Source of the DNA: Methylomicrobium sp.
Lineage (GTDB): Bacteria > Pseudomonadota > Gammaproteobacteria > Methylococcales > Methylomonadaceae
Assembly (NCBI GenBank): GCA_018333785.1
Contig: JAGXSU010000139.1
Span: 1-64,000 of the forward strand
Direction of reading: 5' to 3'
Length of the DNA: 64,000 nt
Below are positions 1 to 64,000 of the stretch, piece after piece. Under the pieces are notes generated by a model. It was given only the letters and a program-made list of their open reading frames with translations, did no database searches and was not told the DNA's origin. How positions within the stretch are numbered: the first letter of the stretch is position 1; each line of letters begins with the position of its first letter. A program made the position numbers and the translations under genes.

Positions 1-87
1 TCGACTTCAGAATTAAACGTCATTACTTGAATTAACGTGTAATACTTGCGTCGATTATCTTTTTAACTGCCAGACATCGCACCACAA

Positions 88-142
88 GCACCCACACAAA
101 TTATTTTGATCGACTTGTTAAAGAGCCAGGACTTTCGCCCTG
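88..142 (-). promoter_or_regulatory. rRNA leader antitermination site: boxB, boxA, boxC
   Basis: On the minus strand a GAAA-loop hairpin (127-142, CAGGGCGAAAGTCCTG) is directly followed by GCTCTTTAACAA (115-126). That matches the boxA element at which NusB/NusE load in rRNA operon leaders. A boxC-like TTTGTGTGGG lies at 91-100. The same order is found ahead of E. coli 16S genes. The rest of the leader runs to position 1, so the 16S gene itself should begin just beyond the left edge. Confidence 0.85.
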
Positions 143-154
143 TTTAGCCTGACT

Positions 155-182
155 ATTATACAGACTCGTTTTTCGTTGTCAA
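155..182 (-). promoter_or_regulatory. Downstream sigma-70 promoter (P2) of a leftward rRNA operon
   Basis: On the minus strand both hexamers are perfect consensus: TTGACA (177-182), a 16-base spacer, and TATAAT (155-160). Transcription would start near 148, just ahead of the boxB/boxA leader. This is the stronger of the two tandem promoters by sequence. Confidence 0.85.
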
Positions 183-248
183 CTCCTTGTTTAACTTTTC
201 TTTCCTCCCTGACCCCTCACCGTCATCCTGACCGCTGAAGAGCTGCAC

Positions 249-276
249 ATTCTACAATATCTTCCTTATCTGTCAA
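249..276 (-). promoter_or_regulatory. Upstream sigma-70 promoter (P1) of a leftward rRNA operon
   Basis: Read on the minus strand, TTGACA (271-276) is followed after 16 bases by TAGAAT (249-254). An A-rich stretch lies just upstream, at about 277-300, like an rRNA UP element. It sits about 95 bases ahead of a second near-perfect promoter and of an antitermination leader, the tandem arrangement typical of rRNA operons. Confidence 0.75.
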
Positions 277-332
277 GCTTTTGTTTTGGACTTTTTTAGT
301 TTCGTAACACAAAGCCTGCAATTGTCCTGTAT

Positions 333-542
333 TCAGTAATGCGGCGGGATCTCCTCACCTTGATTTACATTGCCTATTTCTGCGCAGATCGAGGTAATTC
401 GAGAATTTATCACGCTAAAGGCTTTATTTAACTGGTCTATTTGCGCTTGCTGAGAAATTACAATTTGATTTAAGTCCTGGATCAGATCTTCCTGAAAGGC
501 TATCTTGATTTGCATCTCTACAATTTGATCATCATTTTTCAT
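333..542 (-). CDS. slyX: SlyX family protein
   Basis: This 69-residue protein is mostly one long amphipathic helix of coiled-coil type, rich in Gln, Ile and Leu, and ends in the PPHY motif that marks SlyX. Length and ending match the family, found mainly in Gammaproteobacteria. Its biochemical role is unknown; the name comes from a link to lysis sensitivity in phage phiX174 work, which does not define a function. The gene lies 22 bases downstream of the TauE/SafE-type gene on the same strand and ends about 56 bases upstream of rRNA promoter P1, so read-through from the metal cluster is possible. No terminator was seen between it and the rRNA promoters. Confidence 0.9.
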   Translation of the reverse strand: MKNDDQIVEMQIKIAFQEDLIQDLNQIVISQQAQIDQLNKAFSVINSRITSICAEIGNVNQGEEIPPHY

Positions 543-564
543 CGCTTATCCATAAATTGAGAAC

Positions 565-1392
565 TTATTTTTCCTGTAATGAATCCATCATGCTGACTAA
601 ATAAGTTACAAACTCTTTTAAAAACAGAATAAGTCCGTCTATTTCATCTTTTAGATGATGTAAGAACGAATGCTGACCAAAGTTTTCCTGAACGTAAAAG
701 GACAAACCCATATAAATGGTATTAGCCCCCATCACAATCATGATCAGAGCCGCCGACTTCATCATTAATCCTCTAAATCGAGCGCTAATCTTGCCGAACG
801 CAATACTGATAAAGAGCATCATCGGTAAAGTTCCGGCTCCAAAAGTCAGCATCAATAAGCCGCCCTCCCCTATCGATGGCGCAGATGTAGCTTGTACCGC
901 CATTGCAAATGTCAGCGGGCATGGCATAAGTCCGTTCAGCACGCCCGCAATTGAGGCACCTATTATAGGACCTCTTGTATTTGCGCTTGCATAGCCTTTT
1001 CTAAGCATACCCATTGGGATTAATTTGATTGAGCCCTGAAAAGGTATCCAGCCAAGTATCCCCAAAGCCAGAAAAATCACAACGGAACCTATGAACATTT
1101 GCAAAATGCTCTGCATCTTTCCAAACAGGCCGCTGGAAACCAGAACTACGCCTAAAGCCGCCGCGGCGAACCCTACCATTGTGTATATCGAAATACGTGC
1201 CAATTGATATGCAAAATACGGTAAATAACTTCTATTGGGCCCGGCTTTCATAAAATAGCCGGACACTAAAGCGCCGCACATACCTAAACAATGACCGCTA
1301 CCCAGTATTCCGGCAACAAATGCCAAACCATAGTCAAATCCGCCGACCATCCCTGCGACATGCATGCTGTGATCCATCGTCGAATGATCCAT
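565..1392 (-). CDS. TauE/SafE-type (DsbD_2-like) membrane protein linked to copper handling
   Basis: A 275-residue polytopic membrane protein. The first eleven residues, MDHSTMDHSMH, hold two Asp-His-Ser-Met type elements like those on copper-binding proteins. Hydrophobic helices follow from about residue 20, with a CLGMCG motif near residues 35-40, Gly-rich helix pairs, and NGLMPCPL in the second half. This is the sulfite-exporter/cytochrome-biogenesis transmembrane fold that is often found next to CcoI/CopA-type ATPases. It starts 8 bases after the stop of the P1B ATPase and has a GAGG ribosome site, so the two are co-transcribed. It probably takes part in copper delivery or cytochrome oxidase assembly; the transported species is not known. 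Confidence 0.75.
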   Translation of the reverse strand: MDHSTMDHSMHVAGMVGGFDYGLAFVAGILGSGHCLGMCGALVSGYFMKAGPNRSYLPYFAYQLARISIYTMVGFAAAALGVVLVSSGLFGKMQSILQMFIGSVVIFLALGILGWIPFQGSIKLIPMGMLRKGYASANTRGPIIGASIAGVLNGLMPCPLTFAMAVQATSAPSIGEGGLLMLTFGAGTLPMMLFISIAFGKISARFRGLMMKSAALIMIVMGANTIYMGLSFYVQENFGQHSFLHHLKDEIDGLILFLKEFVTYLVSMMDSLQEK

Positions 1393-1400
1393 TTGTGCCT

Positions 1401-3872
1401 CTATTTTTTATTCAATCGCAGTGAATTAGCTATAACTGATACAGAACTTAAGGCCATCGCAGCTGATGCGATCATGGGATTAAGCTTGCCTATAGCAGCA
1501 ACCGGGATAGCAATGGTGTTATAACCAAATGCCCAAAATAAATTTTGCTTGATGATACGGATCGTATCGGTACTTAATTGTATAGCCGATGTCACTTTTG
1601 AGATATCGCCACTCACCAACGTCAGGTCCGCCGACTCAATGGCAATATCCGTCCCTGTACCTATCGCAAAACCGACATCTGATGCTGCCAACGCAGGTGC
1701 ATCGTTAATGCCGTCACCGATCATTGCGACTTTTTGACCTTCTTTTTGCAACTGGCGAATAATAGCGAGCTTATCCTCCGGCTTGGCATTTGCGATTACA
1801 GTTTCTATTCCTACTTTACCGGCAATGTAGTTTGCCGTTTTTTCGGTATCACCTGTGACCATTAATGTTTTGATACCCATTTTTTTAAGCTTTGCTATCG
1901 CGTCATGAGATTGAATGCGAGGCTTGTCTGCTATTGCGAATAAAGCAGCCTCTTGACCTCCAATCGCCATGAATACCGGCGTCATTCCTTTTGCTGAGAA
2001 CTGGCCCGCCGCCTCTAAAAGCCTATCGACCTTAAATCCTTTCTCAACCAGCCAGGCTTTATTCCCTAAAACAAGTTGCTTATCATCAACAGAAGCTTCA
2101 ATACCTCTGCCTGTTTCACTCGCGAAACTTGCAGCATCCTTAAGCTGAATCGATTGCTCCTTTGCATAGGCAACAATAGCCTTACCTAAAAAATGCTCAG
2201 AACCATGCTCGGCAGATGCTGCCAGCATTATTATTTCTGCTTGATCAAATTCGGACAAATTAACAATAGCGGCAACATTGGGTTTTCCTTCTGTAATTGT
2301 TCCGGTCTTATCAAAAACAATAGCGTTTAATTTTGCCGCTGTTTCAAGACTTTCGCCATTGCGGATATAGATACCTTCCCTTGCTGCCTGACCGGTCCCA
2401 ACCATAATTGCTGCGGGGGTCGCAAGTCCGAGTGCGCATGGACAGGCAATCAGCAAAACTGTTATCGCGTTTCCAAATGCAAAAGAGAACGGCGCTCCAG
2501 CCAATAACCAGCCAGCCATCGTCAATCCTGAAACCAGCATGACCGACGGAACGAAAACTGCTGAAATTTTATCGACTTGTTTCTGGATCGGCAACTTGGT
2601 GGACTGAGCCTGATCGACCATATGAACGATACCGGCAAGCACGGTATCCATGCCTACTGCGGTTGCCCGGACTCGCAAAACACCATTACCATTGACACAA
2701 CCGCCAATCACCTTATGACCCATTTCTTTGACAACCGGCAAACTTTCACCGGTAACCATGGACTCATCGACTGTAGACACGCCAAAGATTACAAGGCCAT
2801 CGGTTGGTATTTTTTCGCCCGGACGCACCAGTAGAACATCATCAATAACAACATCATCCACCGGGACTACGGTTTCCTCACCGTTTTTAAGCAGCGTTGC
2901 CGTTTGAGGCTGCAAGTCAACCAATTTCCTGATGGCCTCCCCCGCCTTTCCTTTTGCGCGCTCCTCAAGATATCGTCCGAGCAATACAAAGGTAATGATC
3001 GCCGCACCCGCTTCGAAATACAGATGTCCTCTTTGCCTGTATAAAGCAGGCAGACTGTAACCATAAGCCGACCCCACACCCAGAGCGATCAGCGAATCCA
3101 TGTTAGCCGCCCTCTGCTTTGCCAGGCGCCATGCTTTTATAAAAAACTGGCCGCCGGACCAAAAAACCACAGGCGTAGTCAACAGAAACTGCATCCAATG
3201 CAACGGGCGTGATGAAGTCATTGCCATGCCTGTAACAATGACAGGGGTACTCAAAATTGCCGACCAGATAAAACGACGGCGAGCAACAAAGATTCGCTGC
3301 TGCTCCTTTTCAATTAGAATCTTACGCTGTGACAAAGTATCTACGGAATAGGTCTTATATCCTAATGTCTCTACTTTTGCCGACACATCCACTTTATTCA
3401 GATGCCCATGAACAGTCAGTGTTTCCGTGCCAAAATTCACACTGGCCCGTTTTATTCGCGGATCTCTTTTTAGCACCATTTCAATCAACAAAGCACAAGA
3501 GGCGCAGGTCATCCCTTCTATTGCCAAATCAATTTCATGCTCGGGGCCTTCATTTATTTTTCCAGCCTGTTTTTGCTGAGCCGATTGCTTATGTGCAACA
3601 TTGCCAAGTATCGCATCTATCAGTATCAACAAGTTTTTCTTGGGTAAGCTTGCAGGATCGAACTCTATAACGACTGAACCTAAGGCATAAACCGACCTGA
3701 CTGATTTTACTTCAGGCCGTTTTTTTATAAGAATTTCGAATATATAGCTCCGCTCCTGATCATTTTTAAGAACCGGAGATATAATTCTGATACGCCTGGA
3801 CAACTGATGAACCAATCGAAAGTTTTTAGGCATAACTGCGGGTGTATCCATATCCATTTCACTTGCAACCAT
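1401..3872 (-). CDS. copA: Cu+-type P1B heavy-metal translocating ATPase
   Basis: An 823-residue P-type ATPase. In order: a cysteine-free degenerate HMA-like domain (about 18-95), a normal HMA domain with GMTCASC (CASC at 123-126), eight predicted helices, the metal-channel CPC motif ([13 protein letters not shown], near 475), the phosphorylation site DKTGT near 520, TGD near 670 and the hinge GDGINDAP near 720. The last helices carry GYN and MALSS, the pattern of Cu+-transporting P1B-1 enzymes. It would export Cu+ from the cytoplasm, or supply it to cuproenzymes. It is the centre of a leftward metal cluster, about 100 bases from the HMA-like gene upstream. The extra degenerate domain at the N-terminus resembles the one in that neighbour. 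Confidence 0.9.
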
Positions 3873-3973
3873 TCAGGAAAATATAGAGCCCAGACAATTT
3901 AGTCTTTCATTCAGGGCTAGGGAACGATTTTAAAAGCTGATTCGAGAGTTCATAAACATCTCATCAATACAGC

Positions 3974-4582
3974 TTATTTTGCTTTACGCGATCTAATCAG
4001 TAAAAAGAACATATAAAAAAGCGCCATCCACTCGTAGCGATACTTAAACGGCTTTACAATCCATTGTTGCGTTATGTTTTGCCAGTGTAGCTTGATAAGA
4101 AAGAGCACCAGAATATCATTAAGAAAATCAACAACCGCTTTTTCTGGATCATTAATGAACGACTTTGGTTTTTTTAAAGTAACCCTCGTTAGCACTCTGG
4201 CGGCATGCACCGTTTCCTTGGTGTTGTTTATCTTTTCTTTAATCCATGATAAAGGAGAAAATCTGCTCGTCTTAACCTTTCTATTTAAGAAAGCTGAACC
4301 GCGCAGACTTGGAGAGACCTCAAGCGCCCCTTTTTTTTCAAGGTTCGCGAGAATCTGAAAAAGTTGTTTTGCCAAAGATTTAAATTCACATACGGAAGAA
4401 TGAAAACGGATGGATAATTTTTTTTGGCTTTGATATAAGTTGACTCTATAAACACCATCAATAGCTCTGATTTCCTTTAATAAGGTTTCAGCAACGTCCT
4501 TGTTACAAACTTTTTCCGGCACACCAAAACGAACATGCCCCTCTTCCTGATAACGCAACACAAACTCTTTTTGAATAGCCAT
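3974..4582 (-). CDS. Degenerate HMA-domain protein with C-terminal membrane segment
   Basis: About 202 residues. Residues 10-90 have the beta-alpha-beta layout of a heavy-metal-associated domain, with the pattern 'I.AIDGVYRVNLYQSQKKLSIRF', but lack the CxxC pair; one cysteine occurs near its start. The middle is basic, and residues about 155-195 hold hydrophobic segments. The start at 4582 (MAIQKEF) was preferred over an in-frame TTG at 4597. The gene lies between a terminator-like hairpin and the Cu+ ATPase, whose own first domain looks similar. I infer a helper in metal trafficking or sensing at the membrane; the true function is unknown. Confidence 0.6.
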   Translation of the reverse strand: MAIQKEFVLRYQEEGHVRFGVPEKVCNKDVAETLLKEIRAIDGVYRVNLYQSQKKLSIRFHSSVCEFKSLAKQLFQILANLEKKGALEVSPSLRGSAFLNRKVKTSRFSPLSWIKEKINNTKETVHAARVLTRVTLKKPKSFINDPEKAVVDFLNDILVLFLIKLHWQNITQQWIVKPFKYRYEWMALFYMFFLLIRSRKAK

Positions 4583-4601
4583 AAAGAACTTCAGCAAATA
4601 T

Positions 4602-4650
4602 AAAAATAAAAACGGGCGCTCTGTTCAATTTAACAAGAAAGCACCCGTTT
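4602..4650 (-). terminator. Intrinsic terminator after the 90-residue gene
   Basis: The arms AAACGGGCGCT (4610-4620) and AGCACCCGTTT (4640-4650) pair over 11 positions with one G-U. On the minus strand the stem is followed by a T-rich run (complement of 4601-4613). It lies just downstream of the 4701-4973 gene and just upstream of the HMA-like gene, so that gene needs its own promoter or read-through. Confidence 0.75.
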
Positions 4651-4700
4651 ATAACTATTCATTTTCCCGTGAATTACGAGAAAGGTGTAATACTCAAATT

Positions 4701-4973
4701 TTATTCTTTAGTTTCAGCCACTAAGTCTTCAAGATTTTCTTTTTGATGAAGAACAAAATCTTTACCGGCATCTACAGCTTTTGTTGCTCCAGAGACGATT
4801 TCTTTGCGGTACTTGTAAACCAGATAACCCGCTACAACTCCCAGACCAAAGACAATAACAGGGTGTTTTGCAGCATTGCTTAACAACTTACCACCGCTAT
4901 AGACCGTCGCAGAAGCCATTGAACCCTTAACTATTTCTTTTGACATTGAATTACCACCGTGAGCATGTTTCAT
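4701..4973 (-). CDS. Small single-pass membrane protein of the metal cluster
   Basis: 90 residues with a His-containing start (MKHAHGGN), one transmembrane helix (about 33-50, HPVIVFGLGVVAGYLVYKY), then a charged, helical, acid-ended tail. A second in-frame start at 4946 (MSKEIV) has a GGTGG ribosome site and is a fair alternative; it would remove the histidines. No characterised family was recognised. Similar small helix-plus-tail proteins are found beside P-type ATPases with HMA_2 domains, which fits this location. An intrinsic terminator follows directly. Confidence 0.65.
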   Translation of the reverse strand: MKHAHGGNSMSKEIVKGSMASATVYSGGKLLSNAAKHPVIVFGLGVVAGYLVYKYRKEIVSGATKAVDAGKDFVLHQKENLEDLVAETKE

Positions 4974-5015
4974 AATACATTTTCCTTAACAATTTATATA
5001 AGTAGCAGCGCCAAA

Positions 5016-5183
5016 TTAAACTTGTTCCGAGTCTGGCAAAATTTGATCTTCGTGAAGCATTTGATAAATACCTTTGCACCCCTCGCAACAAAAAGCTTTA
5101 TCGCCTTCCGTTGTTTTAAGCGTAAACCCGGGCGTTTCGACAGTTAAACCGCAGAGATCACAAACTTGCTTAGTATCGTTCAT
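5016..5183 (-). CDS. Free-standing 55-residue metal-binding domain (CxxC plus CCxGC)
   Basis: A short ORF reads MNDTKQVCDLCGLTVE, then FTLKTTEGDKAFCCEGCKGIY, ending in SEQV and TAA. The CDLC and FCCEGC pattern is that of the putative metal-binding domain found at the N-terminus of CcoI/FixI-type copper ATPases (Pfam ATPase-cat_bd). Here that domain is an independent protein, while the nearby ATPase lacks it. It lies between two small membrane-protein genes on the same strand. It may be a copper or zinc chaperone working in trans with the ATPase. The reading frame is open over 56 codons, with an A/G-rich TGAAGA element about 8 bases ahead of the ATG. Confidence 0.75.
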   Translation of the reverse strand: MNDTKQVCDLCGLTVETPGFTLKTTEGDKAFCCEGCKGIYQMLHEDQILPDSEQV

Positions 5184-5280
5184 TTTTATATCTTCAGTCT
5201 TCTTATAACACTGGGGATATTAACAAAAGACATACACTCTCACAACCGGCATTTTACGCCTGTCCAAATATCTATCCCAT

Positions 5281-5314
5281 AAAAAAACCCGCTCATAACC
5301 TCTTGAGCGGGTTT
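5281..5314 (-). terminator. Intrinsic terminator after the 73-residue gene
   Basis: The perfect arms CCCGCTCA and TGAGCGGG enclose an eight-base loop (5288-5311). On the minus strand the stem is followed by seven T (complement of 5281-5287). It ends transcription from the 5409-5630 gene. Confidence 0.85.
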
Positions 5315-5408
5315 ACAAAAACTCCTTGCAACCAATAAAGCCTGGCTTCAAGGATTTACAAAATTCCAGAAGCCTTCTTCTTCAACTCATCAGCCATAAA
5401 CTATGCGT

Positions 5409-5630
5409 TTAATGGCATTCTTGGGAAGTGGGCATCTTGGATTTGCTATTTGTTGCCTTACTGGATGCCTTCATTAAGGCAATACGTAAGGCCCCTGTAA
5501 GACTAGCACCCAAACCCAACCGCATGGCCAAGGCAGGCACCAAGATCATCGACGCAACAGCCAAACCTGTACCTATTAGTAAAGAACCAGTATTACTTGT
5601 TTCAACAGCACGAGATAAATCCTGACTCAT
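5409..5630 (-). CDS. Small glycine-rich membrane protein, unknown function
   Basis: 73 residues with one or two hydrophobic segments (about 15-55, rich in Gly, Ala, Leu and Ser, including LIGTGLAVASMILVPALAM) and a Lys/Ser-rich tail. I do not recognise a family. It is the first gene of the leftward series that leads into the metal cluster and is followed by a strong terminator, so it is probably transcribed alone. A role with its neighbours is only suggested by position. Confidence 0.55.
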   Translation of the reverse strand: MSQDLSRAVETSNTGSLLIGTGLAVASMILVPALAMRLGLGASLTGALRIALMKASSKATNSKSKMPTSQECH

Positions 5631-5983
5631 TATTCTGACCTCTTTATTTCAAGTTTGTAAATAAACAATTTCCCTAATAGTTGCAGGATTAATACCAATT
5701 TTTAACTTATTGTTTTGTATAACATTAAATTATAAATGAAACCAAAAAGAATCAAAAATGAGTTAGATAACTTAAATAAACTATGTTATTTAACACATTT
5801 TTATTTAACCCCCTGTATCAACAGCAGAGCCACAAGTGACTGATTCAATAGTCAAAGCCCGGTCGTTTCCATAAAATGAGGGCGTTTTAATACTTTCTCA
5901 GGCCTGTTGAAATAAAATGCATGATGAGTGGCTATTTCATTAGAATGCGTAAAACATAAATTAAACCGAATCTACAGATTACT
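5631..5983. other. Intergenic region between divergent genes
   Basis: This 353-base AT-rich gap separates two divergent small genes. It should hold both promoters. I see no convincing ORF, repeat or stable hairpin in it. Confidence 0.5.
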
Positions 5984-6349
5984 ATGAGCAAATTGCTGTT
6001 TTCTCTAAGGAACGTACCCGATGATGAAGCTGAAGATATCAGAATGATATTGAAGGAAAATAATATTGATTTTTACGAGACCCCACCAGGAAACTGGGGT
6101 ATTTCAATGCCTGCTATCTGGATCCATGATGCCTTGCAGTTTAATCAGGCAAATGATTTATTAAATGACTATCAAGGTAAAAGGGCGACAACTCAGCGGC
6201 AAATTTATGAACAACTTATCAAGGAAGGAAAGGTTCCCGGTTTTTTTGATTACCTTCAACAAAATTTTTACCGGTTTGTTATCCATGTCTTGGCGGTAGG
6301 ATTAGTAATCTATGTTTCGATCAAGCTGATTTTAGAGTTTGGGTTGTAA
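5984..6349 (+). CDS. DUF6164-like protein with C-terminal membrane anchor
   Basis: 121 residues. The first 75 form a soluble alpha/beta domain like the DUF2007/DUF6164 family (SLRNVPDDEAEDIRMILKEN, then FYETPPGNWG and PAIWI), followed by a basic helix and one transmembrane helix near the C-terminus (about 95-118). Proteins of this type are common single genes in Gammaproteobacteria and have no proven role. The gene stands alone, convergent with the DUF2956 gene. Confidence 0.7.
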   Translation: MSKLLFSLRNVPDDEAEDIRMILKENNIDFYETPPGNWGISMPAIWIHDALQFNQANDLLNDYQGKRATTQRQIYEQLIKEGKVPGFFDYLQQNFYRFVIHVLAVGLVIYVSIKLILEFGL

Positions 6350-6426
6350 ACCAGTGACTCAATTAATATGTGTTATTTGACACAGATCTATTATGACAAC
6401 CCATACCTGCGTTGTTTGTGAGGGTC

Positions 6427-6768
6427 TTACTCATTCCCTGCCAGATACAACAACACCGCCAACCAGGAAAGACCTAAAAGCACCCAAGGCAATAAGTTCT
6501 GCTTATAGATAACGATAGGCGTGTTACTGTTTAAATTCTTATCAAATTCATCCGATGACACACTTCTTGGTTTTTTCCTTTTTTTATCCAACTCTCTTGC
6601 TTTAGCTTTTTGCTGTTTTTTATAAATTTCAATCCCTTTTTGAATTCCCTGACTTACGAGTTTGGTCTGCTCTTTGGTTTGGCCTGGCCGCTGAATTGCT
6701 TTTGCAATTTGCAAGGCCTGCTCCCTGCTCTCTTCGGATGGGTGATCATATTTCGATTTTGCTGTCAT
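6427..6768 (-). CDS. DUF2956 family protein
   Basis: 113 residues. The soluble part is highly charged (SEESREQALQIAKAIQRPGQ, TKEQTKLVSQGIQKGIEIYK, KKRKKPRSV) and is followed by one C-terminal transmembrane helix (LLPWVLLGLSWLAVLLYLAG, about 91-110). This charged-helix-plus-tail-anchor layout matches DUF2956, a gammaproteobacterial family without known function. It lies 20 bases downstream of a 44-residue membrane ORF on the same strand, so the two are probably co-transcribed. Confidence 0.75.
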   Translation of the reverse strand: MTAKSKYDHPSEESREQALQIAKAIQRPGQTKEQTKLVSQGIQKGIEIYKKQQKAKARELDKKRKKPRSVSSDEFDKNLNSNTPIVIYKQNLLPWVLLGLSWLAVLLYLAGNE

Positions 6769-6788
6769 TGTTTGGATTTTAAACCGGC

Positions 6789-6923
6789 TTAATTAAAACC
6801 ATCTTTCTTCAATTGTTCATATTTTCTTTTAAACCCCTCTTTATCCCACAAATAATATACAAGTAACAACAAAAATGGCCATAACACAAAGAAAAGCAAC
6901 TTTGAAACCATACCTAAACTCAT
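6789..6923 (-). CDS. Small 44-residue membrane protein
   Basis: A short ORF with a hydrophobic N-terminal helix (KLLFFVLWPFLLLLVYYLW, about 8-26) and a basic tail. It has an AGGGGGAG ribosome site just ahead of the ATG and lies 20 bases before the DUF2956 gene on the same strand. I recognise no family. The strong ribosome site and operon-like spacing are the main support. Confidence 0.5.
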   Translation of the reverse strand: MSLGMVSKLLFFVLWPFLLLLVYYLWDKEGFKRKYEQLKKDGFN

Positions 6924-7044
6924 ATCTCCCCCTAAATGTGGCTATCAAATGGGCTGTAGCCCCAAAAAATTATCTCTCTTGATGAAAAAACCGCTCAATT
7001 CTCATGCTTGATTGACCGGTAAACAAGGCTTCCCAAGCCAACTT

Positions 7045-7263
7045 TCAATCGTTGTCGCAGGTTGACAATGTCAATTGTCTTTTAGTCGAAGCGTACTCTC
7101 GCTTTCGGGTATTCATAATAATTTGAAGACGTGATTGATCGTCGGCAACTGACCAGTTTTTTATCTCCTGAAGCGTTCTAAAACAGCCCATACACACGTC
7201 TGAATCATTCAGACAACAATTACCAACACATGGCGATTTCACCCGATCAGGATAACTTATCAT
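7045..7263 (-). CDS. DUF1289 family cysteine-rich protein
   Basis: The core reads SPCVGNCCLND, then DVCMGCFRTLQEI, the four-cysteine pattern of the DUF1289 family, a small proteobacterial group thought to bind a metal or Fe-S centre. The start at 7263 (MISYPDRV, 72 residues) has a GGAG site 10 bases upstream and matches usual family length. An in-frame upstream start at 7302 would add 13 basic residues. A CRP/FNR-type palindrome lies about 70 bases upstream. The function is unknown. Confidence 0.8.
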   Translation of the reverse strand: MISYPDRVKSPCVGNCCLNDSDVCMGCFRTLQEIKNWSVADDQSRLQIIMNTRKREYASTKRQLTLSTCDND

Positions 7264-7331
7264 TTTTACTTTTCTCCGTATAAAAAATGAAACAAGTTTC
7301 ATTGATCCCTAAGGTGTCAAGAAATCTTCAA

Positions 7332-7345
7332 TTGTCAATTGACAA
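7332..7345. promoter_or_regulatory. Perfect palindrome TTGTCAATTGACAA, CRP/FNR-type site
   Basis: The 14-base sequence is its own reverse complement and fits the half-site pattern TTGnC-N4-GnCAA seen for some CRP/FNR-family regulators. It lies upstream of the leftward DUF1289 gene. Its TTGACA half could also act as a -35 element. The rest of the gap 7264-7592 shows nothing else I can name. Confidence 0.4.
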
Positions 7346-7592
7346 ACTTTTACACTCCGGAAAAACAGATTAAAAGTATTTAAAAAACAATAAATTATAG
7401 ATAGTATTTATCTACGAAATAAACTATTGCAACAGAAAGGCACTGCTCATGCAGATTGGCACTTTTGTAACCGGCTGAATAGCCACTTGGATAATGAGCG
7501 GGAGCGATGCCCTTCAATCGCAAAATAGGCACCGCTTCCGCTATAAAGTTGTCGTATTTATCCTCGCGTTGAAGCGAATCAGAAACATTGAC

Positions 7593-8294
7593 CTAAAAAA
7601 CAGTCTGATCCTCTATTTCTAAACGCCTCAGTAATTCCGTAAGAACGAGATGATCATAATGACGCACCAATACCGAATCGACAGGCCTTTCTCCCAATTC
7701 ATCCTCAATTTGACTCAATATCAAACTCATATGATGGCGCCTTAATACCGAATCTTCCGGCAGTTTGGCCGGTGTAGATTGTGCTGAAACGCTTTCAGGA
7801 TTTATGTTGGCACGGGCGGTTTCAACAGGTGTTAAAACTTTGATCGCGCGCTCGGATTCATCGGCTTGATCCTCAAGGTCAACCATAACGTTCAGACTAT
7901 CCAGACAACCGGATCTATACTTGATACCTTGCCATACATAGAGCGTCACGCTCACCGTTAACAATGCAAAACTGACACTTAATGCGGCCCATTCGTAAAA
8001 CATTTGATTCATTAAGTAAATAGCCCACCAAAGCAGCAGGGAAAATACGATAACGGTAAATAACGCTTGCAAGACAAATGACCAATGCAATGCGCCGGTA
8101 TCGTGTCCCCATGCTAACTTTAATCTGGAGATAGCATCACGAAGCGCCCTCTTATCATCCATTGTTTTTAAATTATTAATCTCTCGATTCAGTCGCCTTT
8201 TTTCCAGCAAACTCACGACAAGCTGCAATGTCGAAATTACCGCCACTACACTGACGCCGACCCAAGTCACCACTATTTCTGTTGCCATCATAAC
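7593..8294 (-). CDS. Three-helix membrane protein with a duplicated C-terminal motif
   Basis: About 233 residues from a start at 8294 (MMATEIVV; GGGGGAAG site two bases upstream; the second Met is equally likely). There is one N-terminal helix, a charged helical linker, two further helices, then a soluble tail. The tail holds two copies of a roughly 24-residue unit: PEDSVLRRHHMSLILSQIE and PVDSVLVRHYDHLVLTELL. The shared core is DSVLxRHxxxLxL. I recognise no characterised family. The repeated motif suggests a protein-binding or oligomerisation tail. Confidence 0.65.
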   Translation of the reverse strand, partial: VMMATEIVVTWVGVSVVAVISTLQLVVSLLEKRRLNREINNLKTMDDKRALRDAISRLKLAWGHDTGALHWSFVLQALFTVIVFSLLLWWAIYLMNQMFYEWAALSVSFALLTVSVTLYVWQGIKYRSGCLDSLNVMVDLEDQADESERAIKVLTPVETARANINPESVSAQSTPAKLPEDSVLRRHHMSLILSQIEDELGERPVDSVLVRHYDHLVLTELLRRLEIEDQTVF

Positions 8295-8604
8295 TTCCCC
8301 CTCATTATTATTTTTATGGTTTAGGAAACGCTGAATAAACCCGTCCCTGGATTTTTCAACGAGTAATGACAAAAAACCTGACTCACTTTTGACTTAAAAA
8401 ATCAGTCCGTTTTAAAGATAGGGAGCATGCCGCCATCTTTTCATTTTCAGACGTTTTTCCGGTCAGAAGAGCGTTATTCATAAATAATTAAATTCAAAGG
8501 CTTAATGACATTGGCTTGCAATTTAACAGAAACATTTACCTCTATCCAGTCGCAGTTCAATCCTGAATCTGAGAAAATTTCAACATCGCGAAATTATTCA
8601 TCGC

Positions 8605-8650
8605 AAAAAAAGCCCCGCTTTGAATTAACAAGCGAGGCTGCTAAAGCGGG
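8605..8650 (-). terminator. Intrinsic terminator of the pyrophosphatase gene
   Basis: On the minus strand CCCGCTTT (8643-8650) pairs with AAAGCGGGG, and the stem is followed by seven T (complement of 8605-8611). It begins 11 bases after the stop codon of the membrane pyrophosphatase gene. Confidence 0.8.
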
Positions 8651-8660
8651 TTTAGTCGAT

Positions 8661-10829
8661 TTACAACATTGGAGCAATGACCAATGCAACCACTGACATT
8701 AATTTCAGCAGAATATTAAGTGAAGGGCCTGATGTATCTTTGAACGGATCACCTACCGTATCGCCCACAACGGCTGCTTTGTGTGGCTCTGATCCTTTTA
8801 GATAGGTTTTTCCCTGAATTTCAACACCCTCTTCAATCATTTTTTTGGCGTTGTCCCATGCGCCTCCGGAATTGGATTGAAAAATGGCCATTAACACGCC
8901 GCTTACCGTTACACCCGCTAACAATCCGCCCAACATTTCGGCGCCACCTAAAAACCCTACGGCGACAGGAGACAAAACTGCCAATAATCCGGGAACAACC
9001 ATTTCCCGAATTGAAGCTTTCGTTGAAATATCAACACATTTGCTGTACTCGGCCTTGCCATCCGCGTTATTAAATATGAGCTGATCGCTCTCACTCCATT
9101 CTTCAAGATCACGACCCTCATTTTTACGCATCACTTCAAGCGCAGCCTTGAGCTCAGGAATCGAAGCAAACTGGCGCCTTACCTCATTGATCATATCCAT
9201 AGCCGCGCGGCCGACAGCCCCCATAGCCAGTGATGAAAACAGAAACGGCAGCATGCCGCCCAAAAACAAACCTGCCATCACATAAGGCTTGGAAATATCG
9301 ATACTGGTTATCTTGGCCGTTGTCATAAAAGCTGCAAATAACGCCAAAGCAGTAAGAGCGGCAGACCCTATCGCAAAACCCTTGCCTATGGCAGCCGTTG
9401 TATTGCCAACCGCATCCAGCTTATCCGTACGTTTTCGCACTTCTTTTGGCAGCGCGGCCATTTCGGCAATACCGCCCGCATTATCGGAAATGGGACCATA
9501 GGCATCTACTGCAAGCTGGATGCCGGTATTTGACAGCATTCCTACTGCCGCTATTGCAATCCCATAGAGCCCGGCAAATTCATAGGCTCCGATAATAGCC
9601 GCCGCAAGAATGATGATCGGCATCGCGGTTGATTGCATCCCAACACCCAATCCGGCAATGATATTGGTCGCAGAACCGGTCAATGATTGTTCAACAATTC
9701 GCTTAACGGGACGGGTACCCGTTCCTGTGTAATATTCGGTCACATAACCTATCGCCAACCCGGACAGTAGACCGATGATAATAGCAGTAAAAACACCCAT
9801 CGAAGTATAAGTCCCCGTTGGTGTCTGCCAGGATGCAGGCAAAATCCACAGCGTAATTAAATAGGTCGCGGCCAGCATTAATACAGAAGCCACCAATTCA
9901 CCTTGATTCAAGGCTTTTTGAGGGTCACCGCCCTCTTTAACGCGCACAAAAAAAGTACCGATAATCGATGTAACAATGCCTACGCCCGATAATAAGAGAG
10001 GTAATAAAGCCGCATTAAGCCCACTGAATTCGTTATTTATTTCAAATCCGGCAGAACCGATCAATGCAGCTCCCAATACCATCGCACCAACAATCGAACC
10101 AACATAGGATTCAAAAAGATCCGCCCCCATTCCTGCGACGTCACCGACATTATCTCCGACGTTATCGCCAATCGTTGCGGGGTTCAGCGGATGATCTTCG
10201 GGAATACCGGCTTCAACTTTACCCACCAGATCGGCGCCGATATCGGCGGCTTTGGTATAGATGCCGCCGCCAACCCTTGCAAACAATGCGATGGATGACG
10301 CACCAAAAGAAAAACCGGTGATGACCGTAACGATGCGGTTAAAGTCCCATCCCAAAGAAGAATAAAAAATCAACAACAGACTCAAACCCAGCACGCCGAG
10401 TCCAACTACCCCCAAACCCATGACGGAACCACCGGAGAAAGCGACCTGTAAAGCACTGCCGATACTGGTTCTGGCTGCCTGAGTTGTTCTTACATTGGCC
10501 TGGGTCGCAATACGCATCCCCAAAAAGCCCGCTAATCCTGAACAGAAAGCACCCAAAACGAACGAGAAAGCGATTAACCAGGATGAATCAACGGAACGAG
10601 AACCCATCCAGCCCAATAAAACGGCGATGACCACAACAAATACGGCCAAAACCTTGTACTCGGCTTTCAGAAAGGCCATCGCCCCATCCGCAATATAACC
10701 GGCAATTCGCGTCATTCTTTCATTGCCAGCATCTTGTTTTTTAACCCAAGCGGAGCGAATAACGGTAAAAATCAAGGCCAGAATGCCAAAAACCGGGATT
10801 AAATAGGATATTAACTGCCCTGTGTTCAT
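8661..10829 (-). CDS. hppA: Membrane-bound ion-pumping pyrophosphatase, K+-dependent type
   Basis: About 722 residues with some sixteen helices. It hydrolyses pyrophosphate and pumps H+ and/or Na+ across the inner membrane. Catalytic signatures are present: [20 protein letters not shown], then [21 protein letters not shown]-like text, and near the C-terminus DNAKKMIE with [19 protein letters not shown]. The segment [10 protein letters not shown] carries Ala and Gly where K+-independent enzymes have Lys and Thr, so it should need K+. K+-dependent enzymes include both Na+ and H+ pumps; the ALFARVGGG text is compatible with a Na+ pump but does not settle it. The start at 10829 (MNTGQL) fits the family; a TTG-type extension was rejected. 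A 19-codon ORF lies upstream. Confidence 0.95.
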
Positions 10830-10909
10830 AGATGTTTGCCTTTTAAAGTTAAATAAGAGTGATTGCACTACCGCTTTTCATCGAAACTTAAACCTCAGAA
10901 AAGAACGGA

Positions 10910-10969
10910 TTAAGCCGGAGGTCCCTCGCAGTAAATAGAAGAAGTGAAGAACCGCGATGCATTTTTCAT
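10910..10969 (-). CDS. Possible leader peptide MKNASRFFTSSIYCEGPPA upstream of hppA
   Basis: A 19-codon ORF lies 80 bases upstream of the hppA start on the same strand. It ends in Gly-Pro-Pro-Ala-stop; consecutive prolines close to a stop codon are known to slow ribosomes. The end of the ORF (GAGGGACCTC) is self-complementary. No strong ribosome site precedes it, so translation is uncertain. Confidence 0.3.
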   Translation of the reverse strand: MKNASRFFTSSIYCEGPPA

Positions 10970-11080
10970 GCGTAACTTAAAAACAAATACGTCACCCGGA
11001 CAATTTAATGATTTTTCAAGTCAAAACAAGCTTAAATCCGGTTTCGTTGCTGTAAGTGAAGAATACAGCCTGCGTTCAAC

Positions 11081-12829
11081 TTACAAAAAACTTCCGCTCT
11101 GATGCTCCCACATCTGAAAATACTTGCCCCGGATTGCAAGCAATTCCTGATGCGTGCCTTGCTCAATGATTCGGCCTTTTTCCATCACTACAATTCTATC
11201 CATTCGTAAAATAGTAGATAAGCGATGCGCGATGACAATCGCTGTTTTATTTCTAATCAGCTCAAACACAGCGACTTGAATCAGTTGCTCGGTAAGAGAA
11301 TCAAGGGCACTGGTCGCTTCATCCAGCACGACAATAGGTGCATCTTCCAAAAATGCACGGGCGATCGCTATGCGCTGACGCTCCCCACCGGACAATTTAA
11401 CACCTCGCTCACCGACCAGCGTATCAATTCCATCAGGAAAGTTTTTAATAAATTCCTGGCACTGGGCTTTTTTCACCACATCGGTTAACTCTGCATCGGT
11501 CACCGACCGTCCCAGTGTAATGTTATCCCTGACAGAACGATGAAACAGTTCCGGCTGCTGAGGTATCAGCGAAATTTGCCGCCGCAAAGAATCCAGCGTA
11601 AACGCTCTGGCATCCATTCCGTCAAATTTTAATGAGCCTTTTTGCGGATCAACAAAACGGAACAGCATTTTCGTGAGTGTCGTTTTACCAGAGCCGGAAT
11701 GCCCGACTAAAGCCACTTTTTCGCCGGAACGCACCGCCAGCGAAAAGCCGTTAAATAATCTGGGGCCGCCCTCTTTTAACGCTGAATAGCTGAAATCAAC
11801 CAAATCAAAATGAATTTCACCTTGCTTAATCTGCAAAGGTTTGGCTCCCTCGACATCTACCTCTAAGTCAGTGCATCTGAAAACCTCTGCCATTTCTGCA
11901 GCATCCGCTAACGCACTGAAAAACGTCCTGAAATTACGACCAAAATCCCATAAACGATGAATCAGCAGCATAAAAATGGATTGAAACAGCACAAATTCAC
12001 CGACTTCAAAATGACTATTTTTCCACTTCTGAATCATCAGATACACCAGCAACAATTCCATGCCCAACGCCATCAAACCTTGAATGGCGAATGAAATAAA
12101 CATCAAAATCCAGGCGATTTTCTTTTTCTTATATACCGCATCGGACGCCTGATTAATCTGGGCTTGCTCAGTCGCCTCCATCACAAAACTTTTTACTATG
12201 GATATATTGCTGATCGCATCCGAATAAACGCCCCCGACTTTGGAGTCACCTTCGGCAACCGCCTTATCAAAGCGCAGTTTCCACAAGGAAAAAACAACGC
12301 TCCACCCGACAAAAACAATCACCCACACTAAGAAATAAAAAGCGAATTCAGGTTGTTGCTGATAAAAAATAACAAACGAAACGATAACTGCGAGACTGTT
12401 TTGATAAAGCTGGAATAAAAACCAGTCCATCACAATCTCGAAAGAACGCGAAAAACGCCCGGCCTGCTTTACTAGACTGCCCGAAAATTGATTCTCAAAA
12501 AAACCATATTTCTGTCTTTTCAACACCTCGAAACAACGTTTTTCCAGCAGGTTAACTCCGCCGCCATCCAACGGAATAATGGCCACCTCCAAGAAACGCC
12601 AGGATAACCAGATGCCAGTATATAGAAGGGCAACCCAGCCCAGATTACTTATGATGTCCGCAAAAACGCTTTCCGAATAAGGCATCGCCAAGCCATTGGC
12701 GATGTTCTTATAAAAAACCGAAACATAAACGTCCATACTGACCGAAGCACCTAGAGCCATCAAGGCCAGCAGAAAATAGCCTTTTTTCTGCCAGATAACC
12801 CGGCTATATTCTTTAAAAATGATGTCCAT
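11081..12829 (-). CDS. ABC exporter, fused membrane and ATPase domains (MsbA-like half transporter)
   Basis: 582 residues: a six-helix membrane domain (about 15-310) fused to an ATPase domain (about 340-580). The ATPase has Walker A GHSGSGKTT, a Q-loop near LIPQQPELF, signature LSGGERQRIAIARA, Walker B IVVLDEATSALD and switch His in VIAHRLST. It probably works as a homodimer. The helices hold several charged and aromatic residues, as in lipid or drug exporters, but the substrate cannot be read from the sequence. It is 182 bases downstream of the lipoprotein gene on the same strand, probably with its own promoter. Confidence 0.85.
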   Translation of the reverse strand: MDIIFKEYSRVIWQKKGYFLLALMALGASVSMDVYVSVFYKNIANGLAMPYSESVFADIISNLGWVALLYTGIWLSWRFLEVAIIPLDGGGVNLLEKRCFEVLKRQKYGFFENQFSGSLVKQAGRFSRSFEIVMDWFLFQLYQNSLAVIVSFVIFYQQQPEFAFYFLVWVIVFVGWSVVFSLWKLRFDKAVAEGDSKVGGVYSDAISNISIVKSFVMEATEQAQINQASDAVYKKKKIAWILMFISFAIQGLMALGMELLLVYLMIQKWKNSHFEVGEFVLFQSIFMLLIHRLWDFGRNFRTFFSALADAAEMAEVFRCTDLEVDVEGAKPLQIKQGEIHFDLVDFSYSALKEGGPRLFNGFSLAVRSGEKVALVGHSGSGKTTLTKMLFRFVDPQKGSLKFDGMDARAFTLDSLRRQISLIPQQPELFHRSVRDNITLGRSVTDAELTDVVKKAQCQEFIKNFPDGIDTLVGERGVKLSGGERQRIAIARAFLEDAPIVVLDEATSALDSLTEQLIQVAVFELIRNKTAIVIAHRLSTILRMDRIVVMEKGRIIEQGTHQELLAIRGKYFQMWEHQSGSFL

Positions 12830-13011
12830 GGTGTGTTTAAAATTAGCGAAACAGAGTGTGTAACACTTGACTGGATTGGCTTTTCCCTGACGTTCAAGCT
12901 GCAGGCAGGTGCGGTTACAAAAACGAAGAATTGAGTTTGAAGTAACGTCTTTATGTTTGAATTTCCTGTAGAGGGCAGTTTACAGGCCCACTAAAGCCTG
13001 GCGAGAAAGAA

Positions 13012-13800
13012 TCAGGAATTTACAGCTACATTCTCAAGATACTTCCGATAGCTTATTGAAATTTTAAGCCCCGCAAAACGTCCCGACATTTTTATCAGTT
13101 CATCGGTTGACTTATCAAACGTCAATTTGATTACGCTCAAGGCCCTGTCTTCGTAGCCTTTATTGATCCCTAAAGAATCGAGTAAAAAATGATACACATA
13201 AATTTCATTTTCTTTGTCATCGATAATTTCAAGTGGTGTTCCCAATTGCTTAACAACGTTTGATTTTTTAGGTAAATCTGCAGAAATTTTATCGATATGA
13301 TCGGTATTAGCCCGTAATTGCCGGGTTTCCTTGTTAATTTCAGCCCCGGCTAACGATCTCAGTGAAACTTCCAAAAATTGGGGGGGAGCGATTTGCAAAA
13401 ATAACGATGAGAAACCCCAGGAATAAAGCCGGTCCAACGAGTTAAAATGCAGATCAAAATAAAATTTTATTTCCGGCTCAATCAGCTTGTTATTCTTATC
13501 CACCTTATGAAACCAATAGCGCCAACGCTTGCCATTGTCCTCCTGATCCACTTCGCTAGAACGAAGCCCGGATAAAGAAATAAAATCTTCGCTGAACATG
13601 ATCGGTTTTTTAAAACTCAACAAAAATTCATCTGCCACTTCAATGCCAAAGTTTTTATCGAATTCATCCAGTTGCTGATAGGTTTGAAAGGCTCTAAGCC
13701 AGTAAAGACAGCCTGTTAAAGTGCTGATGATGACCAGCAGACTGATCAATCTGACGAGACGATGGGCTTTTGAATAATAGCTCTTGTTAATGTTTCGCAT
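13012..13800 (-). CDS. Predicted lipoprotein, unknown function
   Basis: 262 residues. A basic N-terminus and a hydrophobic stretch end in the lipobox LTGC (Cys near residue 31), so it should be lipidated and anchored on the periplasmic side. The rest is soluble alpha/beta, rich in Asp, Lys, Phe and Leu, with no motif I recognise. Its first 14 bases overlap the end of hslO, so it is translationally linked to the redox chaperone gene. The function is unknown; outer-membrane location is likely because residue +2 is Leu rather than Asp. Confidence 0.65.
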   Translation of the reverse strand: MRNINKSYYSKAHRLVRLISLLVIISTLTGCLYWLRAFQTYQQLDEFDKNFGIEVADEFLLSFKKPIMFSEDFISLSGLRSSEVDQEDNGKRWRYWFHKVDKNNKLIEPEIKFYFDLHFNSLDRLYSWGFSSLFLQIAPPQFLEVSLRSLAGAEINKETRQLRANTDHIDKISADLPKKSNVVKQLGTPLEIIDDKENEIYVYHFLLDSLGINKGYEDRALSVIKLTFDKSTDELIKMSGRFAGLKISISYRKYLENVAVNS

Positions 13801-14659
13801 TCGAAGAGCCTCCGGACAACTTTAAATTTGAAAACAGGTTTTCTATATCGATACTGTCAAAACGGTATCGCCTGCCGCAAAACTCACAGTCCACGTCAAT
13901 TTGACCGTACTCTTCCAAAATACTCGACACTTCTTCTTGCCCCATCGAATATAAGGTATTTTCAATCTTCTCAACAGAACAAGAGCATTCAAATTCAACC
14001 GGTTCGCAGGGATAAAGTTTAACTTTTTCCTGATGAAATAAGCGGAATAACAAAGATTCACAATCCAATTGATGCAATTCGGACATTTTCAGCGTATTCG
14101 CCAGTATTTCAATCCGGTTCCAATCTTCACGGTCAAGATTTTGGCCCGGCAGTTCCTGCAACAACAAACCTACGGCACTGCTCCCATCCGCGCTCAACCA
14201 AAGCCGTGTATTGAGTTGCTCGGATTGTTTGAAATAACTCTCCACGGCATCGCTTAAACGCTCACCCACCAAGGGAACAACGCCTTGATAAGGATCGTTG
14301 GCTTCAGCTTTAATTGTTAATATGAGGTGTCCATCGCCAAACATATGCTCCAGAGAACCGGCCGGAACATCTGCTTCTGAACGCACCAAACCTCTGATTT
14401 TCTGTTGATCAGATGCCTGAGCGACCAGCGTTTTGAACGGTCCGTTACCTTGAGCCTGCAGAATGATTGAGCCTTTAAACTTTATTGTGGCGGATAACAT
14501 CGTCGCTGTAACCAATGCCTGACCCAGCATAAAAATAACCTGATCAGGCCCTTGCTGATGTTGTTTAATCGCTAACCAACTTTGCTCAAGCCTGACCCAT
14601 TCCCCTCTGACACCCAACTCTTCGAACAAAAACCGGCGCAAACAATCATTTTCTTTCAT
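13787..14659 (-). CDS. hslO: Redox-regulated chaperone Hsp33
   Basis: 290 residues, the usual family length. The N-terminal chaperone core (about 1-230) is followed by the zinc-binding redox switch: CSC near 227-229, and CEFC about 30 residues later, followed by GRRYRF. Under oxidative stress these cysteines lose zinc, form disulfides and activate the holdase in the cytoplasm. The start MKENDCLRRF is well placed for the family. The gene overlaps the following lipoprotein gene by 14 bases and diverges from the MOSC gene. Confidence 0.95.
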   Translation of the reverse strand: MKENDCLRRFLFEELGVRGEWVRLEQSWLAIKQHQQGPDQVIFMLGQALVTATMLSATIKFKGSIILQAQGNGPFKTLVAQASDQQKIRGLVRSEADVPAGSLEHMFGDGHLILTIKAEANDPYQGVVPLVGERLSDAVESYFKQSEQLNTRLWLSADGSSAVGLLLQELPGQNLDREDWNRIEILANTLKMSELHQLDCESLLFRLFHQEKVKLYPCEPVEFECSCSVEKIENTLYSMGQEEVSSILEEYGQIDVDCEFCGRRYRFDSIDIENLFSNLKLSGGSSNAKH

Positions 14660-14776
14660 AACAAGGTCTAAATGTAAATAAAACAGCGGTCATTATAATC
14701 CAATAAAACCGAACCCTTGCCTAACATCACATTTCCGATACGATACCAACACGTGATTAAATTTGGATATCTCAGT

Positions 14777-15259
14777 ATGTTAACGATAAAAAATCTAGCC
14801 AATAGTTTTCCAAAAACCGGGGAACTGGTCTGGATAGGGCTTAGACCGGGTAAAAAAATGCCGCTTCAAAGGGTTGAGGAGGTACAGGCAGATAGTGCTT
14901 GCGGGCTGATCGGCGATCACTATAACGGTAAAAAAGGAACCCGGCAGGTGACCTTATTTCAATGGGAGCATCTTGCTGTGTTATCGGCATTATTGGACAA
15001 ACCCGTCGTGCCTGAGCAATTGCGCCGAAATTTAGTGATTAAAGGCCTTAACCTGCTGCCCCTTAAACAACAGAAAATAAAAATCGGAAATACCGTATTG
15101 CTGGTCACAGGCGCATGCCATCCGTGTTCGAGAATGGAAACAGCGCTAGGCGAAGGCGCTTACAATGCGATGAGAGGACATGGTGGTATGACTGCGCAGG
15201 TGCTGATCGGTGGTCTCTTGAAGAGAGGCGATCGGGTATCAGTCGAAACTGAGACATAA
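14777..15259 (+). CDS. MOSC domain protein
   Basis: About 160 residues from the Met at 14777 (MLTIKNLANSF). An upstream in-frame start at 14717 would add 20 residues. The MOSC fold is indicated by LVWIGLRPGKKMPLQRVEEV, IGDHYNGKKGTRQVTLFQ, LRRNLVIKGLNLLPL and the conserved cysteine region GACHPCSRME. MOSC proteins handle sulfur or molybdenum-cofactor species: the cysteine carries sulfide or the cofactor. This short form resembles YiiM-like stand-alone proteins; its substrate is unknown. It is followed by the EamA gene 70 bases downstream. Confidence 0.85.
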   Translation: MLTIKNLANSFPKTGELVWIGLRPGKKMPLQRVEEVQADSACGLIGDHYNGKKGTRQVTLFQWEHLAVLSALLDKPVVPEQLRRNLVIKGLNLLPLKQQKIKIGNTVLLVTGACHPCSRMETALGEGAYNAMRGHGGMTAQVLIGGLLKRGDRVSVETET

Positions 15260-15329
15260 CGGGACAAGACGAAAGGCTCTTTTAAACCTGACGATCACCA
15301 AACTGCTTTCATCACATTCGGATTAATCA

Positions 15330-16235
15330 TTGAAAATTAAAAACACGGCAGCATCCGGAGTTTTCCTGGTCCTGCTGGGTGCATTGGGCTTTTCCACCAA
15401 ATCGATATTTGTAAAGTCGGCCTATCAGGTTTCAGGACAACTGGATGCCATCAGCCTGCTCGCATTAAGAATGCTGTTTTCTTTGCCTATTTTTTTGTTA
15501 ATCGGTATCTGGCAGAAAAAGAAACACGCCTTCGATCAATCGCTGAGTATAAAAACAGGGATACAATTATTCGCGTTGGGCTTCGCCGGTTATTACCTGG
15601 CGAGTTACCTGGATTTTAAAGGCCTACAGTACATTTCAGCGGGACTGGAACGCGTATTGCTGTTTTTATACCCCACGTTTGTCGTGCTGTTTTCGGCGTT
15701 ATTACACAGGCGTTGGATCAAAACCAGAGAAGTTATCGCCTTACTGTTTTGTTATGGTGGACTGGTCTGCGTCTTTGCAGATAATCTGACCGTCAAAACC
15801 CCGGATTGGCTATTTGGATCCTTACTGGTTTTAGGCAGTGCCGTTGTTTTTGCCGGTTTTACCATGGGTAGCGGCGCGATGGTCAAAACAATAGGCTCGA
15901 CCCGATTTACCACCTACACCATGAGCATAGCGGGATTGCTGGTTTTACTTCACTTTAGCCTGACTTCCGGAATACATTTGCTCGATTTTCCAATCAAGCT
16001 ATATTGGCTGGTGCTACTGATGGCCATTTTTTCCACCGTATTACCGGCATACGCCATGAATGCAGGCATCCTGAGAATCGGTGCCAGCTCAGCATCAATC
16101 ATCAGCTCGATAGGACCCATCGTAACGCTATTACTGGCTTATGTGTATTTAAGCGAAACTATTTCATGGCTCCAGTTATCCGGCACTTTGCTGGTGATTA
16201 TTGGCGTTTATGTGGTCAGCAGACCTGGAAATTGA
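15330..16235 (+). CDS. EamA/DMT-family transporter
   Basis: 301 residues with ten predicted helices in two repeated halves of five, the EamA (drug/metabolite transporter) layout. Typical family text is LGALGFSTKSIFVKSAY at the start of the first half and PAYAMNAGILRIGASSASII in the second. The likely start is TTG at 15330. It probably exports a small metabolite across the inner membrane; the substrate cannot be told. It is 57 bases ahead of smrA on the same strand. Confidence 0.85.
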   Translation: MKIKNTAASGVFLVLLGALGFSTKSIFVKSAYQVSGQLDAISLLALRMLFSLPIFLLIGIWQKKKHAFDQSLSIKTGIQLFALGFAGYYLASYLDFKGLQYISAGLERVLLFLYPTFVVLFSALLHRRWIKTREVIALLFCYGGLVCVFADNLTVKTPDWLFGSLLVLGSAVVFAGFTMGSGAMVKTIGSTRFTTYTMSIAGLLVLLHFSLTSGIHLLDFPIKLYWLVLLMAIFSTVLPAYAMNAGILRIGASSASIISSIGPIVTLLLAYVYLSETISWLQLSGTLLVIIGVYVVSRPGN

Positions 16236-16292
16236 AAACTTTTGCATCCTAAATTATTCTACCCCCTGTCAACTGTATACGAGGTTTTTCAG

Positions 16293-16871
16293 ATGATGAC
16301 CCAAGAACTGGAATTATTTAAGCATGTCATGCACGATGTTATTCCTATCAAAAAGAATGAAAATGTGGTGCTCAAAAAACCGGATGAAGTGACACCCGGT
16401 CAACAATACCGGCACCAAAAAGCGCAGTATTCAGAGCAGGAAATCCAGGGCCCTTTATCCTTGGTATTGAGAAAACCGCTGCAAGCCGACGACTGGATCA
16501 GCTATAAAAGCGACGGCATTCAGACAGGCGTCTACAAAAACGTAAGACTGGGCCGCTATCCGCACGAAGCGGTGCTTAACCTGATCCGTAAGTCTCCGAA
16601 AGAAGCGCGGGATGAATTATTGCAGTTCATGAACGAATGCGAAGAATGCAATATTCGCAGTGTCCTGATCAGTTTTGGTCACGGAAAAAACAGCGGGACA
16701 TTGCTTAAAAGTTATCTGGCCCAATGGCTTCCTGAACTGAAACAGGTGCAGGCCTGCCATACTGCTCAAAAACAGCATGGCGGTTCTGGTGCTGTCTATG
16801 TGTTGCTCCGTAAAAGCGAAGCCATGCGGGCGGAAAATCGCGAACGTCACGCAGCCCGTCTGGGCGGTTGA
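16293..16871 (+). CDS. smrA: SmrA, Smr-domain nuclease-like protein
   Basis: About 192 residues from the ATG at 16293, chosen because a GAGG site lies eight bases upstream. The C-terminal Smr domain (about 75-170) holds RLGRYPHEAVLNLI, corresponding to the LDLHG-type motif, then LISFGHGKNSGTLLKSYL and a C-terminal GGSGAVYVLLR strand. Smr domains bind branched DNA or RNA and can cut nucleic acid; SmrA/SmrB proteins have been linked to DNA nicking and, for SmrB, to collided-ribosome rescue. The HG residues of the first motif are replaced by RY, as is common in SmrA. Confidence 0.85.
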   Translation: MMTQELELFKHVMHDVIPIKKNENVVLKKPDEVTPGQQYRHQKAQYSEQEIQGPLSLVLRKPLQADDWISYKSDGIQTGVYKNVRLGRYPHEAVLNLIRKSPKEARDELLQFMNECEECNIRSVLISFGHGKNSGTLLKSYLAQWLPELKQVQACHTAQKQHGGSGAVYVLLRKSEAMRAENRERHAARLGG

Positions 16872-16879
16872 AAGTCACT

Positions 16880-16952
16880 TTTTAGCCAGTCGCAAAGACC
16901 GGCTAAAAGATCAAGCAGGGATGCTGATCCTTAACAGGATCAGCATCCCTGC
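16880..16952. terminator. Two tandem hairpins between convergent genes
   Basis: The first hairpin has arms TTTTAGCC (16880-16887) and GGCTAAAA (16901-16908). The second is a perfect 16-base-pair stem, 16915-16930 with 16937-16952, around TTAACA. They lie between the ends of smrA and the SulP gene. Neither has a long T run on either strand, so they may act as transcription barriers or be part of a dispersed repeat rather than classic terminators. Confidence 0.55.
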
Positions 16953-16970
16953 CTAGATCAGGCGGGTTCA

Positions 16971-18563
16971 TTATCTGTCATCTTCTGTCATTAGCCGGGC
17001 AGAGAGCTCATGATCAGAGAACGTTTCCAGAGCTTTACCGACAATTTTGCAGTGCCCGCCTTGAGCCTTATAGTTGCGAATGAAATCATGCAAAAAGTCC
17101 ATCACGGTATGATCAATCAGATAACCTTCTGTGAAATCAAAAATAATCGTTTTTCCCGATTCAAGCCCCAACAGCGCTTTTTTTAAGCGCAAATAATTTG
17201 AAAAAAGCGCCGACCCCTGCAGCCTGACAATGCGCGTACCCTGGTTTTGTTCTTCTATCGTAAAGTAGATCTTGAACAAATTCCGTAGCCAAACGCCCCG
17301 GAACAGATTAATCATCAATTTGAGCACGATCCCCAGCGCGACGCCCAGCAATAAATCAGTCGCTAAAACCCCGATAATTGTCACTACAAATATCAATAAC
17401 TGGTCTTTGCCGACATTCAACACACTGGCAAAAGTGGCTGGAGATGCCAGCCGATAACCGGTATAAACCAATAATGCCGCCAATGATGCCATTGGAATGT
17501 GATTGATCAAGCTAGGGAACACAATGACAAACAGCAACAATAACAAACCATGAAAAAAATTGGACCATGCGGTTTTTGCTCCATGACTGACATTCTCCGA
17601 ACTGCGGACAATTTCAGCTATCATAGGAAGACCGCCTATTGCGCCCGCCACAATATTGCCTAACCCAACAGCGGTTAGATCTCGATCGAGATCGGACCTG
17701 CGCTTATAAGGATCCAGCTTATCGACAGCCGTTGCACTCAGCAACGTTTCAATACTGCCTATCAGGCTGATTGTAAAAACGGCCTCCCAAAAGGCGACAC
17801 TGAACAGTTTGGAAAAATCGGGTACATAAAAGTCAGCAGCGAAATTATCGGAGATCGATACCATGTAGATTGAGCCGTTATCCACCGCATCCTGATCCAG
17901 ATTAAAATGCCAGGCGAATAACATGCCTGCCAGCACGACAACAAATGGAGAGGGTATTTTGCTATTGATCAACGGCCAGCTGACCAGTATTAGCAGGCCC
18001 AGAAAGCCGATCAGAGCAATTTCCGGTTTCATGGTGATCATGCTTTGTGGAATCTGTAGTATCATTGAAAACAGGCTGCCCGGTTCCGGCGTGACACCCA
18101 GCAGGACATGGCTTTGAGTTGCGATAATGATCAACCCTATCGCTGCGAGCATGCCATGAACGACCGATGCAGGGAAAAAGGCATTCAGCTGACCCAACCT
18201 GAATTTTCCCATCAAAAACTGAATAATCCCGGCAACCACAATTGCAGCCAAGGTATAACGGTAACCGGCCATTGCGTCACCCTCACCCAGCTTTTGCACT
18301 GCATCAAAAATCACGACAATTAATCCAGCAGCCGGTCCATTAATCGTCAAAGATGAGCCACTAATCCTGGAAACCAGTAATCCCCCGACAACAGCAGTAA
18401 TAATGCCGGCCGATGGAGGAAAGCCTGAAGCCAGCGAAACGCCGAGACATAAGGGTAAGGCGATAAGAAATACCAGAAAGCCGGACAGTAAATCACTACG
18501 CCAGTGTTCTTTAAAGCCGAGTAGACCGGTTTTGGGCAGATTCGACAGATAAGGCTTATTCAT
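16971..18563 (-). CDS. SulP-family inorganic anion transporter with STAS domain
   Basis: 530 residues: about fourteen helices with the SulP signatures LSGFLVFLIALPLCLGVSLA, GFPPSAGIITAVVGG and an inward-facing core, followed by a STAS domain (about 430-530; GSALFSNYLRLKKAL, then TIIFDFTEGYLIDHTVMDFL). Family members carry sulfate, bicarbonate or other anions with Na+ or H+. This one has LSLIGSIETLLSATAVDKLD, typical of bacterial bicarbonate/sulfate members; the substrate is undecided. A long leader and a repeat element separate it from corA. Confidence 0.85.
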   Translation of the reverse strand: MNKPYLSNLPKTGLLGFKEHWRSDLLSGFLVFLIALPLCLGVSLASGFPPSAGIITAVVGGLLVSRISGSSLTINGPAAGLIVVIFDAVQKLGEGDAMAGYRYTLAAIVVAGIIQFLMGKFRLGQLNAFFPASVVHGMLAAIGLIIIATQSHVLLGVTPEPGSLFSMILQIPQSMITMKPEIALIGFLGLLILVSWPLINSKIPSPFVVVLAGMLFAWHFNLDQDAVDNGSIYMVSISDNFAADFYVPDFSKLFSVAFWEAVFTISLIGSIETLLSATAVDKLDPYKRRSDLDRDLTAVGLGNIVAGAIGGLPMIAEIVRSSENVSHGAKTAWSNFFHGLLLLLFVIVFPSLINHIPMASLAALLVYTGYRLASPATFASVLNVGKDQLLIFVVTIIGVLATDLLLGVALGIVLKLMINLFRGVWLRNLFKIYFTIEEQNQGTRIVRLQGSALFSNYLRLKKALLGLESGKTIIFDFTEGYLIDHTVMDFLHDFIRNYKAQGGHCKIVGKALETFSDHELSARLMTEDDR

Positions 18564-19174
18564 GCAGTTCCTCGTTGATGCAAACAGAACGACAGCTGCT
18601 TTTAATATCGCAACCGGATAATATTTTGTATCTGCTCATCCCATCCGAATTGATAAGGTGTAGGTGCTTAATTTCAAAGGACGCATAAATAAGTCCCTGT
18701 TGCAGAGGCCTTTTCAACCAACCACCTAAAACCGCAGATGAGTAGATACCCTAATTTTTCCATTATGGCGGTTTGTTACTTTTAATACCAACAGCGAGTT
18801 TCTTCGACCCTGTAATTCCCAGTTTTAACTTTTATACAGAGTTGAGGGTTGCCGCAAACCCTACGACTCCACTTTTTTATCATCACCCTGGGAATTGATG
18901 TCCTCAATCCATCTACTCCCTTTTGACCGAAAAAACGTCTAGGAATGGGAAGGTGTGGGGTATGCCTAACGAGGATGTCGGCAGCTGGGAGCTGCCGCAA
19001 GCCCCCATGGACGGGTTCACGGCGTTCCTCGATAGGCATACTCCACACCAAACAAACTTGAACGATTATTGAGTAAAAAAGGAGTAATAAGCAGCAGTAG
19101 AAATTAACGTTACAATCCATCAATTGTAAAATAGACTGCACAAGTATCTATCCAACACCCACAGGGGACAGTTT
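18564..19174. other. Intergenic region carrying one dispersed repeat
   Basis: A 611-base gap between divergent genes. It holds the inverted-repeat element at 18952-19049. A 119-codon ORF on the minus strand runs through the repeat and shows no protein-like features, so I do not call it. The two promoters should lie near the edges. Confidence 0.6.
18952..19049. repeat. 98-base palindromic repeat element (MITE/REP-like)
   Basis: The 24-base end GGTGTGGGGTATGCCTAACG plus AGGA (18952-18975) is matched in inverse by 19026-19049 with two mismatches. The inner part holds a short hairpin (GGCAGCTGGGAGCTGCC, 18980-18996) and the text CCCATGGACGGGTTCACGGCGT. This inner text resembles dispersed repeats I recall from methanotroph genomes. 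Confidence 0.75.
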
Positions 19175-20164
19175 TTGAGCCTTACTATCGATAACAACAT
19201 GGTTATGAAATGCGTAGCTTATCAACGAGGTGTCAGCCTTGGTGAGATCAGCATCGAAGACATCAGCGAAGTCATCAAACGGCCCGATACTTTTATTTGG
19301 CTTGGATTACGCGAACTGGATGCCGCTTTGCTCGGTAAGATTCAGGAAGAATTTGGCCTGCATGATCTGGCGGTGGAAGATGCACTTTCCGCCCATCAAC
19401 GACCGAAAATTGAGGAATACGGCGATTCGCTATTTATCGTATTGCATACCGCAAGTCTCGGGGATGACTGTGTCGATTTCGGGGAAACGCACTTTTTTGT
19501 CGGCAATCATTTTCTGGTTACGGTGCGCCATGGCTCTACACTGAGCCATAACAAAATCCGCACACGCTGCGAAGCGTCACCGCTTCAATTAGCCAAAGGT
19601 CCCGGTTTTGCTCTTTACGCGATTATGGATTTTATCGTCGACAATTATGTTCCTGTGCTGGAAGGACTCCAGACACGGTTTGATGCACTGGAATCAGCCA
19701 TTTTTCAGCATCATCCCAGCCTGCAAACTATGGAGGGCTTGTACGAATTAAAACGCGAATTGCTGCAAATGCAAGGCGTGATTTTACCGGTGATTGATAT
19801 TTGCAACGTGTTGATGCACTTTCATAATGTCGACATACCCAAAGACGTGCGCTTGTATTTTCGGGATATCGCCGATCATATCAAGCGGATTGACCGCGCC
19901 ATTGAAAGCATGCGCGAAATGCTGATCGCCGCCATGCATGTGCATCTGACTTTTGTAACCGTCCGGCAAAATGAAGTTGTCAAACGCCTCGCTGGCTGGG
20001 GCGCTATTTTGGCAATCCCGACCATGGTCTTCAGTTGGTACGGGATGAATTTCAAACATATGCCCGAACTGGAATGGACTTACAGTTATCCCTTGCTGGT
20101 CGGCGGGGTCATCTTTGCCAGCTTGCTGTTATTTTTACGCTTAAAGCGATCCGGCTGGTTGTAG
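19175..20164 (+). CDS. corA: CorA-family divalent cation transporter
   Basis: 329 residues. A large cytoplasmic N-terminal domain with a long stalk helix is followed by two C-terminal helices. The first ends in the signature GMN (WYGMNFKHMPELEW, near 288-300), the selectivity filter of CorA channels. It works as a pentamer that moves Mg2+, or Co2+/Ni2+. The start is TTG at 19175 with a GGGGA site seven bases upstream; the ATG at 19199 is an alternative. With mgtE at 51 kb the window holds two separate Mg2+ uptake systems. Confidence 0.9.
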   Translation: MSLTIDNNMVMKCVAYQRGVSLGEISIEDISEVIKRPDTFIWLGLRELDAALLGKIQEEFGLHDLAVEDALSAHQRPKIEEYGDSLFIVLHTASLGDDCVDFGETHFFVGNHFLVTVRHGSTLSHNKIRTRCEASPLQLAKGPGFALYAIMDFIVDNYVPVLEGLQTRFDALESAIFQHHPSLQTMEGLYELKRELLQMQGVILPVIDICNVLMHFHNVDIPKDVRLYFRDIADHIKRIDRAIESMREMLIAAMHVHLTFVTVRQNEVVKRLAGWGAILAIPTMVFSWYGMNFKHMPELEWTYSYPLLVGGVIFASLLLFLRLKRSGWL

Positions 20165-20376
20165 GTTTATTCCCACGAACACTGGCTAAATGGTATTTGT
20201 ATGGTCGCGCCCCCCTTTTTTACAGAAAGTTTCCCTAAACTATTGAACAAAAGACTGACTTTTAAAACTCAGATTCTAAAGTTTTAATGACATCAAGATT
20301 GAATTAGTAATTAGCAATTAGTTGCCTATAATTTAAGCATTTTCTAATGCTATTTATATGAAGGGAATGCAATGCT

Positions 20377-21636
20377 ATGAATGAATCAGACCTTGATTTA
20401 TTAGCGACATCCATCGATTTGATGGAGATCAATGTAAAAGACCTAAAAGTCGGCATGTATGTTTCAAAACTTGACAGACCCTGGCTTGAAACCAGTTTTG
20501 TATTTCAGGGTTTTGAGTTAAAAAATGAGGATGACATAGAGGCCGTTCAAAGTCAGTGTGACTCCGTGTTTATCGATATTACCAAGCAGGCAAAAATCCC
20601 TACCGCTTATTCCAAAGATACAGCCTACTCCAAAGGCTATCTGGAAAAACTACCTCCTCCTGAAATACACTCGACTTTTGCCCAGGAAATCAAGAATGCC
20701 GAGTATGTCCATCGTAAAACGAGCACCCTGATCAAAAGCTTCATGCAGCAGGTTCAACTAGGTGGCACGATCAATACCGAATTGGCAAAACAAGCCGTCG
20801 CCGAATGTGTGGAAAGCGTAATCAATTCGCCTGATGCGTTGATCTGGATGACACAATTAAAAAATCGCGATGAATACACGGCTCAACATTCCATGAATGT
20901 CTGCATTTTTGCCATCGCCCTGGGACGGCATATCCATCTTCCGGTCAGTGACTTACATAACCTGGGGCTTTGCGCGATGATGCATGATATGGGAAAGATG
21001 CGCGTCCCGTTAGAAATCCTGAATAAACCTGGAAAGCTGACCCCTGAAGAAATGACCATCATGCAAAGCCATACGACGATGGGTTGGAAGTTGCTCATGT
21101 CATCTCCCGGTATGTATGGCGGCGCTATCGATGTCGCATACTCCCATCACGAACGCCTGGATGGTAAAGGCTACCCGCGGAAATTGACAGATAATGAGAT
21201 ATCGCCTTTTACCCGAATGATTGCAATTGTAGATATGTACGATGCCATCAGCAGTGATCGCATCTATCAAATTGGCCGAACTCATTTGGAAACAATTAGC
21301 GTAATGACAAAAGTAAGCGGCACTCACCTTGATTCCGCGTTAACGATGAAATTTATTGAATGTCTCGGAATTTATCCCGCGGGAAGCATTGTGGAGATGA
21401 GCACAGGCGAGGTTGGCATTGTGATTGAAGTCAACCCCAAAGCCAAGATCCGTCCAAAAATCATCCTGCTTTTGAATGAAAATAAAAAACCGGTAAGGGA
21501 ACGGGTGATAGATCTGACAAAACTGGATCTGGACGCCACCGGTCATAACTATACGATAAGAAAAATTGTCCGGCCCGAAACTTACAATATCGATATTACC
21601 CGCTATTACCAGAGAGGACTGCTTACCCTTGTTTGA
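20377..21636 (+). CDS. HD-GYP cyclic-di-GMP phosphodiesterase with DUF3391 domain
   Basis: 419 residues. The N-terminal part (about 15-130; IDLMEINVKDLKVGMYVSKL) is a DUF3391 domain. The catalytic domain (about 160-340) has the HD motif in MMHDMGKMRVP, HTTMGWKLL, and the GYP motif in HHERLDGKGYP, and should bind two or three metals to break c-di-GMP to GMP. The C-terminal 70 residues form a small beta-rich extension. It acts in the cytoplasm. It and the GGDEF/EAL protein at 25-27 kb show active c-di-GMP signalling. Confidence 0.92.
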   Translation: MNESDLDLLATSIDLMEINVKDLKVGMYVSKLDRPWLETSFVFQGFELKNEDDIEAVQSQCDSVFIDITKQAKIPTAYSKDTAYSKGYLEKLPPPEIHSTFAQEIKNAEYVHRKTSTLIKSFMQQVQLGGTINTELAKQAVAECVESVINSPDALIWMTQLKNRDEYTAQHSMNVCIFAIALGRHIHLPVSDLHNLGLCAMMHDMGKMRVPLEILNKPGKLTPEEMTIMQSHTTMGWKLLMSSPGMYGGAIDVAYSHHERLDGKGYPRKLTDNEISPFTRMIAIVDMYDAISSDRIYQIGRTHLETISVMTKVSGTHLDSALTMKFIECLGIYPAGSIVEMSTGEVGIVIEVNPKAKIRPKIILLLNENKKPVRERVIDLTKLDLDATGHNYTIRKIVRPETYNIDITRYYQRGLLTLV

Positions 21637-21638
21637 CG

Positions 21639-21669
21639 GACCCGCAAGCTCACTTTTTGCAGGCGGGTC
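21639..21669 (+). terminator. GC-rich hairpin after the HD-GYP gene
   Basis: The arms GACCCGC (21639-21645) and GCGGGTC (21663-21669) directly follow the stop codon. There is no T run after the stem, so termination efficiency is doubtful. Confidence 0.4.
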
Positions 21670-21688
21670 GGGTCGTCCAGGCCAGTCT

Positions 21689-21844
21689 TCACCAGTTCAG
21701 TCCTATCAACAAGAACACAACGATTACCGCCAGGTTGGTTAGATGTTGCCCAACCTCTTGAACCGTCATACGTTTCTCACCCATGATATCTTTAATACGG
21801 TCATGTACCTGATCTTGCATATGTGTACGTGGCATCATTGTCAT
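21689..21844 (-). CDS. Small 51-residue membrane protein downstream of lexA
   Basis: A short ORF with a charged first half (HMQDQVHDRIKDIMGEKRMT) and a C-terminal hydrophobic helix (NLAVIVVFLLIGLNW). A GAGG site precedes three possible Met starts at 21844, 21838 and 21835; the second has the best spacing. It lies 41 bases after lexA on the same strand, so it may be part of the LexA-controlled transcript. No family was recognised. Confidence 0.5.
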   Translation of the reverse strand: MTMMPRTHMQDQVHDRIKDIMGEKRMTVQEVGQHLTNLAVIVVFLLIGLNW

Positions 21845-21885
21845 TTCCTCTTAGTTATCAGAAACAAAACTTCGGAATTCAAGCA

Positions 21886-22530
21886 TTACAACTTTTTGGT
21901 ATAACTTCGCATCTGACCCACCAAAACTCCTTGAACTTCCACCTGGTGAGGCTGAAAATGCATAGGTTGAATGTTTTGATTGGCAGGAATCAAAATAGTT
22001 TCACGGGGCGTTTGCAGAATATGTTTCAGCGTTGCCTCCGTTTTGTCGATCAACGCAACCACAATATCTCCGTTATTGGCATGATTGCGCTGTTCAATGA
22101 CCACCCAGTCACCATCCAATATGCCATCATCAATCATCGAATCCCCCTTGACTTGCAGGATATAACAGCGGTTTTCAGTTTTTAATTGGGCTGGAACCTG
22201 CATATATTCGACATTTTCCACCGCTTCTATCGGAAGCCCTGCGGCTATAGCACCAACAAACGGCACACCCAAATCATCAATCAAACCGGTCGATTGCGTT
22301 TTTAAAGCCAGTTGAGTGAGGCGGACACCCCGCTGTTTGCGATTTGGCGCTTCAACAAGTCCGGCCTGAATAAGGCCATGTATATGTTTATGCAATGAAC
22401 CGCGTGATTTAAGCCCCATGGCGAGGCATAATTCATCCAGGGTTGGGGGCTGGACAAAATGCGATTGACTTTCCAGCAAAAAATCCAGTACGTCCTGTTG
22501 TTTGCGGGTAAGAAAAGAGTAATCATTCAT
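21886..22530 (-). CDS. lexA: LexA-family SOS repressor
   Basis: 214 residues. An N-terminal winged-helix domain (LTRKQQDVLDFLLESQ, then LDELCLAMGLKSRGSLHKHI) is followed by the self-cleaving S24 domain: the cleavage site AAG in FVGAIAAGLP, the catalytic Ser in GDSMIDDGILDGD, and the Lys near the middle of the following strands (KTEATLK). Self-cleavage on RecA filaments lifts repression of DNA-damage genes. The recognition helix differs from the E. coli form (LKSRGSLHKH), so its operator should differ too. A 54-base palindromic region just upstream of its start is the best candidate. A 51-residue membrane ORF follows. Confidence 0.88.
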   Translation of the reverse strand: MNDYSFLTRKQQDVLDFLLESQSHFVQPPTLDELCLAMGLKSRGSLHKHIHGLIQAGLVEAPNRKQRGVRLTQLALKTQSTGLIDDLGVPFVGAIAAGLPIEAVENVEYMQVPAQLKTENRCYILQVKGDSMIDDGILDGDWVVIEQRNHANNGDIVVALIDKTEATLKHILQTPRETILIPANQNIQPMHFQPHQVEVQGVLVGQMRSYTKKL

Positions 22531-22538
22531 TAGTTTTT

Positions 22539-22592
22539 CTTGTTCTCTATTGGTTTTTGTTAATCATAATTAAAGAACAAAAAGAGAACAAG
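22539..22592. promoter_or_regulatory. Candidate LexA operator: nested inverted repeat
   Basis: CTTGTTCTC (22539-22547) and GAGAACAAG (22584-22592) form perfect 9-base arms. Within them TTTTTGTT (22554-22561) and AACAAAAA (22576-22583) form a second inverted pair. The site begins eight bases upstream of the lexA start codon, the usual place for self-repression. Confidence 0.5.
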
Positions 22593-22732
22593 TTTTATTT
22601 TAAAATTTTTACTCTTTTGTTATCAGGGCAAAGTAATATATTGTTTCTATTGATCTAATTTTTCATACATCATCACACTTCCAGTAAATCAATCAACCTT
22701 GTCTGGCAGTACAAGCCTTTTGGAGAAACACA

Positions 22733-23905
22733 ATGACTATCGCCGATGCCATTTACGACATGCATGAGGAAATGAAACGCTGGCGGCATCATCTTCATCA
22801 GTTTCCGGAGACGGCCTACGAGGAGCATGAAACGGCTGCCTTTATTGCTGAAAAATTGCGCGCCTTCGGCCTTGAAGTTCACGAAGGACTCGGAAAAACC
22901 GGCGTAGTTGCGCGCTTGACAGCAGGAGATGGAGGACGCTCCATCGCATTGCGCGCCGATATGGACGCCTTGTTTATTCAGGAACAAAACGCGTTTACTC
23001 ATAAATCAAAATATGACGGAAAAATGCACGCCTGCGGTCATGACGGGCATACGAGCATGCTGCTAGGAGCGGCTGCCTATCTGGCTCAACACCGGGATTT
23101 TAACGGTACCGTGGTATTTATCTTTCAACCTGCTGAAGAAGGGCGAGCCGGAGCCAAACAAATGATTGATGATGGCCTGTTCACCTTGTTTCCGGTTGAT
23201 TATGTGTTTGGGATGCACAATTTTCACGATATCCCAGAAGGTCACTTTGCGATCAAGTCCGGGCCTTTGATGGCGGCATTCGATTGTTTTGAAATAAAAC
23301 TCACCGGCCATGCAACCCACGCGGCCCTGCCGCATTCCGGCACCGATGCAATAGTCGCCTCGGCGCAATTGATTAACGCGTTGCAGACCATAGTGAGCCG
23401 AAACATTGATCCGGCCGATTCAGCAGTGGTCAGCATCACCCAAATACATGGCGGCAATACCTGGAATGCGTTACCAGGAGAAGTTGTACTCAGGGGCACT
23501 TTCCGTTGTTTCAAGGAGGAGGTTCAGGAACTGATAGCCCAAAAAATACGTCATTTAGTTGACTCGATCAGTTTAAGCGCGGGCGTTAAAGGCGAGATTA
23601 TTTTTAATCCTGAAAATCCAGGTTACCCGGTTACGGTGAATGCTCCCGATGCTACCGAGCTCGCGCTAAAAGCGGCATCAGCCGTGGTTGAAGCGGCACA
23701 GATACATAGAGAACCGACACCCAGCATGGGCTCTGAGGATTTTGCATTCATGCTGAAGGAGCGTCCGGGCTGTTACATCTGGATAGGTAATGGACCTTCA
23801 GCACACGGCTGTATGCTGCATAATCCGCATTACGATTTCAACGATGCCTTGTTGCCGGTAGGTGTGGCTTACTGGGTCAAATTGGTAGAAACGGTTTTAA
23901 TCTGA
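22733..23905 (+). CDS. M20-family amidohydrolase (N-acyl amino acid/hippurate hydrolase type)
   Basis: 390 residues, the usual length of M20D peptidases. Metal and catalytic signatures are MHACGHDGHTSMLLGAA, FQPAEEGRAGAKQMIDDG, a dimerisation domain in the middle (about 185-300), and GSEDFAFMLKERPGCYIWIG near the end. It hydrolyses N-acyl amino acids, probably with two Zn2+ or Mn2+ ions, in the cytoplasm; no signal peptide is seen. The start MTIADAIYDMHEEM is preceded by GGAG seven bases upstream. It diverges from lexA and stands alone. Confidence 0.9.
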   Translation: MTIADAIYDMHEEMKRWRHHLHQFPETAYEEHETAAFIAEKLRAFGLEVHEGLGKTGVVARLTAGDGGRSIALRADMDALFIQEQNAFTHKSKYDGKMHACGHDGHTSMLLGAAAYLAQHRDFNGTVVFIFQPAEEGRAGAKQMIDDGLFTLFPVDYVFGMHNFHDIPEGHFAIKSGPLMAAFDCFEIKLTGHATHAALPHSGTDAIVASAQLINALQTIVSRNIDPADSAVVSITQIHGGNTWNALPGEVVLRGTFRCFKEEVQELIAQKIRHLVDSISLSAGVKGEIIFNPENPGYPVTVNAPDATELALKAASAVVEAAQIHREPTPSMGSEDFAFMLKERPGCYIWIGNGPSAHGCMLHNPHYDFNDALLPVGVAYWVKLVETVLI

Positions 23906-23995
23906 TGCCTTGAAATTATTCAAGCCGGTCACTGTAAACCAGGTGGCATAACATATTCACATCGTATTTTGTTTGCTGAATGCACACTAAGCGAC

Positions 23996-24616
23996 TCAGC
24001 GCTGTTCTTTGTCGTCATCCGGCAGTGACAGTAGATGATCCATTTTTGCCGCCTTGGTTTTAAGATAATCCAGATTATCCTGATTAAACAGTGGTTCGAT
24101 GGCGATTCGACCGGCAACCTGAATACCCAGTTTTTGCAGATCTTTTATTTTCCTGGGGTTGTTGGTAATCAGCTTGATTGATGCAATTTTCAAATCCTGA
24201 ATAATCAGGGCTGCAATTGAATAGTCCCGTTCATCGGCCAAGTGTCCCAGATGAATATTGGCGTCCACCGTATCCATGCCCTGATCCTGCAGATTATAAG
24301 CCTGCAACTTTTTCAGCAGGCCAATACCGCGTCCTTCCTGGCGCAAGTAAATCAAGACGCCTTTTCCGGCTTCGCTGATAAGTTTGAGCGCCATGTCCAG
24401 TTGCTCACCGCAATCACAGCGGCGGGACCCCAGCACATCGCCGGTAAAACATTCCGAATGCATTCTGACCAGCACGTCTGATTGGTCGGCTACCTGCCCT
24501 TTAACAAAAGCGACATGCTCTTTGTTATCGATGCTGTTGCTGTAGTAATGTAAAACAAAATCGCCGTAACGGGTAGGAATACGCGTCTGAACTAAATTTT
24601 CTAGGGTTGGTTTCAC
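23996..24616 (-). CDS. ribA: GTP cyclohydrolase II
   Basis: 206 residues from a GTG at 24616, chosen because it gives the normal family length; the frame is open up to 24709. It makes the pyrimidine precursor of riboflavin from GTP. The zinc site CxxxxxxxxCxC is seen in VLGSRRCDCGEQLDM with the cysteine of HSECFTGD ahead of it. Catalytic text YLRQEGRGIGLLKKLQAYNL and the C-terminal LGHLADERDYSIAALI are conserved. No other riboflavin gene is close; the upstream neighbour is the GGDEF/EAL gene. Confidence 0.92.
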   Translation of the reverse strand: MKPTLENLVQTRIPTRYGDFVLHYYSNSIDNKEHVAFVKGQVADQSDVLVRMHSECFTGDVLGSRRCDCGEQLDMALKLISEAGKGVLIYLRQEGRGIGLLKKLQAYNLQDQGMDTVDANIHLGHLADERDYSIAALIIQDLKIASIKLITNNPRKIKDLQKLGIQVAGRIAIEPLFNQDNLDYLKTKAAKMDHLLSLPDDDKEQR

Positions 24617-24727
24617 TTCAGGATGATAAATAACAAAAACAATTGATATTTTAACCAATTCGGCCAGGCAAACGTTAAAAAGTTTCCCTCGGCTTGCTCG
24701 ACGAAGCAAATACTTGATCGGATCCGG

Positions 24728-26887
24728 TTAAATTGCCGGAGGAATGCCAAGAATATTATCCAGCGGGCATGGAACATGCACACCGTAACCTTGCGCATAA
24801 TCCACTCCTAGCTCTTCTAAAACCTGAATAATCGCATCATTTTCGGCAAATTCTGCGATTGTTTTTAAACCCATGGCGTGGCCTATCTGATTAATGGTTT
24901 CTACAAAAGTGCGGTCTATAGCGTCTTCTGCAATGCCTTTTACAAAGTAACCATCAATTTTTAAATAGTCGATAGGTAAACGTCTCAGATAAGCAAATGA
25001 GGATAAGCCGCTGCCAAAATCATCCAAGGCAATCTTGCAATTTTTCTCTTTCAACACATTAAAAAACCGGGTTGCCTTATCCAGATTGGCAATGGCCGCC
25101 GTTTCGGTAACTTCAAAACATAAGTTCGCGGACAAATGGGGGAATTTATCTAATTTCGCAACAATATGCTCAATCAGAGAATCATTAGAGATGGACATAC
25201 CTGAAAAATTAATCGAAAAAACCGGGAGTTCCTCGGCTGTTTTATTATCAATTAGCTTAAAGACGTTATCAAATACCCAGCGATCTATACTGGACATCAG
25301 GTGGAACCGTTCAGCCGCGGGTAAAAATGCGCCCGGAGGAATCAGTTCGCCATTGCTGCCCCGCATCCGGATCAACACCTCATAGTGCCCGGCATTATTC
25401 GTAACAGCCTTCATGCTTTTAATGCATTGACCATACAATTCAAATTGATCTTTATCCAGCGCATTTTGAATTTTTGATATCCATTGCATTTCCTGCTGAT
25501 GGGCCGACGCTCCGGTTTCATCCGATTCGTGAAAATGCACCCTGTTACGTCCGCTGTCTTTCGCTTCATAACAGGCGGAATCGGCAGCGCTTAAAATTTC
25601 CGAAGCTTTTGCCTCCTTGCCGGTAATTTCAGTAATACCGATACTGACACCAATTTTAAAAGTCTGTGAATGCCAAATAAACCGATAGTTTTCAATGGCT
25701 TTTTGCATGGTATGCGCAATTTTTAAAGCCGCCTGCTTTTCGCAGCCTTCCAATAACACGCCAAATTCATCACCGCCCAGGCGCGCCAGCAAATCAATTT
25801 TTCTGAGTTTTTGCTGAAAAATCGCACCGATATGTTTCAACAACTCATCACCGGCATCGTGCCCGCAGGTATCATTAACCACTTTAAATTGATCCAGATC
25901 CATGTAAAACAAATAATGGCGTTGCTTGAGCGTTCTGGCTTTTTCCAGCGACTGGCTCAATCTGCTTTCAAACTCCCGTCGGTTGGCCAATCCGGTTAAT
26001 GGATCATGCAGCGCTTGCCAATTCAACTCGGCCGATAAAGCTCTGGACTCGGTAACGTCTCTAAATACCAGGACAGACCCAAACAATTGCCCTTCTGAAT
26101 TTCTAATTGGCGCCGTCGAATCAGTTATGGCGTAGCGTTGGCCATTGGCGCTCAGCAGTATATGGTCGCTGTCGTTAGTAATGATTGTATTTTGTCTGAG
26201 GCATTCACAAACAGGACACTTGACCGGCGTTTGAATACGTTCATCGATCAATTTAAAAACATCAAGGCATGACCGGTTAATCGCGTCTTGCTCACTGACT
26301 CCGGTTAAGAACTCGGCGACAGGATTCATAGAGACAATCCTGCCTTTTTCATCGGTCACAATGACCGCATCGGCAATAGAATCGAGCGTAACCTGAACCC
26401 GTTCTTTTTCTTCAGCCAATTTTTGCGATATGCATTTTGTCTCAAACACTTGTTCAAGCAACTGTTTGTCGCGATGGGCTATCGAGCTGATATCGTGAAT
26501 TTGTATGAGGCAAAATGTCTTGCCGTTATTTCGTTTGAGGGGTTTAACTTTAATCGATTGTTGAATCAACGCCCCTGAAATGGATCTTAAAGGCAGGGGT
26601 TTTTTATTTAAATTACTGGAAATTAGTGATGACATACCGTGCGATAAAGCCACCCCAATCGCCCGATCCAAACTGCCGCCGAGAATTTGAGGAAACACAC
26701 CCGTAAAGGGTTTTGCCAAAGCCGATTCCAATTCGTAGCCGCAGTGTCTTGATATCCATGGATTCCATGTCACGATGTTCTGATTGTGGTCCAGAACGAT
26801 AAAGCCGAATTCGCAGGCATTAAAAACACTTTCGAAAATCCAGTTTTCATCTTCAAGATAGCCTGCATGAACTTTAATTTCTTTCAT
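24728..26887 (-). CDS. PAS-PAS-GGDEF-EAL cyclic-di-GMP protein
   Basis: 719 residues with no membrane segment. PAS 1 (about 12-125) and PAS 2 (about 165-285, with the three-cysteine patch KCPVCECL) are followed by a GGDEF domain (about 290-455) with intact RLGGDEF and an inhibitory I-site RKID five residues upstream. The EAL domain (about 480-710) has EVLIRMRG, INFSGMS, EVTETA, DDFGSGLSSF, LKIDG, IAEFAEN and QGYGVHVPCP, so all metal and catalytic residues seem present. It may both make and break c-di-GMP. It is the last gene of a CheY-CheC-GGDEF/EAL operon, 9 bases after CheC. Confidence 0.92.
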   Translation of the reverse strand: MKEIKVHAGYLEDENWIFESVFNACEFGFIVLDHNQNIVTWNPWISRHCGYELESALAKPFTGVFPQILGGSLDRAIGVALSHGMSSLISSNLNKKPLPLRSISGALIQQSIKVKPLKRNNGKTFCLIQIHDISSIAHRDKQLLEQVFETKCISQKLAEEKERVQVTLDSIADAVIVTDEKGRIVSMNPVAEFLTGVSEQDAINRSCLDVFKLIDERIQTPVKCPVCECLRQNTIITNDSDHILLSANGQRYAITDSTAPIRNSEGQLFGSVLVFRDVTESRALSAELNWQALHDPLTGLANRREFESRLSQSLEKARTLKQRHYLFYMDLDQFKVVNDTCGHDAGDELLKHIGAIFQQKLRKIDLLARLGGDEFGVLLEGCEKQAALKIAHTMQKAIENYRFIWHSQTFKIGVSIGITEITGKEAKASEILSAADSACYEAKDSGRNRVHFHESDETGASAHQQEMQWISKIQNALDKDQFELYGQCIKSMKAVTNNAGHYEVLIRMRGSNGELIPPGAFLPAAERFHLMSSIDRWVFDNVFKLIDNKTAEELPVFSINFSGMSISNDSLIEHIVAKLDKFPHLSANLCFEVTETAAIANLDKATRFFNVLKEKNCKIALDDFGSGLSSFAYLRRLPIDYLKIDGYFVKGIAEDAIDRTFVETINQIGHAMGLKTIAEFAENDAIIQVLEELGVDYAQGYGVHVPCPLDNILGIPPAI

Positions 26888-26896
26888 AGTCAGGTT

Positions 26897-27514
26897 CTAC
26901 AATCCCATGTAAGCCGCAATATTTTGTTTAAACGTCTCCAGCGATTCGACATCCATCAAAAAAGACACATAGCCCTGAACGCTTTTCTGATCTATCGCAA
27001 AATCCATATTCAACATCAAGACACAAGCATCGGACTTATCACCTGCTTTATTCAAAATATTGGCAAAAGCTCCCTTAACAAACTCCGGAATACTGCCTTG
27101 CATTTCTTTTTTGAACATATCCGCCATACTGCAAAGACAGCCATTAAGAATGACATTACCGATTTCAGTCATTGCCTCCTGTTCCATTTCCGTCAAATCG
27201 AGTAACGAGATCTCCTGCTGCAATACTGCCCGAACTAACTCCAGACTTTTTTCTTCGGGAAATAAAAGAAAAACATCACCATCAAAAGAGCCTTTAAATT
27301 TCTGATGCACACCACTCACATCAGTTCGGTTTTTAGATTCAATCAGTCGTAAGGCTTCCGCTTTTTTGACAAACTCCACAGCAGGAACAGACAAACGGAC
27401 TTCTTCGTTCACCATCTCACTGAGGGCACTTGCCGCGTAACCCATGCCAATATTGAGTATTTCGGCAAAGGCATCCCTGAAAAACTCATCACCATAATCA
27501 TCGTTATCCAACAT
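26897..27514 (-). CDS. CheC-type chemotaxis phosphatase
   Basis: 205 residues. Two phosphatase motifs are present: EILNIGMGYAASALSEM in the first half, and EAMTEIGNVILNGCLCSM in the second, each with the E-x-x-N pair used by CheC/CheX/FliY to dephosphorylate CheY-P. It overlaps the response-regulator gene by 11 bases and precedes the GGDEF/EAL gene by 9. It most likely dephosphorylates that regulator. No CheD or flagellar gene is near, so the circuit probably controls something other than the flagellar motor. Confidence 0.82.
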   Translation of the reverse strand: MLDNDDYGDEFFRDAFAEILNIGMGYAASALSEMVNEEVRLSVPAVEFVKKAEALRLIESKNRTDVSGVHQKFKGSFDGDVFLLFPEEKSLELVRAVLQQEISLLDLTEMEQEAMTEIGNVILNGCLCSMADMFKKEMQGSIPEFVKGAFANILNKAGDKSDACVLMLNMDFAIDQKSVQGYVSFLMDVESLETFKQNIAAYMGL

Positions 27515-27857
27515 AATCTTTTATTTTGGTCTCAGTGATGGGTTTAGGAATAAAGTCAATATTCAATTTTATAGCCAGATTTTTAATCGCATCCTGAACA
27601 TTAGCCGTCAAAAAAGCAATTTTTGCGTTGGGTAGCAGCGGCCTGATCACTTCCGCAGCAGGACCGCCTTCCATAACCGGCATGTTGTAATCCAGTAAAA
27701 CAATATCAAATGCCTGTTCTTTTACCTTATCGATAGCCTCTTGCCCATTTTCCGCTTCCACCAAATTCCAGTCCGGATGAAGGTCACTGATAATTTTCTT
27801 TAGCATCAGCCTGGACATACGGCTGTCATCCACTATTAAACAAGTTGCTTGTGACAT
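27504..27857 (-). CDS. CheY-like single-domain response regulator
   Basis: 117 residues, one receiver domain. The acidic pocket is in CLIVDDSRMS, the phosphorylated Asp in IVLLDYNMPVMEG, the switch Thr in AFLTANVQ and the Lys in DFIPKPIT. There is no output domain, so it acts through protein contact. It overlaps the cheC-like gene by 11 bases and is the first gene of the three-gene operon. The histidine kinase that phosphorylates it is not in this operon. Confidence 0.9.
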   Translation of the reverse strand: MSQATCLIVDDSRMSRLMLKKIISDLHPDWNLVEAENGQEAIDKVKEQAFDIVLLDYNMPVMEGGPAAEVIRPLLPNAKIAFLTANVQDAIKNLAIKLNIDFIPKPITETKIKDYVG

Positions 27858-27919
27858 TGATTTACTCTTTTAGATTATCCAAACTAACGATCATGCAGAT
27901 GTTTTCAACACCCCGGAAA

Positions 27920-27954
27920 ATGAAAGCACCCTCTTAATAAGGGTCCACTTTCAT
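27920..27954. promoter_or_regulatory. Hairpin upstream of the CheY-like gene
   Basis: ATGAAAG (27920-27926) pairs with CTTTCAT (27948-27954), and inner ACCCT with AGGGT. It lies 63 bases upstream of the regulator's start codon, within a 271-base divergent gap. It could be a leader hairpin or an operator; there is no T run. Confidence 0.35.
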
Positions 27955-28128
27955 AGTAAAAAGTAGCAGAACTTAAGAGTTTTTCCCAACTCGGCGCAGT
28001 ACTATCGAGGCCGGATTTGCTGTAGGTGGATGTCTGATGGCCTGAAAATTTTTAAAACCCCACTTTTATGCTGAGTCCGGGTTAAGATCAATCGGGTTTG
28101 TGGTATCCTTGAATGCAATCAAGCCGAC

Positions 28129-28680
28129 ATGATTATCACCTTCGTTATGACCGGTATTTACACAGTTTTTGCATACGGCAGTTTAATTCATCCAGGCTCT
28201 TTAGCGCGGACAGTTCCAACTGCGCGCAACAGAATGCCGGTCAGCGTCAAAGGGTTGAAACGCCAATTCAATCTGGCATCCACTTACCGCTATGATCCCT
28301 TGCAACAGTTGCCGGTGTGCGTATTAAATGCCGAGGCTTCGGAACCCGACGCGGTTTTAAACGGCATTTGTTTTGATTTGGATGAAAGCGAATTAGACGC
28401 CCTCTTGGAGCGGGAAAAAGGTTATGATTTTTGCCCGGTGGATGCCCGGCATTTTTTCGATGAATCACTGCACATCAACGCTTATTATTTCAATGCCAAA
28501 AACTACACGCCTTACCGCTACCTGACTGCATCAAAAGAACAAGCACATTATCTGTCTATTTGCCTGCAAGGTTGCACTGAATTCGGCGAAGCCTTTGTTG
28601 ACGCATTCAAAGCATCAACCGGTTTTTGGGGTATCGACAATGACATGGATATCGACGCCATCTGGCAGGGAGCTTACTAA
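28129..28680 (+). CDS. Gamma-glutamylcyclotransferase-like protein
   Basis: 183 residues. The GGCT fold is indicated by the N-terminal VFAYGSLIHPGSLA (YGSL binds substrate) and by LDALLEREKGYDFCPV, where the Glu is in the place of the catalytic acid. Family members cyclise gamma-glutamyl groups to 5-oxoproline. An inner start at 28147 (MTGIYTV) is possible. Its stop overlaps the hspQ start (TAATG), so the two are translated together. Confidence 0.8.
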   Translation: MIITFVMTGIYTVFAYGSLIHPGSLARTVPTARNRMPVSVKGLKRQFNLASTYRYDPLQQLPVCVLNAEASEPDAVLNGICFDLDESELDALLEREKGYDFCPVDARHFFDESLHINAYYFNAKNYTPYRYLTASKEQAHYLSICLQGCTEFGEAFVDAFKASTGFWGIDNDMDIDAIWQGAY

Positions 28681-28991
28681 TGAAACATGCCAAATTTTTT
28701 ATCGGCCAAATCGTTCATCACAAATTATTTAATTACCGTGGCGTGATTTTTGATGTTGATTTTGAATTTTTAGGAGGAGAAGAATGGTACGACAAAGTCG
28801 CTAAAAGCAGACCATCCAAATACCAGCCCTGGTACCATGTACTGGTTGATAACGCCAAACACCAGACTTATGTAGCAGAAAGCAACCTCTCCGTTAGCGA
28901 TAATTGCAATCCTATAAATAACCCGTTTCTGGAAAATTACTTTGCCGGCATCAAAAACGGCATCTATCAGCTTAATCTTCCGAAAAATTAA
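28680..28991 (+). CDS. hspQ: HspQ / hemimethylated-DNA-binding family protein
   Basis: 103 residues matching the YccV-like fold: FFIGQIVHHKLFNYRGVIFD, VDFEFLGGEEWYDKVAKSRP, QPWYHVLVDN and the tail VAESNL. HspQ is a heat-induced factor that helps Lon protease select substrates. Its start codon overlaps the stop of the GGCT-like gene, and it converges with the methyltransferase gene. Confidence 0.9.
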   Translation: MKHAKFFIGQIVHHKLFNYRGVIFDVDFEFLGGEEWYDKVAKSRPSKYQPWYHVLVDNAKHQTYVAESNLSVSDNCNPINNPFLENYFAGIKNGIYQLNLPKN

Positions 28992-29019
28992 GTCTCTGAT
29001 GGCTGCCGTTTAAAAAGCA

Positions 29020-29637
29020 TCATTTACGAGCCTGAATCAGCTTGATTACATCACTGCTACGCGAATCTACAAATACCGAATTAAAACCGCATGCCTGCAC
29101 GCTCTTGACAGTATCGCGATTAATATTGGCGCCAAACAACCGAAGAACTAAAGGGTTAACCAGCTTCATCAGGCGCGCCAGCCAGGGTTTGGAACTGATA
29201 ACATGTTCCAGCAACAAAATTTGCCCCCCGGGTTTACAGACCCGGTAAAGTTCACGCAAGCCTTTTCGGGGTGACGGCACCGAACAAAAAACGAAAGATG
29301 CCACAACGGTATCGAAACTGTTATCGGCAAACCACAACCCTTCGACGTCCATCACCTGTAAATCGACATCAATGAATTTGCGGGCTTTTTTCTGTTCGGC
29401 GATAGCCAGCATTTTTTCACTGAAATCGATCGCCGTCATCCGCGCAGATTGCGGATAAAAAGTAAAGTTTTTACCGGTTCCCACACCGACTTCCAGAATA
29501 TGCTCACCTTCAACCTTGGCCCACAAGCGCTTACGCCACTTTTTAAACATAAGCCCTTCCATCATGGCCTCCAAGCCGTCAAAGTAAGGCGCTAAACGGT
29601 CATATCGTTTTTTGATCGTAATGCGGTCCGGTTTCAT
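29020..29637 (-). CDS. Class I SAM-dependent methyltransferase, UbiE/PmtA-like
   Basis: 205 residues from the ATG at 29637 (MKPDRITIKKRYDRLAPYFD); a TTG start at 29700 would add 21. Rossmann motif I is ILEVGVGTGKNFTFYP, motif II has TAIDFSEKMLAIA and the post-motif is FDTVVASFVFCSVPSPRKGL. The text is closest to PmtA-type phosphatidylethanolamine N-methyltransferases and UbiE. Phospholipid methylation is plausible but not proved. Confidence 0.75.
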   Translation of the reverse strand: MKPDRITIKKRYDRLAPYFDGLEAMMEGLMFKKWRKRLWAKVEGEHILEVGVGTGKNFTFYPQSARMTAIDFSEKMLAIAEQKKARKFIDVDLQVMDVEGLWFADNSFDTVVASFVFCSVPSPRKGLRELYRVCKPGGQILLLEHVISSKPWLARLMKLVNPLVLRLFGANINRDTVKSVQACGFNSVFVDSRSSDVIKLIQARK

Positions 29638-29941
29638 AATCAGGCCTAAAGTGTCCAGGTTAAATAATGCGTCAAAAATCAAGCCGCATTTTAACGACAA
29701 ACACCGCTAAAACCCAACTATCAACACTAAATGCCGGTCCAAACAAACCGGAAGCTGTCTAAATTGGCATCCGCCATCACATGAAAAATTATCATCTTTG
29801 CGTCTTACTGAATAATTATCCTACCGGGTACGTTATAATTTCACACTTTTTACCACCGTACTCATCAAACCACGCCCTTGCAAACAACCAAAACTGTCTG
29901 CCATAAGCTCAAATTTGTTGATACCGTTTAAAAGGTTAAAG

Positions 29942-31435
29942 ATGCTCTTTTTATCAAAAAAACAGGACTGGCTGGGGAATATCCGGGGCGATGTCCTGGC
30001 CGGTTTAGTCGTTGCGTTGGCGCTGATCCCGGAAGCCATCGCCTTCTCTATCATTGCCGGTGTTGATCCTAAAATCGGACTTTACGCATCATTCTGTATC
30101 GCCGTGGTCACCGCTTTTACCGGGGGTCGTCCAGGCATGATTTCTGCCGCAACAGGTGCCATGGCACTCTTGATGGTGACGTTGGTAAAAGAACACGGCC
30201 TTCAGTATTTGCTAGCCGCGACGGTATTAACCGGTCTATTGCAAATCCTCTCCGGTTATCTGAAGCTGGGCAACCTGATGAGCTTCGTTTCACGGTCAGT
30301 CGTGACCGGTTTCGTCAATGCGCTGGCTATCCTGATATTTATGGCGCAGTTACCCGAATTAACCGGTGTCTCCTGGCATGTTTACGTAATGACAGCCGGC
30401 GGCCTGGGGATAATCTACCTGTTTCCTCTTCTGCCTGTTATCGGCAAAACGATCCCCTCGCCATTGGTCTGTATCCTCGTCTTAACCGCTATCGCCGTGT
30501 ATTTGAAGCTGGATATCCGTACAGTGGGCGATATGGGAGAATTGCCGGATACTTTACCCATTTTCATGTGGCCTCAAGTCCCTATGAACCTTGAAACCCT
30601 GCAGATCATTTTTCCTTACGCTTCGGCGCTGGCCGTGGTCGGCATGCTCGAATCATTGATGACGGCAACCATCATCGACGATTTGACCGACACACCCAGC
30701 GACAAAAACCGCGAATGCAAAAGCCAGGGGCTGGCCAATATCAGCGCTGGTTTTTTAGGCGGCATGGCCGGCTGCGCGATGATCGGCCAGTCGGTCATCA
30801 ACGTCAAATCAGGCGGCCGAGGCCGTTTATCAACCTTCATTGCCGGTACGATGCTGCTGATCATGGTGGTTTTTCTCAGCGAATGGATATCGATAATACC
30901 AATGGCGGCCCTGGTCTCGGTGATGATTATGGTCTCGATAGGCACGTTCAGCTGGCGGTCTATCATTAATTTAAAAGAGTACCCGCTGTCGACCAATATC
31001 GTCATGATCATGACGGTCGTTGTTGTCGTTTGGACTCACAATCTGGCGCTTGGCGTTTTTGTGGGTGTTTTACTGGCATCCCTATTTTTTGCCAATAAAA
31101 TCAGTCATTTTATGTATGTGAAATCTGAACTGGATGCGACCGGAAGTGTTCGAACCTATCGGGTTATCGGCCAGATTTTCTTTAACTCGGCAGACAAATT
31201 TATGGCTGCGTTTGATTTTAAGGAAGCGATTGAAAAAGTGGTTATCGACTTAACCCGCGCGCATTTCTGGGATATCACCTCGGTGACCGCTTTGGATAAA
31301 GCCGTCATAAAATTCAGACGGGAAGGCGCGGATGTCGAAATCATCGGCTTGAACGAAGCCAGTAGCACAATCATTGATCGCTTCGGAATTCACGATAAGC
31401 CGGAAGAGATCCAAAAAGTCATGGGAGGTCATTAA
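29942..31435 (+). CDS. Second SulP-family anion transporter with STAS domain
   Basis: About 497 residues from the ATG at 29942, which has AGG six bases upstream; in-frame TTG codons before it were rejected. The core begins [26 protein letters not shown], typical of bacterial SulP proteins of the YchM/BicA branch. The STAS domain (about 400-495) holds [19 protein letters not shown]. The stop overlaps the start of the universal-stress gene (TAATG). Pairing with a stress protein is seen in other SulP operons, where sulfate or bicarbonate is suspected as substrate. Confidence 0.88.
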
Positions 31436-32304
31436 TGAACACCGAAACCAATAAAGTGATTGCGTGTGTTGACGGCTCAGGTCTTAGTGAAGCCGTCTGC
31501 GATTATGCAACCTGGATTTCGCAGCGAGTCAATGCACCACTCAAACTCCTGCATACGATTGACCATCACCCGGAAACCGCCGCGATCACCGATCTATCCG
31601 GCAATATCGGCGTGGATAGCTGTGATCATCTGCTGGAAGACATAATCCGAATAGAGCAGCAACACAGTAAATTACGCTTACAGCAAGGCAAAACGTTGCT
31701 TCAGGCGGCCAAAGAAAGAGTCACGCACAACGGCATAGCCGATCCGATTATTAGCCAGCGGCACGGCAATCTTGTTGAATCATTGATAGAACTGGAAGAT
31801 AGTATCCGGGTGCTGGTCGTCGGTATGAGAGGCAAAGTGCATGATAATCAACCCGGACAAATCGGAGCAAAACTGGAGTCCATTATCCGCTCCCTGCATA
31901 AACCGATTTTAGTCGTCAACGAAGCATTTAAACCGCCACAGCGCATCATGCTGGCCTACGATGGCAGCAACGCAGCCGAAAAAGCAGTCGACATGGTTGC
32001 ATCCAGCCCCTTATATAAAGGCCTGACGTGTCATCTGGTCTGTGTCAGCAAAGACAAAGCCACCTCGCAAAAGCTGCTTGACGCAGCAGCCAATAAAATC
32101 ATACAAGCAGGAGGCATTGATTTGATCACACAAAAGCTCACCGGCAAAATCGATCAAGCGTTGTGTGATTATCAAGACGGACAAGCCATTGATATGACCA
32201 TTATGGGCGCTTACAGCCATACCCGTCTGCACGATATGCTGCTGGGCAGCTTCACCGCCAAAATGTTGTTGAGCACCCGCAAACCTTTGCTTTTGCTCAG
32301 ATAA
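31435..32304 (+). CDS. Tandem universal stress protein (two UspA domains)
   Basis: 289 residues. Two UspA domains of about 150 and 130 residues: the first begins KVIACVDGSGLSEAVCDYA, the second RIMLAYDGSNAAEKAVDMV and ends in a nucleotide-loop-like MGAYSHTRLHDMLLGSFTAKMLL. Single-nucleotide binding in the second domain is likely. The start codon overlaps the stop of the SulP gene, so it probably works with that transporter. Confidence 0.9.
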   Translation: MNTETNKVIACVDGSGLSEAVCDYATWISQRVNAPLKLLHTIDHHPETAAITDLSGNIGVDSCDHLLEDIIRIEQQHSKLRLQQGKTLLQAAKERVTHNGIADPIISQRHGNLVESLIELEDSIRVLVVGMRGKVHDNQPGQIGAKLESIIRSLHKPILVVNEAFKPPQRIMLAYDGSNAAEKAVDMVASSPLYKGLTCHLVCVSKDKATSQKLLDAAANKIIQAGGIDLITQKLTGKIDQALCDYQDGQAIDMTIMGAYSHTRLHDMLLGSFTAKMLLSTRKPLLLLR

Positions 32305-32349
32305 GTGAAAAATGAACGGCTGGAGTGATGGTGTTGCAGGTTTGCCGAA

Positions 32350-32390
32350 CCCTGAACCACTCGCCCTTCGAAAAGCTCAGGGCGAATGGA
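32350..32390. repeat. Short dispersed-type palindrome (CGCCCT..AGGGCG)
   Basis: CGCCCT (32362-32367) pairs with AGGGCG (32379-32384) around TCGAAAAGCTC. The text resembles a common repeat of the form GCCCTGAGC..TCGAAGGGC found in many proteobacteria. It lies between the stops of convergent genes and may also hinder read-through. Confidence 0.55.
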
Positions 32391-32399
32391 TTACGTTTA

Positions 32400-32777
32400 T
32401 TATTCCTTTTGTTGCTCTCGAACCCGATTTTCCTCACGTTCACGGTACTGCTTGTCAATATTTTGCTGATTGGCATTGCCTGGCATCTTTCTTTCGCGAA
32501 CCCGGTATTCTTCCTGTGCACGACGTTGCTTCATACTTTCTCCGTCACCGGGTTGATGTTGTCTTTGCCGCATTTGATCTTGCCTTTCATTTCGCTGTGG
32601 GTACGGGCCCGATCCACTTCCGAATGCATCGGAAGACCGTTCGGCACTAACGCCCCGGCCAAACCCTCCACCACCGCCAGGCCCGCCGCCTCCGCCAGGA
32701 GCAGCTGAAACCAAACCAACCCAACAAGACATTAGAAAGACTAAGGCCGTGTTTCGCCATTTGATTTTACTATTCAT
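32400..32777 (-). CDS. Small secreted glycine-rich protein, unknown
   Basis: 125 residues. A signal peptide (about 1-25; KIKWRNTALVFLMSCWVGLVS, cleaved after SAA or nearby) is followed by a PGGGGGPGGGGGFG stretch and then a highly charged, Arg/Gln/Glu-rich tail (REREENRVREQQKE). Low complexity makes family assignment unsafe. It should reside in the periplasm or outside. Two overlapping plus-strand frames look like shadows. Confidence 0.5.
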   Translation of the reverse strand: MNSKIKWRNTALVFLMSCWVGLVSAAPGGGGGPGGGGGFGRGVSAERSSDAFGSGSGPYPQRNERQDQMRQRQHQPGDGESMKQRRAQEEYRVRERKMPGNANQQNIDKQYREREENRVREQQKE

Positions 32778-32945
32778 AATTATCGCCTTATATTACTAAA
32801 ACTGAAGTTTCCCAATAATTTCAAAAAGGACAGCCATCATGCTTGGGCTGCAGGAATTATCGATAGAGTCTGCGTAAACGGTGGCAAACCTATTTAATAA
32901 AGCACTGTCGCGTGAGGCTAAGGCGTCATCCCGGCAGAGCCTGCC

Positions 32946-32968
32946 CCGGTCGGTTTCAATCCGACCGG
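32946..32968. repeat. Perfect hairpin CCGGTCGG..CCGACCGG
   Basis: Eight-base arms around TTTCAAT lie just after the PKD-protein gene (minus strand). A neighbouring GGCAG..CTGCC hairpin precedes it. There is no T run, so it may be part of a dispersed repeat (text CATCCCGGCAGAGCCTGCC) or a barrier to transcription. Confidence 0.45.
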
Positions 32969-32991
32969 AGCGAGCTTTCCGATTTTCAGAT

Positions 32992-34026
32992 TTACTTTAC
33001 TTCAGTGATTGCTGTTGCCAGATCAGCATCCGGGTCACCATCAGCAATAGTTACCGCCCAGTTGATAGTACCCTTTGCTGTTGGTTTATATGCAGGGAAC
33101 GTGAAACTGGTAGTGCCTTTACCGTTGTAGTCATAAACGTTCAGGTTCCACTTATAGACCACTTTGCCATTCTGCGTGCCGACCACGGTGGCGAGGGCCT
33201 GGCCCAAAACGGTTCCGGGATTCTCTACCGTGAGCTGAATCGATACAGGCTTACCGACAGACTGCGCCTTGGTCACTTTGAATGCGGAAATATCGAGATC
33301 GAGAACCGCATTCCCCGAGATAGTGGCAATGGTCGAATTGGTGTTTGTACGCCCCTCATCATCGGTCACCGTCAGAGTCACAGTGAAGGTCCCCGGCATG
33401 GTATAGGTGTGCTCTGCCACCTCTCCTGGTCCCGTTGTTCCGTCGCCGAAAGTCCAGACATACTGATCGATGACGTCAGTGTCGTCGCTGTCATAAGAGC
33501 CACTGCCGTCGAAAGTAATGGGCACATTTACATTGCCCGTATAAGGTCCGCCGGGAATAGCAACCGGTTCGCCCGCAACGGGCGGATCGTAAGGCAACGG
33601 CACGTTTCCGGGTACGCTGATCGGCGCTCCGATGGCCAAACAGCTCTTACCATCATAGATCTGGTTGAGAAGAGCCGACTCACCGGTCCAGCCGGGCTGG
33701 GCGTTGGCATTGATTTCGGTCAAATTATCATTCCCCTCCCCATCCGAGTCTGACACTTCAATGCCCTTCAGATTCTGCGTTATATCGGCAGGTATGCTGC
33801 TGCCGAAAGAAATGCAGAGATCCTTACCATAGGTATTGAGGTTACTGGTGCTGGTGCCGTGGCAGAGGTTGCAGTCGGCATTGTCGCTGCTCGAGTTAGG
33901 ATAAGCAGTCTGCCATGTCTGGAGATATTTATTCAATGCTTGGGCAGGCGATACGACTGCCAGCAGGCCCGCCGTCATTAGCGCGGACGTCAACGTCCGC
34001 AGCATGGTTGAGTTTGTACATGACAT
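32992..34026 (-). CDS. Secreted CxxCH protein with PKD domain
   Basis: 344 residues. Signal peptide (about 1-30, ending SPAQA), then a possible c-type heme site CNLCHG near 53-58, an acidic calcium-loop-like DSDGEGNDN near 102, and a PKD domain (about 150-240; WTFGDGTTGPGE and HTYTMPGTFTVTLTVTDDEG). The last 90 residues form another beta-rich domain. One CxxCH suggests a mono-heme cytochrome; only the sequence motif supports this. AGGAGG lies nine bases before the ATG. It follows the 1151-residue gene by 122 bases on the same strand, so the two probably act together outside the cytoplasm. Confidence 0.72.
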   Translation of the reverse strand: MSCTNSTMLRTLTSALMTAGLLAVVSPAQALNKYLQTWQTAYPNSSSDNADCNLCHGTSTSNLNTYGKDLCISFGSSIPADITQNLKGIEVSDSDGEGNDNLTEINANAQPGWTGESALLNQIYDGKSCLAIGAPISVPGNVPLPYDPPVAGEPVAIPGGPYTGNVNVPITFDGSGSYDSDDTDVIDQYVWTFGDGTTGPGEVAEHTYTMPGTFTVTLTVTDDEGRTNTNSTIATISGNAVLDLDISAFKVTKAQSVGKPVSIQLTVENPGTVLGQALATVVGTQNGKVVYKWNLNVYDYNGKGTTSFTFPAYKPTAKGTINWAVTIADGDPDADLATAITEVK

Positions 34027-34148
34027 GATTTGGTTCCTCCTGATTTTACTGTTCGGTGGATAGCCGCCCCAACAGGGGCGGCGTATTCAACCGGATCTTG
34101 TTCGGAGCAATCTGCCCGGGATTGTCCCGGGCAGGTGCGGTACCGTGA

Positions 34149-37100
34149 TTAAGGATTGGCTGGTGTGCCGGTTCCGGTACCCTGACCGAAGTCCCAGGCC
34201 CATTCGGTAGATATGTAGTCGTCAAGCCACCAAACCCGTCGGGCCATGGCATCAGACGAAAGTACCTCGTCCCAATTCGTGACGCCATTCGCAACCGGAT
34301 GCTCCAACTGCGCCCAGACACCGTAAAGGAACTGGCCGCCAGGATTAGCCGTCAAACTGGCTTCGCTGGCTTCCAGACCAGGAGTGCCCTGGTCGAACTG
34401 ATCGAACTCGTTGCAGAAACCTGAGACGATATGTTCCGCAGGTACGCCCTTGTCAGGGTCGATGTCTTCGTGCGGATTGGAGGGATAGCAAGTGCTCAGA
34501 TCAGTCTCTTCCGCCCACACTTGATAATCATCACCAAAGTTCACCGCGCGACTGTAGAACAGATCTAGCGGCTCGGGTTCGCCCTCGGCGGCAGTCGTGT
34601 TGTCGCCGGTCTCGAAGACCACGAAGAAGCGTGAAGGATTGCGCACATCTTCACCGTAGGGATTAATCCCGTAACCGAATGGATTCAGCGTGTTTCCTAC
34701 TCCTTGAGGCGAACCGGTGATCGCAAAGCGTGGGTCAAGCGTGGTGATCCGCATAGACTGGTGCTGTGTCACATTGCGGGCCTGTTCACCAGCGCCTGCC
34801 ACATAGCTGTTACACACTCTGGGTTCGGTCAGGTCGCCGCTGGCCTGGGTTTCAGCGCTACGGAAAGTCTCGCAGGTAACCGTGCCGTCGCCGCCGTATT
34901 TGGTCTTGTCATTTGGATCCCAATATTTATAGGTTTTGGGCAGAGTCGTCCAGGTAGTCGCTCCTGTGAAAGAGCGGCGGATATAAAGCTCATAGCGATC
35001 GTTGCCCACTGCGTTGAGACGCCAGTTAGGCGACCAGGCGTAAAGCATCATAACCATGTCGCCGTCCAGGAAGCCGCGATGCCCTTTGGCCACGTCCAGC
35101 GGGTTATACCAGGACTGGTCGCGCAGCGTGCCGATGGAACCGGCTTTGGAGCTGGTATCGGTCCTCAAGTCGTTGTCGCAGTTGTACAGGGTTGTTCCAT
35201 CGGTAGAACTTACCGTTGTGAAACTGGCTGGGCATTGATGCCAAGACAGGACCTTGGTCTTGTTAGGCTCGACCAAACTTCCCTGCAAGACAGGGTTGGT
35301 GTCGGCGATACCAAAAGTAGTCCCTCTGTTCAGGTCGACCTGCGGGCAAAGCACTGTTGCCCCGGTTTCTGAATTCTGACAGCCGTCTGGAATCGTGGCT
35401 GACAGGTTACTAGCAGAATCCATGCAGAGGCCGCCTGGGTAGTACGGATTGTTAGCCTCTCCCCAGGTATTGCATTCCATGTTGCGGAAGGCATAGGGAT
35501 TGCCGTACGACGCTAGGCTCCATTTGCCCTTGTTCGGGATCAGAATACGTCGAGACATCACATCAGCCGGGCCACCCTGATTCATAATACCTTGTTTCCA
35601 GGTCGGTAATGCGAGCAAACCAAAGTCAGCTTTCGACGTATCTTTATGAACCTTGTATATGTCTTGCCCCAGCCAGCTTCCGCGACGGGCAATTTCGGTG
35701 TTGTAGATGTTGAAGTTGTAAGCGCCGAAATCCCAGAACTCACTAGTGTTCCTGGCTGGGTAGAAAGTACCGGCCGTCCAGTCCACCTCGGGCTGGTTCA
35801 ACTGGTGACCGGGCTGGGTCAGATTAGCCAGCAAGGTATCCTGCGTTTTTCCGCCGACGGTGTCCATGATCGACATACTGAAAGTGAAGTACTTGATGTT
35901 CTTGCCTTCGTCGAACGTGAAGCAATCGGGGTCGCTGTTGCCGTCCTGGATACACGCGGTACCGCCCGCATCGAAGGTGAAAGCGCCTAGACCCTTGTCC
36001 TCCTCGGCCACCACCGCGACGAAGGCGCTGTCGATAACGGCGTCCTTCACTTTGCCGGTGGAGTCATAACCATACAGTGCCAAGCGCGGACGGGTGGCCG
36101 CAGTATTGCCTACCAGAGGGAGACCATCCTGGGTCACGCAGAGCTCAGTATCTTTAGGATCCTGCTTACCCGTCTTGACAATGATAATATCCTTGCACAT
36201 ATCCTTGAGCCCATAAGCCAAGGGATTCAAGGGAACATCATCGGGATCATCAGGTGTAGGGTCGACCCCACGTTCCTGCAGTTTAGAACCATAGCAATAC
36301 GGTTTAGGATTCTCGACATTACACTTGGCGTTATCAGTTAACCGCATTGGCATCGCGAACGGCACAAAGGGCTTGGGCTTCTGGGTGATGTCGCTGGCCG
36401 CGGCCGCAAGCTCGAAGTTCGCCAGGGTCATGGGCGTCGCCCCGGTCGCGTCCGCCGGATCCTGCACCACCTCAAACCGCTCGAAGTCGATGTAAGAATA
36501 CCAAACGTCGGTCTGACTATTGGCTACAGCGCCGCTCCAGCCTTCGCCCGGGCCTTCGCCCTGGCCGCCACGCAGACCGTCGGGGTCTTCCTGCCAAGTG
36601 ATGGCGCATCCTGCGCCACTGACGCAGACGGTCTCGATGCGGTTAACGTCACGCACACCTGAGGTCAGTCGCTCGGCCTTGAACCAGCGCATGTAGCTTT
36701 GCTCAATGACATCCGCAGTGCGCGGATCATCTCCTTTGTTGAGCACACCACGGGCGGTCCACAAGCAATTATAGGGCACTTCGCCTACCGCTTGGTTGGG
36801 CTCATAATCATCTTCCTCCGCGTAGTTGACAGAGCCTTGGGAACCGCCTACACCGAACATGTCGATCAGATAAAGGTCATCTTTAGTGGCCGTTGCCAGG
36901 TCAATGCCAAGATAGGTCGCTATGGCCGCACGGCGAGCTATCTGTTCTGGCGAAGCTTCCGGATTATCCAACGAATAGTTGGGCTGACCACTGGCACAAT
37001 AACGGCTAGGCCACGCCACCAGTACCTTGTTACCCATGATCGAATGGAAGACATTCACTACGTCGCCGGGATAGGAGGTATCCGCGATCAGGGGCACGTC

Positions 37101-37604
37101 CGTCCGGGTAATATTGCAGTTGGCATTGTCGCAAGACGTCTCTAAGGCTGACTCGGACAGATTGGTCTTCTTCCAGGTAACGCCGTCATCCAGGCTCACA
37201 GTTCCGTAAACATCACGCTTGCCGTGGCCGATAAAGCCGACGCCGTCGACAGTCTCTACAGGACCGTACATGTGCACACCGATTAGGGGCTTCGCAAGTG
37301 TTCGCGTGGCCTTCAGGGCACTATCGATGTCGTAGTAAAGGTCACCCTCTGCCTTATCGTCAGGGTCTACCTCTGACGCAGTGCCGCTTGCAGCCTGACT
37401 GGGCACGTAGAATTTCATCTGGGCGATGAAGGCGTGCTCGGCCTCATCAATGTGTCCCGGAACCGTCTGGGTCGGTAATTTGGACATACTCTTCAGAATC
37501 GGCTTGCCGGCTTCACCGTTACCACCGTCATCGGCAACAACCTGACCGCTTGACAAGGCTGTCAGCAAAGCCAGGGTTAGGATTTTTAATTTTGGCGTTT
37601 TCAT
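34149..37604 (-). CDS. Large exported protein with Asp-box (sialidase-like) signatures
   Basis: 1151 residues with a clear signal peptide (MKTPKLKILTLALLTALSSG, then QVVADD). At least two Asp-box elements typical of beta-propellers are visible: SLDDGVTW near 140, and SFTGATTW near 905. Many Cys pairs (such as CDNANC) suggest disulfides. Acidic and aromatic residues are frequent. It may belong to the 'choice-of-anchor O' group, but I cannot confirm that. Catalytic residues of sialidases were not identified. The gene is richer in G+C than its flanks (one 60-base line, 36421-36480, holds 44 G or C), which suggests a different history. It lies upstream of the CxxCH/PKD gene and diverges from the amine oxidase gene. 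Confidence 0.7.
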   Translation of the reverse strand: MKTPKLKILTLALLTALSSGQVVADDGGNGEAGKPILKSMSKLPTQTVPGHIDEAEHAFIAQMKFYVPSQAASGTASEVDPDDKAEGDLYYDIDSALKATRTLAKPLIGVHMYGPVETVDGVGFIGHGKRDVYGTVSLDDGVTWKKTNLSESALETSCDNANCNITRTDVPLIADTSYPGDVVNVFHSIMGNKVLVAWPSRYCASGQPNYSLDNPEASPEQIARRAAIATYLGIDLATATKDDLYLIDMFGVGGSQGSVNYAEEDDYEPNQAVGEVPYNCLWTARGVLNKGDDPRTADVIEQSYMRWFKAERLTSGVRDVNRIETVCVSGAGCAITWQEDPDGLRGGQGEGPGEGWSGAVANSQTDVWYSYIDFERFEVVQDPADATGATPMTLANFELAAAASDITQKPKPFVPFAMPMRLTDNAKCNVENPKPYCYGSKLQERGVDPTPDDPDDVPLNPLAYGLKDMCKDIIIVKTGKQDPKDTELCVTQDGLPLVGNTAATRPRLALYGYDSTGKVKDAVIDSAFVAVVAEEDKGLGAFTFDAGGTACIQDGNSDPDCFTFDEGKNIKYFTFSMSIMDTVGGKTQDTLLANLTQPGHQLNQPEVDWTAGTFYPARNTSEFWDFGAYNFNIYNTEIARRGSWLGQDIYKVHKDTSKADFGLLALPTWKQGIMNQGGPADVMSRRILIPNKGKWSLASYGNPYAFRNMECNTWGEANNPYYPGGLCMDSASNLSATIPDGCQNSETGATVLCPQVDLNRGTTFGIADTNPVLQGSLVEPNKTKVLSWHQCPASFTTVSSTDGTTLYNCDNDLRTDTSSKAGSIGTLRDQSWYNPLDVAKGHRGFLDGDMVMMLYAWSPNWRLNAVGNDRYELYIRRSFTGATTWTTLPKTYKYWDPNDKTKYGGDGTVTCETFRSAETQASGDLTEPRVCNSYVAGAGEQARNVTQHQSMRITTLDPRFAITGSPQGVGNTLNPFGYGINPYGEDVRNPSRFFVVFETGDNTTAAEGEPEPLDLFYSRAVNFGDDYQVWAEETDLSTCYPSNPHEDIDPDKGVPAEHIVSGFCNEFDQFDQGTPGLEASEASLTANPGGQFLYGVWAQLEHPVANGVTNWDEVLSSDAMARRVWWLDDYISTEWAWDFGQGTGTGTPANP

Positions 37605-38932
37605 GGCGTACTCCTATATTCTGCATCCCATAAAGGAAGCTTATAGAGCTGAGCGCTGACAAACAGGGCTCGCTTGAGATACTGCGTCTTTATTTTTAGG
37701 GGTTTCATGGTCGTTCTCCTTGTTTTTATAAAACTAAACATGCGAACTAACGGTTAACCTTTGACTTTATAGATAAGCTATTCTGCTAAGCGGTCTCGCC
37801 TATTCAGATAACTTTGCATTAGTCTTTGTTTTTATTAATATTTGAATATTCTAATGTTTTTAAATGTTTGGTTTACAAATCAATCTTCTTTAACCCAATG
37901 GATAACCGTAACGTGTTTAGATTTTGTGCTTGAATCAAACAGGCGACTTTCAGCGGTTTATTAACCTAACCTCTCGTCAATTGAATACCCTTGATCGGGT
38001 ACTGCCTTAATGTCACCTTAAATAAAGGATCAGAACTTATAACGGGACGAGAACGTACTTTCATTATTGATACGTTCTTTTTAGCGGAATGATTTAGAAA
38101 TACTCTCCTTGTTACAAGCGTGTTATGGAAATAACAGTCAAAAATGGTATCTCGGTAGCTAATCCTTTAGCGGTCAAAACAATGTAAGATGCCCATAAAT
38201 CTGCGGATGCTCACGCCAATGCGCGAGCTTGACACTCTCAACGCTTTAGCCAAGCTCAGCCATCAAACCTCACCCTCAACACTGTTTTGCTTCTTTTTCT
38301 TAAGCCTTACTTAAGCAGTTGAGCTTTTTTTCAACTCATATTGTTCCTGATTTTCATCTCAATTTTCCATAAAAATAAACTCAAAATTTACTCAAAAATA
38401 ATCATTGGCTAACGCGCCTGCTCATGGTGTGTTGTTTCCCGCTCAAATCTGATCTCTAACACTCTCAGGCCAACAAAAATAGACCCTGGTCTGATCTGGT
38501 GCGAATTCAAAAGCCAATCCTGATATTTGCCCTAAAAAGGTGAGTACATTCCTTGGTTATTACCTCTGTAAAACCACTCTTATCGCTTAACTCTATGTTT
38601 TAAATGTAGTTACATAATTCTGGCCTAAGGTTTGTACTTAATCTCTGTGTTTTGCAATTTCAAGCTATCGACAATCGTCGCGCACCATAAAGCAACTTGA
38701 TTTTTAGTACAGACCGAAAAATCAACCTTATGTTTTGCCGTAATGCTGATGAAATGAGCCAAACACCAACCTCAACTGATGGAGCCCATAGAATGTTGTT
38801 ATGAATAACTTATCGATTTCATTTGCAGGTGCGATTTCACTCGCCTCCTTTTACATCTGTAAATCGATAATATATTTTTTACTCACTTCTTAGGCGCTTC
38901 TGTCCGACATCTTTCAAACGAGGAAAAGACAA
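37605..38932. promoter_or_regulatory. 1.3 kb divergent regulatory region between secreted-protein genes
   Basis: No convincing protein gene was found here. It is AT-rich and should hold promoters for both the leftward 1151-residue gene and the rightward amine oxidase. Visible elements are a nine-codon ORF with a strong AAGGAG site (37680-37709), a TACCC..GGGTA hairpin (37986-38001) and the inverted repeat GAACGTA..TACGTTC (38051-38077). The length is unusual for this gene-dense window. Confidence 0.6.
38051..38077. promoter_or_regulatory. Inverted repeat GAACGTA-N13-TACGTTC
   Basis: Two perfect 7-base arms have centres about 20 bases apart, about two helical turns, as for a dimeric regulator. 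Five T follow on the plus strand, so a weak terminator is an alternative. It lies in the middle of the divergent region. Confidence 0.45.
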
Positions 38933-40543
38933 ATGAGCGACAAGTCAAAAAATGAGACTGAATATTCAAGAAGGGAATTTCTTATGGATATCGGCAAGGC
39001 AGGCGGGATAGCTGCCATGTACGGAACGATGGGTGCACTCGGAATGTTTGCACCACCCGCCGGTGCAGCGCCGGTTAACTTTGTTCCTTTGACGGGATTG
39101 CCAAAGAGTAAAAAGGGGAATCGGGTTATTGTCATCGGCGCGGGAATTGCCGGCCTGACTTCAGCTTATGAATTGATGAAAGCAGGCTATTCCGTTACCC
39201 TTCTGGAAGGCCTTGACCGCCCAGGAGGTCGAAACTGGACTGTTCGTGGCGGTGACTCAGCAACTGAAACTGATGGTGTTACACAAGTTTGTAAATTCGA
39301 CCGCAACCAGTATATGAATTGCGGCCCAGCTCGTTTACCACAGCACCATATAACCATCGAATACTGCCGTGAATTGGGCGTTGAACTGGAAGTTTTCACT
39401 AATCAGAATGCGGATGCCTACTACTATAATGAAGGAGTGGGGCCACTTTCCGGAGTTCCGGTTCGCCATCGAACCGCGAAAGCAGACATTTATGGCTACA
39501 TGTCTGAGCTTCTTTCCAAAGCAACCAATCAAGGTGCATTGGACGATACCTTAACCGCTGCTGACAAGGCGCTTTTAACTCAATTTTTAACCAACTTCGG
39601 CAATTTGCAAAGCGGCAAATACAATGGCTCTTCTCGCAGAGGCTATAAAGTGTCTCCTGGCGCAGGAAGTCAATCCGGTGAAATTGATTTACCGGCTTAT
39701 GCGATGAGTGAATTATTACAATCACGCTTCGGACTCAATTTTTCCTTCGAATTCGGTTGGGACCAGGCCATGCTGATGTTCCAGCCCGTAGGCGGGATGG
39801 ATGCTATCCCAAAAGCATTGGAGAGGGCAATCAGACCCAAAACGAAGCTGGTTTACAGCGCAAAAGTCACCGGGATTTACAATACAACGGAAGGTGTTCA
39901 GGTTGTGTACGAGGACAAGTCGAACACGCCCAAACAGCTTGAAGCCGATTTCTGTATCTGCACAATTCCGCCGCAGGTTCTAAAGAAGATACCCTCGAAC
40001 TTATCCCCGAATGTTATAGACGCTCTGGGCGTAGCCATTCCTCAATCAACAGGAAAAATCGGCCTGCAGTACAAGCGCCGTTTCTGGGAAGAAGACGACA
40101 AAATCATGGGTGGAATCACCAACACCAACACCAACGTAAGTACGATTTGGTACCCAAGTTACGGATATCTAGGCAAAAAAGGGGTTGTGGTGGGTTACTA
40201 TAATTTTGGCGCTAATGCCAATTTCTATTCCGGCCTGAGTCCTGCCGAGCGTCAAGAACAAGCGCTTATCCAAGGGGAAAAGATTCATGGTCCCTCTTAT
40301 CGCAGCGAACTGGAAAATTCTTTCAGTGTTTCCTGGATCAAAACACCTTTCAGCGAGGGCGGCTGGGTTGGTTGGCCTACCTCGGGAGGGCAAAGAGTGC
40401 CTGCGTATGACTTGCTCAACAAACCGGATGGCAACATCTATTTCGCCGGTGATCATTTGAGTTATTACATCGCCTGGCAAGCAGGTGCATTTGACTCGGC
40501 GCGTAAAGTGGTGATGGAAATCCATCAGCGGGTTGCTGCTTAA
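38933..40543 (+). CDS. Tat-exported flavin amine oxidase (L-amino acid/monoamine oxidase family)
   Basis: 536 residues. The twin-arginine signal SRREFL (residues 12-17) is followed by a hydrophobic stretch and a cleavage region near AGAAP (about 44). The FAD site is VIVIGAGIAGLTSAYELMKA near 65-85, with GRNWTVRGG following. The C-terminal FAD contact is GNIYFAGDHLSYYIAWQAGA. The enzyme should oxidise an amine or amino acid with O2 to an imine and H2O2 in the periplasm, after folding with FAD in the cytoplasm. GAGG lies nine bases ahead of the ATG. It is 45 bases upstream of an exported RidA gene, which fits release of an imine. Confidence 0.9.
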   Translation: MSDKSKNETEYSRREFLMDIGKAGGIAAMYGTMGALGMFAPPAGAAPVNFVPLTGLPKSKKGNRVIVIGAGIAGLTSAYELMKAGYSVTLLEGLDRPGGRNWTVRGGDSATETDGVTQVCKFDRNQYMNCGPARLPQHHITIEYCRELGVELEVFTNQNADAYYYNEGVGPLSGVPVRHRTAKADIYGYMSELLSKATNQGALDDTLTAADKALLTQFLTNFGNLQSGKYNGSSRRGYKVSPGAGSQSGEIDLPAYAMSELLQSRFGLNFSFEFGWDQAMLMFQPVGGMDAIPKALERAIRPKTKLVYSAKVTGIYNTTEGVQVVYEDKSNTPKQLEADFCICTIPPQVLKKIPSNLSPNVIDALGVAIPQSTGKIGLQYKRRFWEEDDKIMGGITNTNTNVSTIWYPSYGYLGKKGVVVGYYNFGANANFYSGLSPAERQEQALIQGEKIHGPSYRSELENSFSVSWIKTPFSEGGWVGWPTSGGQRVPAYDLLNKPDGNIYFAGDHLSYYIAWQAGAFDSARKVVMEIHQRVAA

Positions 40544-40588
40544 AGCCGAGCATTCGATTAATCTCTTAAACTGATCAAGGAAAAAACC

Positions 40589-41221
40589 ATGAAAAAATTC
40601 AATCTGAATCATCATCTAATCCTCAGTCTTGCTGCGGCTGTAACCCTCTTTTCCGGAAACGTTTTTTCTGAGCCAAAACCCACCGAAACGGATTACAACA
40701 TACCGCTAAGGGCTAACGGCACTATCAACCCGGACCCATTTCTAGCCAGCGGCGTTGGCGTTGGAAAAAATGTCAGTATTTATTGGTCGGCAGGCACCGG
40801 GCCGGCTGCACGAAATACAGCGGCCCCTGCCGGTACACCTGAACGTTATATCGATCCGGCAATCACGATTCCCTATTCAACCATAACCGAAGCGCAAGGA
40901 TTGAATAACCTTGCACGCATCAAAGAAAATCTGGAGTCTGTCGGACTGACACTGGAAGACGTGACCTTTATGCGAATCTATCTTGAGGCGCCTCCCGGAG
41001 CAACGCGTGCTGACTATAACGGCTGGAATCGTGCATATCGCAAGTATTTTGCCAACGTAAACCTTGAGACGGGCGCGGTAATTCCTGCCTATGAGCCTGT
41101 GGCCGTCGTCAACGCTCGCCGACCTGCCAGATCAAACCTTCAGGTAGCCACTTTACCCGTTGCAGGCTGGCTAGTTGAAATAGAAGTGATTGCGGCTTAT
41201 CCTCAGGTGCCTAAAAAATAA
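40589..41221 (+). CDS. Exported RidA-family enamine/imine deaminase
   Basis: 210 residues. A Sec signal peptide (about 1-28; LILSLAAAVTLFSGNVFS) precedes a RidA (YjgF/YER057c) domain. The domain ends in RSNLQVATLPVAGWLVEIEV: the Arg and Glu that bind and activate the imine carboxylate in RidA enzymes are both present. RidA hydrolyses reactive enamines and imines made by amine-acting enzymes. Most RidA proteins are cytoplasmic; export fits its partner, the Tat-exported flavin oxidase 45 bases upstream. A strong terminator follows, so the two genes form a simple operon. The N-terminal part has an insertion rich in Ala, Thr and Gly compared with short RidA forms. Confidence 0.88.
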   Translation: MKKFNLNHHLILSLAAAVTLFSGNVFSEPKPTETDYNIPLRANGTINPDPFLASGVGVGKNVSIYWSAGTGPAARNTAAPAGTPERYIDPAITIPYSTITEAQGLNNLARIKENLESVGLTLEDVTFMRIYLEAPPGATRADYNGWNRAYRKYFANVNLETGAVIPAYEPVAVVNARRPARSNLQVATLPVAGWLVEIEVIAAYPQVPKK

Positions 41222-41237
41222 TTGCGGCGTATTTTCG

Positions 41238-41262
41238 CGCTCACCCACTGAGCGATTTTTTT
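41238..41262 (+). terminator. Intrinsic terminator of the amine oxidase-RidA operon
   Basis: CGCTCA (41238-41243) and TGAGCG (41249-41254) pair around CCCAC, and the stem is followed by ATTTTTTT. It begins 17 bases after the RidA stop codon. Confidence 0.85.
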
Positions 41263-41276
41263 ACAACCTAACAAAG

Positions 41277-41308
41277 ACCCGCAAGGAAGCGGGTATACTA
41301 ATTTTTTT
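41277..41308 (+). terminator. Second terminator-like hairpin
   Basis: ACCCGC (41277-41282) and GGGT-preceding GCGGGT (41289-41294) pair around AAGGAA, and seven T lie at 41302-41308. It backs up the first terminator. Confidence 0.6.
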
Positions 41309-41320
41309 ATTCTTATCGCG

Positions 41321-41338
41321 GGCATGGCCCGCTCCTAC
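41321..41338 (-). repeat. Dispersed repeat core GTAGGAGCGGGCCATGCC, copy 1
   Basis: On the minus strand this 18-base core is identical to 59221-59238. It is followed by CGCGA, giving GGGC..GCCC self-complementarity. It lies in the gap between the RidA terminators and the epimerase gene. Confidence 0.65.
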
Positions 41339-41369
41339 AATACTGCCTTCCTAATCATTGCAATAGCCT

Positions 41370-42266
41370 TCACTTAACGGCATCCAGCAAGGCAGCGTCA
41401 AGTTCTGTGTATTTAAATTGAAACGCCTGATCCAGTAAACGTTTTGGAATGACCCTCTGGCTACCCAAAACCAGTTCGGCCATTTCTCCCAGCAGTAAAT
41501 TAAGCAAAAATGCCGGTACAGGAATTAAGGCCGGTCTTTTTAGACACGCCGCCAGCACCCGGGTAAATTCTGCATTGGTTCTAGGGGCCGGTGCTGTCGC
41601 GTTATAAACGCCCTGCATGCTTTGATTGTCAATCATCGATAATGCAATGTTGATCCAGTCATCCCGGTGAATCCACGACATCCATTGTTTTCCATCGCCA
41701 ATTCGGCCTCCCAGGCCCAGTTTGAACGGAAGCAGCATCCGACCAACAATTCCACCACCCGGTGCTACGACCAGCCCTGTTCGGATAATGCAAACACGAA
41801 CGCCCAGAGCTTCTGCTTTTTTTGCCTCGGTTTCCCAGGCTTCACACAAACGATGCGAAAAATCATCCCGGAACGTTGATTGTTCGGTCAATTCTGTATC
41901 GCCCTGATTGCCATAATATCCTATGGCCGAACCGCTGATCAGTACTTGCGGTTTAACTTTCATTTTATTGATCGCGTCAATGAGCTGCTCGGTCAATTTG
42001 ACGCGGCTTTCCCATATTATTTGTTTGCGGGCGTCAGTCCAGCGCTGGTCAAAAATCGGCGCACCGGCCAGGTTGATCACTGCATCAAAATGATCTTCGG
42101 CCGTTAATTCATCCAATCGGCCCAATGCTGATACGCTTTTACCGCAGAGTTCTGTAACCTGTTGCGGATTTCGGCTCAGCACAGTAATTTGATAATCACT
42201 TTGTAACAGCGAATGAATGAGGGCTTTGCCGATAAAACCGGTTCCGCCGGTGAGAAGTATTTTCAT
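41370..42266 (-). CDS. TIGR01777-type NAD(P)-dependent epimerase (SDR39U1-like)
   Basis: 298 residues from the ATG at 42266 (MKILLTGGTGFIG), which follows GGAGG at nine bases; ten upstream residues were rejected. The SDR nucleotide site is TGGTGFIG. The family-specific text is VINLAGAPIFDQRWTDARK, SGSAIGYYGNQGD, RTGLVVAPGGGIVGRMLLPF and a C-terminal QAFQFKYTELDAAL. Members are extended short-chain dehydrogenases (YfcH-like); their substrate is unknown. It stands alone. Confidence 0.88.
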   Translation of the reverse strand: MKILLTGGTGFIGKALIHSLLQSDYQITVLSRNPQQVTELCGKSVSALGRLDELTAEDHFDAVINLAGAPIFDQRWTDARKQIIWESRVKLTEQLIDAINKMKVKPQVLISGSAIGYYGNQGDTELTEQSTFRDDFSHRLCEAWETEAKKAEALGVRVCIIRTGLVVAPGGGIVGRMLLPFKLGLGGRIGDGKQWMSWIHRDDWINIALSMIDNQSMQGVYNATAPAPRTNAEFTRVLAACLKRPALIPVPAFLLNLLLGEMAELVLGSQRVIPKRLLDQAFQFKYTELDAALLDAVK

Positions 42267-42378
42267 GACTGCTTGCCTCCCTGGTTGGTGTGGCATTTTA
42301 TGATCTGAAGATATGAAGTTTCCCAGTTTTTAAAAGGTTGTCCTGGCTTTTAATAGCGCTTTGTTGCATGAGTAATTG

Positions 42379-42528
42379 CCGTCGTTCCAGCAGAGTCTGG
42401 TCCGGCCCGAGTATGCCGGGGGATTGTCCGAACCGTCGACCGTGCAGCGAATCCAGAAGCCATGGATACCGAAGGCTGTAGCACGAAATTGTGTCCTGGA
42501 TGCCCGTTTACCGACGGGCATGACGGTA
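42379..42528. repeat. Dispersed palindromic repeat, family A, copy 1
   Basis: It contains a GGTCCGGC..GCCGGG hairpin, GCGAATCCAG, CCATGG, TCCTGGATGCCCG and a perfect hairpin ATGCCCGT..ACGGGCAT (42500-42521), ending ATGACGGT. The same order of GCGAATCCAG, CTGGAT, hairpin and ATGACGGT (or GATGACGGT) recurs at 54053-54178. Confidence 0.7.
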
Positions 42529-42663
42529 GCTTATGGAATTAGCTGAAACATCTTGCTAAGCGTGATTAGGTCATGAGTTATTAGATTAAGTAGGCTATTG
42601 ATTTGCCAATGTATATGGACAATGACAACTGACAAATCAATCAACCATCCATTTAACCAGAAC

Positions 42664-43101
42664 TTAATTTATGTTTGTTGCATCCACTTGATCATTTTTG
42701 TCTGGCAAGAACGACAATATACCGTAAAAAATATGTGACAAGCCGGTATACAGAAAAAAGGGATTATATTTTTCGTCTATCGGGACATCGTTGATGGTGC
42801 CATAAAACTCAACGCCACCGATCAACAAGATAATGAACAATCCCATGATCGTCAATTCCCGATAATTTTGTTTTCTCTGGCAGTATATGAACACGACCAA
42901 CTGGGCTAAAGCCAAGTAGATCAGCATAATTTTCAGATTATTACCCAGCGGCCCGTATAGATCATCACCCATCGTAAAAAAACTGTCTTTCCCTGTTACC
43001 GACATGACTGCAGTCACGACTGTGACTAACAGCGAAACATAGTAGTTAGCTTCCAAACCGTACTTGACACTGTTTAAACTTTTTGTTGCTAAAGCATTCA
43101 T
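42664..43101 (-). CDS. Four-helix membrane protein behind a structured leader
   Basis: 145 residues from the ATG at 43101, which has GAGG five bases upstream. The frame is open much further upstream, but that part runs through hairpins and is rejected. Four hydrophobic helices are predicted (about 22-40, 55-75, 83-100, 112-135), with short loops and a charged tail. I recognise no family. It lies 433 bases downstream of ftsH on the same strand, and its leader holds several hairpins and a perfect intrinsic terminator that ends 11 bases ahead of the ribosome site, so expression is probably controlled by attenuation. Confidence 0.7.
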   Translation of the reverse strand: MNALATKSLNSVKYGLEANYYVSLLVTVVTAVMSVTGKDSFFTMGDDLYGPLGNNLKIMLIYLALAQLVVFIYCQRKQNYRELTIMGLFIILLIGGVEFYGTINDVPIDEKYNPFFLYTGLSHIFYGILSFLPDKNDQVDATNIN

Positions 43102-43113
43102 GAGAACCTCGCG

Positions 43114-43153
43114 AAAAAAAAGAGTCCTCCCCCTAGTGAAGCGTGGGGAGGAC
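43114..43153 (-). terminator. Strong intrinsic terminator inside the leader of the 42664-43101 gene
   Basis: The perfect arms GTCCTCCCC and GGGGAGGAC (43145-43153 with 43124-43132) enclose about 12 bases, and T8 follows on the minus strand. It ends 11 bases ahead of the GAGG site. It could end ftsH transcripts, act as an attenuator, or both. Confidence 0.85.
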
Positions 43154-43340
43154 TTATAGAGGAGGACATTACAAAGGGAAGCATGCTTCCCGCAGTGCAA
43201 AAGCACTGCCAAAATCAATATCAAGCAGCTATTGATTTTGTCAGCCACCCGCAGAATATCTGCCCGTGGCAATCGTTTATAAAACCCTATATTTATGCGG
43301 ATAACTTTTTGGTTTGCCCATCTCCACAACGGATGGGGGG
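43114..43340 (-). ncRNA. Structured 5' leader with intrinsic terminator (attenuator candidate)
   Basis: From 5' to 3' on the minus strand the hairpins are: GATGGG..CCCATC-type (43317-43337), GCCAC..GTGGC with inner GCAG..CTGC (43244-43270), AAAATCAA..TTGATTTT (43211-43239), GCAGTGC-TTTT-GCACTGC (43192-43209), GGGAAGCATGCTTCCC (43176-43191) and the terminator GTCCTCCCC..GGGGGAGGAC followed by eight T (43114-43153). A second GTCCTCC copy (complement of 43162-43168) could pair with the same arm instead. It matches no riboswitch class I know. Confidence 0.6.
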
Positions 43341-43453
43341 ATTTGATCAACTGTTAAAACGCTTGCTGCCAATTTAAAACTTTCAACAAGCGGTTATGAT
43401 CATTATTTTTTCTAGTATTTCAGTCATACCTGTTTTTTGCCGGACATTCTATT

Positions 43454-43499
43454 AAACGGTCCGCCCTGAACTTGTTGAACGACTCAGAACGGACGGTTT
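43454..43499. repeat. Imperfect palindrome of dispersed type after ftsH
   Basis: AAACGGTCCGCCCTGA (43454-43469) pairs in inverse with TCAGAACGGACGGTTT (43484-43499), with one mismatch and two G-U. The core GCCCTGAAC..TTGTTGAACGACTC resembles widespread repeats. It lies 35 bases after the ftsH stop. Confidence 0.55.
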
Positions 43500-43534
43500 T
43501 ATTAATATCTCGTCAAAAGCAAATTGACTGATTA

Positions 43535-45430
43535 TCAGGTTGCCAATCCGCCTTGGCCTACCGTTGGAGTTGTTCCGGAACCTGTTTCCGCAGTTGGCGG
43601 CTCGTCAGGTTTTGACTCTTCAATTACAGGTGGCGCCAATTTCTTGCCGTTCATCAAGTCATCGATCTGGAACTTATCAATGGTTTCCCATTGCATCAAC
43701 GCATCGGCCATGTTGTGAAGAATATCCATATTCTCATTAAGGATGGTGCGGGCCCTTTCGTAGTTCAAATCCAGCAGATTACGTATTTCTTCATCTATCA
43801 TCTCGGCCATTTTCTCGGACATGGCTTTAGCCTGCGGCCCCATGTACCCACGACCTTGATCTTCGCCGTAATCCATTGCACCCAACCGGTCTGAAAGACC
43901 CCATTTAGTCACCATATTTCTGGCTAACTGGGTGGCCCTTTCAATATCGTTTGAGGCGCCGGTAGTGACTTTGTTCTTACCGTAGATAATTTCTTCGGCG
44001 ACACGGCCACCGTACAAACTGGCAATCTGGCTTTCAAGCTTGTCACGACTGGCGCTGTAGGTATCGCGCTCCGGCAGGAACATGGTAATACCCAAAGCTC
44101 CGCCCCGCGGCATGATGCTGACTTTGTAGACAGGATCATGTTCAGGTACTGTCCGACCTACAATCGCGTGACCGGCTTCATGATAAGCCGTCATCAGCTT
44201 ATCTTCTTCCCTCATCATCATGCTGCGTTTTTCAGCACCCATGATCATCTTGTCACGCGCTTTATCGAGGTGGTTCATATCAACGAATTTCTTATTCGTC
44301 CTTGCGGCAAACAATGCGCCTTCGTTGACCAGATTGGCTAATTCGGCACCTGAGAAACCAGGCGTGCCTCTTGCCAAATCCATGATGTTGACATCGTCAG
44401 CCAACGGAACTTTCTTTAAATGCACTCTCAAGATTTGTTCACGGCCTCTGATATCAGGCAAGCCAACAGTGACTTGTCTGTCAAAACGACCGGGTCTTAA
44501 CAACGCTTTATCCAGTACATCGGCGCGGTTAGTCGCCGCAATTACGATAATGCCTTCGTTGCCCGCAAAACCGTCCATTTCAACCAGCAATTGGTTTAGA
44601 GTTTGTTCGCGTTCATCATTACCGCCATTCATGCCGTTACCGCGATGTCTTCCCACCGCATCAATTTCATCAATGAAGATGATGCAAGGTGCGCGTTTTT
44701 TGGCTTGTTCAAACATATCGCGTACCCTGGAGGCACCGACACCGACGAACATTTCAACGAAATCAGAACCTGATATCGAGAAGAAAGGCACTCCGGCTTC
44801 ACCGGCTATGGCTCTGGCCAACAAGGTTTTACCAGTACCGGGAGGTCCTACCATTAGCAAACCTCGGGGTATTTTGCCACCCAGATATTCGTACTTCGAG
44901 GGATCTCTCAGGAAGTCCACCACTTCAACAACATCTTCCTTCGCTTCTTCAACGCCGGCAACATCGTCAAATTTGACCTTGATCTGATTTTCTTCCAGCA
45001 ATTTAGCTTTGCTTTTGCCGAAATTCATCTGGCCACCCATACCGCCACCGCCTTGTTGCTTGCGGAAGAAGTAAACCCAGACAGCAATCAGAAGCAGCAT
45101 AGGCGCCCAGGAAATGAAGATCTGCATCAACATTGACTGTCTTGGCGGACTGGCGACTTTGATTTTGACTCCGTACTCCAACAGTTCATCGATTAAACGA
45201 GCATCATTGGGGTTGTAAGTAATAAACCGTTCGCCATTTCTTCTGCGACCGTCTATCTCATCGCCATTAATAATGACTTCAGAGATAGCACCTCCTCTTA
45301 CATCTTGTATGAAATCAGAGTAAGACAAGGCATAGTTACTGTCCCCCGACGGGTTCATCCGGCTGAATGCTGAAAAGAGCGTAACGCCTACAGCAATCCA
45401 GATTAAAAATTTAATTGCATTTGTTTTCAT
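43535..45430 (-). CDS. ftsH: ATP-dependent zinc metalloprotease FtsH
   Basis: 631 residues, the normal length. Two N-terminal helices (about 5-22 and 100-120) flank a small periplasmic domain. The AAA+ domain has Walker A GPPGTGKT near 200, Walker [13 protein letters not shown], the SRH text [21 protein letters not shown], and the protease has the zinc motif HEAGH near 420 with a later Asp. It degrades membrane and cytoplasmic proteins as a hexamer in the inner membrane. It lies 31 bases after hflC, so protease and its HflKC regulator are in one operon, an arrangement different from the hfq-hflX-hflKC order of E. coli. Confidence 0.97.
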
Positions 45431-45461
45431 ACTTTTTCTCCTCTATGGAAGTATGAGGATA

Positions 45462-46322
45462 TCATTCTTCTTTCGAAAAATATTTGAAGAAATCAGATTT
45501 AGGCTCCAAAACCAGCGTATCCTGGGTTTTGTCGAAAGAAGCCGCATAAGCATTAAGACTTCTATAGAAGGCATAAAATTCCTGATTTTTACCGTAACTT
45601 GCCGCGTAAATCTCTGAAGACTTGGCATCACCGCGACCACGGATCTGCTCGGACTCCCGATACGCATTGGCTAATATGATTTCCCGTTCCTTGTCAGCTT
45701 GTGCGCTGATTTCTTCCGCTTGTTCCGAACCTTGAGAGCGAAACTCCCTTGCCACTCTTTCACGCTCGGCCTCCATCCGTCTGTATACTGAACTGCTGAC
45801 TTCTTCCGGCAAATCTATGCGTTTGATACGGATATCCAAAAGTTCAATCCCATACTCCTTAGCCACGGGTGCCAGCCGTGAAATCAACATACGGCGCATA
45901 TCGCCCCTGTCTTCCGAAACCAGCTCTTTAATTGTCCGCCGGCCAAACTCGCCCCGCATGGCGTCTTTCATCACTTGATCCAGTCGCAGGTTCGCCTGGT
46001 ATTCGTCGCCACCCATAGTGGTGTAGAAAAGACCGACGTCTGATATTTTCCATTTAACGAATGAGTCGACGATTACGTTTTTCTTTTCGGACGTCAGAAA
46101 GCGCTCTGACTTCGCATCCAGTGTCTGCACTCTGGCATCGTAATGACTGACATTATTGATTAACGGCAATTTAAAGTGTAAACCCGGATCGTAATCGGAT
46201 TCAACAATTTCACCCAGTCTGAATTTGATCGCTTTTTCGCTCTCTCCTACATAAAACACGGTCATGTAACTGAGGAGTAAGGCACTCAAGCTTATTGGAA
46301 CTAATAATTGTGCTGGGTTCAT
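45462..46322 (-). CDS. hflC: HflC, FtsH-modulating SPFH protein
   Basis: 286 residues. One N-terminal helix (about 8-25, VPISLSALLLSYMTVFYVG) is followed by an SPFH/band-7 domain (AIKFRLGEIVESDYDPGLHFKLP) and a long helical region with RIKRIDLPEEVSSSVYRRME and QAEEISAQADKEREIIL. HflC and HflK form a cage round FtsH in the inner membrane. The start codon overlaps the hflK stop (ATGA). Confidence 0.95.
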   Translation of the reverse strand: MNPAQLLVPISLSALLLSYMTVFYVGESEKAIKFRLGEIVESDYDPGLHFKLPLINNVSHYDARVQTLDAKSERFLTSEKKNVIVDSFVKWKISDVGLFYTTMGGDEYQANLRLDQVMKDAMRGEFGRRTIKELVSEDRGDMRRMLISRLAPVAKEYGIELLDIRIKRIDLPEEVSSSVYRRMEAERERVAREFRSQGSEQAEEISAQADKEREIILANAYRESEQIRGRGDAKSSEIYAASYGKNQEFYAFYRSLNAYAASFDKTQDTLVLEPKSDFFKYFSKEE

Positions 46323-47485
46323 AATCTGCTCCTGCTAACGCGACTTACCGGTTGTTGTTTTTCAATATTTTTGAGCTTTTCAGCCTGAGCGACCTGCCCT
46401 GCGGCCTGACTTATCTTTTCTGAAATGGTGGTCGTGTCGCTTTTATTTTTTGATTCGGAGGGGTTAAGCGGCAAATAAAACATGTTGTTACCGTTTTCTA
46501 CCGTTACCATTACCTTGTTGCTGCTGCTGTACAACTTTTCTTGAGCCTCAAGGTACATCCGTTTGCGGGTTATCTTCGGCGCTTTGTCATATTCTACGAG
46601 TAACTGGTCAAAACGTTCGGTCTCACCTTTGGATTTGGCGACCACCTGAGCTTCATAACCTTCAGCCTCCTGGATCATCCGCGCTGCGGCACCTCTCGCT
46701 TTCGGTATGACCTCGTTCGCATAAGCCTCCGCTTCATTGATCAACCGCTGCTTGTCTTCACGGGCTCGAATCGCATCTTCGAATGCATTTTGAACCTCTT
46801 CAGGCGGCTGGGCATCCTGCAGGTTGACACTCGCGACTCTTAACCCCGTTTTATACTCATCCATTGCCTTCTGGACTTCATCTTTAATATCATTGACGAT
46901 TTGACTGCGTCCTTCAGTCAGGATGAAACCCATATCGTTTCTTCCTATCACTTCTCGCTCGATGCTCTCGGTAACCTGACGGAGTGTCGCTTCACTTTGT
47001 TTGACGTTAAACAAATAATCTTTGGCATCCTTGATTTGATATTGCACCGCCAGCCTGACACTCACTATGTTTTCGTCTTTGGTCAACATCAGGGATTCGG
47101 GTAAAACAGAACCTGAACCGCCACTACGGCTGCCCGTGTTATAACCTATTTCTATGAACCGTTGCTTTTCCACGTTGACTATTTGCACATCTTCCAAAGG
47201 CATGGGCAAATGCCAGTGAGGCCCGGGCATCGAGGTAGACACATAAGCTCCAAATCGGGTGACAACCCCTCTGCTGCCTTGGTCCACGATGTATATACCA
47301 CTGGCTAGCCAGCTAATACCCAACGCTGCGCCCGCATACAAAGCCAGCTTTTTTGAGTTATTGGAAAAAAACTGATTAAATTTTTCGGAATATTGATTCC
47401 AATGATTATCTATCTGCTCGCCCCAATCCGATTTTGGCTTTTCACCGAGATCATGGTGTTCTTTATTCTCATTTTTCCAAGGCAT
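46319..47485 (-). CDS. hflK: HflK, FtsH-modulating SPFH protein
   Basis: 388 residues from the ATG at 47485 (MPWKNENKEHHD), which has AGGAG nine bases upstream; the frame extends six codons further. The N-terminal charged region precedes one helix (about 50-68), an SPFH domain (GVVTRFGAYVSTSMPGPHWH) and long helices (ARAVDKQ-like text EDKQRLINEAEAYANEVIPK, GAAARMIQEAEGY). The tail is rich in Gln and Lys. It is the first gene of the hflK-hflC-ftsH operon and lies 109 bases after the sigma-factor gene. Confidence 0.95.
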   Translation of the reverse strand: MPWKNENKEHHDLGEKPKSDWGEQIDNHWNQYSEKFNQFFSNNSKKLALYAGAALGISWLASGIYIVDQGSRGVVTRFGAYVSTSMPGPHWHLPMPLEDVQIVNVEKQRFIEIGYNTGSRSGGSGSVLPESLMLTKDENIVSVRLAVQYQIKDAKDYLFNVKQSEATLRQVTESIEREVIGRNDMGFILTEGRSQIVNDIKDEVQKAMDEYKTGLRVASVNLQDAQPPEEVQNAFEDAIRAREDKQRLINEAEAYANEVIPKARGAAARMIQEAEGYEAQVVAKSKGETERFDQLLVEYDKAPKITRKRMYLEAQEKLYSSSNKVMVTVENGNNMFYLPLNPSESKNKSDTTTISEKISQAAGQVAQAEKLKNIEKQQPVSRVSRSRL

Positions 47486-47611
47486 GGTAGTAGTCTCCTG
47501 CATGTAGGTTTTTCGACCAGCTTTATCCTCTTCAGCTTAAAACTGATTGCTTTTTTGCCGGTTTCTTTTAGGATTTTTAGTTTTTAAAGGTTTTGACTCA
47601 GGAAAAATGAG

Positions 47612-49063
47612 TTAACCCGGTTCAAGAAAGTCGATCAGTTCATGACTGAAATTGTTTTTCAATTTCAGTAATGCGCTGTTTTGAATCTGTCTGACGCGTT
47701 CCCGGGTTAATGACAGATGTTCCGCAATATCCTGCAAGGTCATTTCATGATCATTATCCAGACCGAAGCGGCAGGTAATGATATCGGCCTCGCGAGCGGG
47801 CAAAGTCCCTATTGCTTTTCTCAAGCACGCTTTTAATGCACTTGCAGCCAGGGTATTGATGGGTTGCGGATAGTGATGTTGCTCTAAAGTGTCTATCACT
47901 TCAGGCATGTCTTCATTGTTGTTGATGTTGCTGAACAAAGACACGGTAGGCTGGTAATTATCGATAATCGCCTTTATTTCGTCTTCAGGCAGTTTGCATT
48001 TTTCAGCCAGTTCAGTAACGCTGGGCCAGCGATTGTTCTGCAAGTGCAAGCTGTTCATCGCTTCATAAACGGCGGATGCTTTGGCCGCTATGTTGTAAGG
48101 TAACCTGACTGTCTTTTCCTGCCTGACCATGACTCTGGAAATGGTTTGTTTGATCCAGTAAATCGCGTAGGTGGAAAAACGAACCGAACGGCTAAAGTCG
48201 AAACGATCCACTGCCTTGATCAATCCGACCGTACCTTCCTGTATCAAATCGGAAAATGACAGAGTCTGATTGTTATATTGACGGGCAATATAGGTAACCA
48301 GTCTGAGATTCCCCTTAATCATGGCTTGGCGGGAATCCACCATACCTTTTAGCTTGGCCAGCAGGGTTTTTACTAAAACGTCATCCTGAAAACTCGCTTC
48401 TTTGTTCAGATTTTGCGACTTGATGCTGTAAACCACTTGCTGCAAAAAGTTGGGCAAAAACTGTATATCGCTTAGCGCCAACCGGCATTCTTGCAGCGTC
48501 AATTCAACATTGATACTTTCTTCGGCATTAATGACTTTCTGAAAGCAATTTGTCAGTTTTATTTCAAGGCCCTTCGCTGTATCCTGTACAAGCTCGGCAT
48601 TTTGTACAGGCTGGCTTTGTTCACAACCGCTTCGGTTAATTAACTCAGAAATATCAACACCTTTACTCAACGAATCGAGAAATTCAGCCGCCATGATCAG
48701 CAGGGCTTGCGGCGAATTGATGATGATATCAGTCAGTTCTTGTCTGGCCTTCCCCATCTTGCGGGCATGCCAGTTGAACTGTTCAGGCGTCAAAACAACT
48801 GCGTTTTGGGTATGAATTTTGAGTTCCAAAGATTCAGTGGAAGCCGATAAGGTGTCCTCATAATCGTCATCGACCGCATCGATCGGAGTCATGTCCGGCT
48901 CGAATAGCGTTCTCAAGCCAATGTCATTATCTTTGCTAAGTGACGATTTAAATTTTGAGTTGCTGCGGTGCAGTAGTGAAGAGCGGTGTTCCTCATTTGT
49001 GGCGGACGTTAATCCATCATGGATGAAGCTGGTTGCAACTTGAACATTTTGAAGCTGGGTCAT
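47612..49063 (-). CDS. Sigma-70 family factor with atypical long N-terminus
   Basis: 483 residues. Regions 2.1-2.4 (about 250-330: LVTYIARQYNNQTLSFSDLIQEGTVGLIKAVDRFD with FSTYAIYWIKQTI), region 3 (WPSVTELAEKCKLPEDEIKA) and region 4 (LPAREADIITCRFGLD, TLQDIAEHLSLTRERVRQIQ) are clear. The first 240 residues lack an evident region 1.2 and match neither RpoD nor RpoS; they include a helical stretch, RKMGKARQELTDIII. It is best called an RpoD/RpoS-like group 2 or 3 factor. It diverges from a MerR-B12 regulator across a 140-base gap with overlapping promoters, so that regulator probably controls it. Confidence 0.88.
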   Translation of the reverse strand: MTQLQNVQVATSFIHDGLTSATNEEHRSSLLHRSNSKFKSSLSKDNDIGLRTLFEPDMTPIDAVDDDYEDTLSASTESLELKIHTQNAVVLTPEQFNWHARKMGKARQELTDIIINSPQALLIMAAEFLDSLSKGVDISELINRSGCEQSQPVQNAELVQDTAKGLEIKLTNCFQKVINAEESINVELTLQECRLALSDIQFLPNFLQQVVYSIKSQNLNKEASFQDDVLVKTLLAKLKGMVDSRQAMIKGNLRLVTYIARQYNNQTLSFSDLIQEGTVGLIKAVDRFDFSRSVRFSTYAIYWIKQTISRVMVRQEKTVRLPYNIAAKASAVYEAMNSLHLQNNRWPSVTELAEKCKLPEDEIKAIIDNYQPTVSLFSNINNNEDMPEVIDTLEQHHYPQPINTLAASALKACLRKAIGTLPAREADIITCRFGLDNDHEMTLQDIAEHLSLTRERVRQIQNSALLKLKNNFSHELIDFLEPG

Positions 49064-49135
49064 GGTTATTTTACCCCTTTAATTGGACTACCGATCAGGC
49101 AAGCCGTAGAAGTTTATTTGAAGCTAAATTAAAGC

Positions 49136-49173
49136 TTGGAATCAAAGTTACGCCAAAGTACAATGCTTGTCAA
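49136..49173. promoter_or_regulatory. Face-to-face overlapping promoters of the sigma and MerR-B12 genes
   Basis: Leftward: TTGACA (49168-49173), 17 bases, TAACTT (49145-49150). Rightward: TTGGAA (49136-49141), 17 bases, TACAAT (49159-49164). The two lie within 38 bases and overlap, so only one polymerase can bind at a time and one bound regulator would affect both. Confidence 0.6.
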
Positions 49174-49203
49174 ACTTTTTGTTAAACAAACCCTGTGCAA
49201 ATT

Positions 49204-50127
49204 ATGTATACCATCAAAACAGTTACCTCTCTCACAGGCATTAATACAGAAACCCTGCGCGCCTGGGAAAGGCGCTACGGCACCGTTATCCCTGTTCGCG
49301 ACGACAAGGGCCGCCGTCTTTATACTCAACAGGACATCGAACGGTTAACCTTGCTGTCCAACGCGACCCAGCAAGGCTTCACAATCAGCAAAATTGCCGA
49401 ATTGAGCAACGCCGAACTGCAGGACCTGGTTTCTTCCCATCAGGAAACACGCAGTAATCACAATGATCTTTTCTTCACTCAAATAATCGATGCGCTGCTC
49501 AATTACCGCATGGATCAATGCGAGGAACTTTTGCGCCGCGCACTGGTGGCAATGGAGCCGCTCGCTTATGCCCGCGATGTTTTGTTACCCACATTGCAGA
49601 AGGTCGGCAATCTCTGGCATGAAGGTAAACTCAGCATTGCACAGGAACATATGCTGTCCGCCTGCGTAAAACGAATTGTTTTAAGCCTGGTCAATTCCAT
49701 GCATCCTTTTACAGGGCCCAATCCCGGCATCATGTTTGCGACGCTAAGCGGTGAAGACCATGAATTCGGCATATTGCTGACCTGTATGTTGGCTGTCTCT
49801 CAGCGCTGTCCGTGCTTTTATATAGGACCCGATATTCCCGGCGAGGAACTGTTAAAAGCCAGTATTCAGCTCAAACCCGCTGTTATTGTCCTTAGCTGCG
49901 TGACTTTTCCACCGTTGAATGAAACTGTCCTTGAATTAAATCAACTGGCAGAAGCAACATCCGATGACACGCAATTATGGATAGGTGGTGCAGGTGCCCA
50001 GTTTCTCTGCGATAGAAACAAATTGGATAAAAAATTCATTTATACCGCGTCTCTGGACGCCTTTAATGACCGCCTAATACGTCTGCTTAACGTCCAAAGA
50101 GCCCGTAACGTGCCACAACCCCCCTGA
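49204..50127 (+). CDS. MerR-family regulator with B12-binding domain (CarH/LitR-like)
   Basis: 307 residues from the ATG at 49204 (an in-frame GTG at 49195 adds three). The MerR winged helix has YTIKTVTSLTGINTETLRAW and ERRYGT. The middle helical domain holds LWHEGKLSIAQEH, where Trp and Glu-His cap bound cobalamin. The B12 Rossmann domain has GEDHEFGILL (the E-x-H-x-x-G motif with the axial His), then FYIGPDIP and WIGGAGAQF. Such proteins bind adenosylcobalamin in the dark as repressor tetramers and release DNA in light. It diverges from the sigma gene. Confidence 0.9.
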   Translation: MYTIKTVTSLTGINTETLRAWERRYGTVIPVRDDKGRRLYTQQDIERLTLLSNATQQGFTISKIAELSNAELQDLVSSHQETRSNHNDLFFTQIIDALLNYRMDQCEELLRRALVAMEPLAYARDVLLPTLQKVGNLWHEGKLSIAQEHMLSACVKRIVLSLVNSMHPFTGPNPGIMFATLSGEDHEFGILLTCMLAVSQRCPCFYIGPDIPGEELLKASIQLKPAVIVLSCVTFPPLNETVLELNQLAEATSDDTQLWIGGAGAQFLCDRNKLDKKFIYTASLDAFNDRLIRLLNVQRARNVPQPP

Positions 50128-50614
50128 AAAGCGATTGTTTCTGACAAATAAACATTTCGCTTCAACGGCCCTATTAACATAATGATTAGTCGGACATTAG
50201 TCTTTTCAAAAAGTTCTTGACTAATTTACTCCTGGAATTAAAAAAGACGCTTGCCGGAGGAAATGCACATGTTTTGTCCAGGTTTTTTTAACGTCTCACC
50301 TCGATAATTAAGCCTTTGCAAAGAGTGATTTCTTACTGAGGCCAAATCCGCAACTGAGAGTCGTATTGTTTCCTGAATTTAGTCTCACGGGAGGATCAGA
50401 TGACGTACACTATCGCTTTGCGGACAACCCGGAAATCAATCGAACGGTTTAGCCTTGACCAGCTGGGCAGGCAGCGGCCAAAATAAAAGGCAGTGTTCGC
50501 GTTCCCGCGAGAGTTTGGATGGCAGATGAGTTGATTGGAAAGGGGCAGCACATCCACCTTTAACTGCTTTGGGATGCGGCTATCGCCTTATTCGCCCTAC
50601 AACGGTCTTTCATT
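50128..50614. other. Intergenic region before the mgtE leader
   Basis: Nearly 490 bases with no convincing ORF. A GC-rich, partly self-complementary stretch (about 50440-50600) may be decayed sequence. I recognise no RNA gene here. Confidence 0.5.
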
Positions 50615-50764
50615 TGTTAAGGTGATGTCAAGCCTTCATGGGCGTTAGCGGTTGAAAGGACATCAACGCCACTCATGGCTTCCGGACCCCGGCAATCCAG
50701 GCTGGAGCGATGCCAACTTTTAACGCGAACAGCGTCAAATAAAAGCCTTACAGGCTTTTTTTTT
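50615..50764 (+). ncRNA. Structured mgtE leader with terminator; possible Mg2+-sensing RNA
   Basis: GTTAAGGTGATGTC is complementary to GACATCA at about 50660-50666, and GGCGTT..AACGCC, GCCA..TGGC and CCGG..CCGG hairpins follow. Text such as GTTAAGGTGA, ACGCCACTCATGG and GCGATGCCA loosely resembles conserved parts of the M-box (ykoK) Mg2+ riboswitch. Part of the same stretch (GGCAATCCAGG) also resembles dispersed repeats. The class is unproved. Confidence 0.35.
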
Positions 50765-50768
50765 GGCA
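50741..50768 (+). terminator. Intrinsic terminator 45 bases ahead of mgtE
   Basis: AAAAGCC (50741-50747) and GGCTTTT (50753-50759) pair around TTACA, and nine T follow the stem. The nearest upstream plus-strand gene ends more than 600 bases earlier, so this terminator most likely acts within the mgtE leader or ends a short RNA. Confidence 0.8.
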
Positions 50769-50812
50769 TGTTAATTCCGAACAACGTTAGACAACCTCAA
50801 TGGAGAAACAGC

Positions 50813-52153
50813 GTGAATGAAGAAATGAGTCATCTGGTCGAACGCCTCAATATCGCCGAGAAAGATGATCAAAAAGCTGTTTTTGAAGAGGCAATAGAAG
50901 AACTGGAAAGCACCGAACTGGCTTTGCTGCTGGAGTCATTGCCGTTGCAGGATCGCTTGCAGCGCTGGGAACAGGTGCCGCAGGAAGACCGGGTCGATGT
51001 GCTGGTGGCGATGCGTTCGCAACCACGCGCAACCATCATTGAAAGCCTGGAAGAAACCGAGTTGCAGGCGCTGTTAAGCGGCCTTCATGCTGAAGATTTG
51101 ATCGAGCTGGCTGAATCGCTACCGGAATACGTCGTGGACAACGCATTGAGCGGCATGGATGCCGACCAGCGTAAGCATTACCAGTTATCTTCGCAGTATG
51201 ACGAAGACCAGATAGGCCGTTACTTGGATCATGAATTGATCATTCTGCCGCGCTCGGCCCGAGTCAGGGATGCATTAAGGCGGATTCAGAGTGAATTACC
51301 GGATTATACGGACTGCATCTATCTTATTCAGCGCAACGGCAGCTATGTCGGCACCGTTCCCTTGCATAAAATTTATTTGGCACCTCCTCAAGCGACTTTG
51401 GCCAGCTTATCCATAAAAGACCCGGTCACGTTGTCCGCCGAAAGCTATCTCAGCGATGCCACGGAAAAAATGGAGCATTCCGGCTTGAGCGCTTTACCGG
51501 TGGTCGATTGCAATAATCTGCTTTTAGGCCGCTTGACGTTAAGACTGGCACTGGAAATCACCCGCGAAGAATATGAAAGCCAGTTGATGGCTACCGCCGG
51601 TTTAAATGAAGATGAAGATTTATTTGCGCCTGTTTTTCGCAGCTCAAAACGCCGGGCAACCTGGCTGGGCATCAACTTGCTGACCGCTTTTCTGGCATCC
51701 TGGACTATCGGTCTTTACGAGGGCACCTTGCAGGAAGTCGTGGCCCTAGCCGTGCTGATGCCCATCGTCGCCTCTATGGGCGGCATTGCCGGTAGCCAAA
51801 CCTTGACGCTGATCATCAGAGGTATCGCGCTGGGTCAAATAGCCAAAGGCAACATGATGCCGCTGCTGATCAAGGAAGTGCGGGTTGGCGCTGTCAATGG
51901 CGTGCTCTGGGCATTGGTTATCGGCATCATCGCCGCAATCTGGTTTAGCAGTTTTGGTATAGGCTTTGTGATCGCCACGGCCATCGTCATCAATATTATC
52001 GCCGCTGCTTTTTCGGGCGTCATCATTCCAATCGTGCTGGATAAATTAGAGATTGATCCGGCATTATCCGGGTCGGTAATCCTGACGACAGTCACCGATG
52101 TGGTCGGCTTTGTCGCATTTTTAGCGTTGGGTTCGGCTTTTTTAATCAATTGA
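50813..52153 (+). CDS. mgtE: MgtE Mg2+ channel/transporter
   Basis: 446 residues from the GTG at 50813, which has GGAG seven bases upstream; the open frame back to 50675 runs through the leader and was rejected. An N-terminal helical domain (about 1-125), two CBS domains (about 130-250, with DAL..I and LSALPVVD) that sense Mg2+, a plug helix, and five transmembrane helices with MPIVASMGGIAGSQ are in the family order. It admits Mg2+ when cytoplasmic Mg2+ falls. The leader with a terminator suggests an extra RNA-level control. Confidence 0.92.
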   Translation: MNEEMSHLVERLNIAEKDDQKAVFEEAIEELESTELALLLESLPLQDRLQRWEQVPQEDRVDVLVAMRSQPRATIIESLEETELQALLSGLHAEDLIELAESLPEYVVDNALSGMDADQRKHYQLSSQYDEDQIGRYLDHELIILPRSARVRDALRRIQSELPDYTDCIYLIQRNGSYVGTVPLHKIYLAPPQATLASLSIKDPVTLSAESYLSDATEKMEHSGLSALPVVDCNNLLLGRLTLRLALEITREEYESQLMATAGLNEDEDLFAPVFRSSKRRATWLGINLLTAFLASWTIGLYEGTLQEVVALAVLMPIVASMGGIAGSQTLTLIIRGIALGQIAKGNMMPLLIKEVRVGAVNGVLWALVIGIIAAIWFSSFGIGFVIATAIVINIIAAAFSGVIIPIVLDKLEIDPALSGSVILTTVTDVVGFVAFLALGSAFLIN

Positions 52154-52175
52154 TCCGGCAAACAGAGGTACCAGA

Positions 52176-53225
52176 ATGTTTTTTGCATCCGATAACTGGG
52201 CGGGCGTCCATCCCGCCATCGCGAGACGACTGTCTGAAGAATCCAGCGGTTTCTCTGCGGCTTATGGCGCCAGCGAACTGGATAAGCGGGTAGAACAGCG
52301 CTTCAATGCTTTGTTTGAGCGCGAAGTTGCAATTTTTTTTGTCGGTACCGGTACCGCTGCAAATGCTCTGGCGTTGGCCGCCGTCAATCGGCCGGGAGGC
52401 GTTTCGTTCTGTCACCGTGAAGCGCACATGATTGAAGATGAATGCGGCGCGCCTGAGTTTTTTACCCACGGCGCCAGGCTCGCACCGGTAGATGGTGAAA
52501 ACGGCAAAATAGATCCCGGCAATCTGAAAGCCGAAATCGCCCGCTTTCCGCCGAACTTTATCCATGCCGGCCAACCCATGGCGGTATCGATCACCCAGGC
52601 GACTGAAATCGGCACGTTGTACAAGCCTGATGAAATCAAGGCAATTGCGGCGATCGCCAAAGCCAAACAGCTCCCCTTGCACATGGACGGGGCTCGTTTT
52701 GCCAACGCACTGACGGCGTTAAACCTGACCCCGGCTGAAATGACCTGGCAATGCGGCGTCGACATCGTTTCTTTTGGCGCTACAAAAAACGGTTGCTGGT
52801 GCGCTGAAGCGCTGGTTTTTATGGAACCCGGCATGGCTAAAGATCTGCCGTTCATTCGCAAACGGGCAGCACAACTGTTTTCCAAAACACGCTTTATTGC
52901 CGGTCAGTTTGACGCTTATCTCGATGACGATCTCTGGCTAAATTCCGCCCGACACGCGAATGAGATGGCTGATTATTTACAAAAAGGCATAGAGCAAGGG
53001 CAAAACGCAAGGCTGGGCTGGCACACTCAGACCAATGAAGTCTTTTGTATCATGAGCAAAGATTTTGCCGCTTACCTTAAACAACAAGGTGCCTTATTTC
53101 ATGAATGGAATCCGCCCAGAGCCAAAGCCGGTTTGTTGGCAGAAAATGAAGTATTGACCCGCCTGGTCACCAGTTTTGCTACAGAAAAAGCGCATGTGGA
53201 TAGATTCATTGAATTGCTGGGGTAA
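52176..53225 (+). CDS. Low-specificity L-threonine aldolase-like PLP enzyme
   Basis: 349 residues. The fold-type I aldolase/beta-eliminating lyase features are FFVGTGTAANALAL (cofactor-stacking region), HREAHMIEDECGAPEFF, LPLHMDGARFANAL (Asp binding the PLP nitrogen) and the Lys in VSFGATKNG. It would split threonine or allo-threonine into glycine and acetaldehyde, in the cytoplasm. It starts 22 bases after mgtE and may share its transcript. Confidence 0.85.
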   Translation: MFFASDNWAGVHPAIARRLSEESSGFSAAYGASELDKRVEQRFNALFEREVAIFFVGTGTAANALALAAVNRPGGVSFCHREAHMIEDECGAPEFFTHGARLAPVDGENGKIDPGNLKAEIARFPPNFIHAGQPMAVSITQATEIGTLYKPDEIKAIAAIAKAKQLPLHMDGARFANALTALNLTPAEMTWQCGVDIVSFGATKNGCWCAEALVFMEPGMAKDLPFIRKRAAQLFSKTRFIAGQFDAYLDDDLWLNSARHANEMADYLQKGIEQGQNARLGWHTQTNEVFCIMSKDFAAYLKQQGALFHEWNPPRAKAGLLAENEVLTRLVTSFATEKAHVDRFIELLG

Positions 53226-53282
53226 AAGAAGACCTGATTAGCAAGTTGTTTCAGCTAAATCCATAAGCCCCTCAAACGGTCA

Positions 53283-53942
53283 TCAGGATATTTTTGTCAG
53301 CCGGTAAACCCGCTCGATCATCCGGGTTAAACCTCGCTCCCTGAACCGGGGATTTTCATCGAGCACATCGCGCTCTGCCAGCAAGCTGATTCTATAATTC
53401 TCGCCATACAAGGCGTTGACCTCATGATCATTGACCGAAAAAGGCGGTCCATACATTTCTGCGGGCTGATAATCAATGGCGATCAAAAGCATGTCCGCAC
53501 CATAAGGCAACAAAGAACTGAGATGATCGGAATAGCGGCGGCGAAGTTCCGGAGGCAAGGCAATTAACGCAGCCCTGTCAAATACCGCGGTGACGCCGTC
53601 AACCACCGCAGTCGTTGTCGCAAAAAAATCACCGCAAATCAGCCGCACGGCTCCAGCCGACCAATGATCAATACCTTCCATTTGAACATGGGTCGCATCC
53701 AGCCGGTTTTCGGCAAAAAATTCCTGTACTGCAATGGGGCTGATTTCCACCCCCACGACCTCATGACCTTGTCCGGCCAACCACAGCATGTCCTGTGTTT
53801 TACCGCACAGGGGTACTAAAACACGCCCCTGATTTCCCAAATCGAGCCGGGGCCAAAAATCCATCAATGCCTGATTGACCGCTTCCTGGTGAAAGCCAAT
53901 GTCCTTGTTTTGCCATTTATTTAACCAAAAATCTAATTGCAC
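53283..53942 (-). CDS. tpm: Thiopurine S-methyltransferase
   Basis: 219 residues, the normal length of bacterial TPMT. Family text: FWLNKWQNKDIGFHQ near the N-terminus, VLVPLCGKTQDMLWLAGQGH (motif I), VVGVEISPIAVQEFF and DRAALIALPPELRRRYSDHL. It moves a methyl group from SAM to sulfur, selenium or tellurium compounds; the natural substrate is uncertain. It converges with the aldolase gene. Confidence 0.93.
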   Translation of the reverse strand: MQLDFWLNKWQNKDIGFHQEAVNQALMDFWPRLDLGNQGRVLVPLCGKTQDMLWLAGQGHEVVGVEISPIAVQEFFAENRLDATHVQMEGIDHWSAGAVRLICGDFFATTTAVVDGVTAVFDRAALIALPPELRRRYSDHLSSLLPYGADMLLIAIDYQPAEMYGPPFSVNDHEVNALYGENYRISLLAERDVLDENPRFRERGLTRMIERVYRLTKIS

Positions 53943-54343
53943 GTTTTTGTCCTGATTTGATAAAGATTAACTTCAAGCTGGTGGACCGTTTACCACCTCA
54001 TAAATTCAAAGCAGCGCATAACACCTCCTGATTATAAAGATGCTTCAGCAACAACGTCTTTCCGGCAGGGATTGCCGGAGCCGTTAGACCGCGTAAGCGA
54101 ATCCAGGCCACAAGGATATGTTCGGCGCTCGCCATCCATGGCGTCTGGATCTCGGCAATCCTTACCGAGATGACGGTTTTGACTGAGCTGATTGATCTTT
54201 ATAATCAGGTAACACCTTGGAGAATGTGAAAAACCAGCAGACATGGAGGGCAAAAGCTATATCATTTTTTTCATCATCCGTTGTCCTAATTCTGTCATAT
54301 TTTTGTCATAATTGGCTTTTTTGTTAGCTGACAAAACTTCATC
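53943..54343. other. Intergenic region with one dispersed repeat
   Basis: A 401-base gap between divergent genes. It holds the repeat at 54053-54178; the rest is AT-rich and should contain the promoters of tpm and the porin. Confidence 0.55.
54053..54178. repeat. Dispersed palindromic repeat, family A, copy 2
   Basis: Parts in order: perfect hairpin TCCGGCA..TGCCGGA (54061-54079), GCGAATCCAGG, CCATGG, TCTGGATC, hairpin ATCTCGG..CCGAGAT (about 54149-54171) and TGACGGT. The same plan occurs at 42379-42528. Confidence 0.7.
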
Positions 54344-55810
54344 ATGAACAACCCATTAAATTTGAGGCCGCTTTCCAACGCCGGTAAATGCGCCTTGCTA
54401 GGCCTCTCGCTAAACGGAACGGCATTTTCGGCAGAACCACAAAATCCCGAACAGTATAAAGAAGAGTTATTGGCTATTGAAAAACGTCTCGATGCCAAAT
54501 TAAAGCTGTTGGATGAAAAGCTGGGCCGATTGGAAGTCTTGGAAAACAAATCGCCCGTCGTTACCGCAGAACCCGCCATCGCAATACCGGTTCCCGTTGC
54601 AGCAAAACCGCCCGTTCCAACGCAGACGGCGGAAACCAGGGAAGCTGACAAAGTGCCGTCAAAAAAACAGGAGGGTTTTCCGGTCAGTGCCAGTTACGGC
54701 AAGAACGGGTTTGAAGTCAAAACCGACGACGGCAAATTCGCCCTGGCCATCCAAAATCGCATACAAGTCCGGTATGCCAACCCTTTTGACAGTGACCCGC
54801 GATCAATCAGCCAACTCGAACGCGATCAAAGTTCATTCATGATACGCCGGGCCCGGACCAAGCTTAAAGGCCACGCTTATTGGCCTTGGCTTAAATACTA
54901 TTTGCAGTATGACTGGTCTCAACCGGTTTTACGCGATTTAAACCTGACATTGGACAAGTTCGATTGGGCCAAATTATGGGTAGGCCGCGGCAAGGTCGTC
55001 TATAACGACGAACGCGTTACCTCCTCGGGCAACCAACAGTTTGCTAATCGCTCAATCGTCAACGATATTTTTACCGTGGACCGGCAACAAGGCGTTCAAG
55101 TCCTGGGCAATCTGTTTCCCGGCACCTGGTATGACATGAGCTATGCAGCCGGCGTCTTTTCAGGTTTAGGTGTGGGCGAACGCAATAATGACGATGACAA
55201 CATGATGTATGCAGGCCGCCTGCAATGGAACGCCCTGGGCGGGGAAATGCCGTTCTCCCAATCCGATATCGAATTCCATCAAAAACCGGCGCTCAACTTT
55301 GCTTTCGCCGCAGCGACCAACCAAAGCAAGTGTACTGCGTTTGAAACCGACAGCGACAGCTGCAGGAATTTGCGGGGATTTGCTGATGGTGAAGATGGAC
55401 AATACAAAATCAATCAGATGATGGAAGAAGTCCGGTTCAAATGGCAGGGCTTATCGATACAGCACGAAATGCACTGGAAAGAAATCGAAGACACGCTAAA
55501 AGCTCAATCTGATTCATCAAGAGAAACCAATCTCAGAGGTGGCTTAATACAAGCGGGTTACTTCCCTCACTACTTATTTGCAATCGTCCCTAAAAATCTG
55601 GAATTTGCCGGCCGCTATGCGTTTGTTGATCCGAATACCGATGTCGATAACGATCTGCAACAGGAAGTCAGCGGTGTCATGACGTATTTCTTCAGCGGCC
55701 ATTCCAATAAAGTGAATTTCCAGGTTAGCCACTTGATCGTCGAAGATCCTGGTTTATCCATGAGTCAATCAGAACAGCGGTTTTGGTTGCAATGGGATCT
55801 TTCATTTTAA
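54344..55810 (+). CDS. OprO/OprP-type porin
   Basis: 488 residues. A signal peptide (about 1-29) is followed by a coiled coil (about 32-65; ELLAIEKRLDAKLKLLDEKL) and a Pro/Ala/Val linker, then a 16-strand beta-barrel with FALAIQNRIQVRYANPFDSD, RRARTKLKGHAYWP and a C-terminal FWLQWDLSF ending in Phe. This matches the phosphate-selective porin O/P family in the outer membrane; trimer formation would come from the coiled coil. Anion choice is unknown. A 35-base hairpin repeat follows the stop. Confidence 0.88.
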   Translation: MNNPLNLRPLSNAGKCALLGLSLNGTAFSAEPQNPEQYKEELLAIEKRLDAKLKLLDEKLGRLEVLENKSPVVTAEPAIAIPVPVAAKPPVPTQTAETREADKVPSKKQEGFPVSASYGKNGFEVKTDDGKFALAIQNRIQVRYANPFDSDPRSISQLERDQSSFMIRRARTKLKGHAYWPWLKYYLQYDWSQPVLRDLNLTLDKFDWAKLWVGRGKVVYNDERVTSSGNQQFANRSIVNDIFTVDRQQGVQVLGNLFPGTWYDMSYAAGVFSGLGVGERNNDDDNMMYAGRLQWNALGGEMPFSQSDIEFHQKPALNFAFAAATNQSKCTAFETDSDSCRNLRGFADGEDGQYKINQMMEEVRFKWQGLSIQHEMHWKEIEDTLKAQSDSSRETNLRGGLIQAGYFPHYLFAIVPKNLEFAGRYAFVDPNTDVDNDLQQEVSGVMTYFFSGHSNKVNFQVSHLIVEDPGLSMSQSEQRFWLQWDLSF

Positions 55811-55828
55811 CGGTGTATAAGAATTGTC

Positions 55829-55863
55829 GGTAGGATGCGGTGAGGAACGAACCGCATCCTACC
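55829..55863. repeat. Hairpin repeat GGTAGGATGCGGT..ACCGCATCCTACC, copy 1
   Basis: Perfect 13-base arms around GAGGAACGA. A related, less perfect inverse copy lies at 56680-56708, on the other side of the CSD-DUF1294 gene. It may also end porin transcripts, though no T run follows. Confidence 0.75.
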
Positions 55864-55891
55864 CACTGCCGGATTTATATCCGGCTCATCG

Positions 55892-56575
55892 TTAAAACTC
55901 ATGCTTCAAAATGTGCCCTTTTTTGTCAAAAATAATCCCATACGGAACGTTCAGGGCGGTTCGTTCTTCAATAAAGGAGAGCGCTGATGCTCCACCGGGT
56001 GTATGCAGCCAAATAAAGGCACTGAAATTCAATAAAACCGTCACCCAAAACACAGCTCTAAAAGATTGTTTTTTAGACTTGTGTCGTAATGTTTGTTGGG
56101 CAATCATTCCACCAGGCCAACCACCTGCTAATGAAAACAAATGCAGAGTACTTTCCTTCGTTCTCCAATCTCCATTTCGAGCCGCTGATTTATCAACCTT
56201 ATACAAGATAAAAGTCAATAAACTAATAACCAAATAAAATGGCAAGACTAAAAAAGGAACCTTGTTTGTTAGTGCTGATATGCCAACAATCACAACAAAT
56301 ACTACTGGGATAAAAATAGCGAAATAGGATCTATCAGTTTTTTTGTTATTCGATAGAAGCTCACCGGCTCTTGTTACTCTTTCAGCACAAGGTCTGCCAC
56401 TTTTATCAGCGGATATGGAATAGGTAACGGCCTGATTTATCGCAGGCATTTTTTTCCGGTTATTAAACGCTTTGAAATGGACAAAGATTTGTTTCCCACC
56501 CTCATTTGGTTCAATGAATCCAAAACCTTTGTCATCATTCCAGGATATTATTTTTCCCTTGATTCTTGTATCCAT
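55892..56575 (-). CDS. Cold-shock domain fused to DUF1294 membrane domain
   Basis: 227 residues. The N-terminal cold-shock fold (about 1-68) has KGKIISWNDDKGFGFIEPNE and QIFVHFKAF, the RNA-binding motifs RNP1 and RNP2. The C-terminal part has about four helices and the DUF1294 signature WPGGMIAQQTLRHKSKKQSF. Such fusions are frequent in proteobacteria; the role is unknown. It is bracketed by two copies of the same hairpin repeat. Confidence 0.9.
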   Translation of the reverse strand: MDTRIKGKIISWNDDKGFGFIEPNEGGKQIFVHFKAFNNRKKMPAINQAVTYSISADKSGRPCAERVTRAGELLSNNKKTDRSYFAIFIPVVFVVIVGISALTNKVPFLVLPFYLVISLLTFILYKVDKSAARNGDWRTKESTLHLFSLAGGWPGGMIAQQTLRHKSKKQSFRAVFWVTVLLNFSAFIWLHTPGGASALSFIEERTALNVPYGIIFDKKGHILKHEF

Positions 56576-56679
56576 ATTTTCCAGCGCTTACGAGTGGTTA
56601 TAGTGATTACAAATATCTTCCCGATTTTTGGCTCCAAAATCAACAAATCCATAATTTAGGCGGCGTTCGCAAGCCCATC

Positions 56680-56708
56680 GATGCGGTTCGTGCCTCACCT
56701 CATCCTAC
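56680..56708. repeat. Hairpin repeat, copy 2 (inverse of 55829-55863)
   Basis: The reverse complement, GTAGGATGAGGTGAGGCACG followed by AACCGCATC, matches copy 1 except at a few bases. It lies just downstream of the histidine kinase gene's end. Confidence 0.65.
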
Positions 56709-56716
56709 CGCATTAA

Positions 56717-58018
56717 CTAACGCCTTCCGCCCACCCGTTTGGCTTTGGGGAAATAGACCGACACGCGCGTGCCTTCGCCGGGCTTGCTGCTGATTTTTAA
56801 TTGCCAGCCAAAGCGGTTGCAAAGCCGGTTGACGATCGTCAAGCCTAAGCCGTGGCCCCGGTTGTCGTTTTGGGCTCGATAAAATGGCTCGAAGACTTGT
56901 TGCAGCTGGCCTTGTTCCATTCCGATTCCGGTATCGGAGACGGTGACGCGGTTTTCGTCGATGATAATGCTGATCGTGCCTTCTCGCGTATAGCTGAACG
57001 CATTTCGCAGCAGATTGGTGAACAGAATATGCAGCACTTTTTCCGACGCGACGGTGGACAACAGGCAGTTTTGCTCAATTTCCAGGCGCAGATGATCCGA
57101 ACCGGCAACGCGGTTAACTTGTTCGGCCAATGTCGCCAATAAATCGTTGATCAAGACTTCTTCTTCCGGCAGCGGCGAAGATTCCTCCCTCGCTAACAGC
57201 AACAAGGTCTCGATGAGTTCTTCCATGTCTTTTAGCGTGTTTTCAATCACCTCCAAGGCATTGCGCTCGTTGGGCTGATAATCGGCACGTCGTTGCAGCA
57301 AGGCCAGGGAGCTTTTGATGACGGCCATCGGAGTGCGCAATTCGTGACTGGCATCACGGGTAAAATTTTGCTCACGCTCGATAAACAATTCCAGCCGTTC
57401 AGTGAAATGATCCAGTGCATCGATCAGTTTTGCGACATCACTGTCGCCAGAGTCGCGTAATTCATTCAGATCCAGCTCAGCCAACCCTTGTTTTCTAAAA
57501 TCAAACCGTTCGACCACTTCTGCCAGTTTGATAACCGGTGAAATGGCTTTTTTGGATTGCTGATAAGCGAGCCAGGCAAACAGATAAATCAGCACCAAAA
57601 CCAGACTCAGCGGCACGGTACCAAAATAAAATGACAGCGCGGCGACCTGCTGTTCGTCAAAAGCCAGATAAAGTCGATCTTTGCCTTGATTTTCAACGTA
57701 AACAATCGGATGACGGCCCTCCACATTCGCACGGCCAAAGCCTGGCGTCAGATGGCGCAGCGCAGGCGGCACTTCTGTATCGTCGCCCCCTTTGGCCAAA
57801 TAACCTTTCATGTTGGCCGTATTGGGGCGGGGGAAATCCGCTTGGTTCTGGTATAACGACCAGAAATGCGTGGCTTCGCCTTGCAAGGCCTCCCTGACCA
57901 AAACATCTTCCACGATTTTGGCTGCAGCAAAAACACCGAGCAGCGTCGCGCCACTGATCAGTAAAATTTGCCACAAAAAAGCTTTGATCAGTTTATAGTG
58001 CAGGCCTTGTTTTGGCAT
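56717..58018 (-). CDS. Sensor histidine kinase, QseC/PmrB-like
   Basis: 433 residues from the ATG at 58018 (MPKQGLHYKL), three bases after the stop of the Cfa-like gene and with AGGA six bases upstream. Two helices (about 12-32 and 150-170) enclose a periplasmic sensor domain of about 115 residues. The kinase core has SHELRTPMAVIKS (H box), LLRNAFSYT (N box), DTGIGM (G1) and GHGLGLTIV (G2). It is the last gene of the lipid operon and has no response-regulator gene next to it, so its partner is elsewhere. Confidence 0.9.
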   Translation of the reverse strand: MPKQGLHYKLIKAFLWQILLISGATLLGVFAAAKIVEDVLVREALQGEATHFWSLYQNQADFPRPNTANMKGYLAKGGDDTEVPPALRHLTPGFGRANVEGRHPIVYVENQGKDRLYLAFDEQQVAALSFYFGTVPLSLVLVLIYLFAWLAYQQSKKAISPVIKLAEVVERFDFRKQGLAELDLNELRDSGDSDVAKLIDALDHFTERLELFIEREQNFTRDASHELRTPMAVIKSSLALLQRRADYQPNERNALEVIENTLKDMEELIETLLLLAREESSPLPEEEVLINDLLATLAEQVNRVAGSDHLRLEIEQNCLLSTVASEKVLHILFTNLLRNAFSYTREGTISIIIDENRVTVSDTGIGMEQGQLQQVFEPFYRAQNDNRGHGLGLTIVNRLCNRFGWQLKISSKPGEGTRVSVYFPKAKRVGGRR

Positions 58019-58020
58019 GA

Positions 58021-59052
58021 TTATCCTGTTTTGGCAAACCGGTAATGAGCCACCAGCCACTCATTACCGCCGCGATATCCGAACAATTCGGCACAAGCCA
58101 TAAAAAACAGGCGCCAGCGCTGCACCCATAACGGAGCTTCCGTCTTTCCGTATGTTTCACCAAACAACTGTAAAATTGCTTCTTTGTGGTTATCCATATT
58201 ATTGAGCCAGGCTTCAGAAGTTTGCTGATAATGCCGCCCCGAGACATCCCATTGGCATTCGATAGATAGCTGTTTTTGAAAATGCAGCAGCGTATCGCGG
58301 GCGGGCATCATGCCACCGGTAAAAAAATACCGTCCCATCCAGTTGTCATCGCCTTCTGTTTCAAACGGATAGGCCAGATAGCGGTGGCAAAAAATGTGTA
58401 CGAACAACTTGCCGCCGGGCCTTAACCAGGACGCAACCTTATTTAAAAGGCTGTCGTAATTGCGCATATGCTCGAACATTTCTACCGAAACGATACGGTC
58501 GAAGGTTCGATCCAGCGACAGTTGATTAACATCGCAGGTTATGACTTCGATATTGTTCAGACCGCGTTGACGGGCCTGTTCATTGATATATTCGCGCTGA
58601 CTGTTGGAATTTGATACGGCGGTTATGCGGCTGCCGGGGTAATGCGCGGCCATCCAGAGCGTCAAAGATCCCCAGCCGCAGCCTAATTCAAGCACGTCCT
58701 GACCGTCGACCAGTTCAGCTCGTTCACAGCTGATGGCCAGCATCTTTGCCTCGGCTTCATCCAGGTTATGAGTCTCATGATCCCAATAGCAGGATGAATA
58801 TTTAAGATGCTTACCTAAAGCATAACGATAAAAAGCGGCAGGTACTTCGTAATGCTGTTGATTGGCTGCCTCGGTTTCAATCGCAATCGGGCTTAGCCTG
58901 AGTTCTGCCAATAAGTCCCGGTAACGCTGACTTTGGCGTTCGACATCGTCTGCGAATTCTTCATGCAAACGCTGTTTTAATAAACGTCTTATACCCCATC
59001 TAATGAAGGTATCGGGGATTTTTCCGGCTTCTGCCAGTGCGATCAAGCTCAT
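58021..59052 (-). CDS. Second Cfa-like SAM methyltransferase
   Basis: 343 residues. The motif KYSSCYWDHETHNLDEAE corresponds to the Cys region of cyclopropane synthases, followed by motif I LELGCGWGSLTLWMAAHYPG and VSVEMFEHMRNYDSLLNKV and FVHIFCHRYLAYPF. The Cys, Glu and His of the bicarbonate site seem present. It resembles coclaurine N-methyltransferase-type members of the Cfa family, so the acceptor may not be a fatty acid. It lies between DUF1295 (with a repeat in the gap) and the histidine kinase. Confidence 0.85.
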   Translation of the reverse strand: MSLIALAEAGKIPDTFIRWGIRRLLKQRLHEEFADDVERQSQRYRDLLAELRLSPIAIETEAANQQHYEVPAAFYRYALGKHLKYSSCYWDHETHNLDEAEAKMLAISCERAELVDGQDVLELGCGWGSLTLWMAAHYPGSRITAVSNSNSQREYINEQARQRGLNNIEVITCDVNQLSLDRTFDRIVSVEMFEHMRNYDSLLNKVASWLRPGGKLFVHIFCHRYLAYPFETEGDDNWMGRYFFTGGMMPARDTLLHFQKQLSIECQWDVSGRHYQQTSEAWLNNMDNHKEAILQLFGETYGKTEAPLWVQRWRLFFMACAELFGYRGGNEWLVAHYRFAKTG

Positions 59053-59220
59053 CGTGAACCTCTTTGTTTTTGTAAGAAACGGTGTAACTACTCGGCGAGA
59101 CGAACCTCTCTTTCGCCCTCTACAAGAAGGAGAGGTTCGGATAAAGGTATAAAAGCAGTTTTCGTTGATTTTTTATTACCCCTCAGCCAAGCCACAAGCC
59201 CATTATGTCAAACGTATTTG

Positions 59221-59281
59221 GTAGGAGCGGGCCATGCCAGCCATTGAAACACATCCGGTCGCGGGCTTGACTCGCTCCTAC
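59221..59281. repeat. Dispersed inverted repeat, GTAGGAGCG..CGCTCCTAC, copy 2
   Basis: GTAGGAGCGGG (59221-59231) is paired by CTCGCTCCTAC (59271-59281) with one mismatch. Its first 18 bases are identical to the minus strand of 41321-41338. It sits in the 244-base gap inside the lipid operon. Confidence 0.7.
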
Positions 59282-59296
59282 ACTCATTCATAACGA

Positions 59297-60064
59297 TTAT
59301 CCTTTCGGCCACCAGGGGAAAAACATCGGCGTGGTTTGTTGATAGAGCCTGTAATCCTCGCCCCTGCTTCGCAAAGCTTGTTGCTCTGTAAACGGAATAC
59401 CGGTGAGGAAATACAAAAAGCAGAACATCACAACCGGCGCCAACCATAACCAATACTGGTACTCGCTGCCCCAACCCATTAAGGGATAAGCAAACCAGTG
59501 CAGCCATTCGAAAAAATAATTGGGGTGCCTTGAATAACGCCACCAGCCATCGCGGCAGGTACGCCCCTTGTAGTCAGGGTTGTTACGAAATTCAGCCAAC
59601 TGCCGGTCGGCAGCCGCCTCACCCCAAAAAGCCAGTTCGGCAATCACCAGCGCCAGCACAATCAACTGTGTAGAGGGATTTTGGTTTTGGGCAACAGCGT
59701 AGAAAGGTAAAGACAAGATCCAGATAAATCCGGCCTGCACCAAAAAAAAGCCTAAAAATCCTTTGGATGCGTTTTCTTTCATGGCCAAGCGCATCGCTTT
59801 GTAACGACCGTCCTCCTGTTCGCTGAATACACGCAAAGCCAGATGACGCCCCAAACGCATAAACCAGACCATCGTCAATAAAGCCAGACTCAATTGCAAT
59901 AAAACGGGGGCAGAGCCGGTAAATGCGTACCAGGGCCCGGCAAACATCATACCGAATGCCCAGATGACATCGACGATGCCTGCATTGCGACGGTTCTGCT
60001 GCCATACCCAGGCCATCAGCATAGCGATCACGCTTAATACGCCGACCACGGTTAAACTAAACAT
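59297..60064 (-). CDS. DUF1295 (steroid 5-alpha-reductase fold) membrane protein
   Basis: 255 residues with about six helices. The DUF1295 signature is in the second half: GRTCRDGWWRYSRHPNYFFE followed by WLHWFAYPL, with the His-Pro-Asn and Phe-Glu pairs of the 5-alpha-reductase/isoprenylcysteine methyltransferase fold. It probably reduces or methylates a lipid. It lies 16 bases after the DUF2878 gene and belongs to the Cfa/FAD/DUF1365 operon. Confidence 0.9.
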   Translation of the reverse strand: MFSLTVVGVLSVIAMLMAWVWQQNRRNAGIVDVIWAFGMMFAGPWYAFTGSAPVLLQLSLALLTMVWFMRLGRHLALRVFSEQEDGRYKAMRLAMKENASKGFLGFFLVQAGFIWILSLPFYAVAQNQNPSTQLIVLALVIAELAFWGEAAADRQLAEFRNNPDYKGRTCRDGWWRYSRHPNYFFEWLHWFAYPLMGWGSEYQYWLWLAPVVMFCFLYFLTGIPFTEQQALRSRGEDYRLYQQTTPMFFPWWPKG

Positions 60065-60080
60065 TCAATACCTCCTGGTA

Positions 60081-60599
60081 TCAAAGAGCTGACTTAAGTT
60101 GGGTAGATAACCACAACAAAAACGGCACGACTATGGCCCATGTTGCACCCATCACCAGCCACCATAAATTCGAATCCGGGATAATTTGCACAGCGCCTAA
60201 TTTTTCTGCGCCCATGTAGGAAAGAGGACAGGCCACTCCGCTCATCAAAGCCCCCAAAGCCCAGTTTGTTTGCAACCAAGCCAGAGAGTGATTGATTGTC
60301 AACGCCAGACCTGCCCAGAGCATCACTATCCAGAAAGGCGCCAGACTTGGTGTTGCTGCGGCCTGAAAAACCAGCCAATCCAGTTTTACCCAGAGCGTGT
60401 CAAACAGAAAACCCATGACCACCGCGACCAGCATCAATTGCACATCACCTTTGGCATAACGGGCGGGCCGTGTCTGCCAGGCGATGAAGGCCAACATGAC
60501 CATGCCTGCAGGCCAGTTATAGTCTGCTGCGGCACCGATTACTGCAGCAAACCACAAGGCTTGCATCCAGACCATGTTGAGAATGCGTTCATTTACCAC
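60081..60599 (-). CDS. DUF2878 membrane protein
   Basis: 172 residues with five or so hydrophobic helices (ALWFAAVIGAAADYNWPAGM, MLVAVVMGFLFDTLWVKL, PFWIVMLWAGLALTINHSLA, GALMSGVACPLSYMGAEKLG and the C-terminal AIVVPFLLWL). This matches DUF2878, a family found almost only beside Cfa, DUF1295, DUF1365 and an FAD oxidoreductase. Its start overlaps the upstream cfa gene by 11 bases. The function is unknown; a helper in lipid modification is inferred. Confidence 0.85.
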   Translation of the reverse strand: MVNERILNMVWMQALWFAAVIGAAADYNWPAGMVMLAFIAWQTRPARYAKGDVQLMLVAVVMGFLFDTLWVKLDWLVFQAAATPSLAPFWIVMLWAGLALTINHSLAWLQTNWALGALMSGVACPLSYMGAEKLGAVQIIPDSNLWWLVMGATWAIVVPFLLWLSTQLKSAL

Positions 60600-61851
60600 T
60601 GTTGGGCAACCATTGTGGACGGCGGTTTCCGGGTTTAGCCCAGAGTAATTGAACGTTGGAAATCGATTTTTCGCGAAACCCCCCTTCGCAATAACTCAGA
60701 TAGAATTCCCACATTCGAATGAACGCCTCACTGTAGCCTTGGGCTCTAACCTGTTCCAGCGAGGCCATAAAGCGCTCTCGCCAGCTTTTCAAGGTCAACG
60801 CATAACTCTCGCCTTGGTCTTCAAGGTTGATCAAACGCATGTCCGTGCACCGTGCCGCACTATCGACTATCGCGCTTATGCAGGGAATGAAGCTGCCAGG
60901 AAAAATGTAACGCTTGATAAAATCAACACTGTTTAAGGCTTGTTTGTAACGCTGATCCTCAATAGTTATCGCCTGAATCAGGGCTAAACCATCCGGTTTG
61001 AGCAGTGCGGCGCATTGTTTGAGATAGGTGTCCAGATAGTGATGACCTACCGCCTCTATCATTTCGATGGAGACCAATTTGTCATACCGGCCTTGCAGAT
61101 CCCGGTAATCTTCCATCACTATTTCAATGCGATCAGTCAAACCGGCATCGGCCACACGTTGCTTGGCGGCGTCATATTGCTCCTGAGAAATGGTCGTCGT
61201 TGTAATACGACAGCCGTAATGACCGGCCGCATAAACAGCAAAGCCGCCCCAGCCCGTACCAATTTCCAGCAAATGATCGCCTGGTTGCAGCGCCAGCTTC
61301 TGACAAATACGGTCCAGCTTTGCGGTTGAAGCTTCTTCCAGGCTTAATTCCAGATCGTGGTAGGTGGCCGAAGAATACATGCCGTGTTGATCAAGAAACA
61401 ATGCAAACAAATCATTGCCCAGATCGTAATGAGCCGATATGTTTCGCTTGGAGCCCTGCACTGAATTCTTATTGGCAAAATGCCAGAATTTAAGCAACAA
61501 ACTGGCAAGCGCGGCCAAGCCGCCTTCCATACTGTCCAGCAAATCACGGTTACGGACCAGAATCTGAATAACCCCGGTCAAGTTATCCGCTTCCCAGCCG
61601 TGGTCCATGTACGATTCAGCGGCGCCTATCGATCCGTTCAGCGCGATCTGCCGGTAGAAATCCGGATTTTTCACGACAATTTTAGCGCACAGGCCGTCCT
61701 TGGCCGGCTCACCCAGCACCACGGTTTCCAGGGGATCCTGGATAGTCAGCTGGGCATCTTTGATTCTTGACAGCTTGTTCAAAAACGCCTTTCTGAGCTG
61801 AAGATCAAGCTTTGTAGGAACAAGGTTCAACTCGGCTGTCGTTGCATTCAT
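60589..61851 (-). CDS. cfa: Cyclopropane-fatty-acyl-phospholipid synthase-family protein
   Basis: 420 residues. SAM motif I is LLEIGTGWGGFAVYAAGHYG; also VSIEMIEAVGHHYLDTYLKQ, RYIFPGSFIPCISAIVDSA and RMWEFYLSYCEGGFREKSIS near the end, typical of the Cfa family. At the place of the bicarbonate-binding Cys the text is MYSSATY and at that of the His it is LIQAIT, so two ligands of the E. coli cyclopropane synthase may be replaced by Ser and Gln (by eye alignment). It may therefore make methyl-branched rather than cyclopropane lipids. It starts 15 bases after DUF1365. Confidence 0.9.
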   Translation of the reverse strand: MNATTAELNLVPTKLDLQLRKAFLNKLSRIKDAQLTIQDPLETVVLGEPAKDGLCAKIVVKNPDFYRQIALNGSIGAAESYMDHGWEADNLTGVIQILVRNRDLLDSMEGGLAALASLLLKFWHFANKNSVQGSKRNISAHYDLGNDLFALFLDQHGMYSSATYHDLELSLEEASTAKLDRICQKLALQPGDHLLEIGTGWGGFAVYAAGHYGCRITTTTISQEQYDAAKQRVADAGLTDRIEIVMEDYRDLQGRYDKLVSIEMIEAVGHHYLDTYLKQCAALLKPDGLALIQAITIEDQRYKQALNSVDFIKRYIFPGSFIPCISAIVDSAARCTDMRLINLEDQGESYALTLKSWRERFMASLEQVRAQGYSEAFIRMWEFYLSYCEGGFREKSISNVQLLWAKPGNRRPQWLPNSGK

Positions 61852-61866
61852 GGTCTTGCCTCCTGG

Positions 61867-62625
61867 TTACTCGATTATTTTTTCCGGATGGGAATAAAAA
61901 GGGATGCCCTTTAGCCAAAGTCTCATCGCCTGCCAATAAATAGCCGCTACGACTTTCAGCGTCATAAAAGGGTAATGTAAAGGGATGTTGCGCATGGTCT
62001 GTGCGGTCAAAGGTATGGTATTGAGCAACAGCGTGGCGTCAAAACAAGACACGGAATCCTGCTCCACTTCCATATGAATCGCTAGCTTCTTGTCCTGCAG
62101 GCTGAATCGCCAATGATACTGTTGATCCATGGGCATAAACGGCGAAACATGGAACGACTTGTCAAACCGAAACGACCACTTGTTAGCATGCTCAGGACTG
62201 TCACGGGTATCCAGTAAATAGCTGAAGCGCTCATCCCAGGGTGTATTGGTAATTTCGGCCAGGATAAAACGCGGTTGCTTGTCGCCTTCCGGATAACAAA
62301 AGTAAAAACTGACCGGATTAAAACTGTGCCCCAGATAGCGCAAGTGTGTCAGCAAAATTATGCGGCCCTCAAACGAGACACCAGTTTGCTGTTGAATTCT
62401 GGATTTTATCGCATCGGCAATTGTCATTTGCGGATCGCCCAGGTAATCCGACCGGTAGTAACTGACCAGATTGAAACGTTCCTTGCTCCACAACCGACTG
62501 ATGCTCATCACCTGCTCGACTTCATCAAGATCCAGCCAGGTCATGAATACCGGGTAACGGAAGGCATGCGGCTTGGGCACATAACGGCGATGCCTGACCC
62601 ACCCTGTCACTAGACGGCTGTTCAT
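61867..62625 (-). CDS. DUF1365 family protein
   Basis: 252 residues from the ATG at 62625 (MNSRLVTGWVRHRRYVPKPH), which overlaps the stop of the FAD oxidoreductase gene (ATGA). DUF1365 text: FRYPVFMTWLDLDEV, LTHLRYLGHSFNPVSFYFCY, AEITNTPWDERFSYLL and a C-terminal membrane-near helix. The family almost always sits with an FAD amine-oxidase-like gene and a Cfa gene, and is induced by light or singlet oxygen in several bacteria. Its biochemistry is not established. Confidence 0.92.
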   Translation of the reverse strand: MNSRLVTGWVRHRRYVPKPHAFRYPVFMTWLDLDEVEQVMSISRLWSKERFNLVSYYRSDYLGDPQMTIADAIKSRIQQQTGVSFEGRIILLTHLRYLGHSFNPVSFYFCYPEGDKQPRFILAEITNTPWDERFSYLLDTRDSPEHANKWSFRFDKSFHVSPFMPMDQQYHWRFSLQDKKLAIHMEVEQDSVSCFDATLLLNTIPLTAQTMRNIPLHYPFMTLKVVAAIYWQAMRLWLKGIPFYSHPEKIIE

Positions 62626-63857
62626 ATATTGATCATTGAAATGACATCTTGCGCACTGCGCGCACCGTCTTCGTGAAACCCCCAACCCCAATAGGCACCC
62701 GCAAAATAGGTATTATTGAAACCGTTGATTTCCTCGCGCCGTTTCTGTGCGGCAAGACTGGCCGCGTTGTAAACCGGGTGGTGGTATGTCCGTTTGACCA
62801 AAATCTTGGCTGGATCGATACGATCCGTGCAGTTGAGCGTCACCAGCAAAGGCTCGGGAGCATCGATAGCCTGCAATAAATTCATGTAGTAAGTGACCGT
62901 GCACCGTGCTTGTTCTTCGTCCAGTTTCAAGGCGTTCCAACTGGCCCAGGCTTTGGGATGCCTGGGCATCAACGCCGAGTCGGTATGCAATACCGTTTCA
63001 TTCAACTGATAGGTCATGCCACCTAAAATTTCCCGCTCCTTGTCACTGGCATCCGTCAGCAGCTTCAAGGCCTGATCACTGTGGCAGGCCAATATCACCC
63101 GATCGTAGCTCTGTGTTCCTTGCAGGCTGCTTATCGAGACGCCCTGATTATCACGGTGAACGGATTGAACAGGACAGCCTAGCCTTAATTCGCCCTGGAA
63201 TCGTTTTTTAAACGCGTCAACATAACTGGATGATCCGCCCACAACCGTTCGCCACTCAGGCCGGTCACTGATCTTGAGCATTTGATGATTGGCCATGAAT
63301 GCCACCAGATAACGGGCAGGAAATTGCCTGACTACGCTGGGCGGACCTGACCATAAAGCGCAGGCCATCGGCAAGATATGATCGTCGATGAAAGTCCGGC
63401 TGTAGCCGTTTGCATCCAGATAGTCACCCAAGGCCAGCGTATCATCTGTTGATTCAAGCAGTTGCGGCGCTTCCCGGTAAAACCTGAAAATATCGGCAAT
63501 CATCCGGTAAAAGCGGGGCCGGACTATATTGCGCCGCTGGCAAAACAGTTTATCCACGGTCGTTGCGTTATATTCCAGTCCCGATTTGGCGTCGGTGACG
63601 CTGAAGCTCATATCCGAAGACTGAGATTCCAGTCCCAGCTCTCTGAGAAAACGGCAGAAATAATGGTAATGATGCTCGTTGAACACGATGAAACCGGTGT
63701 CCACGGGGTACGTTCTTCCTTCAAGCGCAATTTGGTGTGTGTCGGTATGGCCGCCCGCATAGGCATTGGCTTCGTAAAGCGTCACCTGATGCTTTTGACT
63801 CAAATAGTGCGCGGCGTAAATGCCGGAGATACCGCTACCGATAATGGCGATTTTCAT
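62622..63857 (-). CDS. NAD(P)/FAD-dependent oxidoreductase, amine-oxidase fold
   Basis: 411 residues from the ATG at 63857 (MKIAIIGSGISGIYAAHYLS), overlapping the desaturase stop (ATGA); upstream in-frame residues belong to that gene's other frame. The dinucleotide site GSGISG is followed by LYEANAYAGGHTDTHQI and VDTGFIVFNEHHY; the C-terminus has NNTYFAGAYWGWGFHEDGARSA. This is the conserved partner of DUF1365 and Cfa. A lipid desaturation or dehydrogenation role, as for the desaturase step of furan fatty acid synthesis, is a reasonable inference but not shown. Confidence 0.9.
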   Translation of the reverse strand: MKIAIIGSGISGIYAAHYLSQKHQVTLYEANAYAGGHTDTHQIALEGRTYPVDTGFIVFNEHHYHYFCRFLRELGLESQSSDMSFSVTDAKSGLEYNATTVDKLFCQRRNIVRPRFYRMIADIFRFYREAPQLLESTDDTLALGDYLDANGYSRTFIDDHILPMACALWSGPPSVVRQFPARYLVAFMANHQMLKISDRPEWRTVVGGSSSYVDAFKKRFQGELRLGCPVQSVHRDNQGVSISSLQGTQSYDRVILACHSDQALKLLTDASDKEREILGGMTYQLNETVLHTDSALMPRHPKAWASWNALKLDEEQARCTVTYYMNLLQAIDAPEPLLVTLNCTDRIDPAKILVKRTYHHPVYNAASLAAQKRREEINGFNNTYFAGAYWGWGFHEDGARSAQDVISMINI

Positions 63858-64000
63858 AGTGTGGATTCCTTGGCTATCAAATCGCTGGTCAAACGCTGCT
63901 TGGGAACCGGTTGCAGATCCCAGATAAGCCCGGCCATAGCCATCAGTTTTAAAATGTAATAACTGATGTCGATTTCCCACCAGAAAAACCCCTGGCGAGC
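63854..64000 (-). CDS. Fatty acid (acyl) desaturase, C-terminal part only
   Basis: The last 48 residues are in the window, from ARQGFFWWEIDISYYILKLM to IAKESTL and a TGA that overlaps the next start codon. The text FWWEIDISYYILK, then GLIWDLQPVP is characteristic of the end of delta-9 acyl-CoA/acyl-lipid desaturases. The rest lies beyond the right edge. It is the first visible gene of the lipid-modification operon and would provide the double bond that Cfa-type enzymes act on. Confidence 0.85.
   Translation of the reverse strand, partial: ARQGFFWWEIDISYYILKLMAMAGLIWDLQPVPKQRLTSDLIAKESTL

Follow-up and report, generated by a model that had tools for sequence, protein, structure and literature searches.

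A conserved anti-Shine-Dalgarno seed and terminator in Methylomonadaceae: a probable small RNA family with pmoB as candidate target

The leader and its local hairpins

What is the role of a strongly structured leader that runs into an intrinsic terminator ahead of a membrane protein gene? Such a locus was examined in a 64,000-nt stretch of DNA (the window, whose numbering is used throughout), in which the leader, the conserved element, the membrane gene and ftsH all lie on the minus strand (Table 1). The preliminary description had recognized in it the layout of transcription attenuation. All of its five hairpins were found on the minus strand at the positions given, and the intrinsic terminator that it placed just ahead of the membrane gene is present. 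The terminator stem covers 43153-43124, the run of 8 T covers 43121-43114, and the ATG of the membrane gene is at 43101; the T run, described as ending 11 bases before the ribosome site, is actually separated from the ATG by 12 nt and from a weak GAGG ribosome site by 3 nt. The view that the leader belongs to no known riboswitch class was borne out, as the Rfam scan gave no match in the window at the gathering threshold, and nine related loci gave none even at E <= 1.

Table 1. Features of the locus, in window coordinates
Feature	Position	Strand	Basis or remark
Hairpin 1, genus-specific	43315..43337	-	stem CCCATC..GATGGG at 43337-43317
Hairpin 2, genus-specific	43244..43270	-	compensatory change at two pairs; partly disrupted in the window genome
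Hairpin 3, genus-specific	43211..43239	-	sequence and genus comparison
Hairpin 4, genus-specific (GCAGTGCTTTTGCACTGC)	43192..43209	-	one compensatory pair in G001
Hairpin 5, genus-specific (GGGAAGCATGCTTCCC)	43176..43191	-	sequence and genus comparison
Conserved single-stranded seed GTCCTCCTCTATAA (core CTCCTCTAT)	43154..43167	-	same core in 58 of 67 copies; perfectly complementary to the pmoB ribosome-binding site
Intrinsic terminator, stem GTCCTCCCC/GGGGAGGAC and 8 T	43114..43153	-	fold and covariation over 58 sequences
Downstream gene, 145-aa predicted helical membrane protein of no known family	42664..43101	-	
Upstream gene ftsH	43535..45430	-	

The 244-nt leader had a minimum free energy of -89.4 kcal/mol, compared with -66.1 +/- 4.7 kcal/mol for 200 dinucleotide shuffles (z = -4.97), and none of the shuffles was as good. 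Comparison of three genomes of the genus showed four both-side changes in the upstream helices, which were kept, so the five upstream hairpins are probably real structures. A DNA search with the leader gave matches in three members of the genus (Methylicorpusculum) only, and the five hairpins are therefore local. In the predicted fold, the 3' half of hairpin 1 (UGUGGAG..GGGCA, 43328-43315) pairs with the conserved core instead, in rivalry with hairpin 1; by this prediction the 5' segment can mask the seed, in this genus only.

We also considered whether the leader is translated. In the window genome the membrane-gene frame is open across the whole element (42664-43350, minus strand), and gene callers could pick a start that gives 228 aa. 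The open frame is shorter in sister genomes, so the leader is probably not coding in frame with the membrane gene. One frame of the seed reads Pro-Pro-Leu-stop in many genomes; as the stop is missing in g11, g14 and g15 and hence not conserved, a leader peptide was rejected.

A conserved seed and terminator

The upstream regions of homologous membrane genes were lined up, which revealed a common unit, [G/A]TCCTCCTCTATAA, followed by a terminator. The ancient portion of the leader is thus confined to its final approximately 50 nt, in which a core that is unpaired and reads CUCCUCUAU (most often GUCCUCCUCUAUAA) leads into the strong terminator. Ahead of homologous genes outside the genus the five hairpins were absent; the part of the leader that was kept is the terminator with the sequence preceding it, and here the compensatory change was strong. 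A covariance model (R1) built from the seed and the terminator matched 73 of 131 genomes of the family at E <= 0.1, a few weak or pmoB-complement matches among these, and 102 of 251 genomes of the order at E <= 0.01, where all matches listed lie in Methylomonadaceae. At least 66 genomes, spread over 17 genera of a single family, carry the element, and none of the matches listed lies outside that family. The R1 matches in G142 and G065:C150 were judged to be chance terminators, and such terminators were left out of the 67 copies from 17 genera that were inspected.

The core of nine nucleotides is unpaired in local folds of four other genomes and partly, weakly paired with downstream sequence in the window genome. 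Upstream of the seed, no similarity between genera was found except a promoter-like sequence, and no conserved ligand-binding aptamer was seen. Reading the seed as a -10 promoter box (TATAA) was rejected, as neither its last position nor a -35 is conserved. The element thus combines what is expected of a small RNA (sRNA), a conserved unpaired seed and a Rho-independent terminator with a U tail.

The preliminary description had asked for compensatory changes between relatives, and these were found in the terminator: 97.1% of the cells of its stem were paired and both-side changes occurred at seven of eight pairs (58 copies). The covariation score was 0.446, compared with 0.192 after shuffling and at most 0.145 after sliding (0.05 for a slide of one column), in an alignment fitted to the covariance model, which favours the stem. 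The second copy of GTCCTCC, proposed as an alternative partner of the terminator arm, is present at 43167-43161. Its pairing with the arm has not been kept up: as the arms become CCTTC/GAAGG, CCCCTTC/GAAGGGG and others, the duplicate remains CTCCTC. The terminator helix has 8-12 bp, whereas in many genomes the longest possible alternative is down to 4-6 bp, and mutually exclusive terminator and antiterminator helices conserved by covariation were not found in the 67 aligned copies. Because the core is fixed while the terminator arms change, the alternative pairing is not a maintained switch.

The element and the membrane gene are separable

In most genomes the element lies directly ahead of the membrane gene, which counts against an independent sRNA. 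The terminator and the start codon of the gene are mostly a few tens of nt apart, and this holds in two gene contexts, either after ftsH (g1, g10, g11, g15, g16) or beside a divergent TIGR01777-like epimerase, so the element and the gene travel together. An ftsH orthologue precedes the element, the downstream gene or both in five genera. This arrangement fits a cis attenuator, in which the terminator would set the read-through into the membrane gene and CUCCUCUAU would be bound by a factor acting in trans (a protein or another RNA, possibly the pmo mRNA).

However, a riboswitch or an attenuator always lies in the leader of the gene that it regulates, and at nine copies of the element that gene was absent or broken. 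No downstream gene was detectable beside the element in G036, G082, G034, G141, G150 and G094, and a broken gene was found beside it in G024, G093 and G097. Conversely, the gene was present and the element was not detected in G027, G029, G075, G076 and G145, while G034, G141 and G150 carry a copy of the gene elsewhere in the genome, without the element. Between G141 and G150, in which the gene is absent at the locus, the element is identical at 50 of 50 positions, compared with 82% identity over the next 100 nt; between G030 and G077 it is again identical at 50 of 50, compared with 68% just upstream. The element and the membrane gene are thus separable. Since the element outlasts the gene and the gene occurs without the element, attenuation of the membrane gene is unsupported as a conserved role, even though the leader, terminator and gene described for the locus are all there. 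With the alternative helix not maintained either, a cis attenuator is an unlikely account of the element, and attenuation is possible as a secondary role. Separability, together with a promoter-like sequence or the 3' end of ftsH upstream, leads us to read the element as an independent small RNA instead of a riboswitch or attenuator tied to the gene.

The membrane protein itself belongs to a family that Methylomonadaceae share with a few other Methylococcales, with invariant N55, Y100 and N104, and a homologue of 97% identity is encoded in a Methylicorpusculum sp. contig. No Pfam or NCBIfam family was assigned to it, and its AlphaFold model (pLDDT 84, good confidence) gave no significant Foldseek match. 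Elsewhere in the window, a flavin amine oxidase gene is followed by a gene of the endoribonuclease L-PSP (RidA-like) family (38933-41221, plus strand).

A promoter-like sequence upstream of the element

Most copies of the element stand behind a conserved promoter-like sequence, and others would form the 3' end of the ftsH mRNA. The sequence TTGTACA-n-TTGACA-17-TAAGTT was found 39-215 nt upstream of the element in ten genera, gene-less copies included. One promoter-like sequence upstream of both element and gene in many genera, and their close spacing, would also suit a double function, in which the terminated leader is released as an sRNA and read-through from the same promoter expresses the membrane protein. 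The separability of the two shows that such coupling is not required, and we regard this double function as quite unlikely.

The repeats TTGTACATGTT (TTGTACA, 11-nt spacing) precede TTGACA-17-TAAGTT at 60-160 nt upstream of the element (L169, L170, L174, L130, L119). They often lie between the element and the divergent TIGR01777-like epimerase, and they resemble LitR/CarH operators. Operators of the LitR/CarH type have the form TGTACA-N12-TGTACA (PMC9758184). The TTGTACA half-sites are shared with the promoter-like sequence of the element, where they stand next to the -35 in several genera; LitR/CarH half-sites start 18 nt apart, against 11 nt here, and candidate half-sites are absent from the genus of the window. 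Control of the promoter-like sequence by light or B12 is speculation.

pmoB as a candidate target

A second genomic copy of the leader was sought and rejected, since the other exact matches were mostly the reverse complement at pmoB, and this gave the idea of pmoB as a target. Scanning with the 13-mer seed likewise gave a perfect reverse complement at the pmoB ribosome-binding site, TTATAGAGGAGGATATATG, which recurred across genera; in the window genome the full 13-mer complement occurs only at pmoB. The predicted duplex between seed and pmoB has 14 bp and -22.0 kcal/mol, whereas the best duplex among 65 ORF starts of the window, ftsH included, has -14.5 kcal/mol. The element was found in 14 of 16 genera with TATAGAGGAG at pmoB and in three of 13 others (Fisher p = 0.0007, phylogeny ignored). 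No other deeply conserved complement of the seed was found. Two further targets were rejected: the complement seen at sodB in this genus does not persist in the others, and the one at ftsH is limited to g1 and g10. The ftsH ribosome site CATAGAGGAGAAAAAGTATG (45428-45445, minus strand) is complementary to the seed (-14.5 kcal/mol), and is kept in the genus and partly in g10.

Changes in the seed and in pmoB do not clearly correspond. Position 9 of the seed is changed without compensation at pmoB in genus g29 and in G073, and where pmoB is changed at position 12 the seed follows only in g16, not in g10 or g11. The pairing energy was barely better within genomes (-20.5 kcal/mol) than across genera (-20.0 kcal/mol), and the pmoB site is the same in genera without the element (g17, g19). 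For a 13-mer resembling a Shine-Dalgarno (SD) complement, a chance match to one ribosome site is conceivable. Across most of the family (for example at locus L087, in G000:C62) a small conserved hairpin in the spacer ahead of pmoB, CTCTA-TTA-TAGAG, holds the pmoB ribosome site, and this cis structure of its own may explain part of the conservation there. Because the seed changes are mostly uncompensated and the site is kept in some genera without the element, pmoB is a candidate only; on sequence grounds it is a strong candidate target, not a demonstrated one. Alternatively, the element could simply terminate transcription, of ftsH for instance, its conserved flank having no part in regulation and its SD/anti-SD match at pmoB being coincidental. 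This would agree with the CCUCC/GGAGG core common to seed and ribosome site and with the position of the element in g10 and g11, where the ftsH stop codon precedes it by a few nt, but is very doubtful, as termination does not need a fixed unpaired stretch of 9-14 nt and the core is kept over 17 genera while the stem changes.

Relation to known systems

The sRNA reading has a parallel in NfeR1, a rhizobial sRNA of the alpha-r14 family that base-pairs with the ntrB ribosome-binding site and thereby silences ntrB (PMC10746234). Like the element, the alpha-r14 RNAs have an ultraconserved unpaired anti-SD motif (CCUCCUCCC) with stems that vary in sequence (PMC10746234). However, they occur in Alphaproteobacteria and carry three such motifs in three hairpins, whereas the element, of gammaproteobacterial methanotrophs, has one motif, one terminator and an extended complement, CUCUAUAA, to one target. 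With its single motif of different sequence and no Rfam match, the element does not belong to the alpha-r14 family. By analogy, the seed would most likely pair at the pmoB translation start as NfeR1 does at ntrB.

The CcsR RNAs carry a C-rich anti-SD motif. CcsR1-4 of Rhodobacter are derived from a 3'-UTR, downstream of ccaF1, and processed from a protein-coding transcript (PMC8307010). Cotranscription with a protein-coding gene, as proposed for the ftsH-linked copies of the element, is the common trait; the bacteria, neighbours and structure differ, and the sequences were compared by Rfam scan alone. The locus resembles attenuators and riboswitch leaders in its order of structured leader, intrinsic terminator and gene, but the element differs from them in having no conserved aptamer and no maintained antiterminator, and in surviving gene loss.

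Proposed function

We propose, with a probability of roughly 55%, that the conserved unit forms the 3' terminus of an sRNA acting in trans, made up of the CUCCUCUAU seed and the terminator and pairing with the pmoB ribosome-binding site. The comparisons point to what is probably a new sRNA family of the anti-SD seed kind. Transcription would end at this terminator with a U tail, and the released RNA would bear the exposed anti-SD seed. Depending on the genus, the RNA would come from its own promoter, with a length of roughly 90-260 nt, or from the 3' end of the ftsH mRNA; in Methylicorpusculum it would be an RNA of approximately 240 nt with five extra hairpins. The seed would act in trans on ribosome-binding sites, above all that of pmoB, and we infer that pairing there would block translation of pmoB. 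The membrane gene would often lie alongside, its expression coming from read-through or a different start.

A more tentative proposal, which we hold with less than even confidence, is that a family-wide sRNA represses particulate methane monooxygenase at the pmoB site, in many genera from a LitR/CarH-like TTGTACA promoter that is possibly under light or B12 control. No small RNA controlling pmo genes in methanotrophs was found in the open-access literature. Aerobic methane oxidation has as its central enzyme particulate methane monooxygenase, of which pmoB encodes subunit B, and repression of this kind, if true, would be a post-transcriptional brake on the key enzyme of that process. An RNA that carries a 9-13-nt exact complement of the pmoB ribosome site across 17 genera would offer a testable handle on how this enzyme is tuned, and the element also gives a handle on the role of the uncharacterised membrane protein encoded alongside it.
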